Shown here piece after piece: positions 1 to 64,000 of a stretch of DNA of 64,000 nt. The stretch covers positions 186,001-250,000 of the forward strand of contig NZ_BLIV01000004.1 in assembly GCF_009811755.1 (NCBI RefSeq), read 5' to 3'. The position numbers were made by a program, and so were the translations under genes. This DNA comes from Roseobacter cerasinus (lineage in GTDB: Bacteria > Pseudomonadota > Alphaproteobacteria > Rhodobacterales > Rhodobacteraceae). Every line of letters starts with the position of its first letter. Position 1 is the first letter of the stretch. The notes beneath the pieces are model-generated. The model was not told the DNA's origin and did no database searches. It saw only the letters and a program-made list of their open reading frames with translations.

Positions 1-417
1 GATACCTCCATTGGCTTGCCTGCCTATCAGACAGCCGGGGCTGCTGGGGCGGATGTGCGCGCAAATCTGGCCCAGGGAGATATCGAGATCGCACCCGGCG
101 CGCGCGCTCTTGTTCCCACCGGACTTCGGATGGAGATCCCCGAAGGGTTCGAGGTGCAGGTGCGCCCACGCTCCGGGCTGGCGCTGAAACACGGGATCAT
201 GCTGGTGAACAGCCCCGGCACCATCGACAGTGATTATCGCGGGCCGGTGGGCATTCTGGTACTGAACGCGGGCGAGGCGCCCTTTGTGGTCACCCACGGG
301 GTGCGCATCGCGCAGCTGGTGGTGGCACCCGTGGTGCAGGCCCGTTTCGCGCTGGTGTCCGAATTGGATGAGACGACGCGCAGCGCAAGCGGTTTTGGCT
401 CAACAGGACGGTTCTGA
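1..417 (+). CDS. dut: dUTP diphosphatase (dUTPase), 5' truncated by window edge
   Basis: Hydrolyses dUTP to dUMP and pyrophosphate, keeping uracil out of DNA and feeding dTMP synthesis. The frame is open from base 1, so the N-terminus (probably 10-20 residues) lies outside the window. The trimeric dUTPase motifs are present in order: AGADVRA (motif 1), RPRSGLA (motif 2), GTIDSDYRG with the catalytic Asp (motif 3), RIAQLVV (motif 4) and the glycine-rich C-terminal ASGFGSTGR (motif 5), so the enzyme looks intact at its 3' end. The stop codon overlaps the next start as ATGA, implying translational coupling with the MoeB-like gene. Confidence 0.96.
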
Positions 418-1463
418 TGCTTTTGGTTTTTGCAATGGCGGGTGCGCTTTGGGGCGTTGGCGCGCTGATGGGCGCGCCGCGGTCGACGCGGGTCACCATG
501 CTTGTGGGGCTCTATTTCGGAGTTCTGATCATACAAGTCACGCTGCCTGCCGATAGCCCGCTGCGGCTGGCAACGGGTGAAAGCCCGGCGCTGTGGATGA
601 TCCTTGGCGGGTTTGGTTTGATTGCGGTTGGATATCGCCGGGGCCTGCGTGCCTTGCGCGCGCGGGCCGATGAGCGCGAGGACACCTCGGCTCGGCAAAC
701 TCCCAAGCCTGGCTTTAGCGAGGCTGAGCTGAACCGCTACGCACGTCACATCGTGCTGCGTGAGATTGGCGGCCCGGGCCAGAAACGGCTCAAGGAGGCG
801 CGAGTGCTGGTGATCGGGGCTGGGGGCCTGGGCGCGCCCGCTCTGCAATATCTGGCGGCAGCCGGTGTCGGCTGCATTGGTGTGATTGATGACGACAAGG
901 TTGAGAACGCCAATCTGCAGCGGCAGGTCATCCACAAGGACCAGTCCATCGGCACGCCGAAAGTCTTCTCGGCACAAGCTGAGATGACAGCGCAAAACCC
1001 GCATGTGACTGTGCGCCCTTACGACCGGCGCCTGACCGAAGAGATCGCGGCGGAGCTGTTCGCCGAGTATGATGTGGTCTTGGATGGGACGGACAACTTC
1101 GAGACGCGGTATCTGGCCAATCGGATGGCGGTGGACCTGCAGAAACCGCTGATATCCGGTGCGCTCAGCCAATGGGAAGGACAACTGAGCGTGTTTGATC
1201 CGGCCTATGGCGCGCCTTGTTATCAGTGCATCTTTCCGAAGGCCTCCGCAGCAGAGCTTGCGCCCTCGTGCGCAGAGGCCGGTGTGCTTGGACCGCTGCC
1301 GGGGGTCATCGGCGCCATGATGGCGGCTGAAGCGATCAAGGTCATCACCGATGCGGGCACACCGCTGCGCGGGCAAATGGTGATCTATGATGCGCTTTAT
1401 GGCGAAAGCCGGTCCATCGCGATTGCGCCCCGGCCCGACTGCCCGGTGTGTGGGCAGGGTTGA
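417..1463 (+). CDS. moeB: MoeB/HesA/ThiF-family adenylyltransferase with N-terminal membrane anchor
   Basis: E1-like enzyme that adenylates the C-terminal Gly-Gly of a small sulfur carrier such as MoaD or ThiS, for molybdopterin or thiamine synthesis. The Rossmann ATP site is GAGGLGAPAL (about residues 137-146), followed by DGTDNFETRYLAN and the CAEAGVLGPLPG segment. Two zinc CxxC pairs are visible (CYQC and CPVC near the C-terminus), as in E. coli MoeB. E. coli MoeB is about 250 residues; this protein has about 100 extra N-terminal residues carrying two or three hydrophobic segments (around residues 1-20, 26-45 and 58-75), so it is probably membrane tethered. The carrier cannot be identified from context. 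It overlaps dut by 4 nt. Confidence 0.88.
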   Translation: MLLVFAMAGALWGVGALMGAPRSTRVTMLVGLYFGVLIIQVTLPADSPLRLATGESPALWMILGGFGLIAVGYRRGLRALRARADEREDTSARQTPKPGFSEAELNRYARHIVLREIGGPGQKRLKEARVLVIGAGGLGAPALQYLAAAGVGCIGVIDDDKVENANLQRQVIHKDQSIGTPKVFSAQAEMTAQNPHVTVRPYDRRLTEEIAAELFAEYDVVLDGTDNFETRYLANRMAVDLQKPLISGALSQWEGQLSVFDPAYGAPCYQCIFPKASAAELAPSCAEAGVLGPLPGVIGAMMAAEAIKVITDAGTPLRGQMVIYDALYGESRSIAIAPRPDCPVCGQG

Positions 1464-1525
1464 GCCTGCGCGGCTTGTTCCCCCGCCACGACCCGCATAG
1501 CGTGTACCAAAAAAGGAGAGTTCCC

Positions 1526-3541
1526 ATGACGAATCCCCTGTTGCAGGACTGGACAGCGCCGTTACAGATCGCGCCTTTCGATCAAATCTCGGATGAGGAT
1601 TTTGCGCCTGCCTTCGACCAGGCGCTGGCCGCACATAAGACCGAGATTGCGGCCATCGCTGATGACACATCGCAACCGGATTTTGCCAATACCATCGAGG
1701 CGCTGGAGGCGGCAGGCCACTCTCTCGATCAGGTGCTGAGTGTATTTTTCACCGTGGCCGGTGCCGACAGCAACCCGGCACGGGAGACGCTGCAGCGGGA
1801 GTTTTCTCCGCGTCTAGCGGCCCATTCGGCGGAGATCTCAAGCAACAAGGCCCTGTTTGCCCGGATATCTGAGGTTTGGAAGGCACGCGACCAGCTGGAT
1901 CTGACCGATGAACAAGCGCGCGTGTTGATGCTGACCCATCGGAATTTCGTGCGCGCGGGTGCCGCGCTGGAAGGGGCTGATGACCAGCGCATGAAGGACA
2001 TCAAGGAGCGTTTGGCGGTGCTGGGCACGCAATTCACCCAGAACCTGCTGGCGGATGAGCGGGATTGGATGATGCCCCTGTCGGATGCGGACCTTGACGG
2101 GCTGCCCGATTTCGTGATCGCAGCCGCACGGTCCGCTGGCGAGGAAAAGGACGCGGGTGGCCCGGTTGTGACCCTGTCGCGGTCGCTGATCGTGCCGTTT
2201 TTGCAGTTCTCGACGCGCCGCGATCTGCGCGAACAGGCGTTCAAGGCCTGGGTCGCCCGTGGTGCAAATGGGGCGGACACCGACAACCGCGCCATCGCCG
2301 CCGAGATACTTGGCCTTCGGGAAGAACGGGCACAGCTTTTGGGTTATGACAGCTTCGCCGCCTACAAGCTGGAGACCGAGATGGCCAAGACGCCGCAGGC
2401 GGTGCGCGATCTGCTCATGGCCGTCTGGACACCTGCGCGCGCGCAGGCCGAGGCTGATGCAACGGTTCTGACCGAGATGATGCAGGCCGATGGCATCAAC
2501 GGGCCGCTGGCCCCCTGGGATTGGCGCTATTACTCGGAAAGGCGGCGGGCGGCGGAGCATGATCTGAACGAGGCCGAGCTAAAGCCCTATTTCCAACTGG
2601 AGCGGATGATCGACGCGGCCTTTGCCTGTGCAACCCGGCTGTTTGGGTTGTCGTTCAAGCCGCTGGATATCCCTCTTTACCATCCCGATTGCCGCGCGTG
2701 GGAGGTCACGCGCGAGGGCAAACATTTGGCTGTGTTTATCGGGGACTACTTCGCGCGCGGATCCAAACGATCCGGGGCCTGGTGCTCTGCCATGCGAAGC
2801 CAGGCGCGCTTTCCACAGACGCAAAGCCCGGTGGTCATCAACGTGTGCAACTTTGCCAAAGGGGATCCGGCGCTGCTGTCTTATGACGATGCGCGCACAT
2901 TGTTTCATGAGTTCGGCCACGCGCTGCATCAAATGCTGTCTGACGTGACTTATGAAAGCGTATCGGGCACCTCCGTTGCGCGGGACTTTGTGGAGCTGCC
3001 CAGCCAGCTTTATGAGCATTGGCTTGATGTGCCCGAGGTGCTGGCGGAGTTCGCGACCCATGCCGAGACAGGTGCCCCGATGCCGCAGGATATGCTGGAC
3101 AAGGTGCTCGCGGCGGCAACCTATGACATGGGGTTTCAGACGGTCGAATATGTGGCCTCCGCTCTGGTCGATCTGGCGTTTCATGAGGGCGCGGCAGCGA
3201 CGGATCCGATGGCGCGGCAGGCTGAAGTGCTGGAGCAGATTGGCATGCCCCCGGCCATTGTGATGCGTCACGCAACGCCGCATTTCGCACATGTCTTTGC
3301 AGGCGACGGATACTCCAGCGGATACTATAGCTACATGTGGTCGGAGGTGATGGACGCGGATGCCTTCGCCGCCTTCGAAGAGGCGGGTGGCGCTTTTGAT
3401 GCCGAACGCGCCGCAGCTTTGGAGGAACATATCCTGTCGACCGGGGGAAGCCGTGATGCGGCCGAGCTTTATTCCGCATTTCGCGGGCGGCTGCCGGGGG
3501 TCGAGGCTTTGCTGAAAGGGCGTGGTCTGGCGGCGGAGTAA
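1526..3541 (+). CDS. M3 family zinc oligopeptidase / peptidyl-dipeptidase
   Basis: Thimet-type metallopeptidase of 671 residues that degrades short cytoplasmic peptides. The zinc motif HEFGH lies near residue 461 in the context TLFHEFGHALHQ, and the third ligand Glu follows in DFVELPSQ about 25 residues later. Length and the C-terminal YSSGYYSYMWSEV segment match Dcp/OpdA enzymes. An open frame runs upstream to 1448, but the ATG at 1526 is preceded by AAAAGGAGAG with good spacing and was chosen. It lies 62 nt downstream of the MoeB-like gene on the same strand and ends 1 nt before the convergent reductase gene. Dipeptidyl-carboxypeptidase versus endopeptidase activity cannot be told from sequence. 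Confidence 0.92.
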   Translation: MTNPLLQDWTAPLQIAPFDQISDEDFAPAFDQALAAHKTEIAAIADDTSQPDFANTIEALEAAGHSLDQVLSVFFTVAGADSNPARETLQREFSPRLAAHSAEISSNKALFARISEVWKARDQLDLTDEQARVLMLTHRNFVRAGAALEGADDQRMKDIKERLAVLGTQFTQNLLADERDWMMPLSDADLDGLPDFVIAAARSAGEEKDAGGPVVTLSRSLIVPFLQFSTRRDLREQAFKAWVARGANGADTDNRAIAAEILGLREERAQLLGYDSFAAYKLETEMAKTPQAVRDLLMAVWTPARAQAEADATVLTEMMQADGINGPLAPWDWRYYSERRRAAEHDLNEAELKPYFQLERMIDAAFACATRLFGLSFKPLDIPLYHPDCRAWEVTREGKHLAVFIGDYFARGSKRSGAWCSAMRSQARFPQTQSPVVINVCNFAKGDPALLSYDDARTLFHEFGHALHQMLSDVTYESVSGTSVARDFVELPSQLYEHWLDVPEVLAEFATHAETGAPMPQDMLDKVLAAATYDMGFQTVEYVASALVDLAFHEGAAATDPMARQAEVLEQIGMPPAIVMRHATPHFAHVFAGDGYSSGYYSYMWSEVMDADAFAAFEEAGGAFDAERAAALEEHILSTGGSRDAAELYSAFRGRLPGVEALLKGRGLAAE

Positions 3542-3542
3542 G

Positions 3543-4472
3543 TCAGTACCCGCTGTCGCGGTCCACCAGATGCAGGAAAGGCTCGCCCGCCTCGCCTCGT
3601 CGCACGTTCTCTGCGATCACGCGCGCGGCTGTGATTGGGCGGGTCTCTGCAGCGACATGCGGGGTGACGGTGACCTTTGGATGCGCCCAGAAGGGGTGTT
3701 CCTGCGGCAGCGGCTCGGTGCGAAAGACATCCAGGGTTGCGCCCGCAATATGGCCGTCGTCCAGCGCAGCAATCAACGCCTGATCATCGATCAGCGGACC
3801 GCGCCCGGGGTTGATCACAAAGGCGCCCTTCGGCAGCCAAGCAAGCGTCTCGGGGTTCAATGTGTTTGCGGTGGCCGGGGTGTCGGGCAGCAGCAGCACG
3901 ACCATATCCGCACAGGAGAGTGCTGCGCGCAGCCCGTCTGCCCCGTGGTGCATGGGAATGCTGCTGTCCTTGGGGCGCCTGCTCCAACCAGTCACATGAA
4001 ACCCAAGGCGCATCAGCATCTCAGCTACGGCAGAGCCAAGCGCGCCCATGCCTAGGATTGCGATCTGGCGCTCCGAGGCTAGCGGTGGCACGTGCGGTGC
4101 CCAGTTCTGATTGGGGTTCACCACATAGCGGTCGATCCCCAGGTGGTAGCGCATCACGTGACCGGCCACCCATTCGGTCATTGAGGTGGTCATGCCCGGA
4201 TCCACCATGCGGGCCAGCGGCAGGTTCAGCGTCGGATTTCTGACAATGGCATCGACCCCGGCCCAGAGGTTCAACACAGCTTTGGCGCGGTGAAAGGGCG
4301 TGAAATCCTGCAACGGCGCATTTGGCGCATAGACGATGTAGTCCACATCCTTGGGCGCATGGGTCCGGGCCAGATCGACCTTCAGACCCAGATCTTCGAA
4401 GGCCGCGTTGAGCGGTGCTTCGTAGTTGGGCCAGCTGCCCTCCCTCGCCGCGAAAAGCACATTGATCGTCAT
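3543..4472 (-). CDS. ghrA: D-2-hydroxyacid dehydrogenase, glyoxylate/hydroxypyruvate reductase A-like
   Basis: NAD(P)H-dependent reductase of 309 residues, likely acting on glyoxylate or hydroxypyruvate. The Rossmann motif GMGALGSAV is near the middle. The catalytic triad of the family is visible as Arg in NPGRGPLID, Glu in DVFRTEPLP and His in VTPHVAAE. The start at MTINVLFAA was chosen because the longer frame only overlaps rodA. It begins 2 nt after the rodA stop on the same strand, so it appears to be the last gene of the mre/mrd operon although its chemistry is unrelated to cell shape. Its 3' end nearly abuts the convergent M3 peptidase gene. Confidence 0.88.
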   Translation of the reverse strand: MTINVLFAAREGSWPNYEAPLNAAFEDLGLKVDLARTHAPKDVDYIVYAPNAPLQDFTPFHRAKAVLNLWAGVDAIVRNPTLNLPLARMVDPGMTTSMTEWVAGHVMRYHLGIDRYVVNPNQNWAPHVPPLASERQIAILGMGALGSAVAEMLMRLGFHVTGWSRRPKDSSIPMHHGADGLRAALSCADMVVLLLPDTPATANTLNPETLAWLPKGAFVINPGRGPLIDDQALIAALDDGHIAGATLDVFRTEPLPQEHPFWAHPKVTVTPHVAAETRPITAARVIAENVRRGEAGEPFLHLVDRDSGY

Positions 4473-4474
4473 AC

Positions 4475-5614
4475 TTACCTCAGGCGATGCACATGCGCGC
4501 TTTGCATCAGCCCAAAGGCCAATAGCAGAACCAGCATCGCCGACCCGCCGTAGCTGACCATTGGCAGGGGCACGCCGACAACCGGCGCGAGCCCCATGAC
4601 CATCGACATATTCACCGCAAAGAACAGGAAGAAGTTGAGCGCGATGCCGAGGATCAGCAGCGATGAAAACCGATCCTTGTTGGTGAGTGCAGACCAGATG
4701 CAGAAGACGATGATCAACGCATAAAGCCCCAGAAGCGAGATGCTGCCCAGAAAGCCGAATTCCTCGGCCAGCGTGGTAAAGATAAAGTCGGTGTGCTTTT
4801 CTGGCAGGAAGTTGAGACGGGTCTGCGTGCCCTGCATAAAGCCGCGCCCGGTCCACCCGCCAGATCCCAGCGCGATCTTAGATTGGGTGATGTGATAGCC
4901 CGACCCAAGCGGGTCGGTGCTGGGGTCAAGAAACGTGTCAATACGGCGGAACTGATAGTCCTTGATCAACTGCCAATCTGTCCCGCGGGACTGGAACACG
5001 GTCGCGACAAGCCCAACCGCACTGGCCACCACAACTGTGAAATACGCCCAGTGGACCCCAGCGAGAAACATCAGCCCCCCGCCTGCAGCAAGAAGCAGGA
5101 TCGAGGTGCCGAGATCCGGCTGCCGCAAGACCAAAAGTGTGGGGATCATGATGGCAATCACCGGCAGCAGCACCCAGAACGGATGTGAGGTGCGTTTGGC
5201 CGGCAGCCAGTCGTAGTAGGCCGCGAGAAACATCACCAAGGTGATTTTCATCAGCTCAGAGGGTTGCAGCCGCATGAACCCAAGGTCGATCCACCGCTGT
5301 GCGCCCATGCCAACGGTGCCAAAGAGTTCCACCGCGACCAGCAGTGCGACGGTCACAAGGTAGCCAACGCCTGCGAGCGACCGCCAGAACCAGATAGGTA
5401 CCATGGCCACGCCCAGCATCAGCACAAACCCCAACGCAAAGCGTTTCATCTGCGGCTCCGCCCAGGGGTTGAAGTCGCCTCCGGCCACGGAATAGAGCAT
5501 CAGAAACCCGGCCCCCGCGACAGAGGCCAGCAGGATAGCCACGGGCCAGTTCAAATAGAGGATCTTGCGAAACCCGGTGGGCGCGGATTTGACCGCGTAC
5601 TCAAGATAACTCAT
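4475..5614 (-). CDS. rodA: RodA, SEDS peptidoglycan glycosyltransferase of the elongasome
   Basis: Polytopic inner-membrane glycan polymerase that works with PBP2 and MreBCD in lateral wall synthesis. The protein has 379 residues, with about ten hydrophobic segments and SEDS hallmarks such as RQPDLGTSILL, the AEEFGFLGS loop and a C-terminal VPLPMVSYGGSAM segment. The start overlaps the mrdA stop by 4 nt (ATGA). The gene order mreB-mreC-mreD-mrdA-rodA is the classical shape operon. No internal promoter was noticed. Confidence 0.96.
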   Translation of the reverse strand: MSYLEYAVKSAPTGFRKILYLNWPVAILLASVAGAGFLMLYSVAGGDFNPWAEPQMKRFALGFVLMLGVAMVPIWFWRSLAGVGYLVTVALLVAVELFGTVGMGAQRWIDLGFMRLQPSELMKITLVMFLAAYYDWLPAKRTSHPFWVLLPVIAIMIPTLLVLRQPDLGTSILLLAAGGGLMFLAGVHWAYFTVVVASAVGLVATVFQSRGTDWQLIKDYQFRRIDTFLDPSTDPLGSGYHITQSKIALGSGGWTGRGFMQGTQTRLNFLPEKHTDFIFTTLAEEFGFLGSISLLGLYALIIVFCIWSALTNKDRFSSLLILGIALNFFLFFAVNMSMVMGLAPVVGVPLPMVSYGGSAMLVLLLAFGLMQSAHVHRLR

Positions 5615-7554
5615 GCCTGATCCTGCCCGACAAAAGAGGCCTGGGGCTGCATGTCCCGCAGACGCTCCTGCTCTGCTTCGATGCGCTCGCGGTCTTTGGC
5701 CGGATAGGCGTCCAGCGGCGGCGGGCCGTCGTAAAGCGCCTGCAATGTGATGTCACGCGCGATGGGCGCTGCGGCCTTGGAGCCACCGCCGCCATGCTCC
5801 ACCACCACCGCAACTGCGTATTTCGGGCGCTCAATGGGTGCAAAGTTTACAAAGAGCGCATGGTCCCGCCGCTCCCAGGGCAGATCCTCGTTGCGGATCA
5901 CACCTGCGCGCCGCTCAGCGGCGGTGATGTTGCGCACCTGGCTGGTGCCAGTCTTGCCAGCCATGCGCATCTCATCCTCGATGATGCGCGAGCCATAGGC
6001 GGTGCCGCGGCGGTCGTTCACAACCGCGTTCATCGCGCGCCGCATTTTCCGCAGGTTGTTTTCATTCATGCCCATGCTTTCGCCGCCGCGCACCGGCTGC
6101 TCGATCCCGTCGACGGATTTGATCAGCCGCGGTTCCACCGCGCGCCCGGTGGCCAGCCGCGCTGTCATCACAGCAAGCTGGAGCGGTGAGGCCAGCATAA
6201 AGCCCTGACCGATGGAGACATTGACCGTGTCGCCGACGCGCCAGCTTTGGTTGTAGGTCTGTTGTTTCCAATCCATGGTTGGGGCCAGCCCCTGCGCCAC
6301 GGCGGACATGGGCACATCGTGTTTCACGCCAAGACCAAAGCGGCGCGCCATGGCCGAGATCTTCTCGATCCCGACCTTGATCGCGAGGTCGTAGTAGTAA
6401 ACATCGCAGGATCGCTTGAGCGAGGTCTGCAGATCGACCCAGCCGTGGCCCGCGCGCTTCCAGCAATGGAAGCGCCGCCCCGAAACCTCCAGATGACCGG
6501 GGCAGTAGACCGTGTCATCCGGCCCGATCAGCCCGGCCTCCAGCGCGGCCATGGCGGTGATCATCTTGAAGGTGGAGCCTGGCGGGTAGAGCCCCTGCAC
6601 CGTCTTGCTGGCCAGCGGGCGGTATTTGTTTCCGGTCAGCGCCCGATAGTCTTTTACCGAGATACCGCGCACAAAGAGATTGGGGTCAAATGTCGGGGCA
6701 GAGGCGCAGGCGAGCAGATCACCGGTGTCGCAATCCATGACCACCGCGCTTGCGCTTTCCTCGCTCAGCCGGGCCTGCACATAGCCTTGCAGTTTGGCAT
6801 CAATGGTCAGTTGCAAATCCGAACCTGCGGTGCCCTCGCGCCGGTCAAGCTCGCGCATCACGCGCCCGGCGGCGTTCACCTCGACCCGTTTGGCACCAGC
6901 TTTGCCGCGCAGCAGCGGCTCCAGCTTGGTCTCGACCCCGACCTTGCCGATCTGAAAGCGGGGGATACGCAACACCGGTTCCGGGTCGGCGATCTTTTCA
7001 AGATCATAGTCCGAAACTGGCCCGACATAGCCCAGCACATGGGCAAAATCCGAGCCTTGGGGGTAGACCCGGCTGAGCCCCACCTCGGGGGTGACGCCGG
7101 GCAGGGCTGGGGCATTCACCGACACGCGGCTGATGTCCTGCCAGCGGACATCCTCGGCGATGGTCACAGGCAGGAAGGAGGGCGAGCGCTTGAGCTCTTC
7201 CTTGGTGCGTTGAATGTCCTCGGGCGCCAGCGGGATGATACGGCTGAGCCGATCCAGAACAGCATCAGTGTCGCCTGCATCTTCGCGCACAATCACAATC
7301 CGGTAGGAAGGCGCGTTTTGGGCAAGCCTGCGCCCGTTGCGGTCAAACACTTCGCCGCGCGACGGCGGGATCAGGCGCACGTTGATGCGGTTTTCCTCGG
7401 CCAGCAGGCGAAACTGATCGGCCTGATCCACCTGCAGGAACCGCATGCGGGCGGCAAGACCACCAATGAATAGCAGCTGCGCGCCCCCCAACAGGGCCGC
7501 GCGCCGCGATATCTGCCCATGGCTGAGGTCGTTTTCGGCGCGGGTCTTTTTCAT
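5611..7554 (-). CDS. mrdA: Penicillin-binding protein 2 (peptidoglycan DD-transpeptidase)
   Basis: Class B PBP that cross-links peptidoglycan during elongation. The 647 residues contain one N-terminal membrane segment (about residues 18-40), a dimerisation domain, and a transpeptidase domain. The transpeptidase motifs are STFK (active-site Ser, in YPPGSTFKMITAM), SCD (in KRSCDVYYYD) and KTGTS (in MAGKTGTSQ). It sits between mreD, 31 nt upstream, and rodA, which overlaps its stop codon. RodA and PBP2 act as a polymerase-transpeptidase pair, which the overlap supports. Confidence 0.96.
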   Translation of the reverse strand: MKKTRAENDLSHGQISRRAALLGGAQLLFIGGLAARMRFLQVDQADQFRLLAEENRINVRLIPPSRGEVFDRNGRRLAQNAPSYRIVIVREDAGDTDAVLDRLSRIIPLAPEDIQRTKEELKRSPSFLPVTIAEDVRWQDISRVSVNAPALPGVTPEVGLSRVYPQGSDFAHVLGYVGPVSDYDLEKIADPEPVLRIPRFQIGKVGVETKLEPLLRGKAGAKRVEVNAAGRVMRELDRREGTAGSDLQLTIDAKLQGYVQARLSEESASAVVMDCDTGDLLACASAPTFDPNLFVRGISVKDYRALTGNKYRPLASKTVQGLYPPGSTFKMITAMAALEAGLIGPDDTVYCPGHLEVSGRRFHCWKRAGHGWVDLQTSLKRSCDVYYYDLAIKVGIEKISAMARRFGLGVKHDVPMSAVAQGLAPTMDWKQQTYNQSWRVGDTVNVSIGQGFMLASPLQLAVMTARLATGRAVEPRLIKSVDGIEQPVRGGESMGMNENNLRKMRRAMNAVVNDRRGTAYGSRIIEDEMRMAGKTGTSQVRNITAAERRAGVIRNEDLPWERRDHALFVNFAPIERPKYAVAVVVEHGGGGSKAAAPIARDITLQALYDGPPPLDAYPAKDRERIEAEQERLRDMQPQASFVGQDQA

Positions 7555-7585
7555 CGCCGTCCTCCGATATCCTGTTCAGGGTTTG

Positions 7586-8125
7586 TCACAGGCGCGCGCT
7601 CGCATTGTCCAGGTCTCCCGGGGTGGATTTGCGCACGCGCATCAGGCCATGTGTCGTCAAAGCCACCAGTGGATAGGTCACCATTGTCATCACCGCCTCG
7701 AAAACCGTCAAGCCAAAGGGTGGTAGATCGACCAGCGTGACGATCAAACCCGCACGATAGAGCGTCGTCACCGCCGTCACAACGATGCACACCCGCAGCC
7801 ATTCGCTTGCAAAGCCGGTGTCGCGTAGGCTGCGGGCGCGGCTCTTGAGGCTCTCGCAGCCCAGAAGAGCAGCCATTGCCCAGAGCCCCGGGGGTCTTTG
7901 CAGCAAGAGATCGGCGAGCAGAAAGAGCCCGGCGAGCGCCAGGGTGGGCACATATTCGGGCCGCCGCAGGGACCAGGCGCAGGCAAAGGCCAGCAGCAGA
8001 TCCGGGCCGACCCAGCGCTGCGGCGCGGTCTCCAGAGGCAGCAGGTGAAAGAAGAGGATCAGGCAGACAAGCACGCCGAAGGCCAGCCGCATGCTCCACA
8101 GACGCGTCCAGGGCAAATCGCTCAT
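7586..8125 (-). CDS. mreD: Rod shape-determining membrane protein MreD
   Basis: Small polytopic inner-membrane protein of 179 residues with about five hydrophobic segments. The N-terminus runs from a short cytoplasmic stretch into a segment around residues 10-28. Sequence similarity in this family is weak, so the assignment rests mainly on length, topology and position: it overlaps the mreC stop by 4 nt and precedes mrdA by 31 nt. It links MreC to the elongasome. Confidence 0.88.
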   Translation of the reverse strand: MSDLPWTRLWSMRLAFGVLVCLILFFHLLPLETAPQRWVGPDLLLAFACAWSLRRPEYVPTLALAGLFLLADLLLQRPPGLWAMAALLGCESLKSRARSLRDTGFASEWLRVCIVVTAVTTLYRAGLIVTLVDLPPFGLTVFEAVMTMVTYPLVALTTHGLMRVRKSTPGDLDNASARL

Positions 8126-9024
8126 TGGCTGAGCTCCTCTTGGGCGACGACGGGCTGGGAGGGCAGCTGCGGGCCGATGATGCGCGCGGTGTCAGAGACC
8201 GGATCCGTCCCGTGGTGGCGCAGCACGCGCAGGAATTCCAGCCGCTGATAGTCGGCCGCCAGACGCACCCGCAGCTTGCCCGACGGGTCGAGCGCGGCCT
8301 GCCCGATCAGCAGGCCCGGCGGGAAGACGCCGCCATCGCCTGAGCTGATCACCCTGTCGCCGGGACGGACCTGATCGCTGTCTTCGAGAAATTCGATTGG
8401 CGGTGCCGAGGAGTTGTCACCGGAGACGATCACCCGTTGCCCCGATGGTTGAACCACAGCCGGGATCCGGCTGGAGGCGTCGGTCAGCAGGATAACCCGC
8501 GCCGTGGACTGCCCAACCCCGGAGATGCGCCCGACCACGCCGATCCCGTCCATTGTGGCCCAGCCTTCAACAACCCCGTCGCGCGCCCCGACATTGAGCA
8601 GCACGGATTGCCGAAAGGGCGAGCCGCTGTCCGCCAGCACCACGCCGGTGATGAAGGTCAGGCGCGGATCAAGCCGCACGTTGTTGAGATCGAGCAGGCG
8701 TGCGTTTTCCTGCTCCAGCTGCAGGGCCGCTTCCTTCCAGGCTTGCATCCGTCGCAACTCTGACCGAAGTTCCGCATTCTGCCGGGCCAATCGCTGGTAG
8801 CTCTCGAAATCCTGCAGCAGGTTGATCGTCGCCGTCACCGGCGCCATGGCCCAGTCGAGCCGCGGCACAAACTGGTCCGTTACCTGTGCGCGAAACCGCT
8901 CTACGCGCGGGCTGTCGATGCGCCAGACCAGAAAAAACGCAAGCAGGATGAGGGCCACGACACTGATCAGCAGCCGGCGGACGGGGCCGGTGTATTCACT
9001 GCTGCTGGACCGGTCTTTTGCCAT
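8122..9024 (-). CDS. mreC: Rod shape-determining protein MreC
   Basis: Bitopic periplasmic scaffold of the elongasome, 300 residues. A basic N-terminus precedes one membrane segment (about residues 16-34). A coiled coil follows (about residues 65-115, rich in Gln, Glu, Arg and Leu, including ELRSELRRMQAWKEAAL), then the beta-domain with LNVGARDGVVEGW and the later SSGDGGVFPPGLLIG. The start precedes the mreD overlap, and the gene lies 74 nt downstream of mreB. Confidence 0.94.
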   Translation of the reverse strand: MAKDRSSSSEYTGPVRRLLISVVALILLAFFLVWRIDSPRVERFRAQVTDQFVPRLDWAMAPVTATINLLQDFESYQRLARQNAELRSELRRMQAWKEAALQLEQENARLLDLNNVRLDPRLTFITGVVLADSGSPFRQSVLLNVGARDGVVEGWATMDGIGVVGRISGVGQSTARVILLTDASSRIPAVVQPSGQRVIVSGDNSSAPPIEFLEDSDQVRPGDRVISSGDGGVFPPGLLIGQAALDPSGKLRVRLAADYQRLEFLRVLRHHGTDPVSDTARIIGPQLPSQPVVAQEELSQ

Positions 9025-9098
9025 GTTTCGGCGGCCTCCTGTCCCCGGAGGCGGACGGGCAAACCAGCCGCTCGATGGGGACGTGTGATCCTATGTGA

Positions 9099-10211
<1,113 letters not shown>

Positions 10212-10290
10212 TTAGGCGTTAAAGGGTGAAAGAGCCGTTAACGATCATGTAAGCATCATCTTGCTTTGCGCAAATTTGTCACCCAAGGCG

Positions 10291-10313
10291 CCCCGGGCCA
10301 TCAGGACCCGGGG
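10291..10313 (-). terminator. Probable leuA terminator hairpin
   Basis: An inverted repeat of 7 bp (CCCCGGG / CCCGGGG, 9-nt loop) starts about 10 nt beyond the leuA stop. There is no T-run behind it, so it may be a transcript-end stabiliser or a rho-dependent end and not a textbook intrinsic terminator. Confidence 0.5.
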
Positions 10314-10322
10314 TCTCCGTGG

Positions 10323-11891
10323 TCAGCCAACGTCCTTGTAGCTGATCTCGCGTCTGTCCTTCCCGCCTTTTTCGCGGCGGACCAGCAGGCGGTTGAGCGC
10401 ATGGATATAGGCCAGCGCCGACGCCACCACAGTGTCGGTATTCGCCGACTGCCCGGTCACGATGCGGCCCTCTTCCTCCATGCGGACCGAGACGGTGGCC
10501 TGCGCATCCGTGCCCTCGGTCACAGCATGCACCTGATAGAGCTGCAGCCGCGCGCTATGCGGGACCAGCGCCTTGATCGCATTGAAAGACGCATCGACCG
10601 GCCCATCGCCGGTCTGCGTTGTGCTGTGCTCCGCGCCGTCAATTTCCATAGTGAGATCAGCCTGCTGTGGGCCATCGGTGCCACAGACGACTTTGAGAGA
10701 TCTGAGCTTCAGCCGGTCGTTCTCGGGGTCGGTGGAGCTGCGCATCAGTGCGATCAGATCATCGTCGTAGATCTCTTTCTTGCGGTCGGCGAGCTCCTTG
10801 AAGCGCACGAAGACATCCTTGAGCTGGTTGTCCCCCAACTCGAACCCGAGGTCTTCGAGCTTTGACCGCAGCGCCGCGCGACCGGAATGCTTGCCCATCA
10901 CCAGATTGGTCTCGGAGAGGCCCACATCCTCGGGGCGCATGATCTCGAAGGTCTCGGCGTTCTTGAGCATCCCATCCTGGTGGATGCCGCTCTCATGCGC
11001 GAAGGCGTTCTTGCCGACGATGGCCTTGTTGAACTGGACGGGGAAGCCCGAGACGGCCGCCACCCGGCGCGAGATGTTCATGATCTTGGTGGCATCAATG
11101 CCGGTCTGGAACGGCATGATGTCATTGCGGACCTTCAGCGCCATGACGACTTCTTCGAGGGCCGTGTTGCCGGCCCGTTCGCCCAAGCCATTGATCGTGC
11201 ATTCGATCTGCCGGGCGCCCGCCTCGACGGCGGCAAGGCTGTTGGCCGTCGCCATGCCCAGATCGTTGTGGCAGTGGGTGGCAAAGGTGATCTGATCCGC
11301 GCCAGGCACCCGGTTGATGAGCATCGCGATCAGCTCCGCCGACTCGCGGGGTGCAGTGTAGCCTACGGTGTCGGGAATGTTGATCGTGGTCGCGCCGCAT
11401 TTGATCGCGATCTCGACCACGCGGCAGAGATAATCCTCTTCCGTGCGCGTTGCGTCCATGGGCGACCACTGCACATTGTCACAGAGGTTGCGGGCATGGG
11501 TAACGGTCTGCTCGATCCGCTCGGCCATCTGGTCCATGTCCAGATTGGGGATCGCGCGGTGCAGCGGCGAGGTTCCGATAAACGTATGAATACGCGGGTG
11601 TTTCGCGTGTTGCACCGCCTCCCAGCAGCGGTCGATGTCGCCGATCTGGGCGCGCGCCAGCCCGCAGATAACGGCGTTCTGGGTCTGCCGGGCAATCTCG
11701 CTCACGGCGGCGAAGTCGCCTTCGGAGGCGATGGGGAAACCGGCTTCGATGATGTCCACGCCCATCTCGTCGAGCAGCCCGGCGATTTCGAGCTTTTCGG
11801 CATGGGTCATGGTGGCGCCCGGGCTCTGCTCGCCGTCGCGCAGGGTGGTGTCAAAAATCAGGACGCGGTCCTGTTGGCTCTTGTCTGTCAT
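10323..11891 (-). CDS. leuA: 2-isopropylmalate synthase
   Basis: Condenses acetyl-CoA with 2-oxoisovalerate, the committed step of leucine biosynthesis. Of its 522 residues the first ~280 form the TIM barrel: FDTTLRDGEQSPGATM at the N-terminus with catalytic Arg-Asp, and the metal site THCHND (in FATHCHNDLGMA). The C-terminal part is the LeuA dimer/allosteric domain used for leucine feedback, seen in the segment with KVVCGTDGPQQADLTMEI. The gene is monocistronic here. Its 5' region has a probable leucine leader peptide and attenuator hairpin (11941-12050), so transcription should be tuned by charged tRNA-Leu in addition to enzyme feedback. Confidence 0.96.
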   Translation of the reverse strand: MTDKSQQDRVLIFDTTLRDGEQSPGATMTHAEKLEIAGLLDEMGVDIIEAGFPIASEGDFAAVSEIARQTQNAVICGLARAQIGDIDRCWEAVQHAKHPRIHTFIGTSPLHRAIPNLDMDQMAERIEQTVTHARNLCDNVQWSPMDATRTEEDYLCRVVEIAIKCGATTINIPDTVGYTAPRESAELIAMLINRVPGADQITFATHCHNDLGMATANSLAAVEAGARQIECTINGLGERAGNTALEEVVMALKVRNDIMPFQTGIDATKIMNISRRVAAVSGFPVQFNKAIVGKNAFAHESGIHQDGMLKNAETFEIMRPEDVGLSETNLVMGKHSGRAALRSKLEDLGFELGDNQLKDVFVRFKELADRKKEIYDDDLIALMRSSTDPENDRLKLRSLKVVCGTDGPQQADLTMEIDGAEHSTTQTGDGPVDASFNAIKALVPHSARLQLYQVHAVTEGTDAQATVSVRMEEEGRIVTGQSANTDTVVASALAYIHALNRLLVRREKGGKDRREISYKDVG

Positions 11892-11940
11892 GGTCAGGGT
11901 CTTTCGTTTCTGCTGTGATCCTTGGCGCGCGGCACGGGTC

Positions 11941-11976
11941 CCTCTGAGCGGGCGCGCCGGAGGACACGCTCAGAGG
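11941..11976 (-). promoter_or_regulatory. leuA attenuator hairpin
   Basis: A perfect 10-bp inverted repeat, CCTCTGAGCG (11941-11950) with CGCTCAGAGG (11967-11976), has a 16-nt loop. Its promoter-proximal arm includes the last Leu codon and stop of the leader ORF, so a ribosome stalled on the four Leu codons just before it would mask that arm. The loop also has GGCGCG that could pair with CGCGCC downstream, allowing alternative folds. No U-run follows, so the exact terminating structure is uncertain. Confidence 0.6.
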
Positions 11977-12050
11977 CGGGCTAGCAGCAGCAGAGCGGCG
12001 GCAGAGCGCAACGTGTAGCGCGGGCAAGGAATATGTGCAGCAGGTGCCAT
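11970..12050 (-). CDS. leuL: Leucine leader peptide (leuA attenuation)
   Basis: A 26-residue ORF ends in ALLLLARL. The four consecutive Leu codons are CTG CTG CTG CTA, followed by Ala, Arg, Leu (CTC) and TGA. CTA is a rare Leu codon in a genome this GC-rich, as expected for a sensor of leucyl-tRNA. The ORF is upstream of leuA on the same strand and ends 78 nt before its start. A promoter at 12058-12085 places the transcription start at or within a base or two of the ATG, so the leader is probably leaderless, and no SD is visible. Too short for routine gene calling. Confidence 0.72.
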   Translation of the reverse strand: MAPAAHIPCPRYTLRSAAALLLLARL

Positions 12051-12057
12051 GGCGACA

Positions 12058-12085
12058 GTTATACGCAGGCGCGCGCAAATGGGAA
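12058..12085 (-). promoter_or_regulatory. Predicted sigma-70 promoter of leuL-leuA
   Basis: On the minus strand TTCCCA (12080-12085; 4 of 6 to TTGACA) is separated by 16 bp from TATAAC (12058-12063; 5 of 6 to TATAAT). The ATG of the leader peptide begins 7 nt after the -10 box, so transcription would start at about the A of ATG. Confidence 0.55.
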
Positions 12086-12165
12086 GGTGGTTTTTCCGCC
12101 CCGGCGCGACAATCTGCGCGGGCCCCGGCCTTGAAGCGCAGGATGGCGCGGCTAGGTCAGCGCAG

Positions 12166-12831
12166 ATGAAAAGAGCATTGATTATAGGGGCTTCGGGCGG
12201 GATCGGCGGCGCGCTGGCCGCCGCCTGCCGGGCGCGGGGCGACGAGGTGGTGACGCTCTCGCGGTCCGAGGACGGTTTCGAGATCACCGATGATGCGTCG
12301 GTCGCCGAGCATCTGCAGGGGCTGGAGGGGCCGTTCGATCTGGTCTGTGTGGCGACCGGTGCGCTGGAGATTGACGGGGCGGAACCGGAGAAGACGATCA
12401 AGGCGGTGACGGCCCGTGCGATGATGGATCAATTCGCGGTCAATGCCCTGGGGCCTGCGCTGGTGCTGCGCCACGCGGCGGAGCTTCTGCCACGGGATGG
12501 TCGGGCGGTTTTTGCGGTGCTCTCGGCGCGGGTAGGCTCGATTGGTGACAACCGGATTGGCGGTTGGGTGAGCTACCGCAGCGCCAAGGCGGCGGTGAAC
12601 CAGATTGTGCATACCACGTCGATTGAGCTTTCACGGACGCATAAACAGGCGGTCTGCGTTGCACTGCATCCCGGCACGGTGGCGACACCCTTTACGCAGA
12701 AGTATCTGGGGCGGCATCCCTCGGTGCCACCGCAGGAGGCAGCGGAGAATTTGTTGAACGTGATCAGCGAGTTGACGCCTGAGCAGACGGGACAGTTTTT
12801 CGACTGGGCCGGGACGGCGGTGCCCTGGTGA
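12166..12831 (+). CDS. Short-chain dehydrogenase/reductase, C-factor-like
   Basis: NAD(P)-dependent SDR of 221 residues. The cofactor motif is GASGGIGGALAAAC at the N-terminus, and the catalytic Ser...Tyr-x-x-x-Lys follows as VSYRSAKAAVNQ. A C-terminal HPGTVATPFTQK segment is typical of C-factor/CsgA-like SDRs. The frame extends upstream to 12049, but that would overlap the leuA leader promoter and lacks the family N-terminus, so the ATG at 12166 was chosen. The stop overlaps the GTG start of the photolyase gene (GTGA), indicating coupling. The substrate is unknown. Confidence 0.88.
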   Translation: MKRALIIGASGGIGGALAAACRARGDEVVTLSRSEDGFEITDDASVAEHLQGLEGPFDLVCVATGALEIDGAEPEKTIKAVTARAMMDQFAVNALGPALVLRHAAELLPRDGRAVFAVLSARVGSIGDNRIGGWVSYRSAKAAVNQIVHTTSIELSRTHKQAVCVALHPGTVATPFTQKYLGRHPSVPPQEAAENLLNVISELTPEQTGQFFDWAGTAVPW

Positions 12832-14354
12832 GCCGCCTGGTTCTGGTGCTGGGGGACCAGCTGAGCCCGGGGCTGAGCGCGCTTCGGGACGCGGACCCTG
12901 ACAGCGATATCGTAGTGATGGCCGAGGTCACGGAAGAGACCGATTATGTGCGACATCATCCGAAGAAGATCGCGCTGATCTTCGCGGCGATGCGCAAGTT
13001 CGCGGCGCGGCTGCGGGACGACGGTTGGGATGTGCGTTACACCCAACTTGACGACACCCAGAACGCGGGGTCCATCGTGGGCGAACTGGTGCGCCGGGCG
13101 GAGGAGACGGGGGCCTCTGAGGCGCTGGTCACGGAGCCCGGAGAATGGCGGTTGATCGACAAGCTGAAGCATGCGCCGATCAAGACACGCATCCTGCCTG
13201 ATGACCGATTTATCGCGTCACATCAGGAGTTTGAGGCTTGGGTCGAGGGGCGTAAGGCACTGCGGATGGAGTATTTCTATCGCGAGATGCGGCGCAAGAC
13301 CGGGCTGCTGATGGAGGGCTCGGACCCCGCTTGCGGCGAGTGGAACTTCGACCATGAGAACCGCAAGCCTGCACCGGGCGAGGTGGACTTCAGCGGGCCG
13401 ATGCAGTTCACGCCGGATGAGACGGTCGAGGAGGTGCTGGCGCTGGTCGAGGCGCGGTTTGGCAATCACTTCGGGGATCTGCGCCCCTTCTGGTTCGCGA
13501 CCACGGAAGGGGAGGCGCGGCGGGCGCTTTCTCATTTCATTTCAAAGGCTTTGCCGAAGTTCGGCGACTATCAGGATGCCATGCTGACCGAGAACCGGTT
13601 TCTCTATCATGCGGTGATCTCCGCCTATATCAACATCGGGCTGCTGGACCCGCTGGAGGTCTGCGAAAGGGTCGCCGAGGCCTATGCGGCGGGCGATGTG
13701 CCGATCAATGCCGCCGAGGGCTTTATCCGCCAGATCATAGGCTGGCGCGAGTACATGCGGGGCATCTATTTCCTGAAAGGCCCGGACTATGTGCAGGGCA
13801 ATGCGCTGGGGCATGCGCGCGATCTGCCGGAGCTTTTCTGGGGTGGCGAGACGCAGATGCGCTGCCTGGCGAAAGCGGTGGAGCAGACCGCGGCGGAGGC
13901 CTATGCGCATCACATCCAGCGGCTGATGATCACCGGGAACTTTGCGCTTCTGGCGGGGATTGACCCGCATCAGGTGCATGAGTGGTATCTGGCCGTCTAT
14001 ATGGACGCTTTCGAATGGGTGGAGGCGCCCAATACGGTTGGGATGAGCCAGTTTGCCGATGGTGGGGTGATCGCATCCAAACCCTATGTGTCAAGCGGCG
14101 CCTACATCAACCGCATGTCGGACTACTGCAAAGGATGTGCCTACAGTGTCTCGAAGAAGACGGGCGAGGGGGCCTGCCCCTTCAACCTGCTCTACTGGCA
14201 CTTTCTGGACCGGCATCGAGACCGCTTCAAGGACAACGCCCGCATGGGGAACATGTACCGCACCTGGGACAGGATGGATGCCGACCGGCGCGAGACGGTG
14301 ATCGCAGAGGCCAGCGCCTTCCTAAAACGGCTCGAAAGCGGGGAAATCGTCTGA
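12828..14354 (+). CDS. phrB: Fe-S bacterial photolyase/cryptochrome (PhrB/CryB-type, likely (6-4) photolyase)
   Basis: Flavoprotein of 508 residues in the FeS-BCP clade typified by Agrobacterium PhrB and Rhodobacter CryB, which repair (6-4) photoproducts or act in light signalling. The N-terminal antenna domain starts LVLVLGDQLSP. The C-terminal FAD domain contains the cluster ligands: one Cys in MRCLAKAV, then Cys-x2-Cys in YCKGCAYS and a further Cys in GACPFNLLYWHF, as required for a 4Fe-4S centre. The start codon is GTG, overlapping the SDR stop. A dimethyl-ribityllumazine antenna is inferred from the family. Repair versus photoreceptor role cannot be separated by sequence. Confidence 0.92.
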   Translation: MSRLVLVLGDQLSPGLSALRDADPDSDIVVMAEVTEETDYVRHHPKKIALIFAAMRKFAARLRDDGWDVRYTQLDDTQNAGSIVGELVRRAEETGASEALVTEPGEWRLIDKLKHAPIKTRILPDDRFIASHQEFEAWVEGRKALRMEYFYREMRRKTGLLMEGSDPACGEWNFDHENRKPAPGEVDFSGPMQFTPDETVEEVLALVEARFGNHFGDLRPFWFATTEGEARRALSHFISKALPKFGDYQDAMLTENRFLYHAVISAYINIGLLDPLEVCERVAEAYAAGDVPINAAEGFIRQIIGWREYMRGIYFLKGPDYVQGNALGHARDLPELFWGGETQMRCLAKAVEQTAAEAYAHHIQRLMITGNFALLAGIDPHQVHEWYLAVYMDAFEWVEAPNTVGMSQFADGGVIASKPYVSSGAYINRMSDYCKGCAYSVSKKTGEGACPFNLLYWHFLDRHRDRFKDNARMGNMYRTWDRMDADRRETVIAEASAFLKRLESGEIV

Positions 14355-14662
14355 ACTTTGGGCCGGGTTCGGCAAGTGAGCCCCGTTTGCAGCCCTCGAT
14401 AGACTAAGATAGCGGCACTCAAAGGCTGCGACAGCGCAAGGGCGCTTTGATGTGCAGACCGACCTTGTCACAGTCGGGGTGCATGATGTGCATGGATCAC
14501 GCGCGCCAGCTCCACCGAGGCGACGGACACAGGCCCATCGGCTGAGTGGAAAACATATGGCATATTGAAAATTGGAGCGAAGTTTTCAACCGGGTATTTT
14601 CCTTTTGGGGCTACACCGCCGAGCCACGCGGTTATTATCCGCGTGGGAAGAGGAGGCTCAAC
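14355..14662 (+). other. Intergenic region before the EAL gene, with hairpin at the SD
   Basis: About 308 bp without a convincing gene. The notable element is a perfect 8-bp inverted repeat, CCACGCGG (14624-14631) and CCGCGTGG (14639-14646) with loop TTATTAT, ending 1 nt before the GAAGAGGAGG ribosome-binding site of the EAL gene. There is no T-run, so a translational control hairpin or protein site is more likely than a terminator. An open frame from 14546 runs in phase with the EAL gene but has no SD. Confidence 0.5.
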
Positions 14663-15445
14663 ATGAGTCTGAGCAAGCAGGATTCGCCATGTCAGCACTG
14701 TGCATCGCGTCCCGGAGCGGCTTTCGAAGAAGAAATTACCATGGCTTTCCAGCCGATCTTCGATATCGAAACGGGTGAAGTTTTTGCGCAGGAGGCTCTG
14801 GTCCGCGGCAAGGATGGTCGGGGCGCGGGGCAGATTTTCGAGAAGGTGACAGACGAAAACCGCTACCGGTTTGACCAGCTCTGCCGAAAAACCGCGATTG
14901 AAGTGGCGACACAGGTTGGAATGACCAGCGCACTTTCCATCAACTTCATGCCCAATGCGGTCTATGAGCCGTCGCATTGCATCGCACAAACACTCTGGGC
15001 CGCAGACAAATATGATTTTGATATCAGCCGCATCATCTTTGAATTTACCGAGGTCGAAAAGGTCCGCGACACGCAGCATCTGATCAATATCATCGAGACC
15101 TATCGCGAGATCGGTTTCCGCACAGCAATCGACGACTTCGGGGCCGGATTTTCGGGGCTCAACCTGCTTGCTGACGTGGTGCCCGACCTGGTCAAACTCG
15201 ATCGGCACTTGATCGCCGGTTTGCATCAGAATCGGGTGCGCCAGGCAATTGTCAAGCGTACCAAGCAGCTCTGTGATGATCTCGGTGTGAATGTGGTCGC
15301 TGAAGGGATTGAACTGTGTGAGGAAGTCGAGGCTCTGGCCGAGCTTGGTATCACCTTGATGCAGGGGTACTGCCTGGCGCGGCCGCAGTTCGAGCAGATC
15401 AAGTCCGTGCCTGACATTGACCTGAGCGTCGGGTCGGTCCGGTGA
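14663..15445 (+). CDS. EAL-domain cyclic-di-GMP phosphodiesterase
   Basis: Single-domain EAL protein of 260 residues predicted to linearise c-di-GMP. All key catalytic positions are visible: EAL in AQEALVRG, Asn in SINFMPN, Glu in FEFTEVEK, the DD pair in IDDFGAGFSG, Lys in LVKLDRH, Glu in VAEGIEL and Gln in LMQGYCLARP, so the enzyme should be active. The N-terminus carries a CxxC (CQHCAS) instead of a recognisable sensor domain. The ATG at 14663 is preceded by AAGAGGAGG, preferred to the longer frame from 14546. It stands alone, convergent with the MORN gene. Confidence 0.93.
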   Translation: MSLSKQDSPCQHCASRPGAAFEEEITMAFQPIFDIETGEVFAQEALVRGKDGRGAGQIFEKVTDENRYRFDQLCRKTAIEVATQVGMTSALSINFMPNAVYEPSHCIAQTLWAADKYDFDISRIIFEFTEVEKVRDTQHLINIIETYREIGFRTAIDDFGAGFSGLNLLADVVPDLVKLDRHLIAGLHQNRVRQAIVKRTKQLCDDLGVNVVAEGIELCEEVEALAELGITLMQGYCLARPQFEQIKSVPDIDLSVGSVR

Positions 15446-15454
15446 GTTGACCGT

Positions 15455-15492
15455 CGCTCAGCCGTCGGTCAGCCGCTCAGCCGTCGGTCAGC
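15455..15492. repeat. 19-bp perfect tandem duplication at the MORN gene 3' end
   Basis: The 19-mer CGCTCAGCCGTCGGTCAGC occurs twice back to back (15455-15473 and 15474-15492). It spans the stop codon of the minus-strand MORN gene and the gap to the EAL gene, and both copies contain the stop triplet in the same relative place. Confidence 0.9.
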
Positions 15493-16862
15493 GCGCCGTT
15501 CTCCCAATCCCCTGTGGCTTCTTCGCCTGTCGCGTAGCGCATGGTACCGGTGCCCTGGCGCTTGCCGGCCTCGAACATGCCTTCGTAGACGTCGCCGTTG
15601 TCATAGGTGGCGATGCCTTGGCCCTCGATCTCGCCTTCCACCCAAGCACCTTCATACACAAACCCGCCCGGCATGGTGATCTTGCCTTGTCCATGGCGTT
15701 GTCCGTTCAGAAAGGCGCCTTTGTAGACAGTGCCGTCGGGATAGGTGGCTGTACCCTGGCCCTGCCGCTGTCCATCGACCCAGGTGCCATCGTATCTGTA
15801 TCCGTCTGCATAGGTCATGACACCCTGCCCGTGGTTGCGGGCGTCTTTGAAGTCGCCCTCATAGACCACGCCGTTGGTGTAGGTCGCCTTGCCCTTGCCG
15901 TCGATCACACCGGTTTTCCACTCGCCTTCATAGGTCGAGCCATCCGGGTAGGTGATCAGCCCGCGCCCGTCGGCAAGCCCATCGACAAAGGTACCTGCAT
16001 AGATCGAGCCATCGGGATAGGTTACGCGGCCTTCGCCCGCGATTTCACCGGCCACCCATGAGCCCGTATAGGTATAGCCGTCCTGCGCCGTGAAGGTGCC
16101 CCGGCCTTCACGCAGGTCGTTCTTGAAGTCTCCCTCGTAGATGTCGCCGTTTGCGTAGATGACCTTGCCCGTGCCCTCGCGCCGCCCGGCGACAAGCTGC
16201 CCTTCATAGACATCGCCATTGGCTTGGGTGAGCTTGCCGGTGCCATCGATCTGCCCGTCACGCCAGAGGCCCACATAGACCAGCCCGTCCGGCATGGTCA
16301 GCGTGCCTTGGCCCGCGCGTTTGCCATCCTTAATCTCACCTTCATAAACCGCGCCATCGGGGTAGGTGATCGTACCGGTGCCTTCTTTGACGCCGTCCAG
16401 CCAATCGCCCTTGTATTCATAGCCACCGGGGCTTTGCATCGTGCCGGTGCCGTGGTGCTTGGCATTGCGGAACTGCCCTTCGTAGCGCACACCGTTGGCA
16501 TAGAGTGCGATGCCCGTGCCCATGATCGCACCGGCCTGCCACTCGCCCTCATAGGTGCCGCCGTCGGCGAAGGTGATCTTGCCGAAGCCGTCGGGCTTGC
16601 CCTTGGCGAAGATCCCCTCGTAGACCGAGCCGTTGGGGAAGCGCGCGATGCCCTCACCCTTGATTTCACCATCGACCCATTCACCGCTGTATTCATAGCC
16701 ATTCGGCAGCTTGTAGGTGCCTGTGCCGTGCTGCACACCGCCGCGGAAGGTGCCCTCATAGACGCCGCCGTCATCATATTGTTTGGTCAGCAACTGACCG
16801 TCCTGGGCCAGAAGCGGGGCGGGCAGAACAGCAAGGCAGAACATCAGGCGGCGAAAAGACAT
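15477..16862 (-). CDS. Exported MORN-repeat protein, about 18 repeats
   Basis: A 461-residue protein with a signal peptide (MSFRRLMFCLAVLPAPLLAQ) followed almost entirely by 23-residue MORN repeats of the form Y-x-G-x-[FW]-x6-G-x-G-x5-[DN]G. I count 18 full repeats and one partial at the C-terminus. They form a higher-order unit of four: repeats 1-4, 5-8, 10-13 and 14-17 align position for position, with repeat 9 extra. MORN repeats form elongated beta sheets that bind lipids or proteins; the role of this secreted form is unknown. It is divergent from nadE, whose start is 182 nt away. Confidence 0.88.
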   Translation of the reverse strand: MSFRRLMFCLAVLPAPLLAQDGQLLTKQYDDGGVYEGTFRGGVQHGTGTYKLPNGYEYSGEWVDGEIKGEGIARFPNGSVYEGIFAKGKPDGFGKITFADGGTYEGEWQAGAIMGTGIALYANGVRYEGQFRNAKHHGTGTMQSPGGYEYKGDWLDGVKEGTGTITYPDGAVYEGEIKDGKRAGQGTLTMPDGLVYVGLWRDGQIDGTGKLTQANGDVYEGQLVAGRREGTGKVIYANGDIYEGDFKNDLREGRGTFTAQDGYTYTGSWVAGEIAGEGRVTYPDGSIYAGTFVDGLADGRGLITYPDGSTYEGEWKTGVIDGKGKATYTNGVVYEGDFKDARNHGQGVMTYADGYRYDGTWVDGQRQGQGTATYPDGTVYKGAFLNGQRHGQGKITMPGGFVYEGAWVEGEIEGQGIATYDNGDVYEGMFEAGKRQGTGTMRYATGEEATGDWENGALTDG

Positions 16863-17044
16863 AGAACCCCGTAGGTGTGACTTGGTGATCGAGAGGAAGA
16901 TTGGCCCTCGACCTCCCTTTGCGAGAACTTATGCAAAGGGCGCTTGGGGGGCAATGTTCTTTTGTCGCGTTTGGGCCGCGGGAGGCTGGCCATAGGGGCT
17001 TAATCTGTTACATGGCGGTGAATAGGCGAAAAAGGGCTGGGCGC

Positions 17045-18703
<1,659 letters not shown>

Positions 18704-18704
18704 G

Positions 18705-18783
18705 GCGGCGGCCTGAAAGCCCGCCGCACCTGCCAGCACGGACGGTCAGGACCGGCAGGTTCAGCGGGCTTTCAGGCCGCCGC
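18705..18783 (+). terminator. Very long hairpin after nadE
   Basis: A perfect 20-bp inverted repeat (18705-18724 with 18764-18783) flanks an inner 7-bp stem (ACCTGCC 18728-18734, GGCAGGT 18754-18760), separated by a symmetric 3-nt internal loop. It starts 1 nt after the nadE stop and has no T-run. It could act as a strong transcript end or block, or may be a palindromic element. Confidence 0.6.
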
Positions 18784-18855
18784 TGCCCACGGTGTTGTGA
18801 CTGGACCCAGGCGCTCAAAACCGCGACGGTCGCGCCAACTCTGTGAGGATGTCTG

Positions 18856-19665
18856 ATGCGTCATCTCGCTCTTCTGACAGCGGCCCTGTCGCTTTTCGGC
18901 ACGGCTGCGCTCGCCTGTGGGCCGGACACCAACTGCAGGCTGGGCGACCGGCACTACCGCGTCGCCATGCCCGAAGGACATGACGGCACCACCCGCGTGC
19001 CCGCCCTCGTGTTCTCTCACGGCTATCGCGGCTCGGCCCAGGGCGTGATGCGCAATGGCTCGCTGCGGCGCATGGCCTCCGACTTGGGCGTGGCGCTGAT
19101 CGCCGCGAAATCCAAGGACGACGACTGGGTCATCCCCAACGCTCCGCGCCACATGGACACCGATGGCGCGCCCGAGTTCACCTATTTCGCCGCCCTGCTC
19201 GACGATGCCACCGCGCGCTTTCCCATCGACGGCGACCGCATCGTCGCCACCGGTTTCAGCGCGGGCGGCATGATGACCTGGAACCTCGCCTGTTCCATGA
19301 GCGATCGCTTCGCCGGGTTCATCCCGATCTCCGGCACCTTCTGGCTGAAGCCACCCCAGAGCTGCTCCGGCCCCGTCGCGAGCATCCTGCACATCCACGG
19401 CACCATCGACCGCACCGTACCGCTCGATGGCCGCCCCATCGGCCCCACCCATCAGGGCAAGGTGAGCGCCGCCCTGAAGATGTACCGCGACTACGGTGGT
19501 TTTGCCCCGCAGGGTGAGGCCACCTACGGCGATCTCGCCTGCGTCGAAGAGGCGAGCGAGACAGGCGATATACTCAAGTTCTGCCTCTTCGAGGGCGGCC
19601 ACTCCTTCCGTACCGAATTTGTCCGCTTCGGATGGGATCAGCTGACACAAGCGGGGCGGCTCTGA
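18856..19665 (+). CDS. Secreted PHB-depolymerase/LpqC-like esterase
   Basis: Alpha/beta hydrolase of 269 residues with a clear signal peptide (MRHLALLTAALSLFGTAALA, cleaved before CGPD). The nucleophile Ser sits in GFSAGGMM, the acid probably in HGTIDRTVP, and the His in EGGHSFRTE. The family (CE1-like, polyhydroxybutyrate depolymerase) includes polyester and feruloyl esterases, so the substrate is open. Cys at the +1 position raises the possibility of a lipoprotein, but the -3 to -1 residues (ALA) fit signal peptidase I better. It is convergent with the metallo-hydrolase gene, with a hairpin between them. Confidence 0.85.
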   Translation: MRHLALLTAALSLFGTAALACGPDTNCRLGDRHYRVAMPEGHDGTTRVPALVFSHGYRGSAQGVMRNGSLRRMASDLGVALIAAKSKDDDWVIPNAPRHMDTDGAPEFTYFAALLDDATARFPIDGDRIVATGFSAGGMMTWNLACSMSDRFAGFIPISGTFWLKPPQSCSGPVASILHIHGTIDRTVPLDGRPIGPTHQGKVSAALKMYRDYGGFAPQGEATYGDLACVEEASETGDILKFCLFEGGHSFRTEFVRFGWDQLTQAGRL

Positions 19666-19707
19666 CACGCGGCCCGCGCGCCAAGATCCGCCCAATTCGC
19701 CGCACCC

Positions 19708-19730
19708 TTCATTGTTCCGAAAAATATGCC
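19708..19730 (-). repeat. Dispersed short repeat, copy F (GGAACAATGAAG type)
   Basis: Reads on the minus strand GGCATATTTTTCGGAACAATGAAG. It is one of six copies in the window and lies in a convergent intergenic gap; the neighbouring GCCTCCGGCGGG links it to the composite element at 29389-29424. Confidence 0.75.
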
Positions 19731-19741
19731 CGCCGGAGGCA

Positions 19742-19764
19742 CCCGATCCCGGAAAGGGATCGGG
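19742..19764. terminator. Hairpin between convergent genes
   Basis: Inverted repeat CCCGATCCC (19742-19750) and GGGATCGGG (19756-19764) with a 5-nt loop, 9 nt from the stop of the metallo-hydrolase gene. It probably serves as a bidirectional transcript end. No T-run is present on either strand. Confidence 0.5.
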
Positions 19765-19773
19765 CAGACCGAT

Positions 19774-20706
19774 TCAGAGCATCAGCTGATAGCTGTGCGG
19801 CACGTAAGCGAACCCGTCGCCAGCCGTCTCCACATAGCCGATGCCGGGCCAGGGCATGTGATAGCCCACAAAGGCGGTCTTATCCGCCGCCATCATGTCG
19901 AGCAATCGCCGCCGGGTGGCCGCAGCCGCCGGTTTGTCCATGTCAAACTTCACCTCCCAGTCCGGGTGCGCCAGCGACCAGACATAGTGATTGGCGAAAT
20001 CCGCGCAGATCATCAGCTGGGTGCCGCCATCCTCGACCCTATAGACCATATGCCCCGGCGTGTGGCCGAAGGCGGCCATGGCGGTGAGGCCTGATCCGAC
20101 CGATCCACCGTCCTCAAGGAAGGTGAACTGCTCGGCGAAGGGGGCGATCTTGGCCTTGAAAGTGTCATTGTCCTGCGCCGCCCAGGCGTCGAACTCGGCG
20201 CGGCCGGTCATGTAGCGCGCGTTGGGATAGGTCAGTGACCCGTCCTCGCGGGTCATGCCGCCGATGTGGTCGCCGTGCATATGGGTGATCACCACCACGT
20301 CGATCTGATCGGCGGTGTAGCCAGCGGCATCCAGCGCGGCGGTGGTGCCTTCGCCCGAGAGCCCGGTGTCGAAGAGCACCAGCTCCGAGCCTGTGTTCAC
20401 CACCGTGGGGGTGAAGAAGAACTGCGCTGCATCGGTGGGCAGGTTCGCCTCTGCCGAGACCGAGGCGAACGTGTCGGCGTCGACGTTCAGACCAAAGATG
20501 TTATGCGGCCCCTCGACCGCGCGACTGCCCGCGAGCAGGGTCGTGACGTCGAAGCCACCGACTTTCACGCGGTGAAACGGTGACATGCCGGGACCCGTGA
20601 TGGGGGCGGCAGCACGGGCCACACCCGAGGCGGCGGCAAGCGGCAGAGCAGCGGCGCCCGCGAGAGCCGCGCGGCGGGAGACATTGATCCGGTCGGACAT
20701 GATCAT
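19774..20706 (-). CDS. Tat-exported MBL-fold metallo-hydrolase
   Basis: Metallo-beta-lactamase-fold hydrolase of about 310 residues, exported folded through the Tat pathway: the N-terminus has twin arginines (SRRAALAGAAALPLAAA) and an AxA-type cleavage site (ARAAA). The metal motif is THMHGDHIGG, with further ligands in FGHTPGHMVY and the late GYHMPWPG. Two ATGs in frame (20706 and 20700) both have plausible AGGA spacing; the upstream one is given. The frame is open to 21207, but that part overlaps the opposite-strand DUF1801 gene. It is divergent from that gene. The substrate is unknown (the family includes lactonases). Confidence 0.85.
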   Translation of the reverse strand: MIMSDRINVSRRAALAGAAALPLAAASGVARAAAPITGPGMSPFHRVKVGGFDVTTLLAGSRAVEGPHNIFGLNVDADTFASVSAEANLPTDAAQFFFTPTVVNTGSELVLFDTGLSGEGTTAALDAAGYTADQIDVVVITHMHGDHIGGMTREDGSLTYPNARYMTGRAEFDAWAAQDNDTFKAKIAPFAEQFTFLEDGGSVGSGLTAMAAFGHTPGHMVYRVEDGGTQLMICADFANHYVWSLAHPDWEVKFDMDKPAAAATRRRLLDMMAADKTAFVGYHMPWPGIGYVETAGDGFAYVPHSYQLML

Positions 20707-20805
20707 TTTCCTTTTTCCTGTTGGATACCCTTTGAGGTAGTATGGGTCCGCGATGCGCCCATGAAAAACAACAGTGGCGCGATCATATTCCTGCGAGGTG
20801 ACCCG

Positions 20806-21216
20806 ATGAGTGCGGCGGTGGATGTGGCGACGTTTCTGGCAGCGGTCACGCCCGACCGGCGGCACCGCGAAGCAGCCGTGCTTGACCGGCTCTTCCGCGA
20901 GGTCACGGGCTGGGGCCCGCGGCTCTGGTCGGGCGGGATGCTGGGCTATGGCACCTATGACTATACCTATGCCTCGGGGCGTGAGGGCACGTTCTTTGCC
21001 ACCGGCTTTGCACCGCGCAAGGCGCGCCTGTCGGTCTACATCATGCCCGGCTACGCGGACTTCGGTGCGATTCTCGACCGCTTGGGCAAGCACAAGATCG
21101 GCAAATCCTGTCTCTATATCAACAAGCTGGAGGATGTGGACCTTGATGTTCTCAAGCAACTCATTCGTGCGGGGCTGGATGATCTGGGCACGCGCTGGCC
21201 GGTGCATAGAACCTGA
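20806..21216 (+). CDS. DUF1801 (YdhG-like) domain protein
   Basis: Protein of 136 residues resembling DUF1801 in the central WGPRLWSGGMLGYGTYDYTY and VYIMPGYADFG segments. The fold is YdhG-like and the function is not established. The ATG at 20806, after GCGAGGTGACCC, was preferred to the in-frame ATG at 20761, which lies in the divergent promoter region of the metallo-hydrolase. It sits 59 nt before gltX on the same strand. Confidence 0.72.
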   Translation: MSAAVDVATFLAAVTPDRRHREAAVLDRLFREVTGWGPRLWSGGMLGYGTYDYTYASGREGTFFATGFAPRKARLSVYIMPGYADFGAILDRLGKHKIGKSCLYINKLEDVDLDVLKQLIRAGLDDLGTRWPVHRT

Positions 21217-21275
21217 GCGCTCGGCTGGACAAATCCGCAGACCTGTGAGAGGACGCGAGCCAACAGGAGACCTGT

Positions 21276-22601
21276 ATGACCACGACCCGTTTCGCGCCGT
21301 CCCCCACCGGCCATATCCACATTGGCAACCTGCGCACCGCGCTGATGAATTATCTCATCGCGCGCAAGGCGGGCGGCATCTTCATCCTGCGCATCGACGA
21401 CACCGACCCTGAGCGTTCGAAAGAAGAATATGTGGATGGGATCAAGCAGGATCTGGAGTGGCTGGGGCTGCACTGGGACCGGGTGGAGCGGCAGTCGGAC
21501 CGACTTGATCGCTATGCTGAGGCGGCCGACAAGCTGCGCGAGATCGAGCGCTTTTATGAAGCTTTCGAGACGCCGACGGAGCTGGATCTGAAGCGCAAGA
21601 AGCAGCTCAACATGGGCAAGCCGCCGGTTTATGACCGGGCGGCTTTGGCACTGAGTGAGGCCGAGAAGGACGCTTTGCGCGCCGAGCGCGGCGACGGGGT
21701 CTGGCGCTTCAAGCTCGATCAGGAGCGCATCGAGTGGGCGGACGGCATTCTCGGGGATATTTCGATTGATGCGGCGTCTGTCTCGGACCCGGTGCTCATT
21801 CGCGGCGATGGGCAGGTGCTCTATACGCTGGCCTCGGTGGTCGATGACACCGAGATGGGCGTGACCCATGTGGTGCGCGGCTCGGACCATGTGACCAACA
21901 CGGCGACGCAGATCCAGATCATCGAGGCTCTGGGCGGCACGGTGCCTGCGTTTGCGCATCATTCGCTGCTGACCGGGCCGCAGGGCGAGGCGCTGAGCAA
22001 GCGGCTGGGCACGCTGTCTTTGCGCGATCTGCGGGCGCAGGGGGTGCAGCCGATGGCGCTCCTCAGCCTGATGGCGCGGCTGGGGTCGTCTGACCCGGTG
22101 GAGCTGCGGTCCGAGATGGCGGAGTTGATCGAGGGATTTGACATCTCGCGCTTTGGCTCCGCGCCGACGAAGTTCGATGAGCAGGATCTCTTTCCGCTGA
22201 CCGCGCGGCATCTGGCGGGGCTACCGCTGGCCGAAGTTGCGGGCGCGATTGCGGAGGCCGGTGTGCCGGAGGACAAAGCGGCGCAGTTCTGGGAGGTGAC
22301 CCACGAGAACATCACCACGTTGCACGATCTCGCCGGCTGGTGGGCGCTCATGCGCGATGGGGCGGAGCCGGCGGTGGACGCCGAGGATGCCGCTTTCGTG
22401 GCGGAAGCCCTGGCGCTGTTGCCGGAGGGTCCGTTTGATGATGGCACGTGGGGGGCCTGGACTGCGGCCGTGAAGGAGGCCACAGGGCGCAAGGGGCGGG
22501 GGCTCTTCATGCCGCTCCGCAAGGCGCTGACGGGGCAGGCGCAGGGGCCGGATATGTCGGCGCTGATGCCGCTGTTGCAGGTGGTGAAGGCGCGCTCATG
22601 A
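21276..22601 (+). CDS. gltX: Glutamyl-tRNA synthetase
   Basis: Charges tRNA-Glu (and in many alphaproteobacteria a second copy charges tRNA-Gln for amidation). The 441 residues include the class I signatures HIGN (in SPTGHIHIGN) and the KMSKS-like ALSKRLGTLS. The protein is slightly short for the family. Alphaproteobacteria often carry two GluRS paralogues, so this could be either. An SD-like AACAGGAGACCTGT precedes the start. Confidence 0.93.
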   Translation: MTTTRFAPSPTGHIHIGNLRTALMNYLIARKAGGIFILRIDDTDPERSKEEYVDGIKQDLEWLGLHWDRVERQSDRLDRYAEAADKLREIERFYEAFETPTELDLKRKKQLNMGKPPVYDRAALALSEAEKDALRAERGDGVWRFKLDQERIEWADGILGDISIDAASVSDPVLIRGDGQVLYTLASVVDDTEMGVTHVVRGSDHVTNTATQIQIIEALGGTVPAFAHHSLLTGPQGEALSKRLGTLSLRDLRAQGVQPMALLSLMARLGSSDPVELRSEMAELIEGFDISRFGSAPTKFDEQDLFPLTARHLAGLPLAEVAGAIAEAGVPEDKAAQFWEVTHENITTLHDLAGWWALMRDGAEPAVDAEDAAFVAEALALLPEGPFDDGTWGAWTAAVKEATGRKGRGLFMPLRKALTGQAQGPDMSALMPLLQVVKARS

Positions 22602-22632
22602 TCCTCTGGCCCGCATTTGGATCGGGCCGGAT

Positions 22633-22656
22633 TTGCATATTTGTGGAACAATGAAG
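22633..22656 (+). repeat. Dispersed short repeat, copy A
   Basis: Reads TTGCATATTTGTGGAACAATGAAG, between gltX and the MATE gene. It ends about 14 nt before the MATE start and supplies the only purine-rich stretch upstream of it. Confidence 0.8.
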
Positions 22657-22669
22657 CGGGCGTGCGGTT

Positions 22670-24070
22670 TTGGCTGAGGCGCAGGCGAAGTTCCTGACGG
22701 GCAATCTCTTTGCTCATATCACCGTGATGGCGAGTACCTTTTCCATCGGGTTGATGGCGGTCTTCGCGGTCGATTTCATCGACATGATCTTCATTGCCAT
22801 GCTGGGCAAGGAGGAGCTGGCCGCGGCGGTGGGTTATGCGGCCGCGATCCTGTTTTTCAACACCTCCTTTGGCATTGGCATGGCGATTGCGGCAGGCGCT
22901 TTGGTGGCGCGGGCTTTGGGCGAGGGGAATGCCGTGCAGGCGGAGGCGCGCAAGACCCATGCGCTGGCCTATGGGGCCGTGTTTGGGGTGGGGTTTGCGG
23001 CCCTGGTCTGGACGCAGCTGCCGTGGCTCGTGACGCTGATGGGGGCGACGGGCGAGACGGCGGATCTGGCGCTGTCTTACTTGCGGATCACGGTGCCGGC
23101 ACTGCCGTTTCTGATGATCGGGATCATTGGCGGGGCGATCCTGCGGGCGCATGGGGATGCGCGCCGGGCGATGATGTCGACGATCTGGGGCGGGCTGGTG
23201 AATGCCGTTTTGGACCCGATCCTGATCTTTGGCTTGGGGCTGGAGCTGACCGGGGCGGCGCTGGCCTCGGTGGCGGCGAATATCGCGATTGCGGTGACGG
23301 CGCTGCGCCCGATCGTGCGGTTTTATGGGGGGCTGGGGCGACCCCGGCTAGGGCCGATGCTGCGCGATCTGGGCCCCATTCTGGCGATTGCGGCACCGGC
23401 GATCCTGATCCAGATCGCCACACCCGTAGGGCAGGCGATTGTCACGCGGGCGATGGCGCAGTTCGGCGAGGCCGCTGTCGCAGGGATGGCCATTGTGGGG
23501 CGGCTGACGCCGCTCGCCTTTGCCGTGATCTTTGCGCTTTCGGGTGCAGTGGGGCCGATCCTGGGGCAGAATTTCGGGGCGCGGGATCACGCGCGGGTGC
23601 GACGGGGCTTCAGCGATGCGGTGCTGTTTACGGCAATGGTGATTGCGCTGGTCTCGGCGGTGCTCTTTGCGCTCAGGGGGCCGATTGCGGATCTGTTTGA
23701 CGCCAGCGGTGTCACCCGGGAGCTGGTGTTTCTGTTTTGCGGGCCCTTGTCGCTGCTCTTTTTCTTCAACGGGGTGCTTTTCGTGGGCAATGCGGCCTTC
23801 AACAACATGGGGCGGCCGTTTTATTCGACGGTCCTCAACTGGGGGCGGAATACCTTGGGCCTGGTGCCGCTGGTTTTGGGGGGGGCGTGGCTCTTTGGGC
23901 CTGCGGGGGTGCTGGTGGGCCAGGCGCTGGCGGGGGTGATCTTTGGCAGCATCGCCTGGGCGCTGGCGCGGCAGGTGATGCGCGAGGCCTTGGCCGGGGC
24001 CGCGCCGGTGGAGCGGTCAGACTTTGGGCGGCAGGGGCGCCTCCTGTCGCTCTTCCATTTGCGCCGATAG
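22670..24070 (+). CDS. MATE family efflux transporter
   Basis: Cation-coupled multidrug exporter of about 466 residues with twelve predicted membrane segments. The start appears to be TTG at 22670: the ATG inside the preceding repeat is out of frame, and the next in-frame ATG (22727) would remove the conserved FLTGNLFAHITV N-terminus. Its last ~54 nt overlap the 3' end of the convergent cyclotransferase-like gene. Substrate not predictable. Confidence 0.87.
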   Translation: MAEAQAKFLTGNLFAHITVMASTFSIGLMAVFAVDFIDMIFIAMLGKEELAAAVGYAAAILFFNTSFGIGMAIAAGALVARALGEGNAVQAEARKTHALAYGAVFGVGFAALVWTQLPWLVTLMGATGETADLALSYLRITVPALPFLMIGIIGGAILRAHGDARRAMMSTIWGGLVNAVLDPILIFGLGLELTGAALASVAANIAIAVTALRPIVRFYGGLGRPRLGPMLRDLGPILAIAAPAILIQIATPVGQAIVTRAMAQFGEAAVAGMAIVGRLTPLAFAVIFALSGAVGPILGQNFGARDHARVRRGFSDAVLFTAMVIALVSAVLFALRGPIADLFDASGVTRELVFLFCGPLSLLFFFNGVLFVGNAAFNNMGRPFYSTVLNWGRNTLGLVPLVLGGAWLFGPAGVLVGQALAGVIFGSIAWALARQVMREALAGAAPVERSDFGRQGRLLSLFHLRR

Positions 24071-24607
24071 CGCTTCGAGGTGGCCGTCGACCAGGGCGGT
24101 TTGCTGCGTGCTGAGCTGTTGATGGCGGGGGTAGCGCGGATTGGCGCGGTCATTCAGGATCGGCGTGTCCCAGCCATCGGTGGTCTCGAAGAAGCGCTGC
24201 ACGCCGGCCTCGCCGAAGACGTCGTGGAAGCCCTGCACCACCACATCGAGGTAGCTGAGCAGGATCACCTGTGTGCTGCGGGGCCGCATGGTTTCCCGCT
24301 GCACGGCGTAGACGGCGATCTCGGGTGTTGCGGGGTGGGCGTGCTCGACCGCGTGCTGGGCAGGCAGGCGGGCATAGCCGCTTTCGCGCGCGTCCAGGGC
24401 GGCCCAGTCGGCGTTCGGGACAGCGGCGATGAGCCCGTCGATGCGGTGGTCGGGGGCGGGCACGCCGGTGAGCAGCACCGTGCCCGAGCGGGGCGTGGCG
24501 ACCCATGCGCGGCGCCAGCCGTTGAGCGTGGCGGGGTGCGGGTCGGGGTAGCTGTGGCTGCGGGTGTTGACCAGGCTGCCGTAGCCGAAAAAATAGGGGT
24601 CGCTCAT
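24017..24607 (-). CDS. Gamma-glutamylcyclotransferase-like (AIG2/GGCT fold) protein
   Basis: Protein of 196 residues beginning FFGYGSLVNTRSHSY, the YGSL substrate-loop signature of the GGCT/AIG2 fold, with a possible catalytic acid in DARESGYARL. Members release 5-oxoproline from gamma-glutamyl compounds or remodel small amides. A longer N-terminus to 24634 is possible but unconserved. The 3' end overlaps the MATE gene tail by about 54 nt. It is divergent from the glycine riboswitch. Confidence 0.75.
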   Translation of the reverse strand: MSDPYFFGYGSLVNTRSHSYPDPHPATLNGWRRAWVATPRSGTVLLTGVPAPDHRIDGLIAAVPNADWAALDARESGYARLPAQHAVEHAHPATPEIAVYAVQRETMRPRSTQVILLSYLDVVVQGFHDVFGEAGVQRFFETTDGWDTPILNDRANPRYPRHQQLSTQQTALVDGHLEALSAQMEERQEAPLPPKV

Positions 24608-24707
24608 GGGCTTTCTCGTGGCTCTGCGCCGCACTCAAACATTTGATCGGCGCGGGCACAAGATGGCTTGACCGCACGGCATGCCTGCGCATACCGTCCA
24701 AGCATCC

Positions 24708-24872
24708 CGCCCGGGAGAACCGGCTGTCATGCCGGTGCCGAAGGAGCAACCGCCCCGGAAACTCTCAGGCCACCGGACCGTGCGGGGTGTAAGAACTCTG
24801 GAGAGAGGTGCCGGATGGCATCCGCCGAAGGGATAACGATCTCAGGCGAAAAGACAGAGGGGGCATCACGGG
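24708..24872 (+). promoter_or_regulatory. Tandem glycine riboswitch (two aptamers) upstream of gcvT
   Basis: Two consecutive aptamers show the conserved core. Aptamer 1 (about 24708-24790): GGGAGA, GCCGAAGGAGCAA, then AACTCTCAGGCCACCGGACCG. Aptamer 2 (about 24796-24872): GGAGAGA, GCCGAAGGGATAACG, then ATCTCAGGCGAAAAGACAG. A short linker (about GTAAGAA) joins them, and gcvT starts about 66 nt beyond. Glycine binding is expected to turn on gcvTHP. The rest of the 331-bp gap holds no gene. Confidence 0.93.
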
Positions 24873-24938
24873 CGCGCTGGACGCGGGCCGGATGCCGGGT
24901 GTTTCGCGACAGGGAACCGGCTTGGACGGAGAGGCCGG

Positions 24939-26063
24939 ATGGACGATTTGGCGACAACGCCGCTTTATGACCTGCATGTGGCGCTGGGGGCGAAGATGGT
25001 GCCCTTCGCGGGTTATTCCATGCCGGTGCAGTACCCCTTGGGGGTGTTGAAGGAACATCTGCACACCCGCGCGCGGGCGGGGCTTTTCGACGTGAGCCAT
25101 ATGGGGCAGGTGTTGCTGTCGGGGCCGTCGTGGGACGCGGTGGCTTTGGCGTTTGAGCGTCTTGTGCCGATGGATGTGCTGGGGCTGGGGGACGGGCGGC
25201 AGCGCTATGGGCTTTTCACCAATGACGCGGGCGGGATCGAGGATGATCTTATGTTTGCGCGGCGCGGCGAGGATCTGTTTGTCGTGGTGAATGCGGCCTG
25301 CAAGGCGGCGGATATCGCGCGGATGCGGGCGGGCTTGCCCGGCGAGATCGCCGTGACTGAATTGGCCGACCGGGCGCTGATTGCTCTGCAGGGGCCGGGT
25401 GCGGCGGCGGTGATCGAGGACCTGGATGCGCGGGCGGCGGAGATGCGGTTCATGGATGTGGCGGACCTGAGCCTTTGTGGGCACGCGGTCTGGGCCTCGC
25501 GGTCGGGGTACACGGGCGAGGACGGGTTCGAGATCTCCGTGGCCGCCGATGAGGCGGAGACGCTGGTGCGGTCGCTGCTGGAGCAGCGGGATGTGGCGCC
25601 GATTGGCCTCGGGGCGCGGGACTCGCTGCGGCTGGAGGCGGGCTTGTGTCTTTACGGGCAGGATATGGATGCGGAGACCGGGCCGGTGGAGGCGGGGCTC
25701 GCCTGGGCGATCCAGAAGGTACGGCGCCCGGGCGGTGCGCGCGCAGGCGGCTACCCAGGGGCGGAGGTGATTGCGGAGGTCTTTGAGCGGGGGGCGGCGC
25801 GGCGGCGTGTCGGGCTGCGACCCGAGGGCCGCGCGCCGATGCGCGACGGGGTGCCGCTTTTTGAGGCCGAAGAGGGTGGCGCGCAGCTGGGCGTGGTGAC
25901 CTCCGGCGGGTATGGGCCGTCGGTCGGGGGGCCGGTGGCCATGGGCTATGTGGCGGTGGATCAGGCCGCGCCGGGCTGCCGCCTTTGGGGCGAGGTGCGG
26001 GGCAAGCGGCTGCCGGTGGCGGTTGTGCCGCTGCCCTTCGTTCCGGCAGGGTTCAAGAGATGA
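24939..26063 (+). CDS. gcvT: Glycine cleavage system T protein (aminomethyltransferase)
   Basis: Transfers the methylene group from the aminomethyl-lipoyl arm of GcvH to tetrahydrofolate and releases ammonia. It has 374 residues. The N-terminus ALGAKMVPFAGYSMPVQY is diagnostic, DVSHMGQV follows, and SGYTGEDGFEI and GLGARDSLRLEAG complete the family pattern. An SD-like GGAGAGGCCGG precedes the ATG at 24939. First gene of gcvT-gcvH-gcvP under the glycine riboswitch. Confidence 0.96.
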   Translation: MDDLATTPLYDLHVALGAKMVPFAGYSMPVQYPLGVLKEHLHTRARAGLFDVSHMGQVLLSGPSWDAVALAFERLVPMDVLGLGDGRQRYGLFTNDAGGIEDDLMFARRGEDLFVVVNAACKAADIARMRAGLPGEIAVTELADRALIALQGPGAAAVIEDLDARAAEMRFMDVADLSLCGHAVWASRSGYTGEDGFEISVAADEAETLVRSLLEQRDVAPIGLGARDSLRLEAGLCLYGQDMDAETGPVEAGLAWAIQKVRRPGGARAGGYPGAEVIAEVFERGAARRRVGLRPEGRAPMRDGVPLFEAEEGGAQLGVVTSGGYGPSVGGPVAMGYVAVDQAAPGCRLWGEVRGKRLPVAVVPLPFVPAGFKR

Positions 26064-26079
26064 GCAACAGGAGACAGGT

Positions 26080-26439
26080 ATGAAATTCACGGAAGAGCAC
26101 GAGTGGCTGCGCGAAGAGGACGGCGTGATGGTGGTGGGGATCACCACCCATGCGGCCGAGCAGCTGGGCGATGTGGTGTTCATTGAGCTGCCCGAGGAGG
26201 GGGCGACGGTGAGCAAGGACGATGAGGTCGTGGTGATCGAGAGCGTGAAGGCGGCGAGTGACATTCTGGCACCTGTGGATGGCGAGATCGTCGAGGTGAA
26301 TTCTGCGCTGGCGGACAATCCCGGCGCGGTGAATGACGACCCGCAGGGCGAGGCGTGGTTCTTCAAGATGAGCGTGAGTGACGCAAGCCAGATGGAGGAG
26401 TTCATGGACGAGGCGGCCTATCAGGCCTTCATCGCCTGA
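26080..26439 (+). CDS. gcvH: Glycine cleavage system H protein (lipoyl carrier)
   Basis: Lipoylated carrier of 119 residues that shuttles the aminomethyl group among GcvP, GcvT and the L protein. The lipoyl lysine is about Lys57 in VVIESVKAASDI. The start at 26080 (MKFTEEHEWL) follows AACAGGAGACAGGT; the longer frame to 25912 is the shadow of gcvT. It lies 16 nt after gcvT and 58 nt before gcvP. Confidence 0.97.
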   Translation: MKFTEEHEWLREEDGVMVVGITTHAAEQLGDVVFIELPEEGATVSKDDEVVVIESVKAASDILAPVDGEIVEVNSALADNPGAVNDDPQGEAWFFKMSVSDASQMEEFMDEAAYQAFIA

Positions 26440-26461
26440 GCGGTTGGCCCGCGTCGGGATG

Positions 26462-26485
26462 TGCATATTTTTGGAACAATGAAGC
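26462..26485 (+). repeat. Dispersed short repeat, copy B, inside the gcv operon
   Basis: Reads TGCATATTTTTGGAACAATGAAG then CAGGGG, located between gcvH and gcvP and ending 12 nt before the gcvP ATG. The CAGGGG extension provides the likely SD of gcvP. Confidence 0.8.
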
Positions 26486-26497
26486 AGGGGATGCGTC

Positions 26498-29341
26498 ATG
26501 TCGTTCACGCCAACGGATTATCTACCTTATGATTTTGCCAATCGGCGCCATATCGGGCCGTCGCCTGCCGAGATGGCGGAGATGCTGGAGGTGGTGGGGG
26601 CCGGGTCGCTGGAGGCGCTGATCGATGACACCTTGCCTGCGGGCATTCGGCAGGCGGAACCGCTGGATTTCGGCAAGGCGATGTCGGAGCGGGAGGTGCT
26701 GGAGCATCTGCGCAAGGTGGGGGCGAAGAACAGGGTGCTGACCTCGCTCATCGGGCAGGGGTATCACGGGACGGTCACGCCGCCCGCGATCCAGCGGAAT
26801 ATTCTGGAGAACCCGGCGTGGTACACGGCCTATACGCCCTATCAGCCGGAGATTTCTCAAGGTCGGCTGGAGGCCTTGTTGAACTTCCAGACGATGATCT
26901 GTGATCTCACGGGTCTGGAGATTGCCAATGCGTCGCTGCTCGATGAGGCGACGGCCTGTGCTGAGGCGATGACCATGGCGCAGCGGGTGGCGAAGTCGAA
27001 GGCCCGCGCGTTCTTTGTGGATCGGGACTGCCATCCGCAGAACATCGCGGTGATGCGGACGCGGGCGGCGCCCTTGGACATTGAGGTGATCGTGGGCAAT
27101 CCGGCGAAGATGGATGCGTCGAAGGTCTTTGGGGCGATTTTCCAGTATCCCGGCACCTACGGCCATGTACATGATTTTAGCGCGCATATGGCGGCGCTGC
27201 ACGCGCAGGGGGCAATTGGGGTGGTGTCCGCCGATCCTCTGGCGCTGACGCTTTTGAAGGAGCCGGGCGCGATGGGCGCGGATATTGCCGTCGGCTCGAC
27301 CCAGCGGTTTGGTGTGCCCGAGGGGTATGGCGGGCCCCATGCGGCCTATATGGCCTGTCGCGATGCCTACAAGCGGGCGATGCCGGGGCGGATTGTGGGC
27401 GTGTCGGTCGACGCCAATGGCAACCGGGCGTATCGGTTATCGCTCCAGACGCGGGAGCAACATATCCGGCGCGAGAAGGCGACCTCCAATGTCTGCACGG
27501 CGCAGGCGCTTTTGGCGGTGATGGCTTCGATGTATGCGGTGTTTCACGGGCCTGAGGGGTTGCGCGCGATTGCGCAGCGGATCCACCGCAAGACGGTGCG
27601 GCTGGCCAAGGGGTTGGAGGCGGCGGGGTTCAAGGTGGACCCGAAGGCCTGTTTCGATACGATCACCGTGGATGTGGGGCCCTTGCAGGCGGCGGTGCTG
27701 AAATCGGCGGTGGATGAGGGCATCAACCTGCGGGCGGTTGGGGAGGCCCGTGTCGGGATCACGCTGGATGAGCGCTGCAAACCCGCGACTTTGGAGGCGG
27801 TTTGGCGCGCCTTTGGGATCGACCGGAAGGATGAGGATTTCAGGCCCGAGTATCGCTTTCCAGAGGAGATGCTGCGGACTTCCGACTATCTGACCCACCC
27901 GATTTTCCACATGAACCGGGCCGAGACCGAGATGATGCGGTACATGCGGCGGCTGGCAGACCGGGATCTGGCGCTGGACCGGGCGATGATCCCGCTGGGG
28001 TCCTGTACGATGAAACTCAATTCCGCCGCCGAGATGATGCCGGTGAGCTGGCGGGAGTTTTCGCTCATTCACCCTTACGCGCCTGCGGATCAGGCGCGAG
28101 GGTATGCGGAGATGATCGACGATCTGAGTGCGAAGCTCTGCGAGATCACCGGCTATGATGCGATCTCGATGCAGCCCAATTCGGGCGCGCAGGGGGAGTA
28201 TGCGGGGCTGTTGACCATTGCGGGGTATCACGCCGCGCAGGGGCAGGGGCATCGCAACATCTGTCTCATCCCGATGAGCGCGCATGGGACCAATCCGGCC
28301 TCGGCGCAGATGGTGGGCTGGAAGGTCGTTGTGGTGAAATCAGCCGAGAACGGGGACATTGATCTCGACGATTTCCGCGCCAAGGCGGAGCAGCATGCGG
28401 AGACCCTGGCGGGCTGCATGATCACCTATCCCTCGACCCATGGGGTGTTTGAGGAGGCGGTGACGGAGGTCACGCGCACCACCCATGCCCATGGCGGTCA
28501 GGTCTATATTGACGGGGCGAATATGAACGCGATGGTGGGGCTGTCGCGGCCCGGCGATCTGGGCGGGGATGTGAGCCACCTGAACCTGCACAAGACCTTC
28601 TGCATCCCGCATGGCGGCGGTGGCCCGGGCATGGGGCCGATTGGGGTGAAGGCGCATCTGGTGCCGCATCTGCCCGGTGCGCCAAATGGCGGGGAGGGGG
28701 CTGTCTCGGCGGCGCCTTTTGGCTCGCCCTCGCTGCTGCCGATTTCCTGGGCCTATTGCTTGATGATGGGGGGAGAGGGGCTGACACAGGCGACGCGGGT
28801 GGCGATTCTGAACGCGAACTATATCGCGCGGCGTTTGGACGGCGCCTATGAGGTGCTCTACAAGGGGCCGACGGGGCGCGTCGCGCATGAGTGCATCCTC
28901 GACGTGCGGCCCTTTGCCGAGAGCGCGGGTGTGACGGTGGAGGATATCGCCAAGCGGCTGATCGATTGCGGCTTCCACGCGCCGACCATGAGCTGGCCTG
29001 TGGCGGGCACGCTGATGGTGGAGCCGACGGAGAGCGAGACCAAGGCGGAGCTGGATCGCTTCTGCGACGCGATGTTGGCGATCCGGGCCGAGATTGCGGC
29101 GGTGGAGCGGGGCGAGATGGATGCGGAGAACAACCCGCTGAAACATGCCCCGCATACGGTTGAGGATCTGGTGGGCGCGTGGGATAGGCCCTATACGCGC
29201 GACGCTGGCTGTTTTCCGCCAGGGGCATTCCGGGTCGACAAATACTGGCCGCCGGTCAATCGCGTCGACAACGTCTATGGCGACCGGCATCTGGTCTGTA
29301 CGTGCCCGCCGATGGAAGACTATGCCGAGGCTGCTGAATAG
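26498..29341 (+). CDS. gcvP: Glycine dehydrogenase (decarboxylating), P protein
   Basis: PLP enzyme that decarboxylates glycine and loads the remaining aminomethyl group on GcvH. Its 947 residues represent the fused single-chain form with N- and C-terminal halves. The PLP lysine is near residue 697 in [15 protein letters not shown], followed by the glycine-rich [25 protein letters not shown] and [10 protein letters not shown] are also typical. Last gene of the riboswitch-controlled operon; a composite hairpin element lies downstream. Confidence 0.97.
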
Positions 29342-29354
29342 ACCTTCAGGGGGA

Positions 29355-29424
29355 GGGGGCTCTGCCCCCGGCCCTGCGGGCCTCTCCCGGGATATTTCTG
29401 GCGAAAAATATCCCCGCCGGAGGC
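29355..29424. terminator. Composite hairpin/repeat element after gcvP
   Basis: Three consecutive stem-loops: GGGGGC-TCT-GCCCCC (29355-29369), GGCCC-TGC-GGGCC (29370-29382) and GGGATATTT / AAATATCCC (29389-29397, 29406-29414), followed by GCCGGAGGC. The same organisation recurs at 40246-40300. It separates convergent genes and probably ends both transcripts. Confidence 0.6.
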
Positions 29425-29433
29425 AAGAAAACT

Positions 29434-31962
29434 CTATTCCCGCGCGCGCAAGACGTGCGCCGGGCGGGCGTTGATCGGGCCCCAGGCGAATGCGAGACCC
29501 GCGGCCAATGTCGCGACATACCCCCCGAGGATGATGACGCCCGCCGAGGACCACATCACCGAAAAACCCGTGTCCATGATGAAATGGCTCACGGCCCAGC
29601 CGCAGGCGATACCGGCCACAAGGGCCACGATGCCGGCGCAGAGGCCGAGCAGAGCCGAGCGCAGGGCAAAGCTGATGAAGATGCTGCGCCGTGAAGCCCC
29701 AAGGGTTTTCAGGACGGCAGCCTCATAGACCCGCGCATTGGTGCCTGCCGCTGCTGCGCCAATCAGCACGAGAAAGCCTGTGAGGAGCGTGACAGTGGCG
29801 CCGTAGGACATGGCGGCCGTAAGGCCCGAGAGCACCTCAGCCACCCGATCAATGGCGTCGCGCACGCGCACGGCGGTGATGTTGGGGTAGTCGCCTGCGA
29901 GGTCGCGGAGGATCTGGGCTTCGGCGTGCTCGTCCGCGTAGACGGTTGAGATGAAACTGTGCGGGGCGCCTTCGAGCGCGCCGGGGTTCATGGCGAGGAT
30001 GAAGCCGATGCCCGCGGTGGAAAAATCCACTTCGCGGAAGCTGGCGATGGTGCCGGTGATGTCACGCCCGAGGATGTTGACGGTCATCTCATCCCCGATC
30101 TTGAGGCCCATCTCGGCGGCTTCCTCGGCGGCGAAGCTGATGAGCGGGGGGCCGGCGTAGTCGGGGGGCCACCACTCGCCTGCGGTGAGGCGTGTGGTCT
30201 CGGCCAGCGCTTCGGAATAGGTCACTCCGCGGTCGCCTTGCAGAACCCAGTGATCGCCGGCGACCTCGCGGGCGGGCTGGCCGTTGATGCGGGTGATGAT
30301 ACCGCGCAGCATGGGGGCGGATTGCACGCGCTCGACCGCCGGATCATTGGCGAGGCGCTGGGTGAAACCTTCCATCTGGTCTTTCTGGATATCGACGAAG
30401 AAATAGGACGGCGCCACGTCCGGTAGGGTGCCGGTGATGGCGCCCCGCAGGTTGCCATCGATCTGCCCGACGGCTGCCAGCACCGACAATCCAAGGCCCA
30501 AAGAGAGCACCACCGATGTGGCGCCTTCGCGCGGCCCGGAGATCGCGGCAAGCGCCCACCTGGCGCGGGGCATGCCCCGCGCCAGGTGGGCGCCCCGGCG
30601 CGAGAGGTGACGGATGAGCAGCGCGGCTGCCGTCAGCAGAAGCAAAGCGCCACAGATCCCCCCGGCAGTCCAAAGGGTTAGCCACCAGGTGTCCGAGAAC
30701 CAGCCTGCGAGCGCCAGCAGCAGGCCGAGCGCCAAGACCGTGGCGGCGAGATAGCGGCTGGCGGGCAGCAGGCGCGCGGAGTGCAGCGCGTCACGAAAGA
30801 GGGTCGCGGGCTTGATCTCTTCGGCGCGGGCGAGGGGCCAGAGCGTGAAGAGAAAGGCCGTCAGCAGCCCGTAGAGCGCGGCCTCGGCGAGCGGCGCGGG
30901 GTAGATCGCAAAGGCCGCAGGGATCGGCAGGCGGGCTTCGATCAGCGGGGCGAAGAGCAGCGGCAGGGCGCCGCCCAAGGCAACTCCAATTGTAATGCCC
31001 GCCAGCGAGAGTGCGCCAATCTGCAGAAAGTAGGTCTGGAAGATCACTGCGCGCGTGGCCCCAAGGGTGCGCAGCGTGGCGATCACGTTGGTCTTGCCCG
31101 CGAGATAGGCGCGCACGGCGGACGACACCCCGACGCCGCCCACGGCGAGGCCCGATAGGCCCACGAGGATCAGAAAGGCACCGAGGCGCTCGACGAATTC
31201 CGACACGCCGGGCGCGCCATTGCGTGCATCGGTCCAGCGCAGGCCGGTGTCTTCGAAGCGGCTGCGGGCCTCTGCGGCCAGCGCTGCGAGATCGGCGTCG
31301 GGCGGCAAATCAAGGCGATACTTGGTGGAGAAGAGCGTGCCGGGGGCCAGAAGTTGCGAGGTTTCGAGGCTGGGTGTGGTCACGATGGTGCGCGGCCCGA
31401 GCGCAAAGCCGCCCGCCGCGCTGTCGGGCTCGCGGGTCAGCGCCGCGCTGAGGCGGAACGCTTGGGCGCCGAGGCGGAAGCTGTCGCCGATGGAGAGGCC
31501 GAGGCGGTCGATCAGGACGCGTTCCATCACCGCGCCGGGCAGGCCGTCCTGCCCGGCCAAGGCCTGATCGAGAGGTATATCGGGGGTCAGAACCACGGTG
31601 CCGATCAGCGGGTAGGCGCTGTCGATGGCCTTGATCTGGGTGAGGCCGCGCTCAGCTGTGTCGCCCTCGCCCACCACGGCCATGGAACGGAAATCGACGA
31701 TTTCCGAGACCTCTTCTGCGACTTCGGCCATCCAGGCGCGCTCCTCCTCGGTGGCGAAGCGGTAGGTGAAATCCATCTCGGCATCGCCACCCAAAAGCGC
31801 GGCCCCCTCGCGGGTGAGCCCGGCCTCGATGCCGGAGCGGACGGTCCCCACTGCGGCGATGGCCGCGACCCCGAGGGCGAGGCAGGCGAGTAAGATGCGA
31901 AAGCCGCGCAGGCCGCCGCGCAGCTCGCGCCGGGCAAAGCGGGCGGCGAGGCTGAGGCTCAT
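29434..31962 (-). CDS. ybbP: FtsX-like ABC transporter permease (YbbP type)
   Basis: Large membrane protein of 842 residues with an N-terminal membrane anchor, big periplasmic domains (MacB-PCD-like) and two FtsX-type four-helix units, including the segment VGLSGLAVGGVGVSSAVRAYLAGKT split by later helices. It partners with the adjacent ATPase, whose stop codon overlaps its start by 4 nt (ATGA). In E. coli ybbA-ybbP lies divergent to tesA, exactly as here. The transported substrate is unknown; by analogy with MacB-type pumps it may do mechanical work in the periplasm. Confidence 0.86.
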   Translation of the reverse strand: MSLSLAARFARRELRGGLRGFRILLACLALGVAAIAAVGTVRSGIEAGLTREGAALLGGDAEMDFTYRFATEEERAWMAEVAEEVSEIVDFRSMAVVGEGDTAERGLTQIKAIDSAYPLIGTVVLTPDIPLDQALAGQDGLPGAVMERVLIDRLGLSIGDSFRLGAQAFRLSAALTREPDSAAGGFALGPRTIVTTPSLETSQLLAPGTLFSTKYRLDLPPDADLAALAAEARSRFEDTGLRWTDARNGAPGVSEFVERLGAFLILVGLSGLAVGGVGVSSAVRAYLAGKTNVIATLRTLGATRAVIFQTYFLQIGALSLAGITIGVALGGALPLLFAPLIEARLPIPAAFAIYPAPLAEAALYGLLTAFLFTLWPLARAEEIKPATLFRDALHSARLLPASRYLAATVLALGLLLALAGWFSDTWWLTLWTAGGICGALLLLTAAALLIRHLSRRGAHLARGMPRARWALAAISGPREGATSVVLSLGLGLSVLAAVGQIDGNLRGAITGTLPDVAPSYFFVDIQKDQMEGFTQRLANDPAVERVQSAPMLRGIITRINGQPAREVAGDHWVLQGDRGVTYSEALAETTRLTAGEWWPPDYAGPPLISFAAEEAAEMGLKIGDEMTVNILGRDITGTIASFREVDFSTAGIGFILAMNPGALEGAPHSFISTVYADEHAEAQILRDLAGDYPNITAVRVRDAIDRVAEVLSGLTAAMSYGATVTLLTGFLVLIGAAAAGTNARVYEAAVLKTLGASRRSIFISFALRSALLGLCAGIVALVAGIACGWAVSHFIMDTGFSVMWSSAGVIILGGYVATLAAGLAFAWGPINARPAHVLRARE

Positions 31963-32648
31963 TCGGCAGCCCGGTCCATAGGCACCACGCGCCCGTCGCC
32001 GAGGCGGATCACGCGGTCGCAGCGGGCGGCGAGGCTCTGGCTGTGGGTGACCAGCACGAGGGTCGCCCCGTGCCGGTCGCGCAGGCCGAAGAGCAGGTCG
32101 ATGATGGCCGCGCCATTGGCGCCGTCGAGGTTGCCGGTGGGTTCATCGGCGAGCAGGATGTCGGGGCGGGGAGCGGAGGCGCGGGCGAGCGCCACGCGCT
32201 GCTGCTCGCCACCGGACATCTGGCTGGGGTAGTGGCCCGTGCGGTGGGCGAGGCCCACCTCGGCCAGTTCGGCCTCGGCCTTGGCGAAGGCGTCGGCATC
32301 CCCGGCGAGCTCCAGCGGCGTGGCGACATTCTCCAGCGCCGTCATGGTCGGGATCAGGTGAAAGGACTGGAAGACCACGCCCATATGGTCGCGGCGGAAG
32401 CGGGCCAGCTGGTCTTCGGACATGCCTGTCAGGTCTTGGCCCAGCGCGCGGATTGTGCCGGAGGTGGCGCGCTCCAGCCCGCCCATGAGCATCAGCAGCG
32501 AGGATTTGCCGGAACCCGAGGGGCCGATCAGCCCGAGGCTCTCGCCCGCCTGCACCTCCAGCGAGATGCCATGCAGGATATCCACCCGCCCGGCATTGCC
32601 ATTGAGCGACAAAGTGGCATCTTGGAGAGAGAAGACGGGGTCGGACAT
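31959..32648 (-). CDS. ybbA: ABC transporter ATP-binding protein (YbbA type)
   Basis: ATPase of 229 residues in the LolD/MacB-like group. Walker A is GPSGSGKSS, the signature is MSGGEQQRVALARA, and Walker B is ILLADEPTGNLD. The longer frame to 33257 is the shadow of tesA; the ATG at 32648 (MSDPVFSLQD) was chosen. It energises the 842-residue permease that follows with a 4-nt overlap. It is divergent from tesA, 54 nt between starts. Confidence 0.92.
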   Translation of the reverse strand: MSDPVFSLQDATLSLNGNAGRVDILHGISLEVQAGESLGLIGPSGSGKSSLLMLMGGLERATSGTIRALGQDLTGMSEDQLARFRRDHMGVVFQSFHLIPTMTALENVATPLELAGDADAFAKAEAELAEVGLAHRTGHYPSQMSGGEQQRVALARASAPRPDILLADEPTGNLDGANGAAIIDLLFGLRDRHGATLVLVTHSQSLAARCDRVIRLGDGRVVPMDRAAE

Positions 32649-32702
32649 GCGCAGGCTCACCTTTTCGGCGGTATACGTGTGGCATATGGAGGCTGGATCA
32701 AG

Positions 32703-33338
32703 ATGCACAAGGTTGTGATGTCTGTGGCGCTGCTGTGGCCCCTGGGGGCTGTGGCCGAGGATGTGGTGATCGCGGCCCTGGGGGACAGCCTGACGCAGGG
32801 CTATGGGCTGGTGGAGGCCGAGGGCTTCGTGCTGCAGCTGCAGGGCTGGCTGCAGGCGCAAGGCGCCGAGGTGCAGCTGATCAACGCAGGCGTGTCTGGG
32901 GACACCACGGCGGGCGGGCTTGCCCGCGCTGCCTGGACGCTGACGCCTGACGTGGATGCGATGATTGTCGCTTTGGGCGGCAATGACCTTTTGCGCGGGA
33001 TTGATCCGGGGGTGAGCCGGTCGAACCTCGACGGCATTCTGCAGGCGGCCGAGGCGGCGGACGTCGAGGTTTTGCTGGTGGGCATGGAGGCGCCGGGGAA
33101 CTATGGGCCGGAGTTCAAGGCGGCGTTCGACGCGATCTATCCCGAGCTGGCGGAGGCTTACGGTGCGCTTTATGCGCCGAGCTTCTTTGAAGGCCTGGGC
33201 GTCCAGGGGGGCGATCCGGCCTCGGTGCGCGCTTACATGCAGCCGGACGGCATTCACCCCAGTGCGGAGGGTGTGGAGCGGATTGTCGAGGGGCTGGGGC
33301 CTTACGTGATGGCGCTGATCGGGCGCGTGGGCGGGTAG
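32703..33338 (+). CDS. tesA: SGNH/GDSL esterase, TesA-like multifunctional lysophospholipase/thioesterase
   Basis: Periplasmic hydrolase of 211 residues. A signal peptide (MHKVVMSVALLWPLGAVAE) precedes block I GDSLTQGYGL with the nucleophile Ser. Block III GGNDLLRG and block V DGIHPSAEG with the Asp-His pair complete the SGNH set. The start at 32703 was chosen over the long upstream frame because it gives the signal peptide. The neighbouring divergent ybbAP matches the conserved tesA-ybbAP arrangement. It ends directly against the next ATG. Confidence 0.92.
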   Translation: MHKVVMSVALLWPLGAVAEDVVIAALGDSLTQGYGLVEAEGFVLQLQGWLQAQGAEVQLINAGVSGDTTAGGLARAAWTLTPDVDAMIVALGGNDLLRGIDPGVSRSNLDGILQAAEAADVEVLLVGMEAPGNYGPEFKAAFDAIYPELAEAYGALYAPSFFEGLGVQGGDPASVRAYMQPDGIHPSAEGVERIVEGLGPYVMALIGRVGG

Positions 33339-33956
33339 ATGCCGGGGCGGTTTTTCCTGACCTCACCGATGGCGGAGCTGGCCGAGGCCGTCGGGGCCGA
33401 GGCGGGGCCGGTGGCGGAGGAGCCGCCGCGCCGGAATGTGGCCCCGGGCGAGGAGGTGGTCGTGCTGACGCGTGCGGTTCTCGCGCGAATGCGCTGGGGC
33501 ATCATCCCGGTGGGGCGTGTGAATGCGCGGGGGCGCCCGGTGATGGAGACCATCGTGAACGCGCGCAGCGAGACGGTCTTTGACAAATCCGCCTTTACGG
33601 GCACGGGGCGGGCGGTGGTGCCGATGAACGGCTGGTATGAGTGGACCGGCGAGACACGCCGCAAGACCGCCTGGCGGATTGCGCCGAAAGGGGGCGGGTT
33701 TCTCTTCTTTGCGGCGATCATGGATCGCTGGCAGGGGCCTGGGGGGATCGAGGTGGATCAGGTGGCGACGCTGACCTGCGCACCCTCCGCGGATGTGGCG
33801 GGCATCCATCACCGGATGGGGGTGATCCTGGAGCCTGAAGATATTCCGCTGTGGCTGACGGGCGCGGAAGAGGTTGTCGCGCCGCTGCTCAGGCCCTGGC
33901 CGGAGGGGCGGTTGCAGGTGGCCAGGGCGGAGGATGTGGATTGGGGCGCGCCATGA
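33339..33956 (+). CDS. SRAP/YedK (HMCES) homologue lacking the catalytic Cys2
   Basis: Protein of 205 residues of the SOS-response-associated peptidase family, which normally crosslinks to abasic sites in single-stranded DNA through Cys2 after Met1 removal. The rest of the family pattern is present: NARSETV, MNGWYEW with the conserved Glu, and IHHRMGVIL with the conserved His. However, the N-terminus reads M-P-G-R-F where the family has M-C-G-R-F. The ATG directly follows the in-frame tesA stop, so no alternative upstream start can restore the Cys. It may bind DNA non-covalently, or have another role. Co-transcribed with tesA. Confidence 0.85.
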   Translation: MPGRFFLTSPMAELAEAVGAEAGPVAEEPPRRNVAPGEEVVVLTRAVLARMRWGIIPVGRVNARGRPVMETIVNARSETVFDKSAFTGTGRAVVPMNGWYEWTGETRRKTAWRIAPKGGGFLFFAAIMDRWQGPGGIEVDQVATLTCAPSADVAGIHHRMGVILEPEDIPLWLTGAEEVVAPLLRPWPEGRLQVARAEDVDWGAP

Positions 33957-33973
33957 GGCGGGCCGTGGAGCCG

Positions 33974-33996
33974 TGCATATTTTTGGAACAATGAAG
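33974..33996 (+). repeat. Dispersed short repeat, copy C
   Basis: Reads TGCATATTTTTGGAACAATGAAG, 18 nt after the stop of the SRAP homologue, in the convergent gap before the cold-shock gene. Confidence 0.8.
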
Positions 33997-34062
33997 GCGG
34001 GGCGGGTGCTGCCCGTTTGGCGCGCGCCCTTTGTGTTGAATGCGGGCGGGTCTGGCGGCACC

Positions 34063-34088
34063 AAAAAACGGGCACCGTGGCGCCCGTT
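34063..34088 (-). terminator. Rho-independent terminator of the cold-shock gene
   Basis: On the minus strand AACGGGC and GCCCGTT form a 7-bp stem (34067-34073, 34082-34088), followed by a run of T (34063-34068), about 25 nt past the csp stop. Confidence 0.8.
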
Positions 34089-34113
34089 TGAATGATCGTG
34101 TCGCGGTCTGAGG

Positions 34114-34320
34114 TCAGGCCAGTGCCAGGTTGCCTGCGCTTTCGCGGCCATCACGGCCCGCTTCCACGTCGAAGGTGACCTTCTGGTTGTCGGCAAGACC
34201 TGTCAGGCCTGCGCGCTCAACGGCAGAAATATGCACAAAGATGTCTTTGCCGCCGCCGTCGGGGGCAATAAAGCCGTAGCCTTTTGTGGTGTTGAACCAT
34301 TTCACGGTGCCAGTGGCCAT
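34114..34320 (-). CDS. cspA: Cold-shock domain protein (CspA family)
   Basis: Single-stranded nucleic-acid chaperone of 68 residues that melts mRNA structure. RNP1 is visible as KGYGFI and RNP2 as DIFVHI. An AGGAGACACGGAT ribosome-binding site precedes the ATG. It has its own terminator and a long AT-rich 5' flank (34321 onward), consistent with a regulated long 5' UTR, though cold induction cannot be read from sequence. Confidence 0.95.
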
Positions 34321-34644
34321 ATCCGTGTCTCCTATATTCTGCTGCCCGCGGAATGCGGCAGCTTGGCTCGGTCGAAAGCAGATCGAGTGACTGGCCGAAA
34401 GGAGCAGTGGTCGATAGTTTGTCGCGTCGCACCCCCGATATTGTGTGCCGACCCTGCAAAAGCAAGTTAAATAAAAATGACAGCGCTTACCTAAAAACCG
34501 TCGGCGGATTCCCGCCCAGCGTGTATTGCTGAAAATTTCAGCGCTATATGACGCAGCGCACCAGAAAATTTTTTTACCAGTTGATAAAATTTTTTTAACG
34601 TGTCAGCCTTTTTCTCAATAGACAGCCAGAATGGGGTGACAACC
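34321..34644. promoter_or_regulatory. Divergent promoter region cspA / preT
   Basis: 324 bp with no gene, AT-richer than its surroundings, especially 34550-34610. It must hold the csp 5' UTR and promoter on the minus strand and the preT promoter on the plus strand. The one specific site I can assign is the RutR-like inverted repeat at 34573-34588. Confidence 0.6.
34573..34588. promoter_or_regulatory. RutR-like operator upstream of preT
   Basis: TTTACCA-GT-TGATAAA, a 7-2-7 inverted repeat with one imperfect pair. It matches the site at 38613-38628 at 13 of 14 arm positions and resembles the E. coli RutR consensus TTGACCA-N2-TGGTCAA. It lies 56 bp before the preT start. Confidence 0.65.
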
Positions 34645-35967
34645 ATGTCCAGCAACGCATTTACGCCGGGGATCGTGCCGGGCCGCATGGCGGCTGAGGC
34701 GTATAGTGAACAGTTCTCAGACCTGCATCCGCGTCTTGACGATCACGAGGCACTGGTCGCGGCCGACCGGTGCTATTTCTGTCATGACGCGCCCTGTATC
34801 ACCGCCTGCCCGACGGATATCGACATCCCGCTGTTTATCCGGCAGATCGCGACCGGCACCCCGGATGCGGCGGCCAAAACGATTCTGAGCCAGAACATCA
34901 TGGGTGGTATGTGCGCCCGGGTTTGCCCGACTGAGCAGCTTTGCGAGGAAGCCTGCGTGCGTGAGATGGCAGAGGGCAAGCCGGTTCTGATTGGTCAGTT
35001 GCAGCGCTATGCGACCGATCATTTGCAAGAACAGGGCATCCATCCGTTCTCCCGTGCTGCGGTCACCGGCAAGTCGGTGGCTGTGGTGGGGGCGGGGCCT
35101 GCGGGGCTCAGCTGTGCGCACCGGCTCGCGATGCTAGGGCATGATGTGGTCGTCTATGATGCGCAGCCCAAGGCTGGCGGACTGAACGAATACGGCATTG
35201 CCACCTACAAAACCGTTGATGGCTATGCGCAATCTGAAGTTGACTGGCTGCTGAAGATTGGCGGCATCCAGATTGACTATGGCAAGCGGTTGGGCGGCGA
35301 TATTACGCTGGCAGGTTTGCGCTCAGCGCATGACGCGGTCTTCCTGGGCATCGGCTTGGGCGGTGTAAATGCACTGGATGCAGAGGGCGCGGACAAGGAT
35401 GGTGTTCTCGATGCCGTCGATTTCATTGCCGATCTGCGACAGGCAGAGAGTTTTGCCGATGTTCCGGTGGGCCGCGATGTGGTGGTCATCGGCGGTGGCA
35501 TGACGGCGGTGGATGCGGCAGTGCAGGCCAAGCTGCTGGGCGCGCTGAACGTCACGCTGGTTTACCGCCGTGGACGCGACCGGATGAACGCAAGCGTCTT
35601 TGAACAGGATCTGGCCGCGAGTAAAGGCGTGCGTATTGTCACCCACGCGATGCCCAAGGCGGTGATCGGTAACGGCGCTGTGCGCGAGATCGAGTTCGAC
35701 TATGTAGACGATGCGATGCAGCCGACGGGTCAGACCTTGCGGCTGGCCGCCGATCAGGTCTTCCGCGCGATTGGCCAGACACTGGTCGGTGAAGACCTGC
35801 CGGAGCTTGATGGCCGCAAGATCAAGGTCACCGAGACCGGGCGCACCTCGCTCGCTGGCGTCTGGGCTGGCGGCGACTGTGCGGCTGGCGGCGACGATCT
35901 GACTGTGACCGCAGTGGCCGAAGGGCGCGACGCGGCCATGGATATCCACGCAACACTGACAGCTTGA
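34645..35967 (+). CDS. preT: NAD(P)-dependent dihydropyrimidine dehydrogenase subunit PreT
   Basis: FAD/Fe-S electron-input subunit (440 residues) of bacterial dihydropyrimidine dehydrogenase, first step of reductive uracil/thymine breakdown. The N-terminal Fe-S domain has CYFCHDAPCITACP and GGMCARVCPTEQLCEEAC. The FAD motif VVGAGPAGLSCAHR and NAD(P) motif VIGGGMTAVDAA follow. It resembles GltD-type oxidoreductases, but pairing with PreA 13 nt downstream fixes the role. The ATG at 34645 was chosen over an upstream in-frame ATG at 34600. Likely controlled by the RutR-like operator at 34573. Confidence 0.93.
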   Translation: MSSNAFTPGIVPGRMAAEAYSEQFSDLHPRLDDHEALVAADRCYFCHDAPCITACPTDIDIPLFIRQIATGTPDAAAKTILSQNIMGGMCARVCPTEQLCEEACVREMAEGKPVLIGQLQRYATDHLQEQGIHPFSRAAVTGKSVAVVGAGPAGLSCAHRLAMLGHDVVVYDAQPKAGGLNEYGIATYKTVDGYAQSEVDWLLKIGGIQIDYGKRLGGDITLAGLRSAHDAVFLGIGLGGVNALDAEGADKDGVLDAVDFIADLRQAESFADVPVGRDVVVIGGGMTAVDAAVQAKLLGALNVTLVYRRGRDRMNASVFEQDLAASKGVRIVTHAMPKAVIGNGAVREIEFDYVDDAMQPTGQTLRLAADQVFRAIGQTLVGEDLPELDGRKIKVTETGRTSLAGVWAGGDCAAGGDDLTVTAVAEGRDAAMDIHATLTA

Positions 35968-35980
35968 GGGAGGCTGAAAC

Positions 35981-37282
35981 ATGGCTGATCTGACAAGTGA
36001 CTTCATTGGCATCAAAAGCCCCAACCCGTTCTGGCTGGCCTCGGCGCCGCCGACGGATAAGGAATATAACGTGCGGCGCGCCTTCGAGGCCGGTTGGGGC
36101 GGGGTGGTCTGGAAGACTCTGGGTCTCGATCCACATGTGGTGAACGTAAATGGCCCCCGCTACGGCGCGGTCTATGGCGCGGATCGGCGGCTCTTGGGTC
36201 TGAACAACATCGAGTTGATCACGGACCGTCCACTGCAGACCAACTTGGATGAGATCAAGGTGGTCAAACGCGACTATCCTGACCGGGCCATGATTGTCTC
36301 CCTGATGGTGCCCTGCGAGGAAGAGCCGTGGAAGTTCATCCTGCCGCTGGTCGAGGAGACCGGTGCTGATGGGGTGGAGCTGAACTTCGGCTGCCCGCAC
36401 GGGATGTCAGAGCGGGGCATGGGCTCCGCAGTGGGGCAGGTGCCGGAGTACATCGAGATGGTCACGCGCTGGGTCAAGGCGAACACGCGCATGCCGGTGA
36501 TCGTGAAGCTGACGCCGAATATCACTGATATCCGCAAGCCTGCGGAGGCGGCGATGAAGGGCGGGGCGGATGCGGTCTCGCTCATCAATACGATCAACTC
36601 GATCACCAGCGTGGATCTGGATCTCTTTGCGCCGGAGCCGACGATTGACGGCAAGGGTGCGCATGGGGGCTACTGCGGGCCGGCGGTCAAGCCCATTGCG
36701 TTGAATATGGTCGCCGAGATTGCCCGTGATCCGGCCTTGGGGCAGATCCCCATTTCTGGCATCGGCGGGATCACCACCTGGCGCGACGCGGCGGAGTTCA
36801 TGGCGCTGGGGGCCGGCAATGTGCAAGTCTGCACGGCGGCCATGACTTACGGGTTCAAAATCGTGCAGGAGATGATCAGCGGGCTCAGTGACTACATGGA
36901 CAGCAAAGGGCTGACGTCGGTCGACGAGATCGTCGGGCGCGCGGTGCCGAATGTGACCGATTGGCAGTATCTGAACCTCAATTATGTGGCCAAGGCGAAA
37001 ATCAACCAGGATCTGTGCATCTCTTGCGGGCGCTGTTTCGCAGCCTGCGAGGACACGTCGCATCAGGCGATTGCCATGTCCGAAGATCGCACCTTTACCG
37101 TGATCGATGACGAATGTGTCGCCTGCAACCTCTGCGTCAATGTTTGCCCGGTCGAGGACTGCATCACCATGGAGGCCATGGCGCCCGGCACCACCGACCC
37201 GCGAACGGGCAAAGTGGTCGAGCCGGACTATGCCAACTGGACCACGCACCCTAACAACCCGGCTGCGAACGCCGCAGAATAA
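35981..37282 (+). CDS. preA: NAD-dependent dihydropyrimidine dehydrogenase subunit PreA
   Basis: Catalytic subunit (433 residues) that reduces uracil or thymine to the dihydropyrimidine. An FMN-binding TIM barrel contains NFGCPHGMSERGMGS and VKLTPNITDI. At the C-terminus are two 4Fe-4S motifs, CISCGRCFAAC and CVACNLCVNVCP, which receive electrons from PreT. In mammalian DPD the loop after GERGMG carries the catalytic Cys; here the same stretch reads GSAVGQ, with Val at the Cys position by eye. It ends 5 nt from the convergent hypothetical gene. Confidence 0.94.
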   Translation: MADLTSDFIGIKSPNPFWLASAPPTDKEYNVRRAFEAGWGGVVWKTLGLDPHVVNVNGPRYGAVYGADRRLLGLNNIELITDRPLQTNLDEIKVVKRDYPDRAMIVSLMVPCEEEPWKFILPLVEETGADGVELNFGCPHGMSERGMGSAVGQVPEYIEMVTRWVKANTRMPVIVKLTPNITDIRKPAEAAMKGGADAVSLINTINSITSVDLDLFAPEPTIDGKGAHGGYCGPAVKPIALNMVAEIARDPALGQIPISGIGGITTWRDAAEFMALGAGNVQVCTAAMTYGFKIVQEMISGLSDYMDSKGLTSVDEIVGRAVPNVTDWQYLNLNYVAKAKINQDLCISCGRCFAACEDTSHQAIAMSEDRTFTVIDDECVACNLCVNVCPVEDCITMEAMAPGTTDPRTGKVVEPDYANWTTHPNNPAANAAE

Positions 37283-37287
37283 CAAGA

Positions 37288-37761
37288 TCAGGCGTCGTCG
37301 CTTTGCAGGATCGGCGCGGTCGGCAGCGGGTTGGGCAGATCCACCTCAGGCTCTTGTGCTTCGGCGGCCGCCTCAGCAGCAGCGGCCGCACGTTCGGCGG
37401 CGCGTTCTGCATCCTGCGCTTCTTGAAGCGCCTTCGATTCGGCTCGAATCTTGGCCTGTTGATCCAGGAAGGCGTCAGGCACCTTGTTCTTCGTTTGGGC
37501 CTCCACCACCGATTTGGGCGACGCACCTACCGGTGGCATTGCAACGCGGCCACGCTCGAGCAGAGCCGCCAGATGCGTGCCGCCCGTGCCGGTTCTGTCT
37601 CGCGCGCCCTGACCGGAATGATCGGAAGACATATTGGCATTCTCGCCGGAGGTCTTCTTGGTTTCCGCGACGCGGCCCAGAAATGCTGCATTCTGGGCAT
37701 CGTGTTGTGCTGGCGCCACCGGCTGTGGCGCATATGGGGCATTGAAAGAAATCGCACTCAT
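37288..37761 (-). CDS. Hypothetical Ala/Glu-rich protein
   Basis: Protein of 157 residues with no family I recognise. The N-terminal half is low-complexity and polar. The C-terminal third is a strongly helical, probably coiled-coil stretch rich in Ala, Glu and Arg (about residues 110-145), ending in a Pro-rich tail with acidic end. The ATG at 37761 follows TTGGAGCAAGCC, a good SD, and was preferred to upstream in-frame ATGs (37779, 37809). It is convergent with preA and lies between preTA and the RutR-like gene. Confidence 0.65.
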   Translation of the reverse strand: MSAISFNAPYAPQPVAPAQHDAQNAAFLGRVAETKKTSGENANMSSDHSGQGARDRTGTGGTHLAALLERGRVAMPPVGASPKSVVEAQTKNKVPDAFLDQQAKIRAESKALQEAQDAERAAERAAAAAEAAAEAQEPEVDLPNPLPTAPILQSDDA

Positions 37762-37876
37762 GGCTTGCTCCAATTTCATTCGCAGTTCGAAGCCGCCACC
37801 CGCATCCATTAAAACAATATGAATACTAACTGTGTGTTAAAGCGTAGCCTTATTTTGCCGAAGGGTTAGCAAGCTC

Positions 37877-38494
37877 TTAAGGCGTCAGGAGCTTGGTAAA
37901 CACTGTTTCGAGATAAGCTGCGGCACCGTCGTGGCTGCTGGGATCATCTCGCAACAGGACTTTCACCTGCGCATCGAAATCGGCGTAGTGCTGGGTTGTT
38001 GCCCAGATCGAGAAGATCAGATGCCGCGGATCGACATGGGCCAGATCGCCACGATCCATCCAAGTCTTTATCACGGAACATTTTTCATCAAAAAGCGGTT
38101 GCAGTCCGGAGATCAGATGCGGTGCCATGCGCGGCGCGCCTTGCAGGATTTCTCCGGCAAAAAGCCGGCTTTCGCGCGGCAGATCCCGGGCCATGTCAAG
38201 CTTGCGCTGCACATAGCCCAGAATTTCCTGCAACGGGTCCCCCTTGGGGTCAAGTGTTACCAGCGGGTCGAGCCAGGTCTCCATCAACTGGTTCAGGAGG
38301 GTCAGATGTATCTCTTCTTTGCCGTCGAAATAGTAAAGTATGTTCGGTTTGCTGAGGCCTGCTGCCTCGGCGATCTGGTCAAGGGTTGCGCCGCGATAGC
38401 CATGTTTTGAAAAGACATCGAGCGCGGCATCAAGAATGCGGCGGCGGTTGCGTTGCTGGATCCGGCTGGGTTTCTTCTCTACGCCATCAGGCAA
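37877..38494 (-). CDS. rutR: RutR-like TetR-family regulator of pyrimidine use
   Basis: About 205 residues with an N-terminal TetR helix-turn-helix (AALDVFSKHGYRGATLDQIA, then GLSKPNILYYF) and a RutR-type C-terminal domain. The segment DPRHLIFSIWATTQHYADF is close to E. coli RutR, where this region forms part of the uracil pocket. In E. coli RutR senses uracil and represses pyrimidine degradation. Start choice is uncertain: TTG at 38494 has GGAGA at good spacing, and an in-frame GTG at 38509 is an alternative. It is divergent from the amidohydrolase gene with a perfect operator between them. Confidence 0.88.
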   Translation of the reverse strand: MPDGVEKKPSRIQQRNRRRILDAALDVFSKHGYRGATLDQIAEAAGLSKPNILYYFDGKEEIHLTLLNQLMETWLDPLVTLDPKGDPLQEILGYVQRKLDMARDLPRESRLFAGEILQGAPRMAPHLISGLQPLFDEKCSVIKTWMDRGDLAHVDPRHLIFSIWATTQHYADFDAQVKVLLRDDPSSHDGAAAYLETVFTKLLTP

Positions 38495-38612
38495 AGGCTG
38501 TCTCCGCACAAGGGTGCTGCAAAATTCGGCGTTTCGGACAATGCCGCTCCACTCCCGCGCGAAACCCAGAAAAGGACCTCTTGACTTGGCATGGCCTAAT
38601 CGCAATCGTGTC

Positions 38613-38628
38613 TTTACCAAATGGTAAA
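38613..38628. promoter_or_regulatory. RutR-like operator between rutR and the amidohydrolase gene
   Basis: Perfect inverted repeat TTTACCA-AA-TGGTAAA with 7-bp arms and 2-bp spacer, 46 bp before the amidohydrolase start. It matches the geometry of the E. coli RutR site TTGACCA-N2-TGGTCAA, differing at one base per arm. A second copy is at 34573. TTGACT at 38581 may be a -35 box. Confidence 0.75.
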
Positions 38629-38673
38629 AATTGCCGTTGGTCAACACCAGCATGGCCAGGAAGGACCCCAGCG

Positions 38674-39924
38674 ATGCCCGCGCCCGGACAGAACCTGAAG
38701 ATCAACTCCGACCGGCTCTGGGACAGCCTGATGGAGATGGCCAAGATCGGCCCCGGCGTGGCGGGCGGCAACAACCGTCAGACGCTCACGGATGAGGACG
38801 CCGAAGGCCGCGCGCTGTTTCAGAGCTGGTGCGAGGCGGCGGGCTGCGAGATGGGGCTCGACCAGATGGGCAATATGTTTGCCCGGCGTGAGGGCACGGA
38901 CCCCGAGGCGCTGCCCGTCTATGTGGGCAGCCATCTCGACACACAGCCCACGGGGGGCAAGTATGACGGGGTGCTGGGGGTGCTTGGCGGGCTGGAGATC
39001 CTGCGCACGCTGAATGATCTGAATGTGAAGACCAAGCACTCGATTGTGGTGACGAATTTCACCAATGAGGAGGGCACGCGTTATGCGCCGGCGATGCTGT
39101 CCTCAGGCGTGTTCGCGGGCATTCACACGCAGGAGTGGGCTTACGGGCGGGTGGACGCCGAGGGGAAGGCGTTCGGCGATGAGCTGCAGCGCATTGGCTG
39201 GCGCGGCGAAGAAGAGGTGGGCGCGCGCAAGATGCACGCCTTCTTTGAGCTGCACATCGAACAGGGGCCCATTCTGGAGGCCGAGGGCAAGGATATCGGT
39301 GTGGTCACCCATGGCCAGGGGCTGAGCTGGACGCAAGTGACCATCACCGGCAAGGACAGCCACACCGGCTCGACCCCGATGCCGATGCGCAAGAATGCGG
39401 GCCTCGGCATGGCGCGGGTGCTGGAGAAGGTCGATGAGATTGCCTGGAGCCACGCGCCCCATGCGGTGGGTGCTGCGGGGCATATCGACGTCTATCCGAA
39501 CTCGCGGAACGTGATCCCGGGCAAGGTGGTGTTCACGGTCGATTTCCGCTCGCCCGATCTGTCGGTCATCGAGGATATGGAGGCGCGGCTTAGGACAGAG
39601 GGCCAGACCATCGCCGAGGAGATGGGGCTGGAGATGTCCTTTGAGAAGGTGGGCGGGTTCGACCCGGTGGCCTTTGACGAGGGCTGTGTGACGGCGGTGC
39701 GTGATGCGGCGGAGCGGCTGGGGTATTCTCATATGAACCTGATTTCCGGCGCCGGGCATGATGCTTGTTGGATCAATCGCGTCGCACCCACCGCGATGGT
39801 GATGTGTCCTTGCGTCGATGGGTTGAGCCACAATGAGGCGGAAGAGATTTCCAAGGAGTGGGCCATGGCGGGGGCCGATGTGCTGCTGCATGCGGTGGTC
39901 GAGACGGCGGAGATTGTCGGGTGA
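38674..39924 (+). CDS. M20-type amidohydrolase, beta-ureidopropionase / N-carbamoyl-amino-acid hydrolase
   Basis: Binuclear-metal amidohydrolase of 416 residues expected to split N-carbamoyl-beta-alanine to beta-alanine, CO2 and ammonia, the third step of reductive pyrimidine breakdown. Metal-site motifs are visible: GSHLDTQPTGGKYDG, NEEGTRYAPAM, and FELHIEQGPILE; SGAGHDACWI supplies the last His. The frame runs upstream to 38386, but the ATG at 38674 follows AGGAAGGACCCC and gives the family N-terminus. First gene downstream of the operator; the stop overlaps the next start as GTGA. Confidence 0.9.
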   Translation: MPAPGQNLKINSDRLWDSLMEMAKIGPGVAGGNNRQTLTDEDAEGRALFQSWCEAAGCEMGLDQMGNMFARREGTDPEALPVYVGSHLDTQPTGGKYDGVLGVLGGLEILRTLNDLNVKTKHSIVVTNFTNEEGTRYAPAMLSSGVFAGIHTQEWAYGRVDAEGKAFGDELQRIGWRGEEEVGARKMHAFFELHIEQGPILEAEGKDIGVVTHGQGLSWTQVTITGKDSHTGSTPMPMRKNAGLGMARVLEKVDEIAWSHAPHAVGAAGHIDVYPNSRNVIPGKVVFTVDFRSPDLSVIEDMEARLRTEGQTIAEEMGLEMSFEKVGGFDPVAFDEGCVTAVRDAAERLGYSHMNLISGAGHDACWINRVAPTAMVMCPCVDGLSHNEAEEISKEWAMAGADVLLHAVVETAEIVG

Positions 39925-40244
39925 TCAGGCTCGATCTGACCATAGCGGAGCGGGTTTCGGCGCTGGTCGAGGCGGAGCTGGCGCAGGCTCTGGCCGGGAC
40001 GGATATGGGGCTGCGCAAGACGGCGGAGATGATGCGGGAGGTGCTCTGCCCGCCGCGCAAGACCCGGGTGAATTTCTCTGGCGGGATCACGCAGGACTGC
40101 TGGAGTGTGACGCGGGGTGATGGTGACTACCGGGTGGTTTACATGCCGCTTGCGGGGTATTTTTCGCTCTGTGTGGAGAGTGATTTTGGGCCTTTGGATA
40201 TCGGGGTACATGGGCCTGCGCTGGGGTGTTTCGGCTCGGTCTGA
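39921..40244 (+). CDS. Uncharacterised small protein in the pyrimidine operon
   Basis: 107 residues starting with GTG that overlaps the amidohydrolase stop (GTGA). No domain recognised. The N-terminal half is helical, with regularly spaced Ala and Leu and an RKTAEMMREVLCPPRKTR stretch; the C-terminal half looks like a beta segment with DYRVVYMPLAGYFSLCVE. The tight coupling and unbroken frame between two pathway enzymes argue that it is real and related to the pathway, but the function is unknown. Confidence 0.68.
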   Translation: MIRLDLTIAERVSALVEAELAQALAGTDMGLRKTAEMMREVLCPPRKTRVNFSGGITQDCWSVTRGDGDYRVVYMPLAGYFSLCVESDFGPLDIGVHGPALGCFGSV

Positions 40245-40245
40245 G

Positions 40246-40300
40246 GAGGGCGCTGCCCTCGGCCTGCGGCCTCACCCGGGATATTTATGGCCAGAAGAAA
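40246..40300 (+). terminator. Composite hairpin/repeat element before dihydropyrimidinase
   Basis: GAGGGC-GCT-GCCCTC (40246-40260) is followed directly by GGCC-TGC-GGCC (40261-40271) and then CCCGGGATATTTATGGCCAG. This is the same arrangement as at 29355-29424. Lying within a co-directional gene series it may attenuate read-through rather than end the transcript. Confidence 0.55.
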
Positions 40301-40325
40301 CGGGGCCTGAGATGGGAGAGATGAG

Positions 40326-41786
40326 ATGAGCAAGGTGATCAAGGGCGGTCAGGTCTGCACGGCGGATCGGACGTGGGAAGCGGATGTGCTGATCGAGGGT
40401 GAGGTGATCAAACAGATCGGCGAGGATCTCGCGGGCGATGAGTATATTGATGCGGAGGGGGCTTATGTGATCCCGGGCGGGATTGATCCGCACACGCATC
40501 TGGAGATGCCATTTATGGGCACGACCGCCGCCGAGACCTTCGAGAGCGGCACCTGGGCGGCGGCGGTGGGCGGCACCACGATGGTGGTGGATTTCTGTCT
40601 GCCGGGCGAGGACGGCTCGATCAGGAATGCGATTGGGGAGTGGCATCGGAAGTCGGCGCCGCAGATCTGCTCGGATGTGGGCTATCACATGGCGATTACC
40701 GGCTGGAATGAGAGTGTCTTCAACGAGATGAAAGACGCCGTTGAGATGGGGGTGAACTCCTTCAAGCATTTCATGGCCTATAAGGGCGCGCTGATGGTGG
40801 AGGACGATGAGATGTTCGCCTCCTTCCAGCGCTGTGCGGAACTGGGCGCGCTGCCGATGGTACATGCGGAGAATGGCGATGTGGTCGCCTCTCTGCAGGA
40901 GAAATATTTCAACGAAGGCATTACCGGGCCGGAGGGGCATGCCTACTCGCGGCCGCCCGAGGTGGAGGGCGAGGCGGCGAACCGGGCGATCATGATTGCA
41001 GATGCGGCGAATGTGCCGCTCTATATTGTGCATGTGTCCTGCGAGCAGGCGCATGAGGCGATCCGGCGCGCGCGGCAGAAGGGCATGCGTGTCTATGGGG
41101 AGCCGCTGGTGCAGTTTCTGACGCTGGATGAATCTGAGTATTTCAATAGAGATTGGGACCACGCGGCGCGGCGGGTGATGTCGCCGCCGTTCAGATCGAA
41201 GGACCATCAGGACTCGCTTTGGGCCGGGCTGCAGGCGGGGTCGCTGCAGGTCGTCGCGACGGATCATGCGGCGTTCAACACGGAGCAGAAGCGGGCCGGG
41301 CGTGAGGATTTTCGGATCATTCCCAATGGCTCGAACGGGTTGGAAGAGCGGCTGGCCGTGCTCTGGACCGAAGGGGTGGAGACCGGGCGGCTGACGCCGA
41401 ATGAGTTTGTGGCCTGCACCTCGACCAATGTGGCGAAAATCCTGAATATCTATCCGCGTAAGGGGGCGATTGTGGAAGGGGCGGATGCGGATATCGTGGT
41501 GTGGGATCCGAAGATCACCAAGACGATTTCGCCATCGAACCACCATTCGGTGCTGGATTACAACGTGTTTGAGGGCTTCGAGGTCAAAGCGCAGGCGCGC
41601 TATACGCTGAACCGCGGCGAGGTGATCTGGGCCTGGGGGCAGAACTCGCAACCGAACCCGGGGCGCGGGCGGTTCATCCCGCGGCCCGCCTTCCCGAGCG
41701 CGCACAAAGCGCTGAGCAAGTGGAAGGCGCTGACCGCGCCGAAGATGATCGAGCGCAATCCGATGAATATTCCGGCGGGGATTTGA
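40326..41786 (+). CDS. hydA: Dihydropyrimidinase
   Basis: Cyclic amidohydrolase of 486 residues that opens dihydrouracil to N-carbamoyl-beta-alanine. The zinc motif GGIDPHTHLEMPF, the carboxylated lysine in the FKHFMAYKGA region, and later VATDHAAFN are present, as expected for the D-hydantoinase/dihydropyrimidinase family. SD-like GGGAGAGATG precedes the ATG. Together with preTA and the amidohydrolase all three reductive-pathway steps are encoded here. Confidence 0.95.
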   Translation: MSKVIKGGQVCTADRTWEADVLIEGEVIKQIGEDLAGDEYIDAEGAYVIPGGIDPHTHLEMPFMGTTAAETFESGTWAAAVGGTTMVVDFCLPGEDGSIRNAIGEWHRKSAPQICSDVGYHMAITGWNESVFNEMKDAVEMGVNSFKHFMAYKGALMVEDDEMFASFQRCAELGALPMVHAENGDVVASLQEKYFNEGITGPEGHAYSRPPEVEGEAANRAIMIADAANVPLYIVHVSCEQAHEAIRRARQKGMRVYGEPLVQFLTLDESEYFNRDWDHAARRVMSPPFRSKDHQDSLWAGLQAGSLQVVATDHAAFNTEQKRAGREDFRIIPNGSNGLEERLAVLWTEGVETGRLTPNEFVACTSTNVAKILNIYPRKGAIVEGADADIVVWDPKITKTISPSNHHSVLDYNVFEGFEVKAQARYTLNRGEVIWAWGQNSQPNPGRGRFIPRPAFPSAHKALSKWKALTAPKMIERNPMNIPAGI

Positions 41787-41814
41787 GCTGTCGACCAAGC
41801 GCCCAAATAGTCAG

Positions 41815-42225
41815 ATGAACCTCATTTTGTCCATGTTTGCCTGTTTCACGGCTGTTCTAGCTGGGGCTCTCGCCGTCTGCGTTGTGACAATGATTCTGGA
41901 TTCGGGACCGTTGGCATTTCTTGAAGGGGTTGGAGTGTGGGTATTTGGGCAAATCGCAATCCTTCCACTCGCATTGATGTCGATGCCAGTTGGAGCCCTA
42001 CTGCGAATGGTTCTCGGCTTGATATTCAGCAATCCCAGACTTGTTGCCTTGAATACTGGACTTCTAGTTGGTTCGATCGGGGCCGCGTTAGTTAGCGCTG
42101 GGACCAGTCAGAGCTCGCTACCTGACCATTTGATCTCCATCGCAATTGGAGGATGCGCTGGGCTTGTCGGAGGGTGGGTTTGGTGGCGCATCGAACGCCG
42201 TCATTTGGAGGCTTTTGCCCAATGA
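41815..42225 (+). CDS. Small hydrophobic membrane protein of lower G+C
   Basis: 136 residues with about four hydrophobic segments (around residues 4-25, 35-60, 70-90 and 95-120). No family recognised. Codon use and base composition are visibly more AT-rich than the flanking genes, with many TT- and AA-ending codons, suggesting later acquisition. It lies 28 nt after hydA, and its stop overlaps the ABC ATPase start as ATGA, so it is translated in register with the operon. It could be a transporter accessory or a passenger gene. Confidence 0.65.
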   Translation: MNLILSMFACFTAVLAGALAVCVVTMILDSGPLAFLEGVGVWVFGQIAILPLALMSMPVGALLRMVLGLIFSNPRLVALNTGLLVGSIGAALVSAGTSQSSLPDHLISIAIGGCAGLVGGWVWWRIERRHLEAFAQ

Positions 42226-43040
42226 TTGTTGAGCAGTTAAAGGATGCGACCGAGTTCCATCGGGTGGAACCTGTTATCTCCGCCAAAAACCTCGATCTGA
42301 CCTTCCAGACGAACGACGGGCCGGTGCATGCGCTGAAAGATGTCTCCCTGCAGATCGGCAAGGGCGAGTTTGTCAGCTTCATCGGGCCCTCGGGCTGCGG
42401 CAAGACGACGTTTTTGCGCTGCATGGCGGATCTGGAGCATCCAACGAGCGGTGAGATCACCGTAAATGGGGTCAGCCCGGAGGAGGCGCGGAAAGCGCGC
42501 TCCTATGGCTATGTGTTTCAGGCCGCCGGGCTTTATCCCTGGCGCACGATTGGCGGGAACATCCGTTTGCCGCTGGAGATTATGGGGTATTCCAAACATG
42601 ATCAGGCCGAACGGGTGGCCCGCGTGCTGGAGTTGGTGGAGCTTGCCGGTTTCGAGAAGAAATATCCCTGGCAGCTCTCGGGCGGCATGCAGCAGCGCGC
42701 ATCGATTGCGCGGGCGCTGGCGTTTGACGCGGATATTCTGCTGATGGACGAGCCCTTTGGGGCGCTCGATGAGATTGTGCGGGATCACCTGAATGAGCAA
42801 CTGCTGAGCCTTTGGGCGCGGACGGAGAAGACGATTGCCTTTGTGACGCACTCGATCCCGGAGGCGGTCTATCTCAGCACCAAGATTGTCGTGATGTCAC
42901 CACGCCCGGGTCGGATTACGGATGTGATCGAAAGCCCTTTGCCGAAGGAGCGCCCCTTGGACATTCGCGACACGCCTGAGTTTCTGGAGGTGGCGCATCG
43001 TGTCCGGGAAGGCCTGCGCGCGGGGCATCTGGATGACTAG
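42222..43040 (+). CDS. ABC importer ATP-binding protein (SsuB/TauB/ThiZ class)
   Basis: ATPase of 272 residues. Walker A GPSGCGKTT, signature LSGGMQQRASIARA, and Walker B ILLMDEPFGALDE put it with the nitrate/taurine/HMP-type importers. The start at 42222 overlaps the preceding stop. Partner permeases and binding protein follow at 43281-45996. In this setting the likely cargo is a pyrimidine or an early breakdown product. Confidence 0.93.
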   Translation: MIVEQLKDATEFHRVEPVISAKNLDLTFQTNDGPVHALKDVSLQIGKGEFVSFIGPSGCGKTTFLRCMADLEHPTSGEITVNGVSPEEARKARSYGYVFQAAGLYPWRTIGGNIRLPLEIMGYSKHDQAERVARVLELVELAGFEKKYPWQLSGGMQQRASIARALAFDADILLMDEPFGALDEIVRDHLNEQLLSLWARTEKTIAFVTHSIPEAVYLSTKIVVMSPRPGRITDVIESPLPKERPLDIRDTPEFLEVAHRVREGLRAGHLDD

Positions 43041-43190
43041 CTGGGGAAAAATGGCCCGGACGCGCCGACCGCAATCAGTCCGCCCGAGTCCATTCCGCTG
43101 TTTGTGTGGGGAAGCGGGGTCCCCTTTCATCGTTCACGGTCATCGGCATGCCTGCCTGTACCGTCCCGTCATCAGAGCGCATGATCCTTT

Positions 43191-43210
43191 CATTGTTCTT
43201 AAAATATGCA
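43191..43210 (-). repeat. Dispersed short repeat, copy E (inverted)
   Basis: Minus-strand reading TGCATATTTTAAGAACAATG, a slightly diverged copy facing copy D. Confidence 0.7.
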
Positions 43211-43241
43211 CGATCCCGCGATCTGCATTTGCTTCGACGCT

Positions 43242-43265
43242 TGCATATTTGTGGAACAATGAAGC
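43242..43265 (+). repeat. Dispersed short repeat, copy D
   Basis: TGCATATTTGTGGAACAATGAAGC followed by AGAGG; as with copy B the extension provides an SD and is followed by TGCGTCATG at the next gene start. Confidence 0.8.
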
Positions 43266-43280
43266 AGAGGCGTGTGCGTC

Positions 43281-44144
43281 ATGAGGCAGAGTGTGCTGCC
43301 TGTTCTGACCGTTGTGGCCGGAATTTTTGTGATCTGGTATCTGGCCTCGATCTGGCTGAATGCGGCCTGGGCCTATGACAAGGCCACCCGGTCGGGCGAG
43401 GAGTTGGGGGTTGTGGCGCTGGTGGCGGATACCTGGAGCCAGGAGAAGCCGAAGCTTCCGGCGCCGCATCAGGTGGGCGTGGAGATCTGGGACACGACCA
43501 TTGAGAAGAAGATCACCTCGAAGCGGTCGCTGATTTATCATTCGTGGATCACGCTGAGTGCGACGTTGTTGGGCTTTGCGCTTGGGACGGGGCTCGGGAT
43601 CGCGCTGGCGGTGGGAATTGTCTACAACCGCACCATGGATATGTCGGTGATGCCGTGGGTCATTGCCAGCCAGACCATCCCGATCCTGGCGATTGCGCCG
43701 ATGATCATTGTGGTGTTGAACGCGGTGGGCATCTCGGGGCTGCTGCCGAAGGCGATGATTTCGATGTATCTGTCGTTCTTCCCCGTTGTCGTGGGTATGG
43801 TGAAGGGGTTGCGCAGCCCGGATGCAATGCAGTTGGATCAGATGCGCACGTGGAATGCGTCGCCCTCCCAGACGTTCTGGCGGCTGCGCTTGCCCTCGTC
43901 GATGCCGTATCTTTTTACCTCGCTGAAGATCGGCATGGCGGCCTCGCTGGTGGGGGCGATTGTTGGTGAGCTGCCGACCGGTGCGGTGGCGGGCTTGGGC
44001 GCGCGGCTGCTGGCGGGGAGCTACTATGGGCAGACGATCCAGATCTGGTCGGCGCTGATCATGGCGGCGGCGCTGGCCGCGGCGCTGGTGGCGATCATCG
44101 GGCTTTTGCAACGGGTCACGCTCAGACGGATGGGCATGGCATGA
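43281..44144 (+). CDS. ABC importer permease 1
   Basis: Inner-membrane permease of 287 residues of the BPD_transp_1 family with about six helices and the EAA-like loop (MRTWNASPSQTFWRLRLPSS). An in-frame GTG at 43272 is an alternative start; the ATG at 43281 is preceded by AGCAGAGG. The stop overlaps the second permease by 4 nt (ATGA). Confidence 0.9.
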   Translation: MRQSVLPVLTVVAGIFVIWYLASIWLNAAWAYDKATRSGEELGVVALVADTWSQEKPKLPAPHQVGVEIWDTTIEKKITSKRSLIYHSWITLSATLLGFALGTGLGIALAVGIVYNRTMDMSVMPWVIASQTIPILAIAPMIIVVLNAVGISGLLPKAMISMYLSFFPVVVGMVKGLRSPDAMQLDQMRTWNASPSQTFWRLRLPSSMPYLFTSLKIGMAASLVGAIVGELPTGAVAGLGARLLAGSYYGQTIQIWSALIMAAALAAALVAIIGLLQRVTLRRMGMA

Positions 44145-44983
44145 TCTGGCTTATCTTTGCATTTGGCGTCTGGGGATTGGGCTGGTGGGTGAACACCCGG
44201 CTGGCCGCTGCGCCGCGCACGCGCGTGACCGGGCTGGTGGTACCGCTGATTTTTGGGATCACGCTGATTGCGATCTGGGAGGGCGTGGTCCGGGGGCTGG
44301 AGATCAGCCCGGTGCTGCTGCCTGCGCCCTCGATGATTGCGGCGCGTTTCGTGGCGTCGACCGATATCCTCTGGGAGGATTTTGTGCAGACCGTAATCAA
44401 GGGCGCACTGAGCGGCTACGTGCTTGGCTGTGGGTCGGCGTTTCTGGTCGCCATCCTGGTGGACCGGTATGATTTCCTACGCCAGGGACTTCTGCCTGTC
44501 GGCAACTTTGTGGCTGCGCTGCCGGTGATTGGCATGGCACCTATCCTGGTCATGTGGTTCGGCTTTGACTGGCAGTCGAAGGCTGCGGTGGTCGTCGTGA
44601 TGGTGTTCTTCCCGATGCTGGTGAACACGGTGCAGGGCCTTGCTGATAGCTCAGCCATGCAGCGCGACCTGATGCGCACCTATGCCGCGGGGTATTGGGC
44701 GACGCTGTTGAAGCTGCGGCTGCCTGCGGCCATGCCATTTATCTTCAACGGGCTGAAGATTGCCAGCACACTTGCGCTGATCGGCGCGATTGTGGCGGAA
44801 TTTTTCGGCTCGCCCATCCGCGGGATGGGCTTTCGTATTTCCACCTCCGTAGGACAACTTGCGCTCGATCTGGTCTGGGCGGAAATTGTTGTCGCGGCGG
44901 TGGTGGGATCAGCGTTCTACGGGATCGTGGCGCTGGTCGAACGGGCGGTGACCTTCTGGCACCCGTCTCAACGACACTCATAA
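44141..44983 (+). CDS. ABC importer permease 2
   Basis: Second permease, 280 residues, BPD_transp_1 family, with the coupling loop in LMRTYAAGYWATLLKLRLPA. Having two different permeases implies a heterodimeric channel. It is followed 20 nt later by the binding-protein gene. Confidence 0.9.
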   Translation: MIWLIFAFGVWGLGWWVNTRLAAAPRTRVTGLVVPLIFGITLIAIWEGVVRGLEISPVLLPAPSMIAARFVASTDILWEDFVQTVIKGALSGYVLGCGSAFLVAILVDRYDFLRQGLLPVGNFVAALPVIGMAPILVMWFGFDWQSKAAVVVVMVFFPMLVNTVQGLADSSAMQRDLMRTYAAGYWATLLKLRLPAAMPFIFNGLKIASTLALIGAIVAEFFGSPIRGMGFRISTSVGQLALDLVWAEIVVAAVVGSAFYGIVALVERAVTFWHPSQRHS

Positions 44984-45003
44984 AAAGACCAAACAAGGAG
45001 AGT

Positions 45004-45996
45004 ATGATGAAACTGATGACAAAATTGGCTGCGGGCGCAGCCTTAGGCGTCTGGAGCGTGGCGGCACAAGCTGCGGACGACGTGACGCTGCAACTGAAGT
45101 GGGTCACGCAGGCCCAGTTCGCGGGTTACTATGTTGCACTCGACAAGGGGTTCTACGAGGAGGAAGACCTCGACGTGACGATCAACCCCGGTGGGCCGGA
45201 CATCGCGCCCACACAGGTGCTGGCCGGTGGCGGTGCGGATGTGACGGTCGAATGGATGCCAGCGGCACTGGCGGCTCGTGAAAAGGGCCTGAACATGGTC
45301 AATATCGCGCAGCCGTTCAAATCCTCGGGCATGATGCTGACCTGCCGCAAGGATGCTGGGGTGACCAGCACCGATGATTTTGCGGGCAAGACGCTTGGCG
45401 TGTGGTTCTTTGGCAATGAGTTTCCGTTCCTCAGTTGGATGAGCAAGCTCGACATTCCGACGGACGGGTCCGACAACGGTGTGACCGTGCTGAAACAGGG
45501 GTTCAACGTCGATCCGCTGTTGCAGGGGCAGGCGGCCTGTGTGTCGACCATGACCTACAATGAATATTGGCAGGTGATCGACGCGGGGCTCACGCCGGAC
45601 GATCTGACCGTCTTCAAATATGAGGATCAGGGGGTCGCAACGCTGGAAGATGGGCTCTACGCGCTTGAGGAAAACCTTGAAGATCCTGCTTTCCAGGACA
45701 AGATGGTGCGTTTTGTTCGGGCGTCGATGAAGGGGTGGAAATACGCTGAGGAAAACCCGGATGAAGCGGCTGAGATCGTGCTCGACAACGACGCGAGCGG
45801 TGCGCAGACGGAAGAGCACCAGAAGCGCATGATGGGTGAGATTGCCAAGCTGACCGCGGGCAGCAACGGCGCGCTTGATCCGGCGGACTATGAGCGCACC
45901 GTGGCCTCGTTGCTCTCAGGCGGCTCCGACCCGGTGATCACCAAGGAACCGGAGGGCGCCTGGACGCATGACATTACCGATGCGGCGTTAAACTAA
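45004..45996 (+). CDS. ABC importer substrate-binding protein (NMT1/THI5-like)
   Basis: Periplasmic binding protein of 330 residues with signal peptide (MMKLMTKLAAGAALGVWSVAAQA). The mature start VTLQLKWVTQAQFAGYYVAL and GKTLGVWFFGNEFPF are typical of the NMT1/THI5 group that binds pyrimidine-like ligands. ThiY-type proteins bind formylaminopyrimidine, but no THI-box riboswitch or thiamine gene is nearby, so uracil, thymine or a hydropyrimidine is the better guess. AAGGAG precedes two possible ATGs (45004, 45007). Confidence 0.88.
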   Translation: MMKLMTKLAAGAALGVWSVAAQAADDVTLQLKWVTQAQFAGYYVALDKGFYEEEDLDVTINPGGPDIAPTQVLAGGGADVTVEWMPAALAAREKGLNMVNIAQPFKSSGMMLTCRKDAGVTSTDDFAGKTLGVWFFGNEFPFLSWMSKLDIPTDGSDNGVTVLKQGFNVDPLLQGQAACVSTMTYNEYWQVIDAGLTPDDLTVFKYEDQGVATLEDGLYALEENLEDPAFQDKMVRFVRASMKGWKYAEENPDEAAEIVLDNDASGAQTEEHQKRMMGEIAKLTAGSNGALDPADYERTVASLLSGGSDPVITKEPEGAWTHDITDAALN

Positions 45997-46018
45997 ATTG
46001 TGACTAAGACGCGCTAAG

Positions 46019-46044
46019 GGCCGGTGGTTTCACCGGCCTTTTTT
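46019..46044 (+). terminator. Rho-independent terminator of the pyrimidine/ABC operon
   Basis: GGCCGGTG / CACCGGCC stem of 8 bp, 4-nt loop GTTT, followed by six T. It lies 23 nt past the binding-protein stop and marks the end of the operon. Confidence 0.9.
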
Positions 46045-46115
46045 GCCTGCGGAAGGCTGGATTTTCCCACCTTTCGCTCCATCTAGACCGTCAAGCAAAG
46101 GGAGTGCCGGAACAG

Positions 46116-46379
46116 ATGAGTAATATGGAAAACCTCGAGCATCACTTGACGGAGCAAGAGCGCCAGGCCCGCGTGAATATGCAGGCCTTGTCGTCGCTGG
46201 AGACTCGTGACCGCAAGCGTGAATCGCGTGGATATGCGGTCATGGCCGGGTTCTTAGGCTATGGCGAAAGCGCATTGGGCGATGGCACGTTTGGCAAAAT
46301 CTCGCATGCCGCCAAGCTCTTTTGCATCGGATTTGCGTTTCTTGTGCCGAGCCTGCTGGTTTGGCACGTCCTGCTGTAG
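46116..46379 (+). CDS. Small hypothetical protein with one C-terminal membrane helix
   Basis: 87 residues: a charged helical N-terminal half (HHLTEQERQARVNM) and a hydrophobic C-terminus (FCIGFAFLVPSLLVWHVLL) that should anchor it in the membrane. A GTG at 46104 is an alternative start. No family recognised. It is convergent with the next small gene. Confidence 0.6.
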   Translation: MSNMENLEHHLTEQERQARVNMQALSSLETRDRKRESRGYAVMAGFLGYGESALGDGTFGKISHAAKLFCIGFAFLVPSLLVWHVLL

Positions 46380-46435
46380 GCTGGTCCAGCCCCGAGCAGA
46401 GCATCATCCAGAGCATTGACGACAGCGACTTTTCC

Positions 46436-46684
46436 TCAGTCGCGTCGCCCCAATGGTGTGTGGCTTGCCCGATTGCTGTAGTCGTTGAGATCCCACTTGG
46501 ACAGGACCCGACAATAGACCAATTGGTAGGTCAGGCACCCCACAATCAGCATGGCCGACACACCAAACCCGACCAGCAGGTAGGCCCCGACAGCGGGCAC
46601 AAATCCGACATTGAAGATCGTCAAGGCGGCCAGGAACGCAGCAAAGCCGCTGACACCTCCGATCAGAGTGGAAATGATCGCCAT
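46436..46684 (-). CDS. Small hypothetical two-helix membrane protein
   Basis: 82 residues with two hydrophobic segments (about residues 3-24 and 30-55) and a basic C-terminal tail (RASHTPLGRRD). A strong SD, TTGGAGGACTTGAA, precedes the ATG at 46684. No family recognised. Confidence 0.65.
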   Translation of the reverse strand: MAIISTLIGGVSGFAAFLAALTIFNVGFVPAVGAYLLVGFGVSAMLIVGCLTYQLVYCRVLSKWDLNDYSNRASHTPLGRRD

Positions 46685-47164
46685 TTCAAGTCCTCCAAGG
46701 AGAAGTTAACGGCACTTGTGTTTATTAATTGTTAACAGCTTGGCTGAACTGGGGCGCAGATCGGCTTTTTCCGGGAGTGTGCCTTTCAATTTCCTGCAAA
46801 ATTGAACGGTTTTGAACAGATTCTCAGGCTGATATTGCAGTTTTCCGATGCGCACTGGGATTGCGGGACAGCTCATGCCATTCAGTAACCTGGCAGGGGG
46901 TGGCCCCGTATGGCTCGTTTTCGCGGCAGCCGACCCCTATCCTTGTCGGAGACGAGAGGGCCCTCATGACAACCTGTCGGGTGAGCGCTGGCCTGCCTCA
47001 TCGGTCCTCGATGGCTAAAATCGGCTGATTTGAAAAAATCTGAGTGCAGTGTGAAGCCGATCACATACCTGGCGTTGAATCTGCCGCTAGATAAGGGTGT
47101 GAGCCGGGGTGATAAGACCTCCTCGGAAGTGGAGTAGTGATTGTGACCAGAGTACCAACTTTTC

Positions 47165-47390
47165 ATGACGACCGCCGGGATATTTGCCCGGATGTCTCCC
47201 CGGCTCCGCGCACCTCTTCCTGGCGTGCAACGGAGCGCAGCCCAGTTGGCCGTCGTCCCGGCCCGAAGTGTCCACAGACGTGGCATTTCACAGACTGGGC
47301 TGCTCTCTGACTTCGGGGAGCGCAGTTTCTCCCCCTGCGTCTCCCTTTCTTCCCCTGGCGGGTCGGTGTTTCACCGGCCCGTTTTTTTAT
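47165..47390 (+). ncRNA. Candidate structured small RNA
   Basis: Successive stems are visible: CCGGG / CCCGG around 47175-47191, GCTCCG...GCAC / GTGC..CGGAGC (47203-47236), GCAGCCCAGT / ACTGGGCTGC (47237-47246, 47294-47303), then a pyrimidine-rich single-stranded tract (47325-47356) and a rho-independent terminator. No plus-strand protein gene precedes this terminator for 1 kb. The 5' end and family are unknown. Confidence 0.4.
47360..47388 (+). terminator. Strong rho-independent terminator
   Basis: GGGTCGGTG / CACCGGCCC stem (9 bp with one G-U), TTT loop, then GTTTTTTT. It lies just beyond the LysR stop, but its T-run is on the plus strand, so it ends a plus-strand transcript. Confidence 0.85.
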
Positions 47391-47402
47391 CATTGGCTCG
47401 GG

Positions 47403-48287
47403 CTATGCGAAGAGAGCGAGAAAGCGGCTCTCAACCGAGTTGGTGGGGGCGTCGGCCTTTCTGATGCAGCCCAGCGGGCGGTAGAACCTGGGGTGGTCGA
47501 AGCCCAGAAATTCGAGACGATCTTCCAGATAGGGCTCGGTCGTGGCGCGGGGCATGGTGCTGATCAGATCGGTCTGGGCCACGATCTCAAGGGCTGAACG
47601 AATCGAATCCGTTTCGCAGACGATATGCATGGACTTCACGCCTGAGGCGATCATGGCCGCTTCGGTCTGTTGACGCAGCAGGCTCCCGCGGGAATGGGCC
47701 AGCCACACCTGCGCTTCCAGATCCGAGGGCTGCACGGGTTTTTTCGCGGCCAGCGGATGGCCGACACGGCAGAGGATACCCACACGATCATCAATGAGCG
47801 GCAGAAAATCCAGCCGATCAGAGGAATCAGCCAGGCTTTCAGGGCCAAAAACGATTTCGACCTGGCCGCGTTCGAGCATGACGCGCAACTCGTGCACCAA
47901 CCCGGTGCGCATCTCCACCACGCAGTTTGGGTTCTCGCAGATGAACCGTGACAGCGCCCCGCTGAGAAAGCGGCCTGCGACAATGGGGGGCGCGCCGATC
48001 CGCAGCTCCCCCACGGCGCCTTGCGCGGATTGATCCGCGAGAATGGCCGCCTGTTCCTCCGCCAACCGGATGGCCTGGCCATTGCGGGCCAGCCGCAGAC
48101 CCAGCGCATTGGGCACGGACCGTCGCCCATCGCGATTGAAGAGGGTTGCCCCCAAACGCGTCTCCAGCGCCTTCATGTTGCGACTGAGCGCCGGTTGGGT
48201 CAGGCCCAGCCGATCTGCCGCTGTCTGGAAGGAGCCGGCTTCGGCGATGACCGAAAGCTGCGCGAGGTGTTTGGGATCAAGTTTCAT
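47403..48287 (-). CDS. LysR-family transcriptional regulator
   Basis: 294 residues. The N-terminal winged helix (LAQLSVIAEAGSFQTAADRL, then LTQPALSRNMKALE) precedes a periplasmic-binding-like effector domain. It is divergent from the TAXI binding-protein gene with an AT-rich palindromic spacer of 87 bp, the classic LysR layout, so it likely activates the TRAP-sulfatase operon on binding the imported ligand or a derivative. Confidence 0.92.
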   Translation of the reverse strand: MKLDPKHLAQLSVIAEAGSFQTAADRLGLTQPALSRNMKALETRLGATLFNRDGRRSVPNALGLRLARNGQAIRLAEEQAAILADQSAQGAVGELRIGAPPIVAGRFLSGALSRFICENPNCVVEMRTGLVHELRVMLERGQVEIVFGPESLADSSDRLDFLPLIDDRVGILCRVGHPLAAKKPVQPSDLEAQVWLAHSRGSLLRQQTEAAMIASGVKSMHIVCETDSIRSALEIVAQTDLISTMPRATTEPYLEDRLEFLGFDHPRFYRPLGCIRKADAPTNSVESRFLALFA

Positions 48288-48315
48288 AGCGTTTTGTTAT
48301 GTAAGATGCCAAATG

Positions 48316-48330
48316 TTTAATTATATTAAA
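48316..48330. promoter_or_regulatory. Candidate LysR binding site
   Basis: TTTAAT-TAT-ATTAAA, a 6-bp perfect inverted repeat within the divergent LysR/TAXI promoter, centred about 52 bp before the TAXI start. It stands out by its AT content. Confidence 0.5.
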
Positions 48331-48374
48331 TGTGAGAACCTTGCTAGGCTCTTCCAACATCAAGGGAGGATGCC

Positions 48375-49382
48375 GTGTTTAATTTCAGGACAGTCACGGG
48401 TGCGGCTGCGATTCTGGTGATCGCCGCTTTTGCGCCTGTTGCCGCCACCGCGCAGATATTCAAAGGCGAGACCGCCGGGGTTGGTGACCCGGTGCACACC
48501 ATGTTCGTGACCTTTGCCAATCAGGCCGGTAAGGCCGGGGTCGAGATACAGGTGAACGCCGGTCAGACGCTGACCAAATCCATGCTCAAGGGCGGACGGC
48601 AGGAGATTGATTTCTTCTCGACTGTACCTTCGCTGGTCAATCTGATGAAAGGCCAGCAGCGCATGTATGAAAAGGTCGGCGATGCGCCTGCCGCAGCGGG
48701 TGAAATCCGCTCGATCCTGGGGTTTAAGGCGGGGGCGTACCACCCGGTCACGCTCGCAAGCTCGGGCATCGAAACCTGGCAGGATCTGAAAGGCAAGACC
48801 ATCTTCACCGGCCCGCCTGCGGGGTCGGCGTCGGCCACATCCGAGGCACTGATCAAGATCATCACCGGCTATGAGGCGGGCACCGACTACAACGCCGTGC
48901 GTCTGAGTTGGGGTGAGGGTTACGCCGCGCTGGCGGATAAGAAGATCGACATGATGGTGCGCCCGGCAGAGGTTGGTTCGTCCAATATCGAGCAATTCGG
49001 CCTGTCAGGCGAATTTCGCATTCTGTCCATCCCCGAAGAGGCTGTTGGCGCCGAGGCCATGCAGGCGCTCTTCGGGCGTCCGGGCCGGGGTATGATCCAG
49101 TTCGACGGGGATGTCTACAAAGGCCAGTTGACCGATGGCGAGATCACGGCGCTGGGCTTCACCCAGTTCATCGGCACCCATAGCGGTATGTCAGATGATG
49201 TCGTCTATGAGGCGACCAAGGCCTTCTGGGAGAACCTCGACGAGGTGCATGCGACGGCCTTCTTCCTCAAGGACGTGACGCCGGAGAGCGCATTTACCTC
49301 GGTGAACGTGCCGCTGCATCCGGGGGCTGCACGGTACTATGACGAGGCGGGTGTGGCCATTCCGGACGCGCTGCGCCCCTGA
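48375..49382 (+). CDS. TAXI-type TRAP transporter solute-binding protein
   Basis: Periplasmic receptor of 335 residues with a signal peptide (segment AAAILVIAAFAPVAATA). The TAXI family delivers organic anions to a fused TRAP permease. The start is GTG at 48375, after GGGAGGA; the nearby ATG at 48370 is out of frame. The permease follows 64 nt later, with a hairpin in between. Confidence 0.87.
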   Translation: MFNFRTVTGAAAILVIAAFAPVAATAQIFKGETAGVGDPVHTMFVTFANQAGKAGVEIQVNAGQTLTKSMLKGGRQEIDFFSTVPSLVNLMKGQQRMYEKVGDAPAAAGEIRSILGFKAGAYHPVTLASSGIETWQDLKGKTIFTGPPAGSASATSEALIKIITGYEAGTDYNAVRLSWGEGYAALADKKIDMMVRPAEVGSSNIEQFGLSGEFRILSIPEEAVGAEAMQALFGRPGRGMIQFDGDVYKGQLTDGEITALGFTQFIGTHSGMSDDVVYEATKAFWENLDEVHATAFFLKDVTPESAFTSVNVPLHPGAARYYDEAGVAIPDALRP

Positions 49383-49396
49383 ACAGGCCGTACCCC

Positions 49397-49415
49397 GGGG
49401 GCCGTGGCGGCCCCC
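49397..49415 (+). terminator. Intra-operon hairpin after the TAXI gene
   Basis: GGGGGCC / GGCCCCC, 7-bp stem with 5-nt loop, no T-run. Such hairpins often keep receptor mRNA more abundant than permease mRNA. Confidence 0.5.
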
Positions 49416-49445
49416 GCACTCCTCTGAATTCCGGTCAGGACACTT

Positions 49446-51368
49446 GTGATGACTGCAGATACGGCCCCGCGGGGCACCTTCGACAAACTTTATCTGGTGT
49501 TGTCGGCACTGGCATGCTTTTTGCTTGGCGCCATCGCGCTTTATAGCTCGGGCGTTGGGCTGGTGGAGCCGAAATTGCACCGCGCAGCCGGGTTTGCCTT
49601 GGCGCTCATTGTGGGCATCGCCGTGTCGCGCAACCGCCGGGTCGCCGCTGGGTCTGCGGGCGACGTCCGTCATCTGATTGTTGATGTTTTGCTGCTTGCA
49701 GCCGGGCTATGGTCGATCTGGTCGTTCTTCTTTGTCCAGACCCAGATGGAGGTTGCGCTCTATGACGTGACCGCCGCCGATGCGTGGCCCGCCTTGGCGG
49801 GGCTGGTTGTCTTTCTGGAGCTGTGCCGGAGGCTTTGGGGCTGGGGGCTTTTTGGCGTGGGGGCCTTTGGTGTGCTCTACCTGCTCTATGGGCAGGATCT
49901 GCCGGGGATCATGGCGCATACAGGGTTTTCTCTGAAAGAGGTGGCGGAGGCGCTGTGGTACAACACCAACAAGGGTGTGTTCGGCTCGATCACCAATATC
50001 GTGCTGTCGACGGTCTTCATCTTCATCGTTTTTGGTGTGCTTTTGGAGGGCACAGGCGCGGGTGATACGCTGTTGAAGTTCGCCTTTCTGGCCACCCGCC
50101 GCACCCGGGGCGGCCCGGCGCATGCGGCCATTCTGGCCTCCTCCATGTTCGGGACGATGTCCGGCTCGACCGTGGCGAACATCGTCGGAACGGGCACGTT
50201 CACCATTCCGATGATCAAGAAACGTGGGTTCTCGCCCACCTTCGCGGCGGGCATTGAGGCCACCGCGTCTTCGGGTGGGCAGATCATGCCGCCGATCATG
50301 GGCGCGGCGGCCCTCGTCATGGCGGACCTGACGGGTGTGGGGTATCTCAACATCATTGTGGCAGCCCTGATCCCGGCGCTGTTTTACTACTTCAGCCTGT
50401 TTTCTGCCGTAACGGTCGAGGCCCGGCGGCAGGGGATCACTGTGCAGCCCATGTCGGTCGAGGACCGGATCACGCGCTTGGATCTGATCAACTCCGTCCT
50501 GTTCCTCGGCCCCATCCTGACCATCGTTGGCTCGCTGCTCGCAGGCTTCTCCACCTCAGCGGCGGGGTTCTATGCGGTGATCATCCTGTTGGTGCTGTCG
50601 GTGATCAACCCGGAGGTGCGGGCTGACCCCCTGCGGATCTGGCGGTCGTTCCTCAAGGGGGCGGAATCCGGTGCCGTGCTGCTGATTGCCATCGCGGCGA
50701 TTGGCATTCTGGTGGGTGCGCTCGACTCGACAGGCCTTGGGCTGAAGCTGGCCAATGTGATCGCCGCAGTGCGGGGCGAGAGCCTGTTTTCTGCCCTGCT
50801 GGTGGCCATGGTGGGCGCACTGATCCTAGGGATGGGGATGCCCACGCTGCCTGCCTATCTGATCATCATTCTGGTCATGGGGCCAGCGATCCAAGCGCTG
50901 GGTGTGTCGATGCTGACGGCGCATATGTTTGTCTTCTACTACGGGGTAGCCTCGTCGCTGACACCGCCGGTCGCTATCGCCGCTTATGCCGCCGCGCCCA
51001 TTGCGGGTGCCAATCCGCTCAAGACGGCCTTCATGTCGTTCCGCCTTGGCATGGCCAAGTTCATCATTCCCTTTGTCTTTGCCTTCTACCCTACGGTGTT
51101 AATCATCGAAGAGTTCGCCCTGCTGCCCTTCCTGTGGATCGTCGCGCGCACGTGCTTTTGCATCTGGCTGTTTTCCTCGGCGCTCTCGGCCTATGACCGC
51201 CGCAAATTGCCAATACCCGAGGTTGTCGCACGGTTTGTCGTCGCTTTCACGATGCTGGCGCCCAGCCCCGTTCTGCACCTGCCTGCGATCCTGATCGGCG
51301 TTGGCCTGATCCTGTGGGACATCCGCGCGGCTCGCAGCGTCTCGGCAAACGCGGGGGCGCGGTTATGA
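49446..51368 (+). CDS. TRAP transporter fused permease (DctQM type)
   Basis: 640-residue integral membrane protein combining the small and large TRAP subunits: four N-terminal helices (about residues 1-125), then the large DctM-like domain with GTMSGSTVANIVGTG and ASSGGQIMPPIMGA, and the GMGMPTLPAYLI repeat. Either GTG 49446 or ATG 49449 may start it. Works with the TAXI protein. Its stop overlaps the sulfatase start as ATGA. Confidence 0.92.
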   Translation: MMTADTAPRGTFDKLYLVLSALACFLLGAIALYSSGVGLVEPKLHRAAGFALALIVGIAVSRNRRVAAGSAGDVRHLIVDVLLLAAGLWSIWSFFFVQTQMEVALYDVTAADAWPALAGLVVFLELCRRLWGWGLFGVGAFGVLYLLYGQDLPGIMAHTGFSLKEVAEALWYNTNKGVFGSITNIVLSTVFIFIVFGVLLEGTGAGDTLLKFAFLATRRTRGGPAHAAILASSMFGTMSGSTVANIVGTGTFTIPMIKKRGFSPTFAAGIEATASSGGQIMPPIMGAAALVMADLTGVGYLNIIVAALIPALFYYFSLFSAVTVEARRQGITVQPMSVEDRITRLDLINSVLFLGPILTIVGSLLAGFSTSAAGFYAVIILLVLSVINPEVRADPLRIWRSFLKGAESGAVLLIAIAAIGILVGALDSTGLGLKLANVIAAVRGESLFSALLVAMVGALILGMGMPTLPAYLIIILVMGPAIQALGVSMLTAHMFVFYYGVASSLTPPVAIAAYAAAPIAGANPLKTAFMSFRLGMAKFIIPFVFAFYPTVLIIEEFALLPFLWIVARTCFCIWLFSSALSAYDRRKLPIPEVVARFVVAFTMLAPSPVLHLPAILIGVGLILWDIRAARSVSANAGARL

Positions 51369-52936
51369 CACAGCGGCCCAATTTCCTGTTCATCATCACC
51401 GACCAGCACCGGGCGGATCATCTGGGCTGCGGCGGCAACCCGATTGTGCGGACGCCAAACATCGACGGGCTGGCTGCCAGGGGCACGATGTGGGACCGGT
51501 TTTATGTGGCCAATCCGATCTGCATGCCGAACCGCGCCTCGATCATGACCGGGCGCATGTGTTCGGCGCATGGCGCGCGGCACAATGGCATTCCGCTCTC
51601 CAGGGATCACACCACATTTGTGGAACTGCTGCGCGACGCGGGCTACAGCACCGGCCTGATCGGCAAGTCGCATCTGCAAAGCTTCACGGGGTTGCCCGCG
51701 ACCAATCGCTTTGAACCAGCCGAGGGGCTGCACGCCCCAAGCCCGCATTTGCGGGATGCGATCAAGAACAACCGCCACACGGCGGAGTATGATCTGGAAG
51801 TAGCCCCCAAGTGGGACAAGCCCCTGGCGGAGCGTACGGGTGGCGACTTCTATGGCTTTGAACATGTGGAGGTGGCAGCGGATCACGGCGATCAGGCCTC
51901 CGGCGATTATCTGCTCTGGGCGCGACAGCAGCGGGCCGATTTCGACCAACTGGTGGGTCCGGACAATGCGCTGCCTGACAATCGGATCACGGCGCCACAG
52001 GCCTGGCGCACGGCAGTGCCGGAGGAGCTTTATTGCACCAGTTGGATTGCGGAGCGCAGCGCCGCGTGGCTGACGGAGCGGGCGGCGGATGACGCACCGT
52101 TCTTCCTGCAGATGTCCTTTCCTGATCCGCATCACCCATTTACGCCGCCGGGGCGGTATTGGGACATGTATGACCCCGCCGACATCGCGCTGCCGGACAG
52201 TTTCGGGCAGGGGGATCTGCCGCCGCTGCGCGCCATGCGGCAGGCGTTGGCTGCGGGCACTGACCCGCGCGATAACCAGAACCCCTTTGCCGTGACGGAA
52301 GACGAGGCGCGGGCCATCATTGCGCTGACCTACGGTATGATCACCATGATCGACGACGCCATTGGCCGGGTCCTGACGCGGCTGGAGGCGCTGGGGCTGG
52401 CCGAAAATACGGTCGTGATCTTCACCTCGGATCATGGCGACTACATGGGTGACCATGGGCTGATGCTGAAACTGCTCTTGCACTATCAGAGCATTATCCG
52501 GGTGCCGTTTATCTGGCATGATCCGGCGACCCCGGCTCAGGGCCGGATCGACCCCGGCTTGGCGTCGTCCATCGACATCGCGCCGACAATCCTCGCCCGC
52601 GCGGGCATTCAGCCCTACAATGGCATTCAGGGGCGTGATTTGTGGTCCGCCCCGCCGCCCGAGGCCGTGATCGTGGAAGAGGACAGCCAACGCGCCATGA
52701 CCGGTTTTGACCGGCCCCAGCGGGTCCGCACCGTGGTGACCGACAGGCACCGGATGTCCCTGCGAGAAGGCGAAGACTGGCACGAGCTTTACGATCTGGC
52801 TGCTGACCCGGGGGAGATGCAGAACCTCTACGATGCCTCCGAAGGACAGCCCGCGCGGCAGGCCCTCACCGAGATTATGCTGCGTCGGATGATCGCGCTG
52901 CAGGATCGCTCGCCGCTGCCTGCCTATCGGGCCTGA
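51365..52936 (+). CDS. Cytoplasmic type I sulfatase / phosphonate-monoester-hydrolase-like enzyme
   Basis: Alkaline-phosphatase-superfamily hydrolase of 523 residues. The N-terminal metal site is IITDQHRADH, and the formylglycine motif Cys-x-Pro-x-Arg is present as CMPNRAS with Cys53. FTSDHGDYMGDHG supplies the other metal ligands. No signal peptide is visible, so substrate should be hydrolysed inside the cell after TRAP uptake. The enzyme needs a formylglycine-generating enzyme, which is not in the window. Sulfate ester versus phosphonate or phosphate diester specificity is open. Confidence 0.9.
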   Translation: MTQRPNFLFIITDQHRADHLGCGGNPIVRTPNIDGLAARGTMWDRFYVANPICMPNRASIMTGRMCSAHGARHNGIPLSRDHTTFVELLRDAGYSTGLIGKSHLQSFTGLPATNRFEPAEGLHAPSPHLRDAIKNNRHTAEYDLEVAPKWDKPLAERTGGDFYGFEHVEVAADHGDQASGDYLLWARQQRADFDQLVGPDNALPDNRITAPQAWRTAVPEELYCTSWIAERSAAWLTERAADDAPFFLQMSFPDPHHPFTPPGRYWDMYDPADIALPDSFGQGDLPPLRAMRQALAAGTDPRDNQNPFAVTEDEARAIIALTYGMITMIDDAIGRVLTRLEALGLAENTVVIFTSDHGDYMGDHGLMLKLLLHYQSIIRVPFIWHDPATPAQGRIDPGLASSIDIAPTILARAGIQPYNGIQGRDLWSAPPPEAVIVEEDSQRAMTGFDRPQRVRTVVTDRHRMSLREGEDWHELYDLAADPGEMQNLYDASEGQPARQALTEIMLRRMIALQDRSPLPAYRA

Positions 52937-52945
52937 GAGCCGGGT

Positions 52946-55900
52946 TCAGACCTCGTCGGCCGCAACGCGAAAGAAGATCGCGTAAAGCGCAGGCACCACG
53001 ATCAACGTCAGCACGGTGGCAAAGCTCAGCCCGCAGATGATGACGACTGCCAGCGATTGAAAGAACGGATCCCAAAGCAGCGGCACCACGCCCAGAACGG
53101 TGGTCAGCACGCCAAGTGCCACGGGCCGCACCCGGCTCACGGCGCTGTCGACCACGGCCTGCATGCGTGCCTTGCCTGTGCCGATCTGGCTGTCGGTCTC
53201 ATCGATCAGAACAATCGCGTTTTTGATCAGCATGCCTGTCAGCGAGAGCACCCCGAGGATCGCCATGAACTCCAGCGGTGTCTGAGTGCCTGCCAATCCG
53301 TAGATCACGCCGATCAAGGCCAGCGGGACGACCAGCCAGATGATGATCGTCTGCCGCCAGGCGCTGAAGAGGAAGAGCGTGACGAGGAACATCGCGCCGA
53401 AGCCCAACGGCATGGTTGCGGCGAGGCCCGCGTTGGCCTCCTGGCTGTTGCCGTATTCTCCTTTCCATTCGAGCGTATAGCCGGGGGGCAGGTCGATGGC
53501 CTCGATGGGCGCGCGCACCGCCTCGAAAAGATCGCCCGAGAGCATCCCTGCGGGGTTGTCCGACTGCGCGGTGATCGTCAGCTGCCGGTCGATCCGGCGC
53601 AGATTGCCGGCAGCGAATTCCAGATCGAAGCGGTCCACCACCTGGGCAATCGGGATATAGCCGCCCGCCACTTGGCTGAAGACCTGCACGTCGCGCAGGT
53701 TGCCCACATCGTTTCGGTCGATCTCGAAGGGGCGCATGATGATGTCGCGAAGCTCATCGCCTTCGCGGTAAAGACCCAGATTGGCGCCGCTCAGATGGGT
53801 GTAGAGCGCGTTTGAAATCTCGCCCTGCGTCAGGCCCAAGCGGCGCGCGTTCTCAGTGTCGATCACCGGGCGGATCACTTGTACCTGCTCGCGCCAGTCG
53901 TCCTTGACCGCGACCGCGCCTGCGTCGGCCATGATCGCCTTGGCCTCTTCGGCAAGCTGGCGTAGGACCACCTCATCCGGCCCGGCAAAGCGCGCCTCGA
54001 TCTTGGGGCCCGACCCGGGTCCGAGTGCAAACTGCCAAACCTTGCCATTGGCCTCGGGGAACTCCGCATCCACCCAGGCCTGCAACTCTTCACGCAGCGG
54101 TGCGATCTGGTCGAAGTCTTCTACGTCCACGAGGATCTGGCCGTAGGCCGAGTTCTGGTTCTCGCTCTCATAGACCAGCATGAACCGCAGATGCCCGGCT
54201 CCGACCATCGTGTTGGTGCCTGTCACCCCCTCCTTGCCACGGACGTGTTCCGCGATGACGTACAGGTCAGCGGCGGTGCGGGTGATGTCGGTGCCTTGCG
54301 GCAGCGTGTAGTCGATGGCGAATTGCGCGCGGGTCGAGGATGGGAAGAACCCCGGCGGCACAAAGCTGAAAAGCGCAATGGACGACGCGAAGAGCCCTAC
54401 CACCAGCGCAATGGTCAGGTAGCGGGCCCGGATCGCGCGTGCCAGAACATAGCGATACCAGCGCAATACTACGTTTTCCTTTTCCTCACTGGCCTGGCCG
54501 GGCTTCAACAGCAGAGTGCAATAGTAAGGTGTGAGCCAGATCGCTACGAGCCAGGAGAAGAGCAGGGCAATCGAGATCGTCCAGAACAGGCTGCCCGCAT
54601 ACTCGCCAGTGTTGTCTGGCGACAGCCCGATCGGCGAGAAGGCCAGCAGGCCTACGATGGTGCCGCCCAGCAGCGGCCATTTGGTCTGCTCCACAATGGC
54701 GCGCGAGGCCTCCGCCGCATCCTCGCCTCGCTGAACCCGCACCAGCGTGCCTTCGACCACCACAATGGCGTTGTCCACCAGCATTCCCAGCGCGATGATC
54801 AGCGCGCCCAGTGAGATCCGCTGCATATCAAGCCCGTAGAGATACATGCCCATCAAGGTGCCAGCCACGGTGACCAGCAGAATGCCGCCCATCAGAATGC
54901 CTGAGCGCAACCCCATGAAGATCAGCAGTGTGCCGACCACAATGGCCAGGGCCAGCGCCACGTTCATAACAAAGTCATTCACGGAGACCTTCACGCTCTC
55001 CGACTGATCGGAGATCGGTATAACGTCGATGCCGATGGGTTGTTGAGAAATCAACGCGTCCATCCGCGCCTTCACCGCTTCACCCATGTTCACCACATTG
55101 CCGCCGAGCGTGTTGGAGACACCGATGCCAATTGCCGGTTGCCCGTCGCGGAACAGCAACATGGTGGCCGGCTCCTTGAGCCCGCGGCTCACCGTGGCAA
55201 TGTCGGACAGCCGGAAGGAACTGCCCGTTTGCGGGTTGGTGATGAGCAAATTGCCAATGGCCTCGGTTGAGGAAATGCCATTGCGCGGACGCACCTCCAG
55301 CCGCGTATCTCCCGCCAGAATGGAACCGCTCGGCGTCACCAGATTTTGCCCAGACAGGATATCGCTGATCTGCTGCGGCGCGAGACCCAGAGCAATCAGC
55401 CGGGCGGGCGAATATTCCACATAGATCACCTCCTCCTGCACGCCGTTCAGCACGACCTTTGACACCCCATCAACGGTGACCAACTCGCGCTGCAAATCCT
55501 TGGCGTATTCGTAAAGCTCGGTCAGGGAATACCCCTCGCCCACCACCGCGAAATAGAGCGCGTAGACATCGCCGAAGTCATCAAAGACCTGTGTGGGCAG
55601 CGCGTTGGGTGGCAGATTGGCCTGCGCGTCACTGATCTTGGCGCGCAGCTGCGTGAATTTCTGGTTCAGCTCCGGATGATCCGGGGTGGAGGCGATGGTG
55701 AATTCCACCGTGACCGTGCTCACCCCCGGAGAGGAGACGGAGCGGACCTCGTCGATGCCCGACAGCTGCTGCACCGCGTTTTCGATCACCTCGGTGACTT
55801 CCTCGGCCACCTCTTCGGCGCCCGCGCCGGGGTAGGGGGTGATCAACTGCGCTTGCCGGATCACGAACTCCGGGTCTTCGAACCGGGGCAGGTTCGTATA

Positions 55901-55984
55901 GGCAAAATACCCCGCCACAAGGATCAGAAAAGTCGAGACAGCCGAAATCAGCCGCTTCTCAATCGCGAACCGCGCCAGATCCAT
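52946..55984 (-). CDS. RND efflux transporter, inner-membrane pump
   Basis: Proton-driven AcrB-type pump of 1012 residues with twelve predicted helices and two large periplasmic loops. The N-terminus is MDLARFAIEKRLISAVSTFL, and the TM4-type GMLVDNAIVVVEGT contains the proton-relay Asp. It begins 2 nt after the adaptor stop. No outer-membrane channel gene is adjacent. It is convergent with the sulfatase gene, with a 9-nt gap. Confidence 0.93.
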   Translation of the reverse strand: MDLARFAIEKRLISAVSTFLILVAGYFAYTNLPRFEDPEFVIRQAQLITPYPGAGAEEVAEEVTEVIENAVQQLSGIDEVRSVSSPGVSTVTVEFTIASTPDHPELNQKFTQLRAKISDAQANLPPNALPTQVFDDFGDVYALYFAVVGEGYSLTELYEYAKDLQRELVTVDGVSKVVLNGVQEEVIYVEYSPARLIALGLAPQQISDILSGQNLVTPSGSILAGDTRLEVRPRNGISSTEAIGNLLITNPQTGSSFRLSDIATVSRGLKEPATMLLFRDGQPAIGIGVSNTLGGNVVNMGEAVKARMDALISQQPIGIDVIPISDQSESVKVSVNDFVMNVALALAIVVGTLLIFMGLRSGILMGGILLVTVAGTLMGMYLYGLDMQRISLGALIIALGMLVDNAIVVVEGTLVRVQRGEDAAEASRAIVEQTKWPLLGGTIVGLLAFSPIGLSPDNTGEYAGSLFWTISIALLFSWLVAIWLTPYYCTLLLKPGQASEEKENVVLRWYRYVLARAIRARYLTIALVVGLFASSIALFSFVPPGFFPSSTRAQFAIDYTLPQGTDITRTAADLYVIAEHVRGKEGVTGTNTMVGAGHLRFMLVYESENQNSAYGQILVDVEDFDQIAPLREELQAWVDAEFPEANGKVWQFALGPGSGPKIEARFAGPDEVVLRQLAEEAKAIMADAGAVAVKDDWREQVQVIRPVIDTENARRLGLTQGEISNALYTHLSGANLGLYREGDELRDIIMRPFEIDRNDVGNLRDVQVFSQVAGGYIPIAQVVDRFDLEFAAGNLRRIDRQLTITAQSDNPAGMLSGDLFEAVRAPIEAIDLPPGYTLEWKGEYGNSQEANAGLAATMPLGFGAMFLVTLFLFSAWRQTIIIWLVVPLALIGVIYGLAGTQTPLEFMAILGVLSLTGMLIKNAIVLIDETDSQIGTGKARMQAVVDSAVSRVRPVALGVLTTVLGVVPLLWDPFFQSLAVVIICGLSFATVLTLIVVPALYAIFFRVAADEV

Positions 55985-55986
55985 TC

Positions 55987-57237
55987 TCAGCCTCCGATCC
56001 GGGTGACCGGTCGGATTGTCATGCCATCGATGATGCGGCTGACGCCCGCAGACACAATTGTATCGCCCGGTGCCAGGCCCTCGGTCACGGCAACCATATC
56101 GCCCCGCATATCTCCCAGATCAACGAGGATTTGAGAGACCGTATTGTCAGCACCGACCTGCCAGACAAAGGGCGCCCCGGACGGGTCAGCCCCCACGGCG
56201 GTCATCGGGATCATCAGCGCCTGTTCCTCACCTGCCGCGGTGGACATCACGCGCCCGACCATGCCGGGCAGGATCAGCGCGTCCTCGGGCACGGTTACGG
56301 CAACACGGCCCCGGTAGGTCTGGGTGGCAGCATCCGCCTGAACTGAAAACTCGACGACCTCTCCCGGAAATGTCACGCCCGGCAGCGCATCGAAACTGAC
56401 CTCGTTGTGGATGTTCTCCGTCCCGTTGGCCGACAGCGCCGTGACGTCCGGCCCCGGCACATCGAAGGCCAGATGCACAACCGACAGCGCCTGCAAAAGC
56501 GCAATGGTCTGCCCTGCCTGCACATTGGTGAAATTCTCGATATCGCGCCGGGCGATGATGCCGTTAAAAGGGGCTTCGAGCGTGCTGTCATCCAGATTGT
56601 CCCGCGCAACCTTCAACTGCGCTTGCAGTCCGCGAATGGCGGCTTCGGCGGCGGCAATATCCTCGGGCCGGCCACCCGCGCGGCCAATGCGCAGCTGTTC
56701 GGTTTGTGCGCGCAGGTTGGCCTCGGCCACGCGCAGATTGGCTTCGTCTTGCTCCAACTGGGCCGATGTGGCCACGCCCCGCTGCACCAGCTCGCGCGTG
56801 CGCGCCTCCTGATCCCGTGCCTGTTCGAGCTGTGCCTCTGCCGAGAAAACTGCCGCTTCCAGCGCGGCGATTTCCTCTTCCCGCGCGCCTGCGCGCAGAG
56901 CGGTGAGCTCGGCGCTGGCCTGATCGATCTGGCTTTCAAGCTGCACGATCTGCGTCTCGAAATCGCGCGGATCAAGCGCTGCAATCAGATCGCCCTCGGA
57001 CACTTGCGCGGCAGCACGCACAGGCAGCTGGGTCACCCGCCCGCTGACGCGAAACGACAAATCCACCTCTGAGGAAGGCCGGACGATGGCCGGATAAGTG
57101 CGCCGCAGTGAGGAGGAGATGGGCTCGACCGTGAAAACCTTGGCGGGGCGGGGAGAGCTGTCCTGTGCCACTGCCGGGCCAAGAGACCAGGCTGACATCA
57201 GAACGGTCGCGACAATGGTGAGATGCGTGCGAACCAT
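55987..57237 (-). CDS. RND efflux periplasmic adaptor (MFP/HlyD family)
   Basis: Periplasmic adaptor of 416 residues with signal peptide (segment TIVATVLMSAWSLGPAVAQ). A lipoyl/barrel-sandwich half precedes a long coiled-coil hairpin (about residues 95-210, very rich in Ala, Glu and Gln), then the beta-barrel domain. The frame continues to 57375 but the ATG at 57237 gives the signal peptide. It pairs with the RND pump directly downstream. Confidence 0.92.
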   Translation of the reverse strand: MVRTHLTIVATVLMSAWSLGPAVAQDSSPRPAKVFTVEPISSSLRRTYPAIVRPSSEVDLSFRVSGRVTQLPVRAAAQVSEGDLIAALDPRDFETQIVQLESQIDQASAELTALRAGAREEEIAALEAAVFSAEAQLEQARDQEARTRELVQRGVATSAQLEQDEANLRVAEANLRAQTEQLRIGRAGGRPEDIAAAEAAIRGLQAQLKVARDNLDDSTLEAPFNGIIARRDIENFTNVQAGQTIALLQALSVVHLAFDVPGPDVTALSANGTENIHNEVSFDALPGVTFPGEVVEFSVQADAATQTYRGRVAVTVPEDALILPGMVGRVMSTAAGEEQALMIPMTAVGADPSGAPFVWQVGADNTVSQILVDLGDMRGDMVAVTEGLAPGDTIVSAGVSRIIDGMTIRPVTRIGG

Positions 57238-57746
57238 AATATGACCTTGGATATGTATTTGTGGTGAGCCTTGCAGGCTGCGGGCGCGTTGTAAACGGCC
57301 TCGTGTCAGATATGGCTTCGTTGTGGGGGCTGTGGATGGCCGCAGGAGCGCGTGGGTTTGGCGGGGAGAGGCCATCGGCCGGTGTCCGCCGTTTTGGATG
57401 ATGCAGCCTTAGCGGGCGATTCGCTGTATGCGAGAAACCTGAGCCTGCGAGCGAGAGGCATGTTGCTATTCGTGCCGAGATCGGCCTGGGCTGTATGCAA
57501 TTGCATACCGATCTTTCAGATACGCGACGTACACGAAAAAGTTACCAAGATGTAAACATTGATAAAATCGGCTAACCAAGAAAGTTCTTTACAGAAGGAT
57601 AGCGCTATCGAAAAAACGTTTACAAAAAATACCAATTAAACCAGTAAGAAAGGGAAATCATTTACAGATTGATGTAGGGTCTTGAGGCGCGCTGGCCGTG
57701 TTCCCGCCTGTGGGGGCCGCTGTTGGCGCCACAGGAGGAGGACACC
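57238..57746. promoter_or_regulatory. Divergent control region, efflux adaptor / acs
   Basis: 509 bp without a credible gene. The half nearest acs (57490-57680) is strikingly AT-rich. It contains the 16-bp palindrome at 57493, a 12-bp palindrome GATAGCGCTATC (57598-57609), one TGTAAA (57551-57556) and three TTTACA sites (57588, 57619, 57661). Which serve acs or the pump operon cannot be told. Confidence 0.6.
57493..57508. promoter_or_regulatory. Perfect 16-bp palindrome GTATGCAATTGCATAC
   Basis: Exact palindrome in the acs/efflux divergent region. The form resembles GntR-type operators. No regulator gene of that type is in the window. Confidence 0.55.
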
Positions 57747-59714
57747 ATGACAACAGAAGACCTGCTGGACCCCAAAGTCGTTTCTTCCGCCGCAGAGGGC
57801 CCTTTGGCGCCGCTTGTGTCGGTCGAGGATTACACACGTATGTATGAGGCGTCCGTCCAGGATCCGCACAGGTTCTGGGCGAAAGAAGGCAAGCGGATCG
57901 ATTGGATCACGCCCTTCACCAAGGTCAAGAACACCTCATTCGAGCCGGGAAACATCGACATTCGCTGGTTCGAGGATGGCACGCTGAACGTCTCGGCCAA
58001 CTGCATCGACCGGCATCTGGAGGCACGCGGCGACCAGACCGCGATCATCTGGGAACCCGACAGCCCGGAAGACCCGGCGCTGCACATCACCTACCGCAAC
58101 CTGCACCGGTCTGTTTGCAGGATGGCCAATGTGCTCAAGGGGCTCGGCGTTGGCAAAGGCGACCGGGTGGTGATCTATCTGCCGATGATCCCCGAGGCGG
58201 CCTATGCGATGCTCGCCTGCGCGCGGATCGGGGCCATCCATTCCATTGTCTTTGCGGGGTTCTCGCCGGACGCGCTTGGCGCACGGATCAATGGCTGTGA
58301 CGCGAAAGTTGTCATCACCGCGGATTACGCCCCCCGGGGCGGACGAAAGACACCGCTGAAGTCCAACACCGACACGGCCCTGCTGCATTGCAAGGACGAC
58401 GTTCAGTGCCTGGTCGTGAAACGCACCGGTGGCCAGACCACCTGGACGGATCGCGATCACGACTACAACGCGCTGTCGGCAGACGCCTCCGTCGACTGCT
58501 CACCTGAAGAGATGAGCGCGGAAGATCCGCTTTTCATTCTCTATACCTCCGGCTCCACCGGTCAGCCCAAGGGTGTGGTGCATACGTCGGGTGGCTATCT
58601 GGTCTATGCGGCGATGACCCATGAGGTCACCTTTGACTATCGCGACGGAGACGTTTTCTGGTGCACGGCGGATGTGGGCTGGGTCACGGGCCACAGTTAC
58701 ATCGTCTACGGGCCGCTCGCCAATGGCGCGACCACAATCATGTTCGAAGGCGTGCCAACCTATCCCGATGCAGGCCGCTTCTGGCAGGTGTGCGCCAAGC
58801 ACAAGGTCAACCAGTTCTATACGGCCCCCACTGCCATTCGCGCGCTGATGGGCGCGGGCAAGGAGTGGGTGGAAAAGCATGATCTGTCCGATCTGCGCCT
58901 GCTGGGGTCGGTGGGTGAGCCGATCAATCCCGAAGCCTGGAACTGGTACAATGAGGTTGTCGGCAAGGGCAAATGCCCCATCGTCGACACCTTCTGGCAG
59001 ACCGAGACGGGCGGCCACATGCTGACCCCGCTGCCCAGCACCAAGCTCAAGCCCGGCGCCGCACAGCAGCCGTTCTTTGGGGTGCGGCCTGTCGTGCTGG
59101 AGCCAACCTCTGGCGAGGTGATTGAGGGCAATGGCGTCGAAGGCGTGCTCTGCATGGGCGACAGCTGGCCCGGGCAGATGCGCACCGTCTGGGGCGACCA
59201 TGCGCGCTTTGAGAAGACCTATTTCTCTGATTACAAGGGCTATTACTTCTCGGGCGACGGCTGCCGCCGCGATGAAGATGGCGACTATTGGATCACTGGC
59301 CGCGTCGATGATGTGATCAACGTCTCGGGTCACCGCATGGGCACAGCCGAGGTCGAAAGCGCCCTCGTCGCCCACGCCAAGGTCGCGGAAAGCGCCGTGG
59401 TGGGCTACCCGCATGACGTCAAAGGGCAGGGCATCTACGCCTATGTCACCTTGATGAACGGCGAAGAGCCCTCCGACGCGCTGCGCAAGGAGCTGGAGAC
59501 CTGGGTCCGCACCGAGATTGGCCCCATCGCCAAGCCGGACCTCATCCAATGGGCGCCGGGCCTGCCCAAGACGCGCTCCGGCAAGATCATGCGGCGCATC
59601 CTGCGCAAGATTGCCGAAGATGATTTTGGCAGCCTGGGCGACACCTCGACCCTCGCGGACCCCTCCGTGGTCGATGATCTCATCGAAAACCGGATGAACC
59701 GGGGGGATAAATGA
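57747..59714 (+). CDS. acs: Acetyl-CoA synthetase (AMP-forming)
   Basis: Activates acetate to acetyl-CoA with ATP, releasing AMP and pyrophosphate. The 655 residues include the P-loop-like [14 protein letters not shown], the adenylate-binding [12 protein letters not shown], and the catalytic/acetylatable lysine near residue 613 in [12 protein letters not shown]. The ATG at 57747 follows ACAGGAGGAGGACACC. The stop overlaps the adk start as ATGA. Confidence 0.97.
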
Positions 59715-60400
59715 TGGACGGCTCGAAACCACCCGTTGCAGCACCGGTTCTGATCTTGCTTGGCCCTCCGGGCGCGGGCAAGGGCACGCAGGCGCGCAAG
59801 CTGGAAGAGAGCCGTGGCTTTGTGCAACTCTCCACCGGAGACCTTCTGCGCGCCGCCGTCGCGGCGGGCACGCCCGCCGGGCGGCGCGCCAAAGCGGTGA
59901 TGGAAGCGGGCGATCTGGTCAGCGATGAGATCGTGATTGCGATCCTGCGCGACCGGCTCGGCGAAGCAGACTGCGCGAAGGGTGTCATCCTCGACGGCTT
60001 TCCACGCACCACTGTGCAGGCCGAAGCGCTGGACGACCTGCTGGACGGCACCGGCCAGCGGATCAATGCCGCGATCAGCCTTGAGGTTGATGATGATGCG
60101 ATGGTGGTTCGCATCTCGGGCCGGTTCACCTGCGCCAACTGTGGCGAGGGCTATCACGACACTTTCAAGCCCACGATCAAACCGGGTGTCTGCGACATGT
60201 GCGGCGGCACCGAGATGAAGCGCCGCGCGGATGACAATGCCGAAACGGTGGCGCAGCGGCTCGCAGCCTATCACGCGCAGACCGCACCGCTCATCGACTA
60301 TTACGCGGCCAAGGGCGCGCTGACACGCGTTCCGGCCATGGGGGCAATCGAGGAGATTGCCGCAAACCTGGAGGAGGTTGTCAGCCATGTCACCACATGA
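59711..60400 (+). CDS. adk: Adenylate kinase, zinc-LID type, in the acs operon
   Basis: Converts AMP and ATP to two ADP. 229 residues with P-loop [14 protein letters not shown], the DGFPRT motif, and a LID domain carrying two CxxC zinc pairs (CANC, CDMC). The start overlaps the acs stop by 4 nt (or ATG at 59714). Housekeeping adk usually sits beside secY and ribosomal genes, so this is probably a dedicated paralogue recycling AMP made by Acs, though being the only adk cannot be excluded. Confidence 0.94.
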
Positions 60401-60458
60401 CGTACCCGCAGACACCCGGGGCAAGGACCTGAGGGAGCCAAAAGGAGGAGGGAAGCCT

Positions 60459-60719
60459 ATGTCTCAAACCAACGACAGCAACGCCTATTGGAGTGCCAAT
60501 TTGCGTCTCATCAAAATCAGCCTCGTGATCTGGGCGCTGGTATCATTCGGGTTCGGGATCATCCTGCGCCCGCTTCTGGCTGGGATCACCATCGGTGGCA
60601 CCGACCTGGGATTCTGGTTCGCGCAACAGGGGTCGATCATCGTCTTTTTGATCCTGATCTTCTTTTACGCCTGGCAGATGAACAAGCTCGACCGTGAACA
60701 CGGCGTGGACGAGGAATAG
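60459..60719 (+). CDS. DUF4212 small subunit of a sodium:solute symporter
   Basis: 86 residues with two membrane helices (about residues 20-40 and 50-72), typical of the small partner that precedes VC_2705-type symporters. The ATG at 60459 follows AAAGGAGGAGGGAAGCCT, a very strong SD. It is 5 nt before the symporter gene. Confidence 0.88.
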   Translation: MSQTNDSNAYWSANLRLIKISLVIWALVSFGFGIILRPLLAGITIGGTDLGFWFAQQGSIIVFLILIFFYAWQMNKLDREHGVDEE

Positions 60720-60724
60720 GGACA

Positions 60725-62509
60725 ATGGATCAGTTTACACTCAACCTGCTGTTTGTGGGCGCAAGCTTTGCGCTCTACATCGGCATCGCGATCTGGGCCC
60801 GCGCGGGCTCCACATCGGAATTCTATGCCGCCGGGCGCGGCGTGCACCCTGTCACCAATGGTATGGCCACCGCTGCGGACTGGATGTCTGCCGCCTCCTT
60901 CATTTCCATGGCGGGGCTCATCGCCTTTACGGGCTATGACAACTCGTCGTTCTTGATGGGCTGGACAGGTGGCTATGTGCTGCTCGCACTGCTGCTGGCG
61001 CCTTACCTGCGCAAGTTTGGCAAGTTTACCGTGTCGGAGTTCATTGGCGACCGGTTCTATTCCAGCACCGCGCGCATGGTCGCTGTGATCTGCCTGCTTG
61101 TGGCCTCCATCACCTATGTGATTGGCCAGATGCAGGGTGTGGGCATCGCCTTTGGCCGCTTCCTTGAGATCGACGCTTTCTGGGGGCTGCTCATCGGCGC
61201 CTGTGTGGTCTTCGCCTATGCGGTTTTCGGTGGCATGAAGGGTGTGACCTACACCCAGGTGGCGCAGTACTGCGTGCTGATCACCGCCTATACGATCCCG
61301 GCGGTCTTCATCTCGCTGCAGCTGACCGGCAACCCGATCCCGGCACTGGGCCTTTTCGGCAGCACCGAAAGCGGTGAGCCGCTGCTGGTCAAGCTGAACC
61401 AGATCGTCACCGACCTGGGCTTTGCCGAATATACGGCGGCGCATGGATCAACCATCAACATGGTGCTCTTCACTCTGTCGTTGATGATCGGCACCGCCGG
61501 GCTGCCCCACGTGATCATGCGCTTCTTCACGGTGCCGCGTGTGTCGGATGCGCGTTGGTCCGCGGGCTGGACGCTGGTCTTCATCGCGCTCCTCTACCTG
61601 ACGGCGCCTGCTGTGGGGGCTATGGCACGGCTCAACATCTCCGAGCTGATGTGGCCCAATGGCACGAGCGGTGAAGCGGTCAGCGTCGAGCAGATCGAGA
61701 CCGATCCGGACTACGCCTGGATGGCCACATGGCAGAAGACCGGCCTGTTGGGTTGGGAAGACAAGAACGGCGACGGCAAGATCCAGTACTACAATGATGC
61801 CAACGCCGATCTTCAGGCCAAGGCGGCGGAGAATGGCTGGGAAGGCAATGAGCTGACCAACTTCAACCGTGACATTCTGGTGCTTGCCAATCCCGAGATC
61901 GCAAGTCTGCCGGGCTGGGTGATCGGCCTCGTGGCAGCGGGCGGCCTTGCGGCGGCGCTGTCGACGGCTGCGGGTCTCTTGTTGGCTATCTCGTCTGCGG
62001 TGTCGCATGACCTGCTGAAAGGGCAACTCACGCCGAATATGTCGGAGAAATCCGAACTGATGGCGGCGCGGCTCTCGATGGCGGCGGCAATCGTGGTGGC
62101 GGTGCTTCTGGGGCTCAATCCACCGGGCTTTGCGGCGCAAACCGTGGCCCTGGCCTTTGGTCTGGCAGCAGCTTCGATCTTCCCGGCGCTGATGATGGGG
62201 ATCTTCTCGACCCGCATCAACAACTCCGGTGCCGTGGCGGGCATGCTCGCAGGCCTTGCGGTCACGCTGCTCTACATCTTCCTGCACAAAGGCTGGTTCT
62301 TCATCCCGGACACCAACACGTTCACGGATGCTGACCCACTCTTGGGCCCGATCAAGTCGACCTCCTTCGGTGCCATCGGTGCTGCGGTCAACTTCGCGGT
62401 GGCCTACTTTGTCTCCGGCATGACCAAGGAGACCCCGCAGGAAATCAAGGACCTCGTCGAAAGCGTGCGCATCCCTCGTGGGGCGGGCGTAGCTGTCGAA
62501 GGTCACTAG
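60725..62509 (+). CDS. Sodium:solute symporter (VC_2705 type), probable acetate/short-chain carboxylate uptake
   Basis: 594-residue membrane transporter of the SSS family with about thirteen helices. The N-terminal YAAGRGVHPVTNGMATAADWMS is typical of ActP-like members. A hydrophilic insertion near residues 310-380 has an EF-hand-like loop D346-K-N-G-D-G-K-I353. Acetate is inferred from acs upstream and the DUF4212 partner. Confidence 0.9.
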   Translation: MDQFTLNLLFVGASFALYIGIAIWARAGSTSEFYAAGRGVHPVTNGMATAADWMSAASFISMAGLIAFTGYDNSSFLMGWTGGYVLLALLLAPYLRKFGKFTVSEFIGDRFYSSTARMVAVICLLVASITYVIGQMQGVGIAFGRFLEIDAFWGLLIGACVVFAYAVFGGMKGVTYTQVAQYCVLITAYTIPAVFISLQLTGNPIPALGLFGSTESGEPLLVKLNQIVTDLGFAEYTAAHGSTINMVLFTLSLMIGTAGLPHVIMRFFTVPRVSDARWSAGWTLVFIALLYLTAPAVGAMARLNISELMWPNGTSGEAVSVEQIETDPDYAWMATWQKTGLLGWEDKNGDGKIQYYNDANADLQAKAAENGWEGNELTNFNRDILVLANPEIASLPGWVIGLVAAGGLAAALSTAAGLLLAISSAVSHDLLKGQLTPNMSEKSELMAARLSMAAAIVVAVLLGLNPPGFAAQTVALAFGLAAASIFPALMMGIFSTRINNSGAVAGMLAGLAVTLLYIFLHKGWFFIPDTNTFTDADPLLGPIKSTSFGAIGAAVNFAVAYFVSGMTKETPQEIKDLVESVRIPRGAGVAVEGH

Positions 62510-62523
62510 GACTGCCTGACATC

Positions 62524-62589
62524 GCCACGCGTGCGTGGCGGTGCCTCCCAAATCAGGCCCGTCCTGCCCGAACCTCCCTCGGGCAGGAC
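62524..62589 (+). terminator. Two hairpins between the symporter and DUF294 gene
   Basis: GCCACGC-GT-GCGTGGC (62524-62539) and an 11-bp perfect stem GTCCTGCCCGA / TCGGGCAGGAC (62561-62571, 62579-62589). Neither has a T-run. They may lower read-through into the next gene. Confidence 0.55.
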
Positions 62590-62612
62590 ATCCCGCTTAA
62601 AGAGGCTGACAC

Positions 62613-64000
62613 ATGCCCCTTACCGCTGAGCTCAGACAATTCCTCGCTTCCGTGCACCCTTATGACAGCCTGTCGGACGCGGATCTCGACACGCTGGCGC
62701 AGCTTTGCGAGGCGCAAACCTTTGCGCCCGGAGAGACGGTGTTTGCGGTCGGAGATACTGCGACACGCCTCTACATCATCGCCGCTGGTGAGGTCGATGT
62801 GACCGACGAGGCGGATGTTCAGATTTCCATCCTCGGGCCGCGCAACTCCTTTGGCGAGCGGGCCTTGCTGCGCGGTGAAGATGCCAGCCGAACAGCGACA
62901 ACGACCCAGGAAACGACACTGATCGTGATGTCGTCGGAGACGTTCTTTGCGCTGATCGACGCTCACGCAACTGTTGCAAAATTCTTCGACCGTCGCCGCC
63001 CGCCGCGCTCGGATCAAAAAGACCTCACCATCCTGCCGGTGGGGCAGCTTATGACGCGCGACCCCATGACCTGCCCGCCTGAGACGTCGATCCGCACGGC
63101 CGCAGGTCAGATGCATGCCAGACATATCTCGTCGATCTGTGTCAGTGGCGCAGGTGGCTTTGAAGGCATTGTGACCCTGCGCGATATCAATGGCCGCGTG
63201 GTGGCGGAGGGGGGCGACTCAGCGGCCCCGATCTCTACCATCATGACGGAAGCCCCCCTCACGCTGGCACCAACCGCCTTGGTCACCGACGTGCTGCACC
63301 TAGTGGTCGAACGCGGCATCGGTCATGTGCCCATTGTCGACGGCGCGGAGCTTGTGGGGATTGTGACCCAGACGGATCTCACCCGCGCGCAGGCGATGTC
63401 CTCCGCCGATCTGGTGGGCCGCGTGGCCAAGGCCGCAGACGCGGGTGAGATGGCCCGCGTCACGGCCCAGATCCCAGATCTACTGGTGCAGCTGGTCGAA
63501 GCGGGTAACCGGCACGAGGTCGTTACGCGCCTCATCACCGACATCGCCGATACCGCGACCCGGCGCTTACTCGCGCTCGCCGAAGCGGAACTTGGCCCGC
63601 CGCCTGTCCCCTACCTCTGGCTCGCCTGCGGATCACAAGGGCGGCAGGAGCAGACGGGCGTGTCGGATCAGGACAACTGCCTGATCCTCTCGGACGATGT
63701 GACCGAAGCGCAGATGCCCTATTTCACAGACCTCGCCAAATACGTGAGCAACGGACTCGACACCTGCGGCTACTTCTACTGCCCCGGCGACATGATGGCG
63801 ACCAACCCGCGCTGGTGCCAGCCGCTGCGGGTCTGGCGCGACTATTTCCACGGCTGGATCGCGACGCCGAACCCCGAAGCGCAGATGCTCGCCTCGGTCA
63901 TGTTCGACCTACGGCCCATCGGCGGCGACCAGAACCTCTTCAGCGACCTGCAAGAGACCACTCTGGCCGAAGCCTCCAAGAACTCCATCTTCACCGCGCA
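62613..64000 (+). CDS. cNMP-binding/CBS/DUF294 nucleotidyltransferase-like signalling protein, 3' truncated
   Basis: About 462 residues are visible before the window edge. Order: cyclic-nucleotide-binding-like domain (about residues 15-125), a CBS pair (about 140-265, with VGQLMTRDPMT and GHVPIVDGAELVGIVTQTDL), then a DUF294/GlnD-like nucleotidyltransferase domain with GSQGRQEQTGVSDQDN near residue 340. These proteins often accompany acs and SSS symporters and probably sense energy state to regulate acetate use. ATG at 62613, after AAAGAGGCTGAC. Confidence 0.88.
   Translation, partial: MPLTAELRQFLASVHPYDSLSDADLDTLAQLCEAQTFAPGETVFAVGDTATRLYIIAAGEVDVTDEADVQISILGPRNSFGERALLRGEDASRTATTTQETTLIVMSSETFFALIDAHATVAKFFDRRRPPRSDQKDLTILPVGQLMTRDPMTCPPETSIRTAAGQMHARHISSICVSGAGGFEGIVTLRDINGRVVAEGGDSAAPISTIMTEAPLTLAPTALVTDVLHLVVERGIGHVPIVDGAELVGIVTQTDLTRAQAMSSADLVGRVAKAADAGEMARVTAQIPDLLVQLVEAGNRHEVVTRLITDIADTATRRLLALAEAELGPPPVPYLWLACGSQGRQEQTGVSDQDNCLILSDDVTEAQMPYFTDLAKYVSNGLDTCGYFYCPGDMMATNPRWCQPLRVWRDYFHGWIATPNPEAQMLASVMFDLRPIGGDQNLFSDLQETTLAEASKNSIFTA

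Follow-up and report, generated by a model that had tools for sequence, protein, structure and literature searches.

A RutR-family regulator with two matching putative operators, predicted to control reductive pyrimidine catabolism in Roseobacter cerasinus

The window, a 64,000-nucleotide stretch of the Roseobacter cerasinus genome, carries a gene for a RutR-family TetR protein between two operons of the reductive pyrimidine pathway, preT-preA and hydC-hydA-ABC, each of which is preceded by a closely similar palindromic site. Judging from sequence comparisons, control of both operons by this regulator is well supported, because the sites co-occur with the regulator, are also found at preTA loci unlinked to it, and the uracil pocket of the protein is conserved. 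These same observations sustain the earlier note, which had proposed that a RutR-family TetR protein governs the reductive pathway through both sites.

Genes of the Locus and Identity of the Regulator

The features of the locus are listed in Table 1. PreA is an NAD-dependent dihydropyrimidine dehydrogenase according to NF006183 (727.4 bits, cut-off 335), and hydA encodes a dihydropyrimidinase according to TIGR02033 (584.8 bits, cut-off 393.25); for preT, none of the best 25 of 63 matched NCBIfam models was above its cut-off. The hydC product scored 691.2 bits with NF006769 (named allantoate amidohydrolase, cut-off 452) and 399.5 bits with TIGR01879 (cut-off 204), and its context and family placement make it a probable beta-ureidopropionase. 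The gene order of the ABC transporter block is common to most of the relatives fetched; the gene after the permeases, ending at 45996, likely encodes the binding protein, and the transporter probably serves pyrimidine or dihydropyrimidine uptake. The 173-aa open reading frame between preA and the regulator gave no match in NCBIfam or Pfam profile searches.

Table 1. Features of the pyrimidine catabolism locus, with positions in the window.
Feature	Position	Strand	Remarks
preT operator, TTTACCAGTTGATAAA	34573..34588	+	upstream of preT-preA; spacer GT
Predicted -35 of preT promoter, TTGATA	34581-34586	+	inside operator right half
Predicted -10 of preT promoter, CAGCCT	34604..34609	+	17-nt spacer, TGT just before
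preT, NAD(P)H/Fe-S subunit of dihydropyrimidine dehydrogenase	34645..35967	+	Pfam Fer4_20 119.8 bits, Pyr_redox_2
preA, dihydropyrimidine dehydrogenase catalytic subunit	35981..37282	+	NF006183
173-aa open reading frame	37288..37809	-	not counted in the system
RutR-family TetR regulator	37877..38509	-	TetR_C_3, best PDB match E. coli RutR
Predicted hydC promoter	38581..38609	+	TTGACT (38581-38586), 17 nt, AATCGT (38604-38609)
hydC operator, TTTACCAAATGGTAAA	38613..38628	.	between regulator gene (-) and hydC (+); spacer AA
hydC, M20-family amidase, hydantoinase/carbamoylase group	38674..39924	+	NF006769, TIGR01879
hydA, dihydropyrimidinase	40326..41786	+	TIGR02033
ABC transporter ATPase and two permeases	42222..44983	+	Pfam ABC_tran, BPD_transp_1

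The regulator gene may start at the GTG at 38509 or the TTG at 38494, and its longest open reading frame, from 38653, would span the operator. The protein is 47% identical to E. coli RutR over 181 aa, matches this protein best in the PDB (5.1e-49), and carries the domains of the RutR superfamily, TetR_N (55.6 bits, gathering threshold 24) and TetR_C_3 (152.4 bits, gathering threshold 25). The residues with which E. coli RutR contacts uracil are W77, Y97, W167, Q171, and Q179 (PMC10891134); their equivalents are all kept in the window regulator and are invariant in 88 of 88 sample proteins, the window protein included. By identity, domains, and pocket residues, the TetR gene between the two sites is RutR-like, as had been supposed from the sequence. 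Its scores with the RutR models themselves lie below the cut-offs (TIGR03613, 216.9 of 368 bits; NF011584, 185.5 of 230 bits), the first of which is strict, since none of 349 genomes of the phylum passes it while E. coli does. In a tree that is left unrooted, as the outgroup gives a root-to-tip path of length 10 and no root is claimed, the window regulator clusters with other DPD-linked regulators and apart from the RutR-type proteins.

Two Matching Putative Operators

Both operators have the 7-2-7 geometry and an identical left arm, TTTACCA, and their right arms, TGATAAA before preT and TGGTAAA before hydC, differ in a single base, so that 13 of 14 arm bases agree, exactly as the earlier note had read them. 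When both upstream regions were resampled 3000 times under a Markov model, no 7-2-7 palindrome pair with 13 of 14 bases shared arose. Within the window, the pattern TTTACCANNTGGTAAA was matched three times with up to three mismatches against 0.42 matches expected from shuffles; the third match, at 57541 with three mismatches, was set aside as no part of the system. A scan of the 4.47 Mb genome for the motif, which the earlier note had suggested as a check, returned with up to two mismatches only the two operators, before preT-preA and hydC-hydA-ABC. The number of genome-wide matches is by itself no enrichment, because the backward pattern used as a control matches four times per strand, more than the true pattern; the weight lies in both matches preceding pathway operons. 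The pattern TTKACCRNNYGRTMAA, with up to one mismatch, was found 25 times on the forward and 32 times on the reverse strand of the whole genome versus 13 and 15 times for its backward control. Four such places outside the window were inspected, two of them within open reading frames and two outside.

Conservation of the Sites and Dependence on the Regulator

Among relatives, the site was present with up to three mismatches in 67/67 preT upstream regions linked to the regulator gene, the window included (65/67 with up to two mismatches), whereas the three-mismatch level was reached by 15 of 1520 Markov controls. It was also kept in 28/28 further preT genes of regulator-bearing genomes, a count that leaves out a 29th further locus without preT. 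Twenty-six of these 28 are either 25 kb or more away from the regulator gene or on a different contig and were taken as unlinked, and two (in G018 and G066), about 5-7 kb from it, were counted as linked. Regulator-bearing relatives thus have the site before every preT gene examined, be it linked (69 of 69) or unlinked (26 of 26). In genomes lacking the regulator, the preT site was found in 3/10, and in 1/7 when only genomes with a completeness of 90% or more are counted (Fisher p 5e-9 for site versus regulator presence); one near-complete regulator-less genome (G063) retains a preT site that departs from the preT consensus at a single base. On the hydC side, 16 of 80 named Roseobacter-group loci had no site with up to two mismatches in 700 nt, and in the family sample 14 of 85 hydC regions had none with up to four mismatches.

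Position Relative to Predicted Promoters

The TTGATA hexamer lies within the operator in 57/67 preT sites, and an nAnnnT motif 16 or 17 nt past it recurs among relatives. Three of the ten sites without TTGATA retain an in-site TTGNNA, in five a separate TTGNNA follows just downstream, spaced 16-17 nt from a -10-like hexamer, and the remaining two show no comparable -35/-10 pair. The one deviating base in the preT site seems to have been kept because the half-site reads as a -35 hexamer. Upstream of the hydC site, TTGAC and the -10 region recur among 70 hydC regions, the window included, and the operator starts 3 nt past the predicted -10. A consensus scan called neither the preT nor the hydC promoter, both being too far from the consensus, which is that of E. 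coli. Other readings of the preT promoter were dropped: a sigma-54 reading made by eye, as the -12 GC is not kept, and FNR-type and NtrC-type readings, as the spacing did not fit their consensus sequences. Uracil-sensing repressors of this kind are already known in other bacteria; the new detail here is that one operator appears to double as part of a promoter.

Proposed Mechanism and Alternatives

The comparisons show the sites, where they lie relative to the promoters predicted from relatives, how far they are conserved, that they depend on the regulator, and which pocket residues are kept; binding, ligand, and sign of regulation we infer, and we consider it very probable that a uracil-released RutR-family repressor acts on one operator at each of the two promoters. 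Encoded between its two targets, the repressor would bind one 7-2-7 operator per promoter, covering the -35 element of preT-preA (right half-site TTGATA) and sitting just downstream of the -10 of hydC-hydA-ABC, over the expected start site. At either promoter RNA polymerase would be excluded as long as the repressor is bound; uracil, or possibly thymine, in the RutR-type pocket would release the repressor, and uptake would be switched on together with reductive degradation to beta-alanine, CO2, and ammonia.

Operators and repressor could be right and the inducer be something other than uracil, such as thymine, a dihydropyrimidine, or a ureido intermediate acting on a retuned pocket. Thymine as well as uracil is expected to be degraded by the reductive pathway, the transporter could import other compounds, and the contacts that are conserved suit a pyrimidine-like ring but do not specify it. 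However, the five uracil-contact residues remain unchanged throughout the sample proteins, and such an inducer is considered unlikely. It is quite improbable that both sites are bound mainly by some other regulator, such as the genome's second RutR-family protein (G000:C1:394387-394977). This protein keeps the same pocket residues, and some relatives have a second RutR-family gene adjoining hydC; but the site beside hydC is then mostly TTGACCG or CTGACC..GGTCAG rather than TTTACC, the second gene of this genome adjoins transporter genes elsewhere, and the preT site tracks the presence of the first regulator. A further reading would take the preT element as a conserved promoter region only, with a chance resemblance at hydC, given that TTGATA reads as a -35 and belongs to the conserved block. 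The left arm TTTACC, outside the -35, is nevertheless conserved too, five relatives have their separate -35 downstream of the palindrome, and the element is missing in 7/10 regulator-less genomes; we give this reading hardly any credence.

Under control by one repressor, the two operators are probably constrained differently in their evolution. The preT site would stay asymmetric through its -35 role, and the free hydC site would have drifted arm by arm in the Roseobacter group from TTGACC..GGTCAA to TTTACC..GGTAAA, converging on the preT sequence, a direction that we infer from an unrooted comparison. Several residues differ between the 10 TTTACC..GGTAAA and 25 TTGACC..GGTCAA loci, among them position 61 (S to G) and position 55 (L to I), and one locus (L046) combines the window-type helix with a TTGACC site; a change of regulator specificity matching that of the hydC operator is not claimed, being confounded by descent. 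If the proposed drift is true, the operators provide a series of natural variants in which the tuning of a uracil sensor's operators, and their overlap with a promoter, can be read.

Relation to Other RutR Systems

E. coli RutR is a TetR-family protein with the same uracil pocket, and it binds between rutR and rutA (PMC10891134), that is, between regulator and divergent target as at hydC. The best match in that interval has the 7-2-7 form; the earlier note's comparison with the geometry of the E. coli site holds, and the letters there, TGGACTAAACGGTCAA, have 9/14 arm bases in common with the window motif. E. coli RutR differs further in governing the oxidative rut operon and in falling into a separate tree group. 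In this genome, the best RutA match reached 46.1 bits against a cut-off of 498.3, and no rutA operon under control of the regulator was found; RutA is above the cut-off in 1 of 149 family genomes. That one regulator had swapped pathways was considered for a genome with RutA over the cut-off and preA absent (G042) and rejected: the 12 kb around its rutA contain no TTKACCRNNYGGTMAA site within two mismatches, and its regulator stays beside hydC-hydA, with CTGACCAATTGGTCAA.

The description of the system as RutR rewired to a different pathway is not retained, given the position of the regulator below the curated RutR cut-off and apart from RutR-type proteins in the tree. RutR-family genes near preA are, moreover, common in the phylum, lying within about 9 kb of it at 18/26 loci from other families, and a precedent is published. 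Going by the title of Hidese et al. (2012, J. Biochem. 152:341), as cited in PMC7332683, PydR of Pseudomonas putida is a RutR-like protein that represses the DPD gene of this pathway; in the window, too, a RutR-like gene is linked to the DPD genes, and an operator is shared. In one family (f38, Pseudomonas-like by our guess), the RutR-family genes next to preA cluster with the second regulator type and not with that of the window, and its four loci had no TTKACCRNNYGGTMAA site within one mismatch. A comparative genomic study (Leyn et al. 2016, PMC5343134) predicted RutR regulons of pyrimidine catabolism, the same kind of control, for 68 genomes from 13 groups of proteobacteria, the motif varying from taxon to taxon; Rhodobacterales RutR genes and motifs do not appear in passages of that paper on these regulons.

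The neighbouring genes point to RutR-family control of the reductive pathway as a common arrangement among Pseudomonadota that have DPD, in which case the oxidative pairing of E. coli is not the whole picture for this family. The overlap of half-site and -35 would explain why one of two operators of the same protein stays imperfect, and the locus offers a concrete regulon on which ideas about pyrimidine use can be tested for a large marine bacterial group.

The Probable Operator Pair and the Genes of the Locus

Two 16-mers of 7-2-7 form, sharing 13 of their 14 arm bases, precede the preT-preA and hydC-hydA-ABC operons on either side of the TetR gene, as the earlier note had described. Among experimentally determined structures, those of E. 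coli RutR come closest to the TetR protein, which is 47% identical to RutR over 181 residues. When named genomes are ranked by the similarity of their regulator, Roseobacter species come first, with up to 91% identity. The genes and their assignments are summarized in the table.

Features of the pyrimidine locus in R. cerasinus (G000) and of related loci
Feature	Coordinates	Basis or remark
Site before preT	34573-34588	
preT		Fer4_20, Pyr_redox_2
preA		NF006183, 727.4 bits vs 335
TetR gene (regulator)	37877-38509 (-)	TetR_C_3; TIGR03613 RutR 216.9 bits, under cut-off 368
Site before hydC	38613-38628	
hydC		M20 amidase, hydantoinase/carbamoylase group
hydA, dihydropyrimidinase		584.8 bits vs 393.25
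ABC transporter genes		Same operon side as hydC-hydA
Second RutR-family protein, G000	L119 8982-9608 (G000:C1:394387-394977, minus strand)	Pocket residues the same
TTTATCGCATGGTCAA, G000	L140 1501-1516 (G000:C2:521583-521598)	Between ORFs, 5' of a solute-binding-protein-like gene (by eye)
Two RutA-like genes, G042 (family member without preA)	L252 4761-5822 and 6940-8004	Possible GntR-type regulator gene alongside (by eye)

In the 4.47 Mb genome, TTTACCANNTGGTAAA with up to two mismatches occurred at no place besides both operators, but the backward-read control pattern gave more matches than this (four per strand), so the evidence lies in the location of the sites and not in their count. Markov resampling of both upstream regions produced palindromes in both in 304 of 3000 cases, and a palindrome pair with 13 of 14 common bases in none of 3000. 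The TTTATCGCATGGTCAA sequence elsewhere in the genome is a possible third target of the regulator.

Conservation of the Sites in the Family

The regulator search gave matches in 126 of 149 family genomes, distant paralogues counted, and from these 100 same-family loci were drawn (some genomes twice, and one being the second copy of R. cerasinus itself). Most share the order preT-preA, TetR, hydC-hydA-ABC-binding protein. With the window counted, a site with at most three mismatches was found in 67/67 preT upstream regions (at most two in 65/67), a level of three mismatches being reached by 15 of 1520 Markov resamples of the preT and hydC upstream regions. Such sites are nearly absent 5' of preA (0/67), hydA (1/82), the ABC ATPase gene (1/84), and the binding-protein gene (1/70), indicating that they mark two promoters. 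The hydC side is more variable: relative to the window form, 51/85 upstream regions have a site within three mismatches and 71/85 within four, with none within four in 14/85, and many sites read TTGACCA-NN-TGGTCAA or TTGACCG..GGTCAG.

The change was followed in the Roseobacter group among the best 80 of 160 named loci with the nearest regulators, where the hydC-side site was TTT/TTT in 43, a TTT/TTG hybrid in 19, TTG/TTG in one, and TTG/TTT in one; at 16 loci, nine of them Shimia, none was found within two mismatches in 700 nt. The preT site was exactly TTTACCRNTTGATAAA in 50 of these 80; the other 30 include four that were too short for the search and some in which the sequence may stop before preT.

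A search for preA found it in 128/149 family genomes, and 40 further loci were fetched. Those from regulator-bearing genomes contained preT in 28/29 cases, with a site within three mismatches in 28/28, and in 26 of these 28 preA lay on another contig or at least 25 kb from the regulator gene, although separate contigs of a draft genome are not necessarily far apart; in the other two (G018 and G066) it lay within ~7 kb. Altogether, regulator-bearing genomes have the site at 95/95 preT genes (67 + 28), drawn from ~117 preA genomes with the regulator. The remaining 11 loci came from genomes with preA and no orthologous regulator, among which G059 has a 35% match only and G146 and G147 were assigned by elimination (three such genomes were unlisted in the regulator search). 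The site was present in 3/10 of their preT regions, preT of the 11th being cut by a contig end. Two of the three site-keeping genomes are <90% complete, and the regulator may simply be missing from those assemblies; the third, G063, retains TTTAGCGTTTGATAAA in an assembly of 99% completeness, which counts against strict dependence on the regulator. The p-values of the association (95/95 vs 3/10, Fisher p = 5e-9; about the same against 1/7 for regulator-less genomes at least 90% complete) are optimistic because of shared ancestry.

Predicted Promoter Elements

TTGATA occurs inside the preT site in 57/67 relatives. Of these, 34 have an nAnnnT hexamer at a spacing of 16 nt and 24 have one at 17 nt (a row may count twice, and the figures are without a chance control); the two bases that would stand before a -10 at spacing 17 were mostly GG (26) or TG (21). 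Among the ten sites lacking TTGATA, three retain a TTGNNA in the corresponding position, five carry one outside the site, a little further downstream and 16 or 17 nt from nAnnnT, and two (L050 and L137) have no TTGNNA/nAnnnT pair of such spacing. We read this pattern as a preT half-site that would double as the -35 hexamer, which would also be why the preT site is imperfect. On the hydC side, a comparison of 70 regions showed TTGAC and a -10 region recurring 5' of the operator, and the operator would begin a few bases past the -10, over the expected start. A standard consensus scan called neither promoter, so conservation is the sole basis for both predictions. We found no description of the half-site/-35 overlap or of the Roseobacter operator change among the open-licence PMC papers searched.

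The Regulator, Its Relatives, and the Pathway It Very Likely Controls

For E. coli RutR, PMC10891134 lists five residues in contact with uracil: W77, Y97 (water-mediated), W167, Q171, and Q179 of the partner chain. All five are unchanged in 88/88 window-type regulators (window counted) and in 23/23 regulators of the second RutR-family type in the sample, the comparison covering matches more than 45% identical to the queries. The second gene of R. cerasinus is divergent from a binding-protein-like gene followed by ABC transporter genes (ORFs, by eye), and the gap between the divergent genes holds a perfect palindrome, CTGCACGATCGTGCAG, perhaps the protein's own operator. Two RutR-family regulators occur in one pyrimidine locus at L043, L075, L097, L102, L106, L114, and others; at L122-L127 the second type adjoins hydC, with TTGACCG or CTGACC..GGTCAG-like sites.

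In the wider phylum, preA was present in 57/349 sampled genomes, 36 of them outside the family, and 26 of these 36 were fetched. A RutR-family gene lay within ~9 kb of preA at 18/26 loci (one cut by the stretch end) and at 8/26 none did. Three loci of the distant family f37 (L208, L209, and L217) carry TTTACC..GGTAAA-type sites before preT, beside RutR-family genes; these operator letters may have arisen separately. A RutA gene was found within 1.5 kb of a RutR-family gene at 10/30 loci of the phylum-genome RutR search, at 0/101 family sequences (100 loci and the window), and at 0/26 wider loci. The RutA-like locus of G042 showed no RutR-type site within two mismatches.

A tree of 53 proteins, unrooted since the data do not allow rooting, separated, at 100/95 support, 35 DPD-linked regulators and the second R. 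cerasinus protein from a RutR-type set made up of E. coli RutR and 15 further proteins, nine of these 15 having rutA no more than 1.5 kb away. The window protein falls in an alphaproteobacterial group, and the genes of two other families, f38 and f60, group with the second type.

To judge by its title, cited in PMC7332683, Hidese et al. (2012) deals with PydR of P. putida, a RutR-like repressor of the DPD gene. Leyn et al. 2016 (PMC5343134) describe predicted RutR regulons spanning 68 genomes from 13 groups, the motif carrying substitutions specific to the taxon. The sections consulted of PMC4344238, PMC7142369, and PMC9736018 contain nothing on a regulator of the reductive pyrimidine pathway. 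The proposal of the earlier note that RutR had been rewired to this pathway is not supported. A RutR-family (PydR-like) repressor very likely controls the reductive pathway, an arrangement ordinary in kind.
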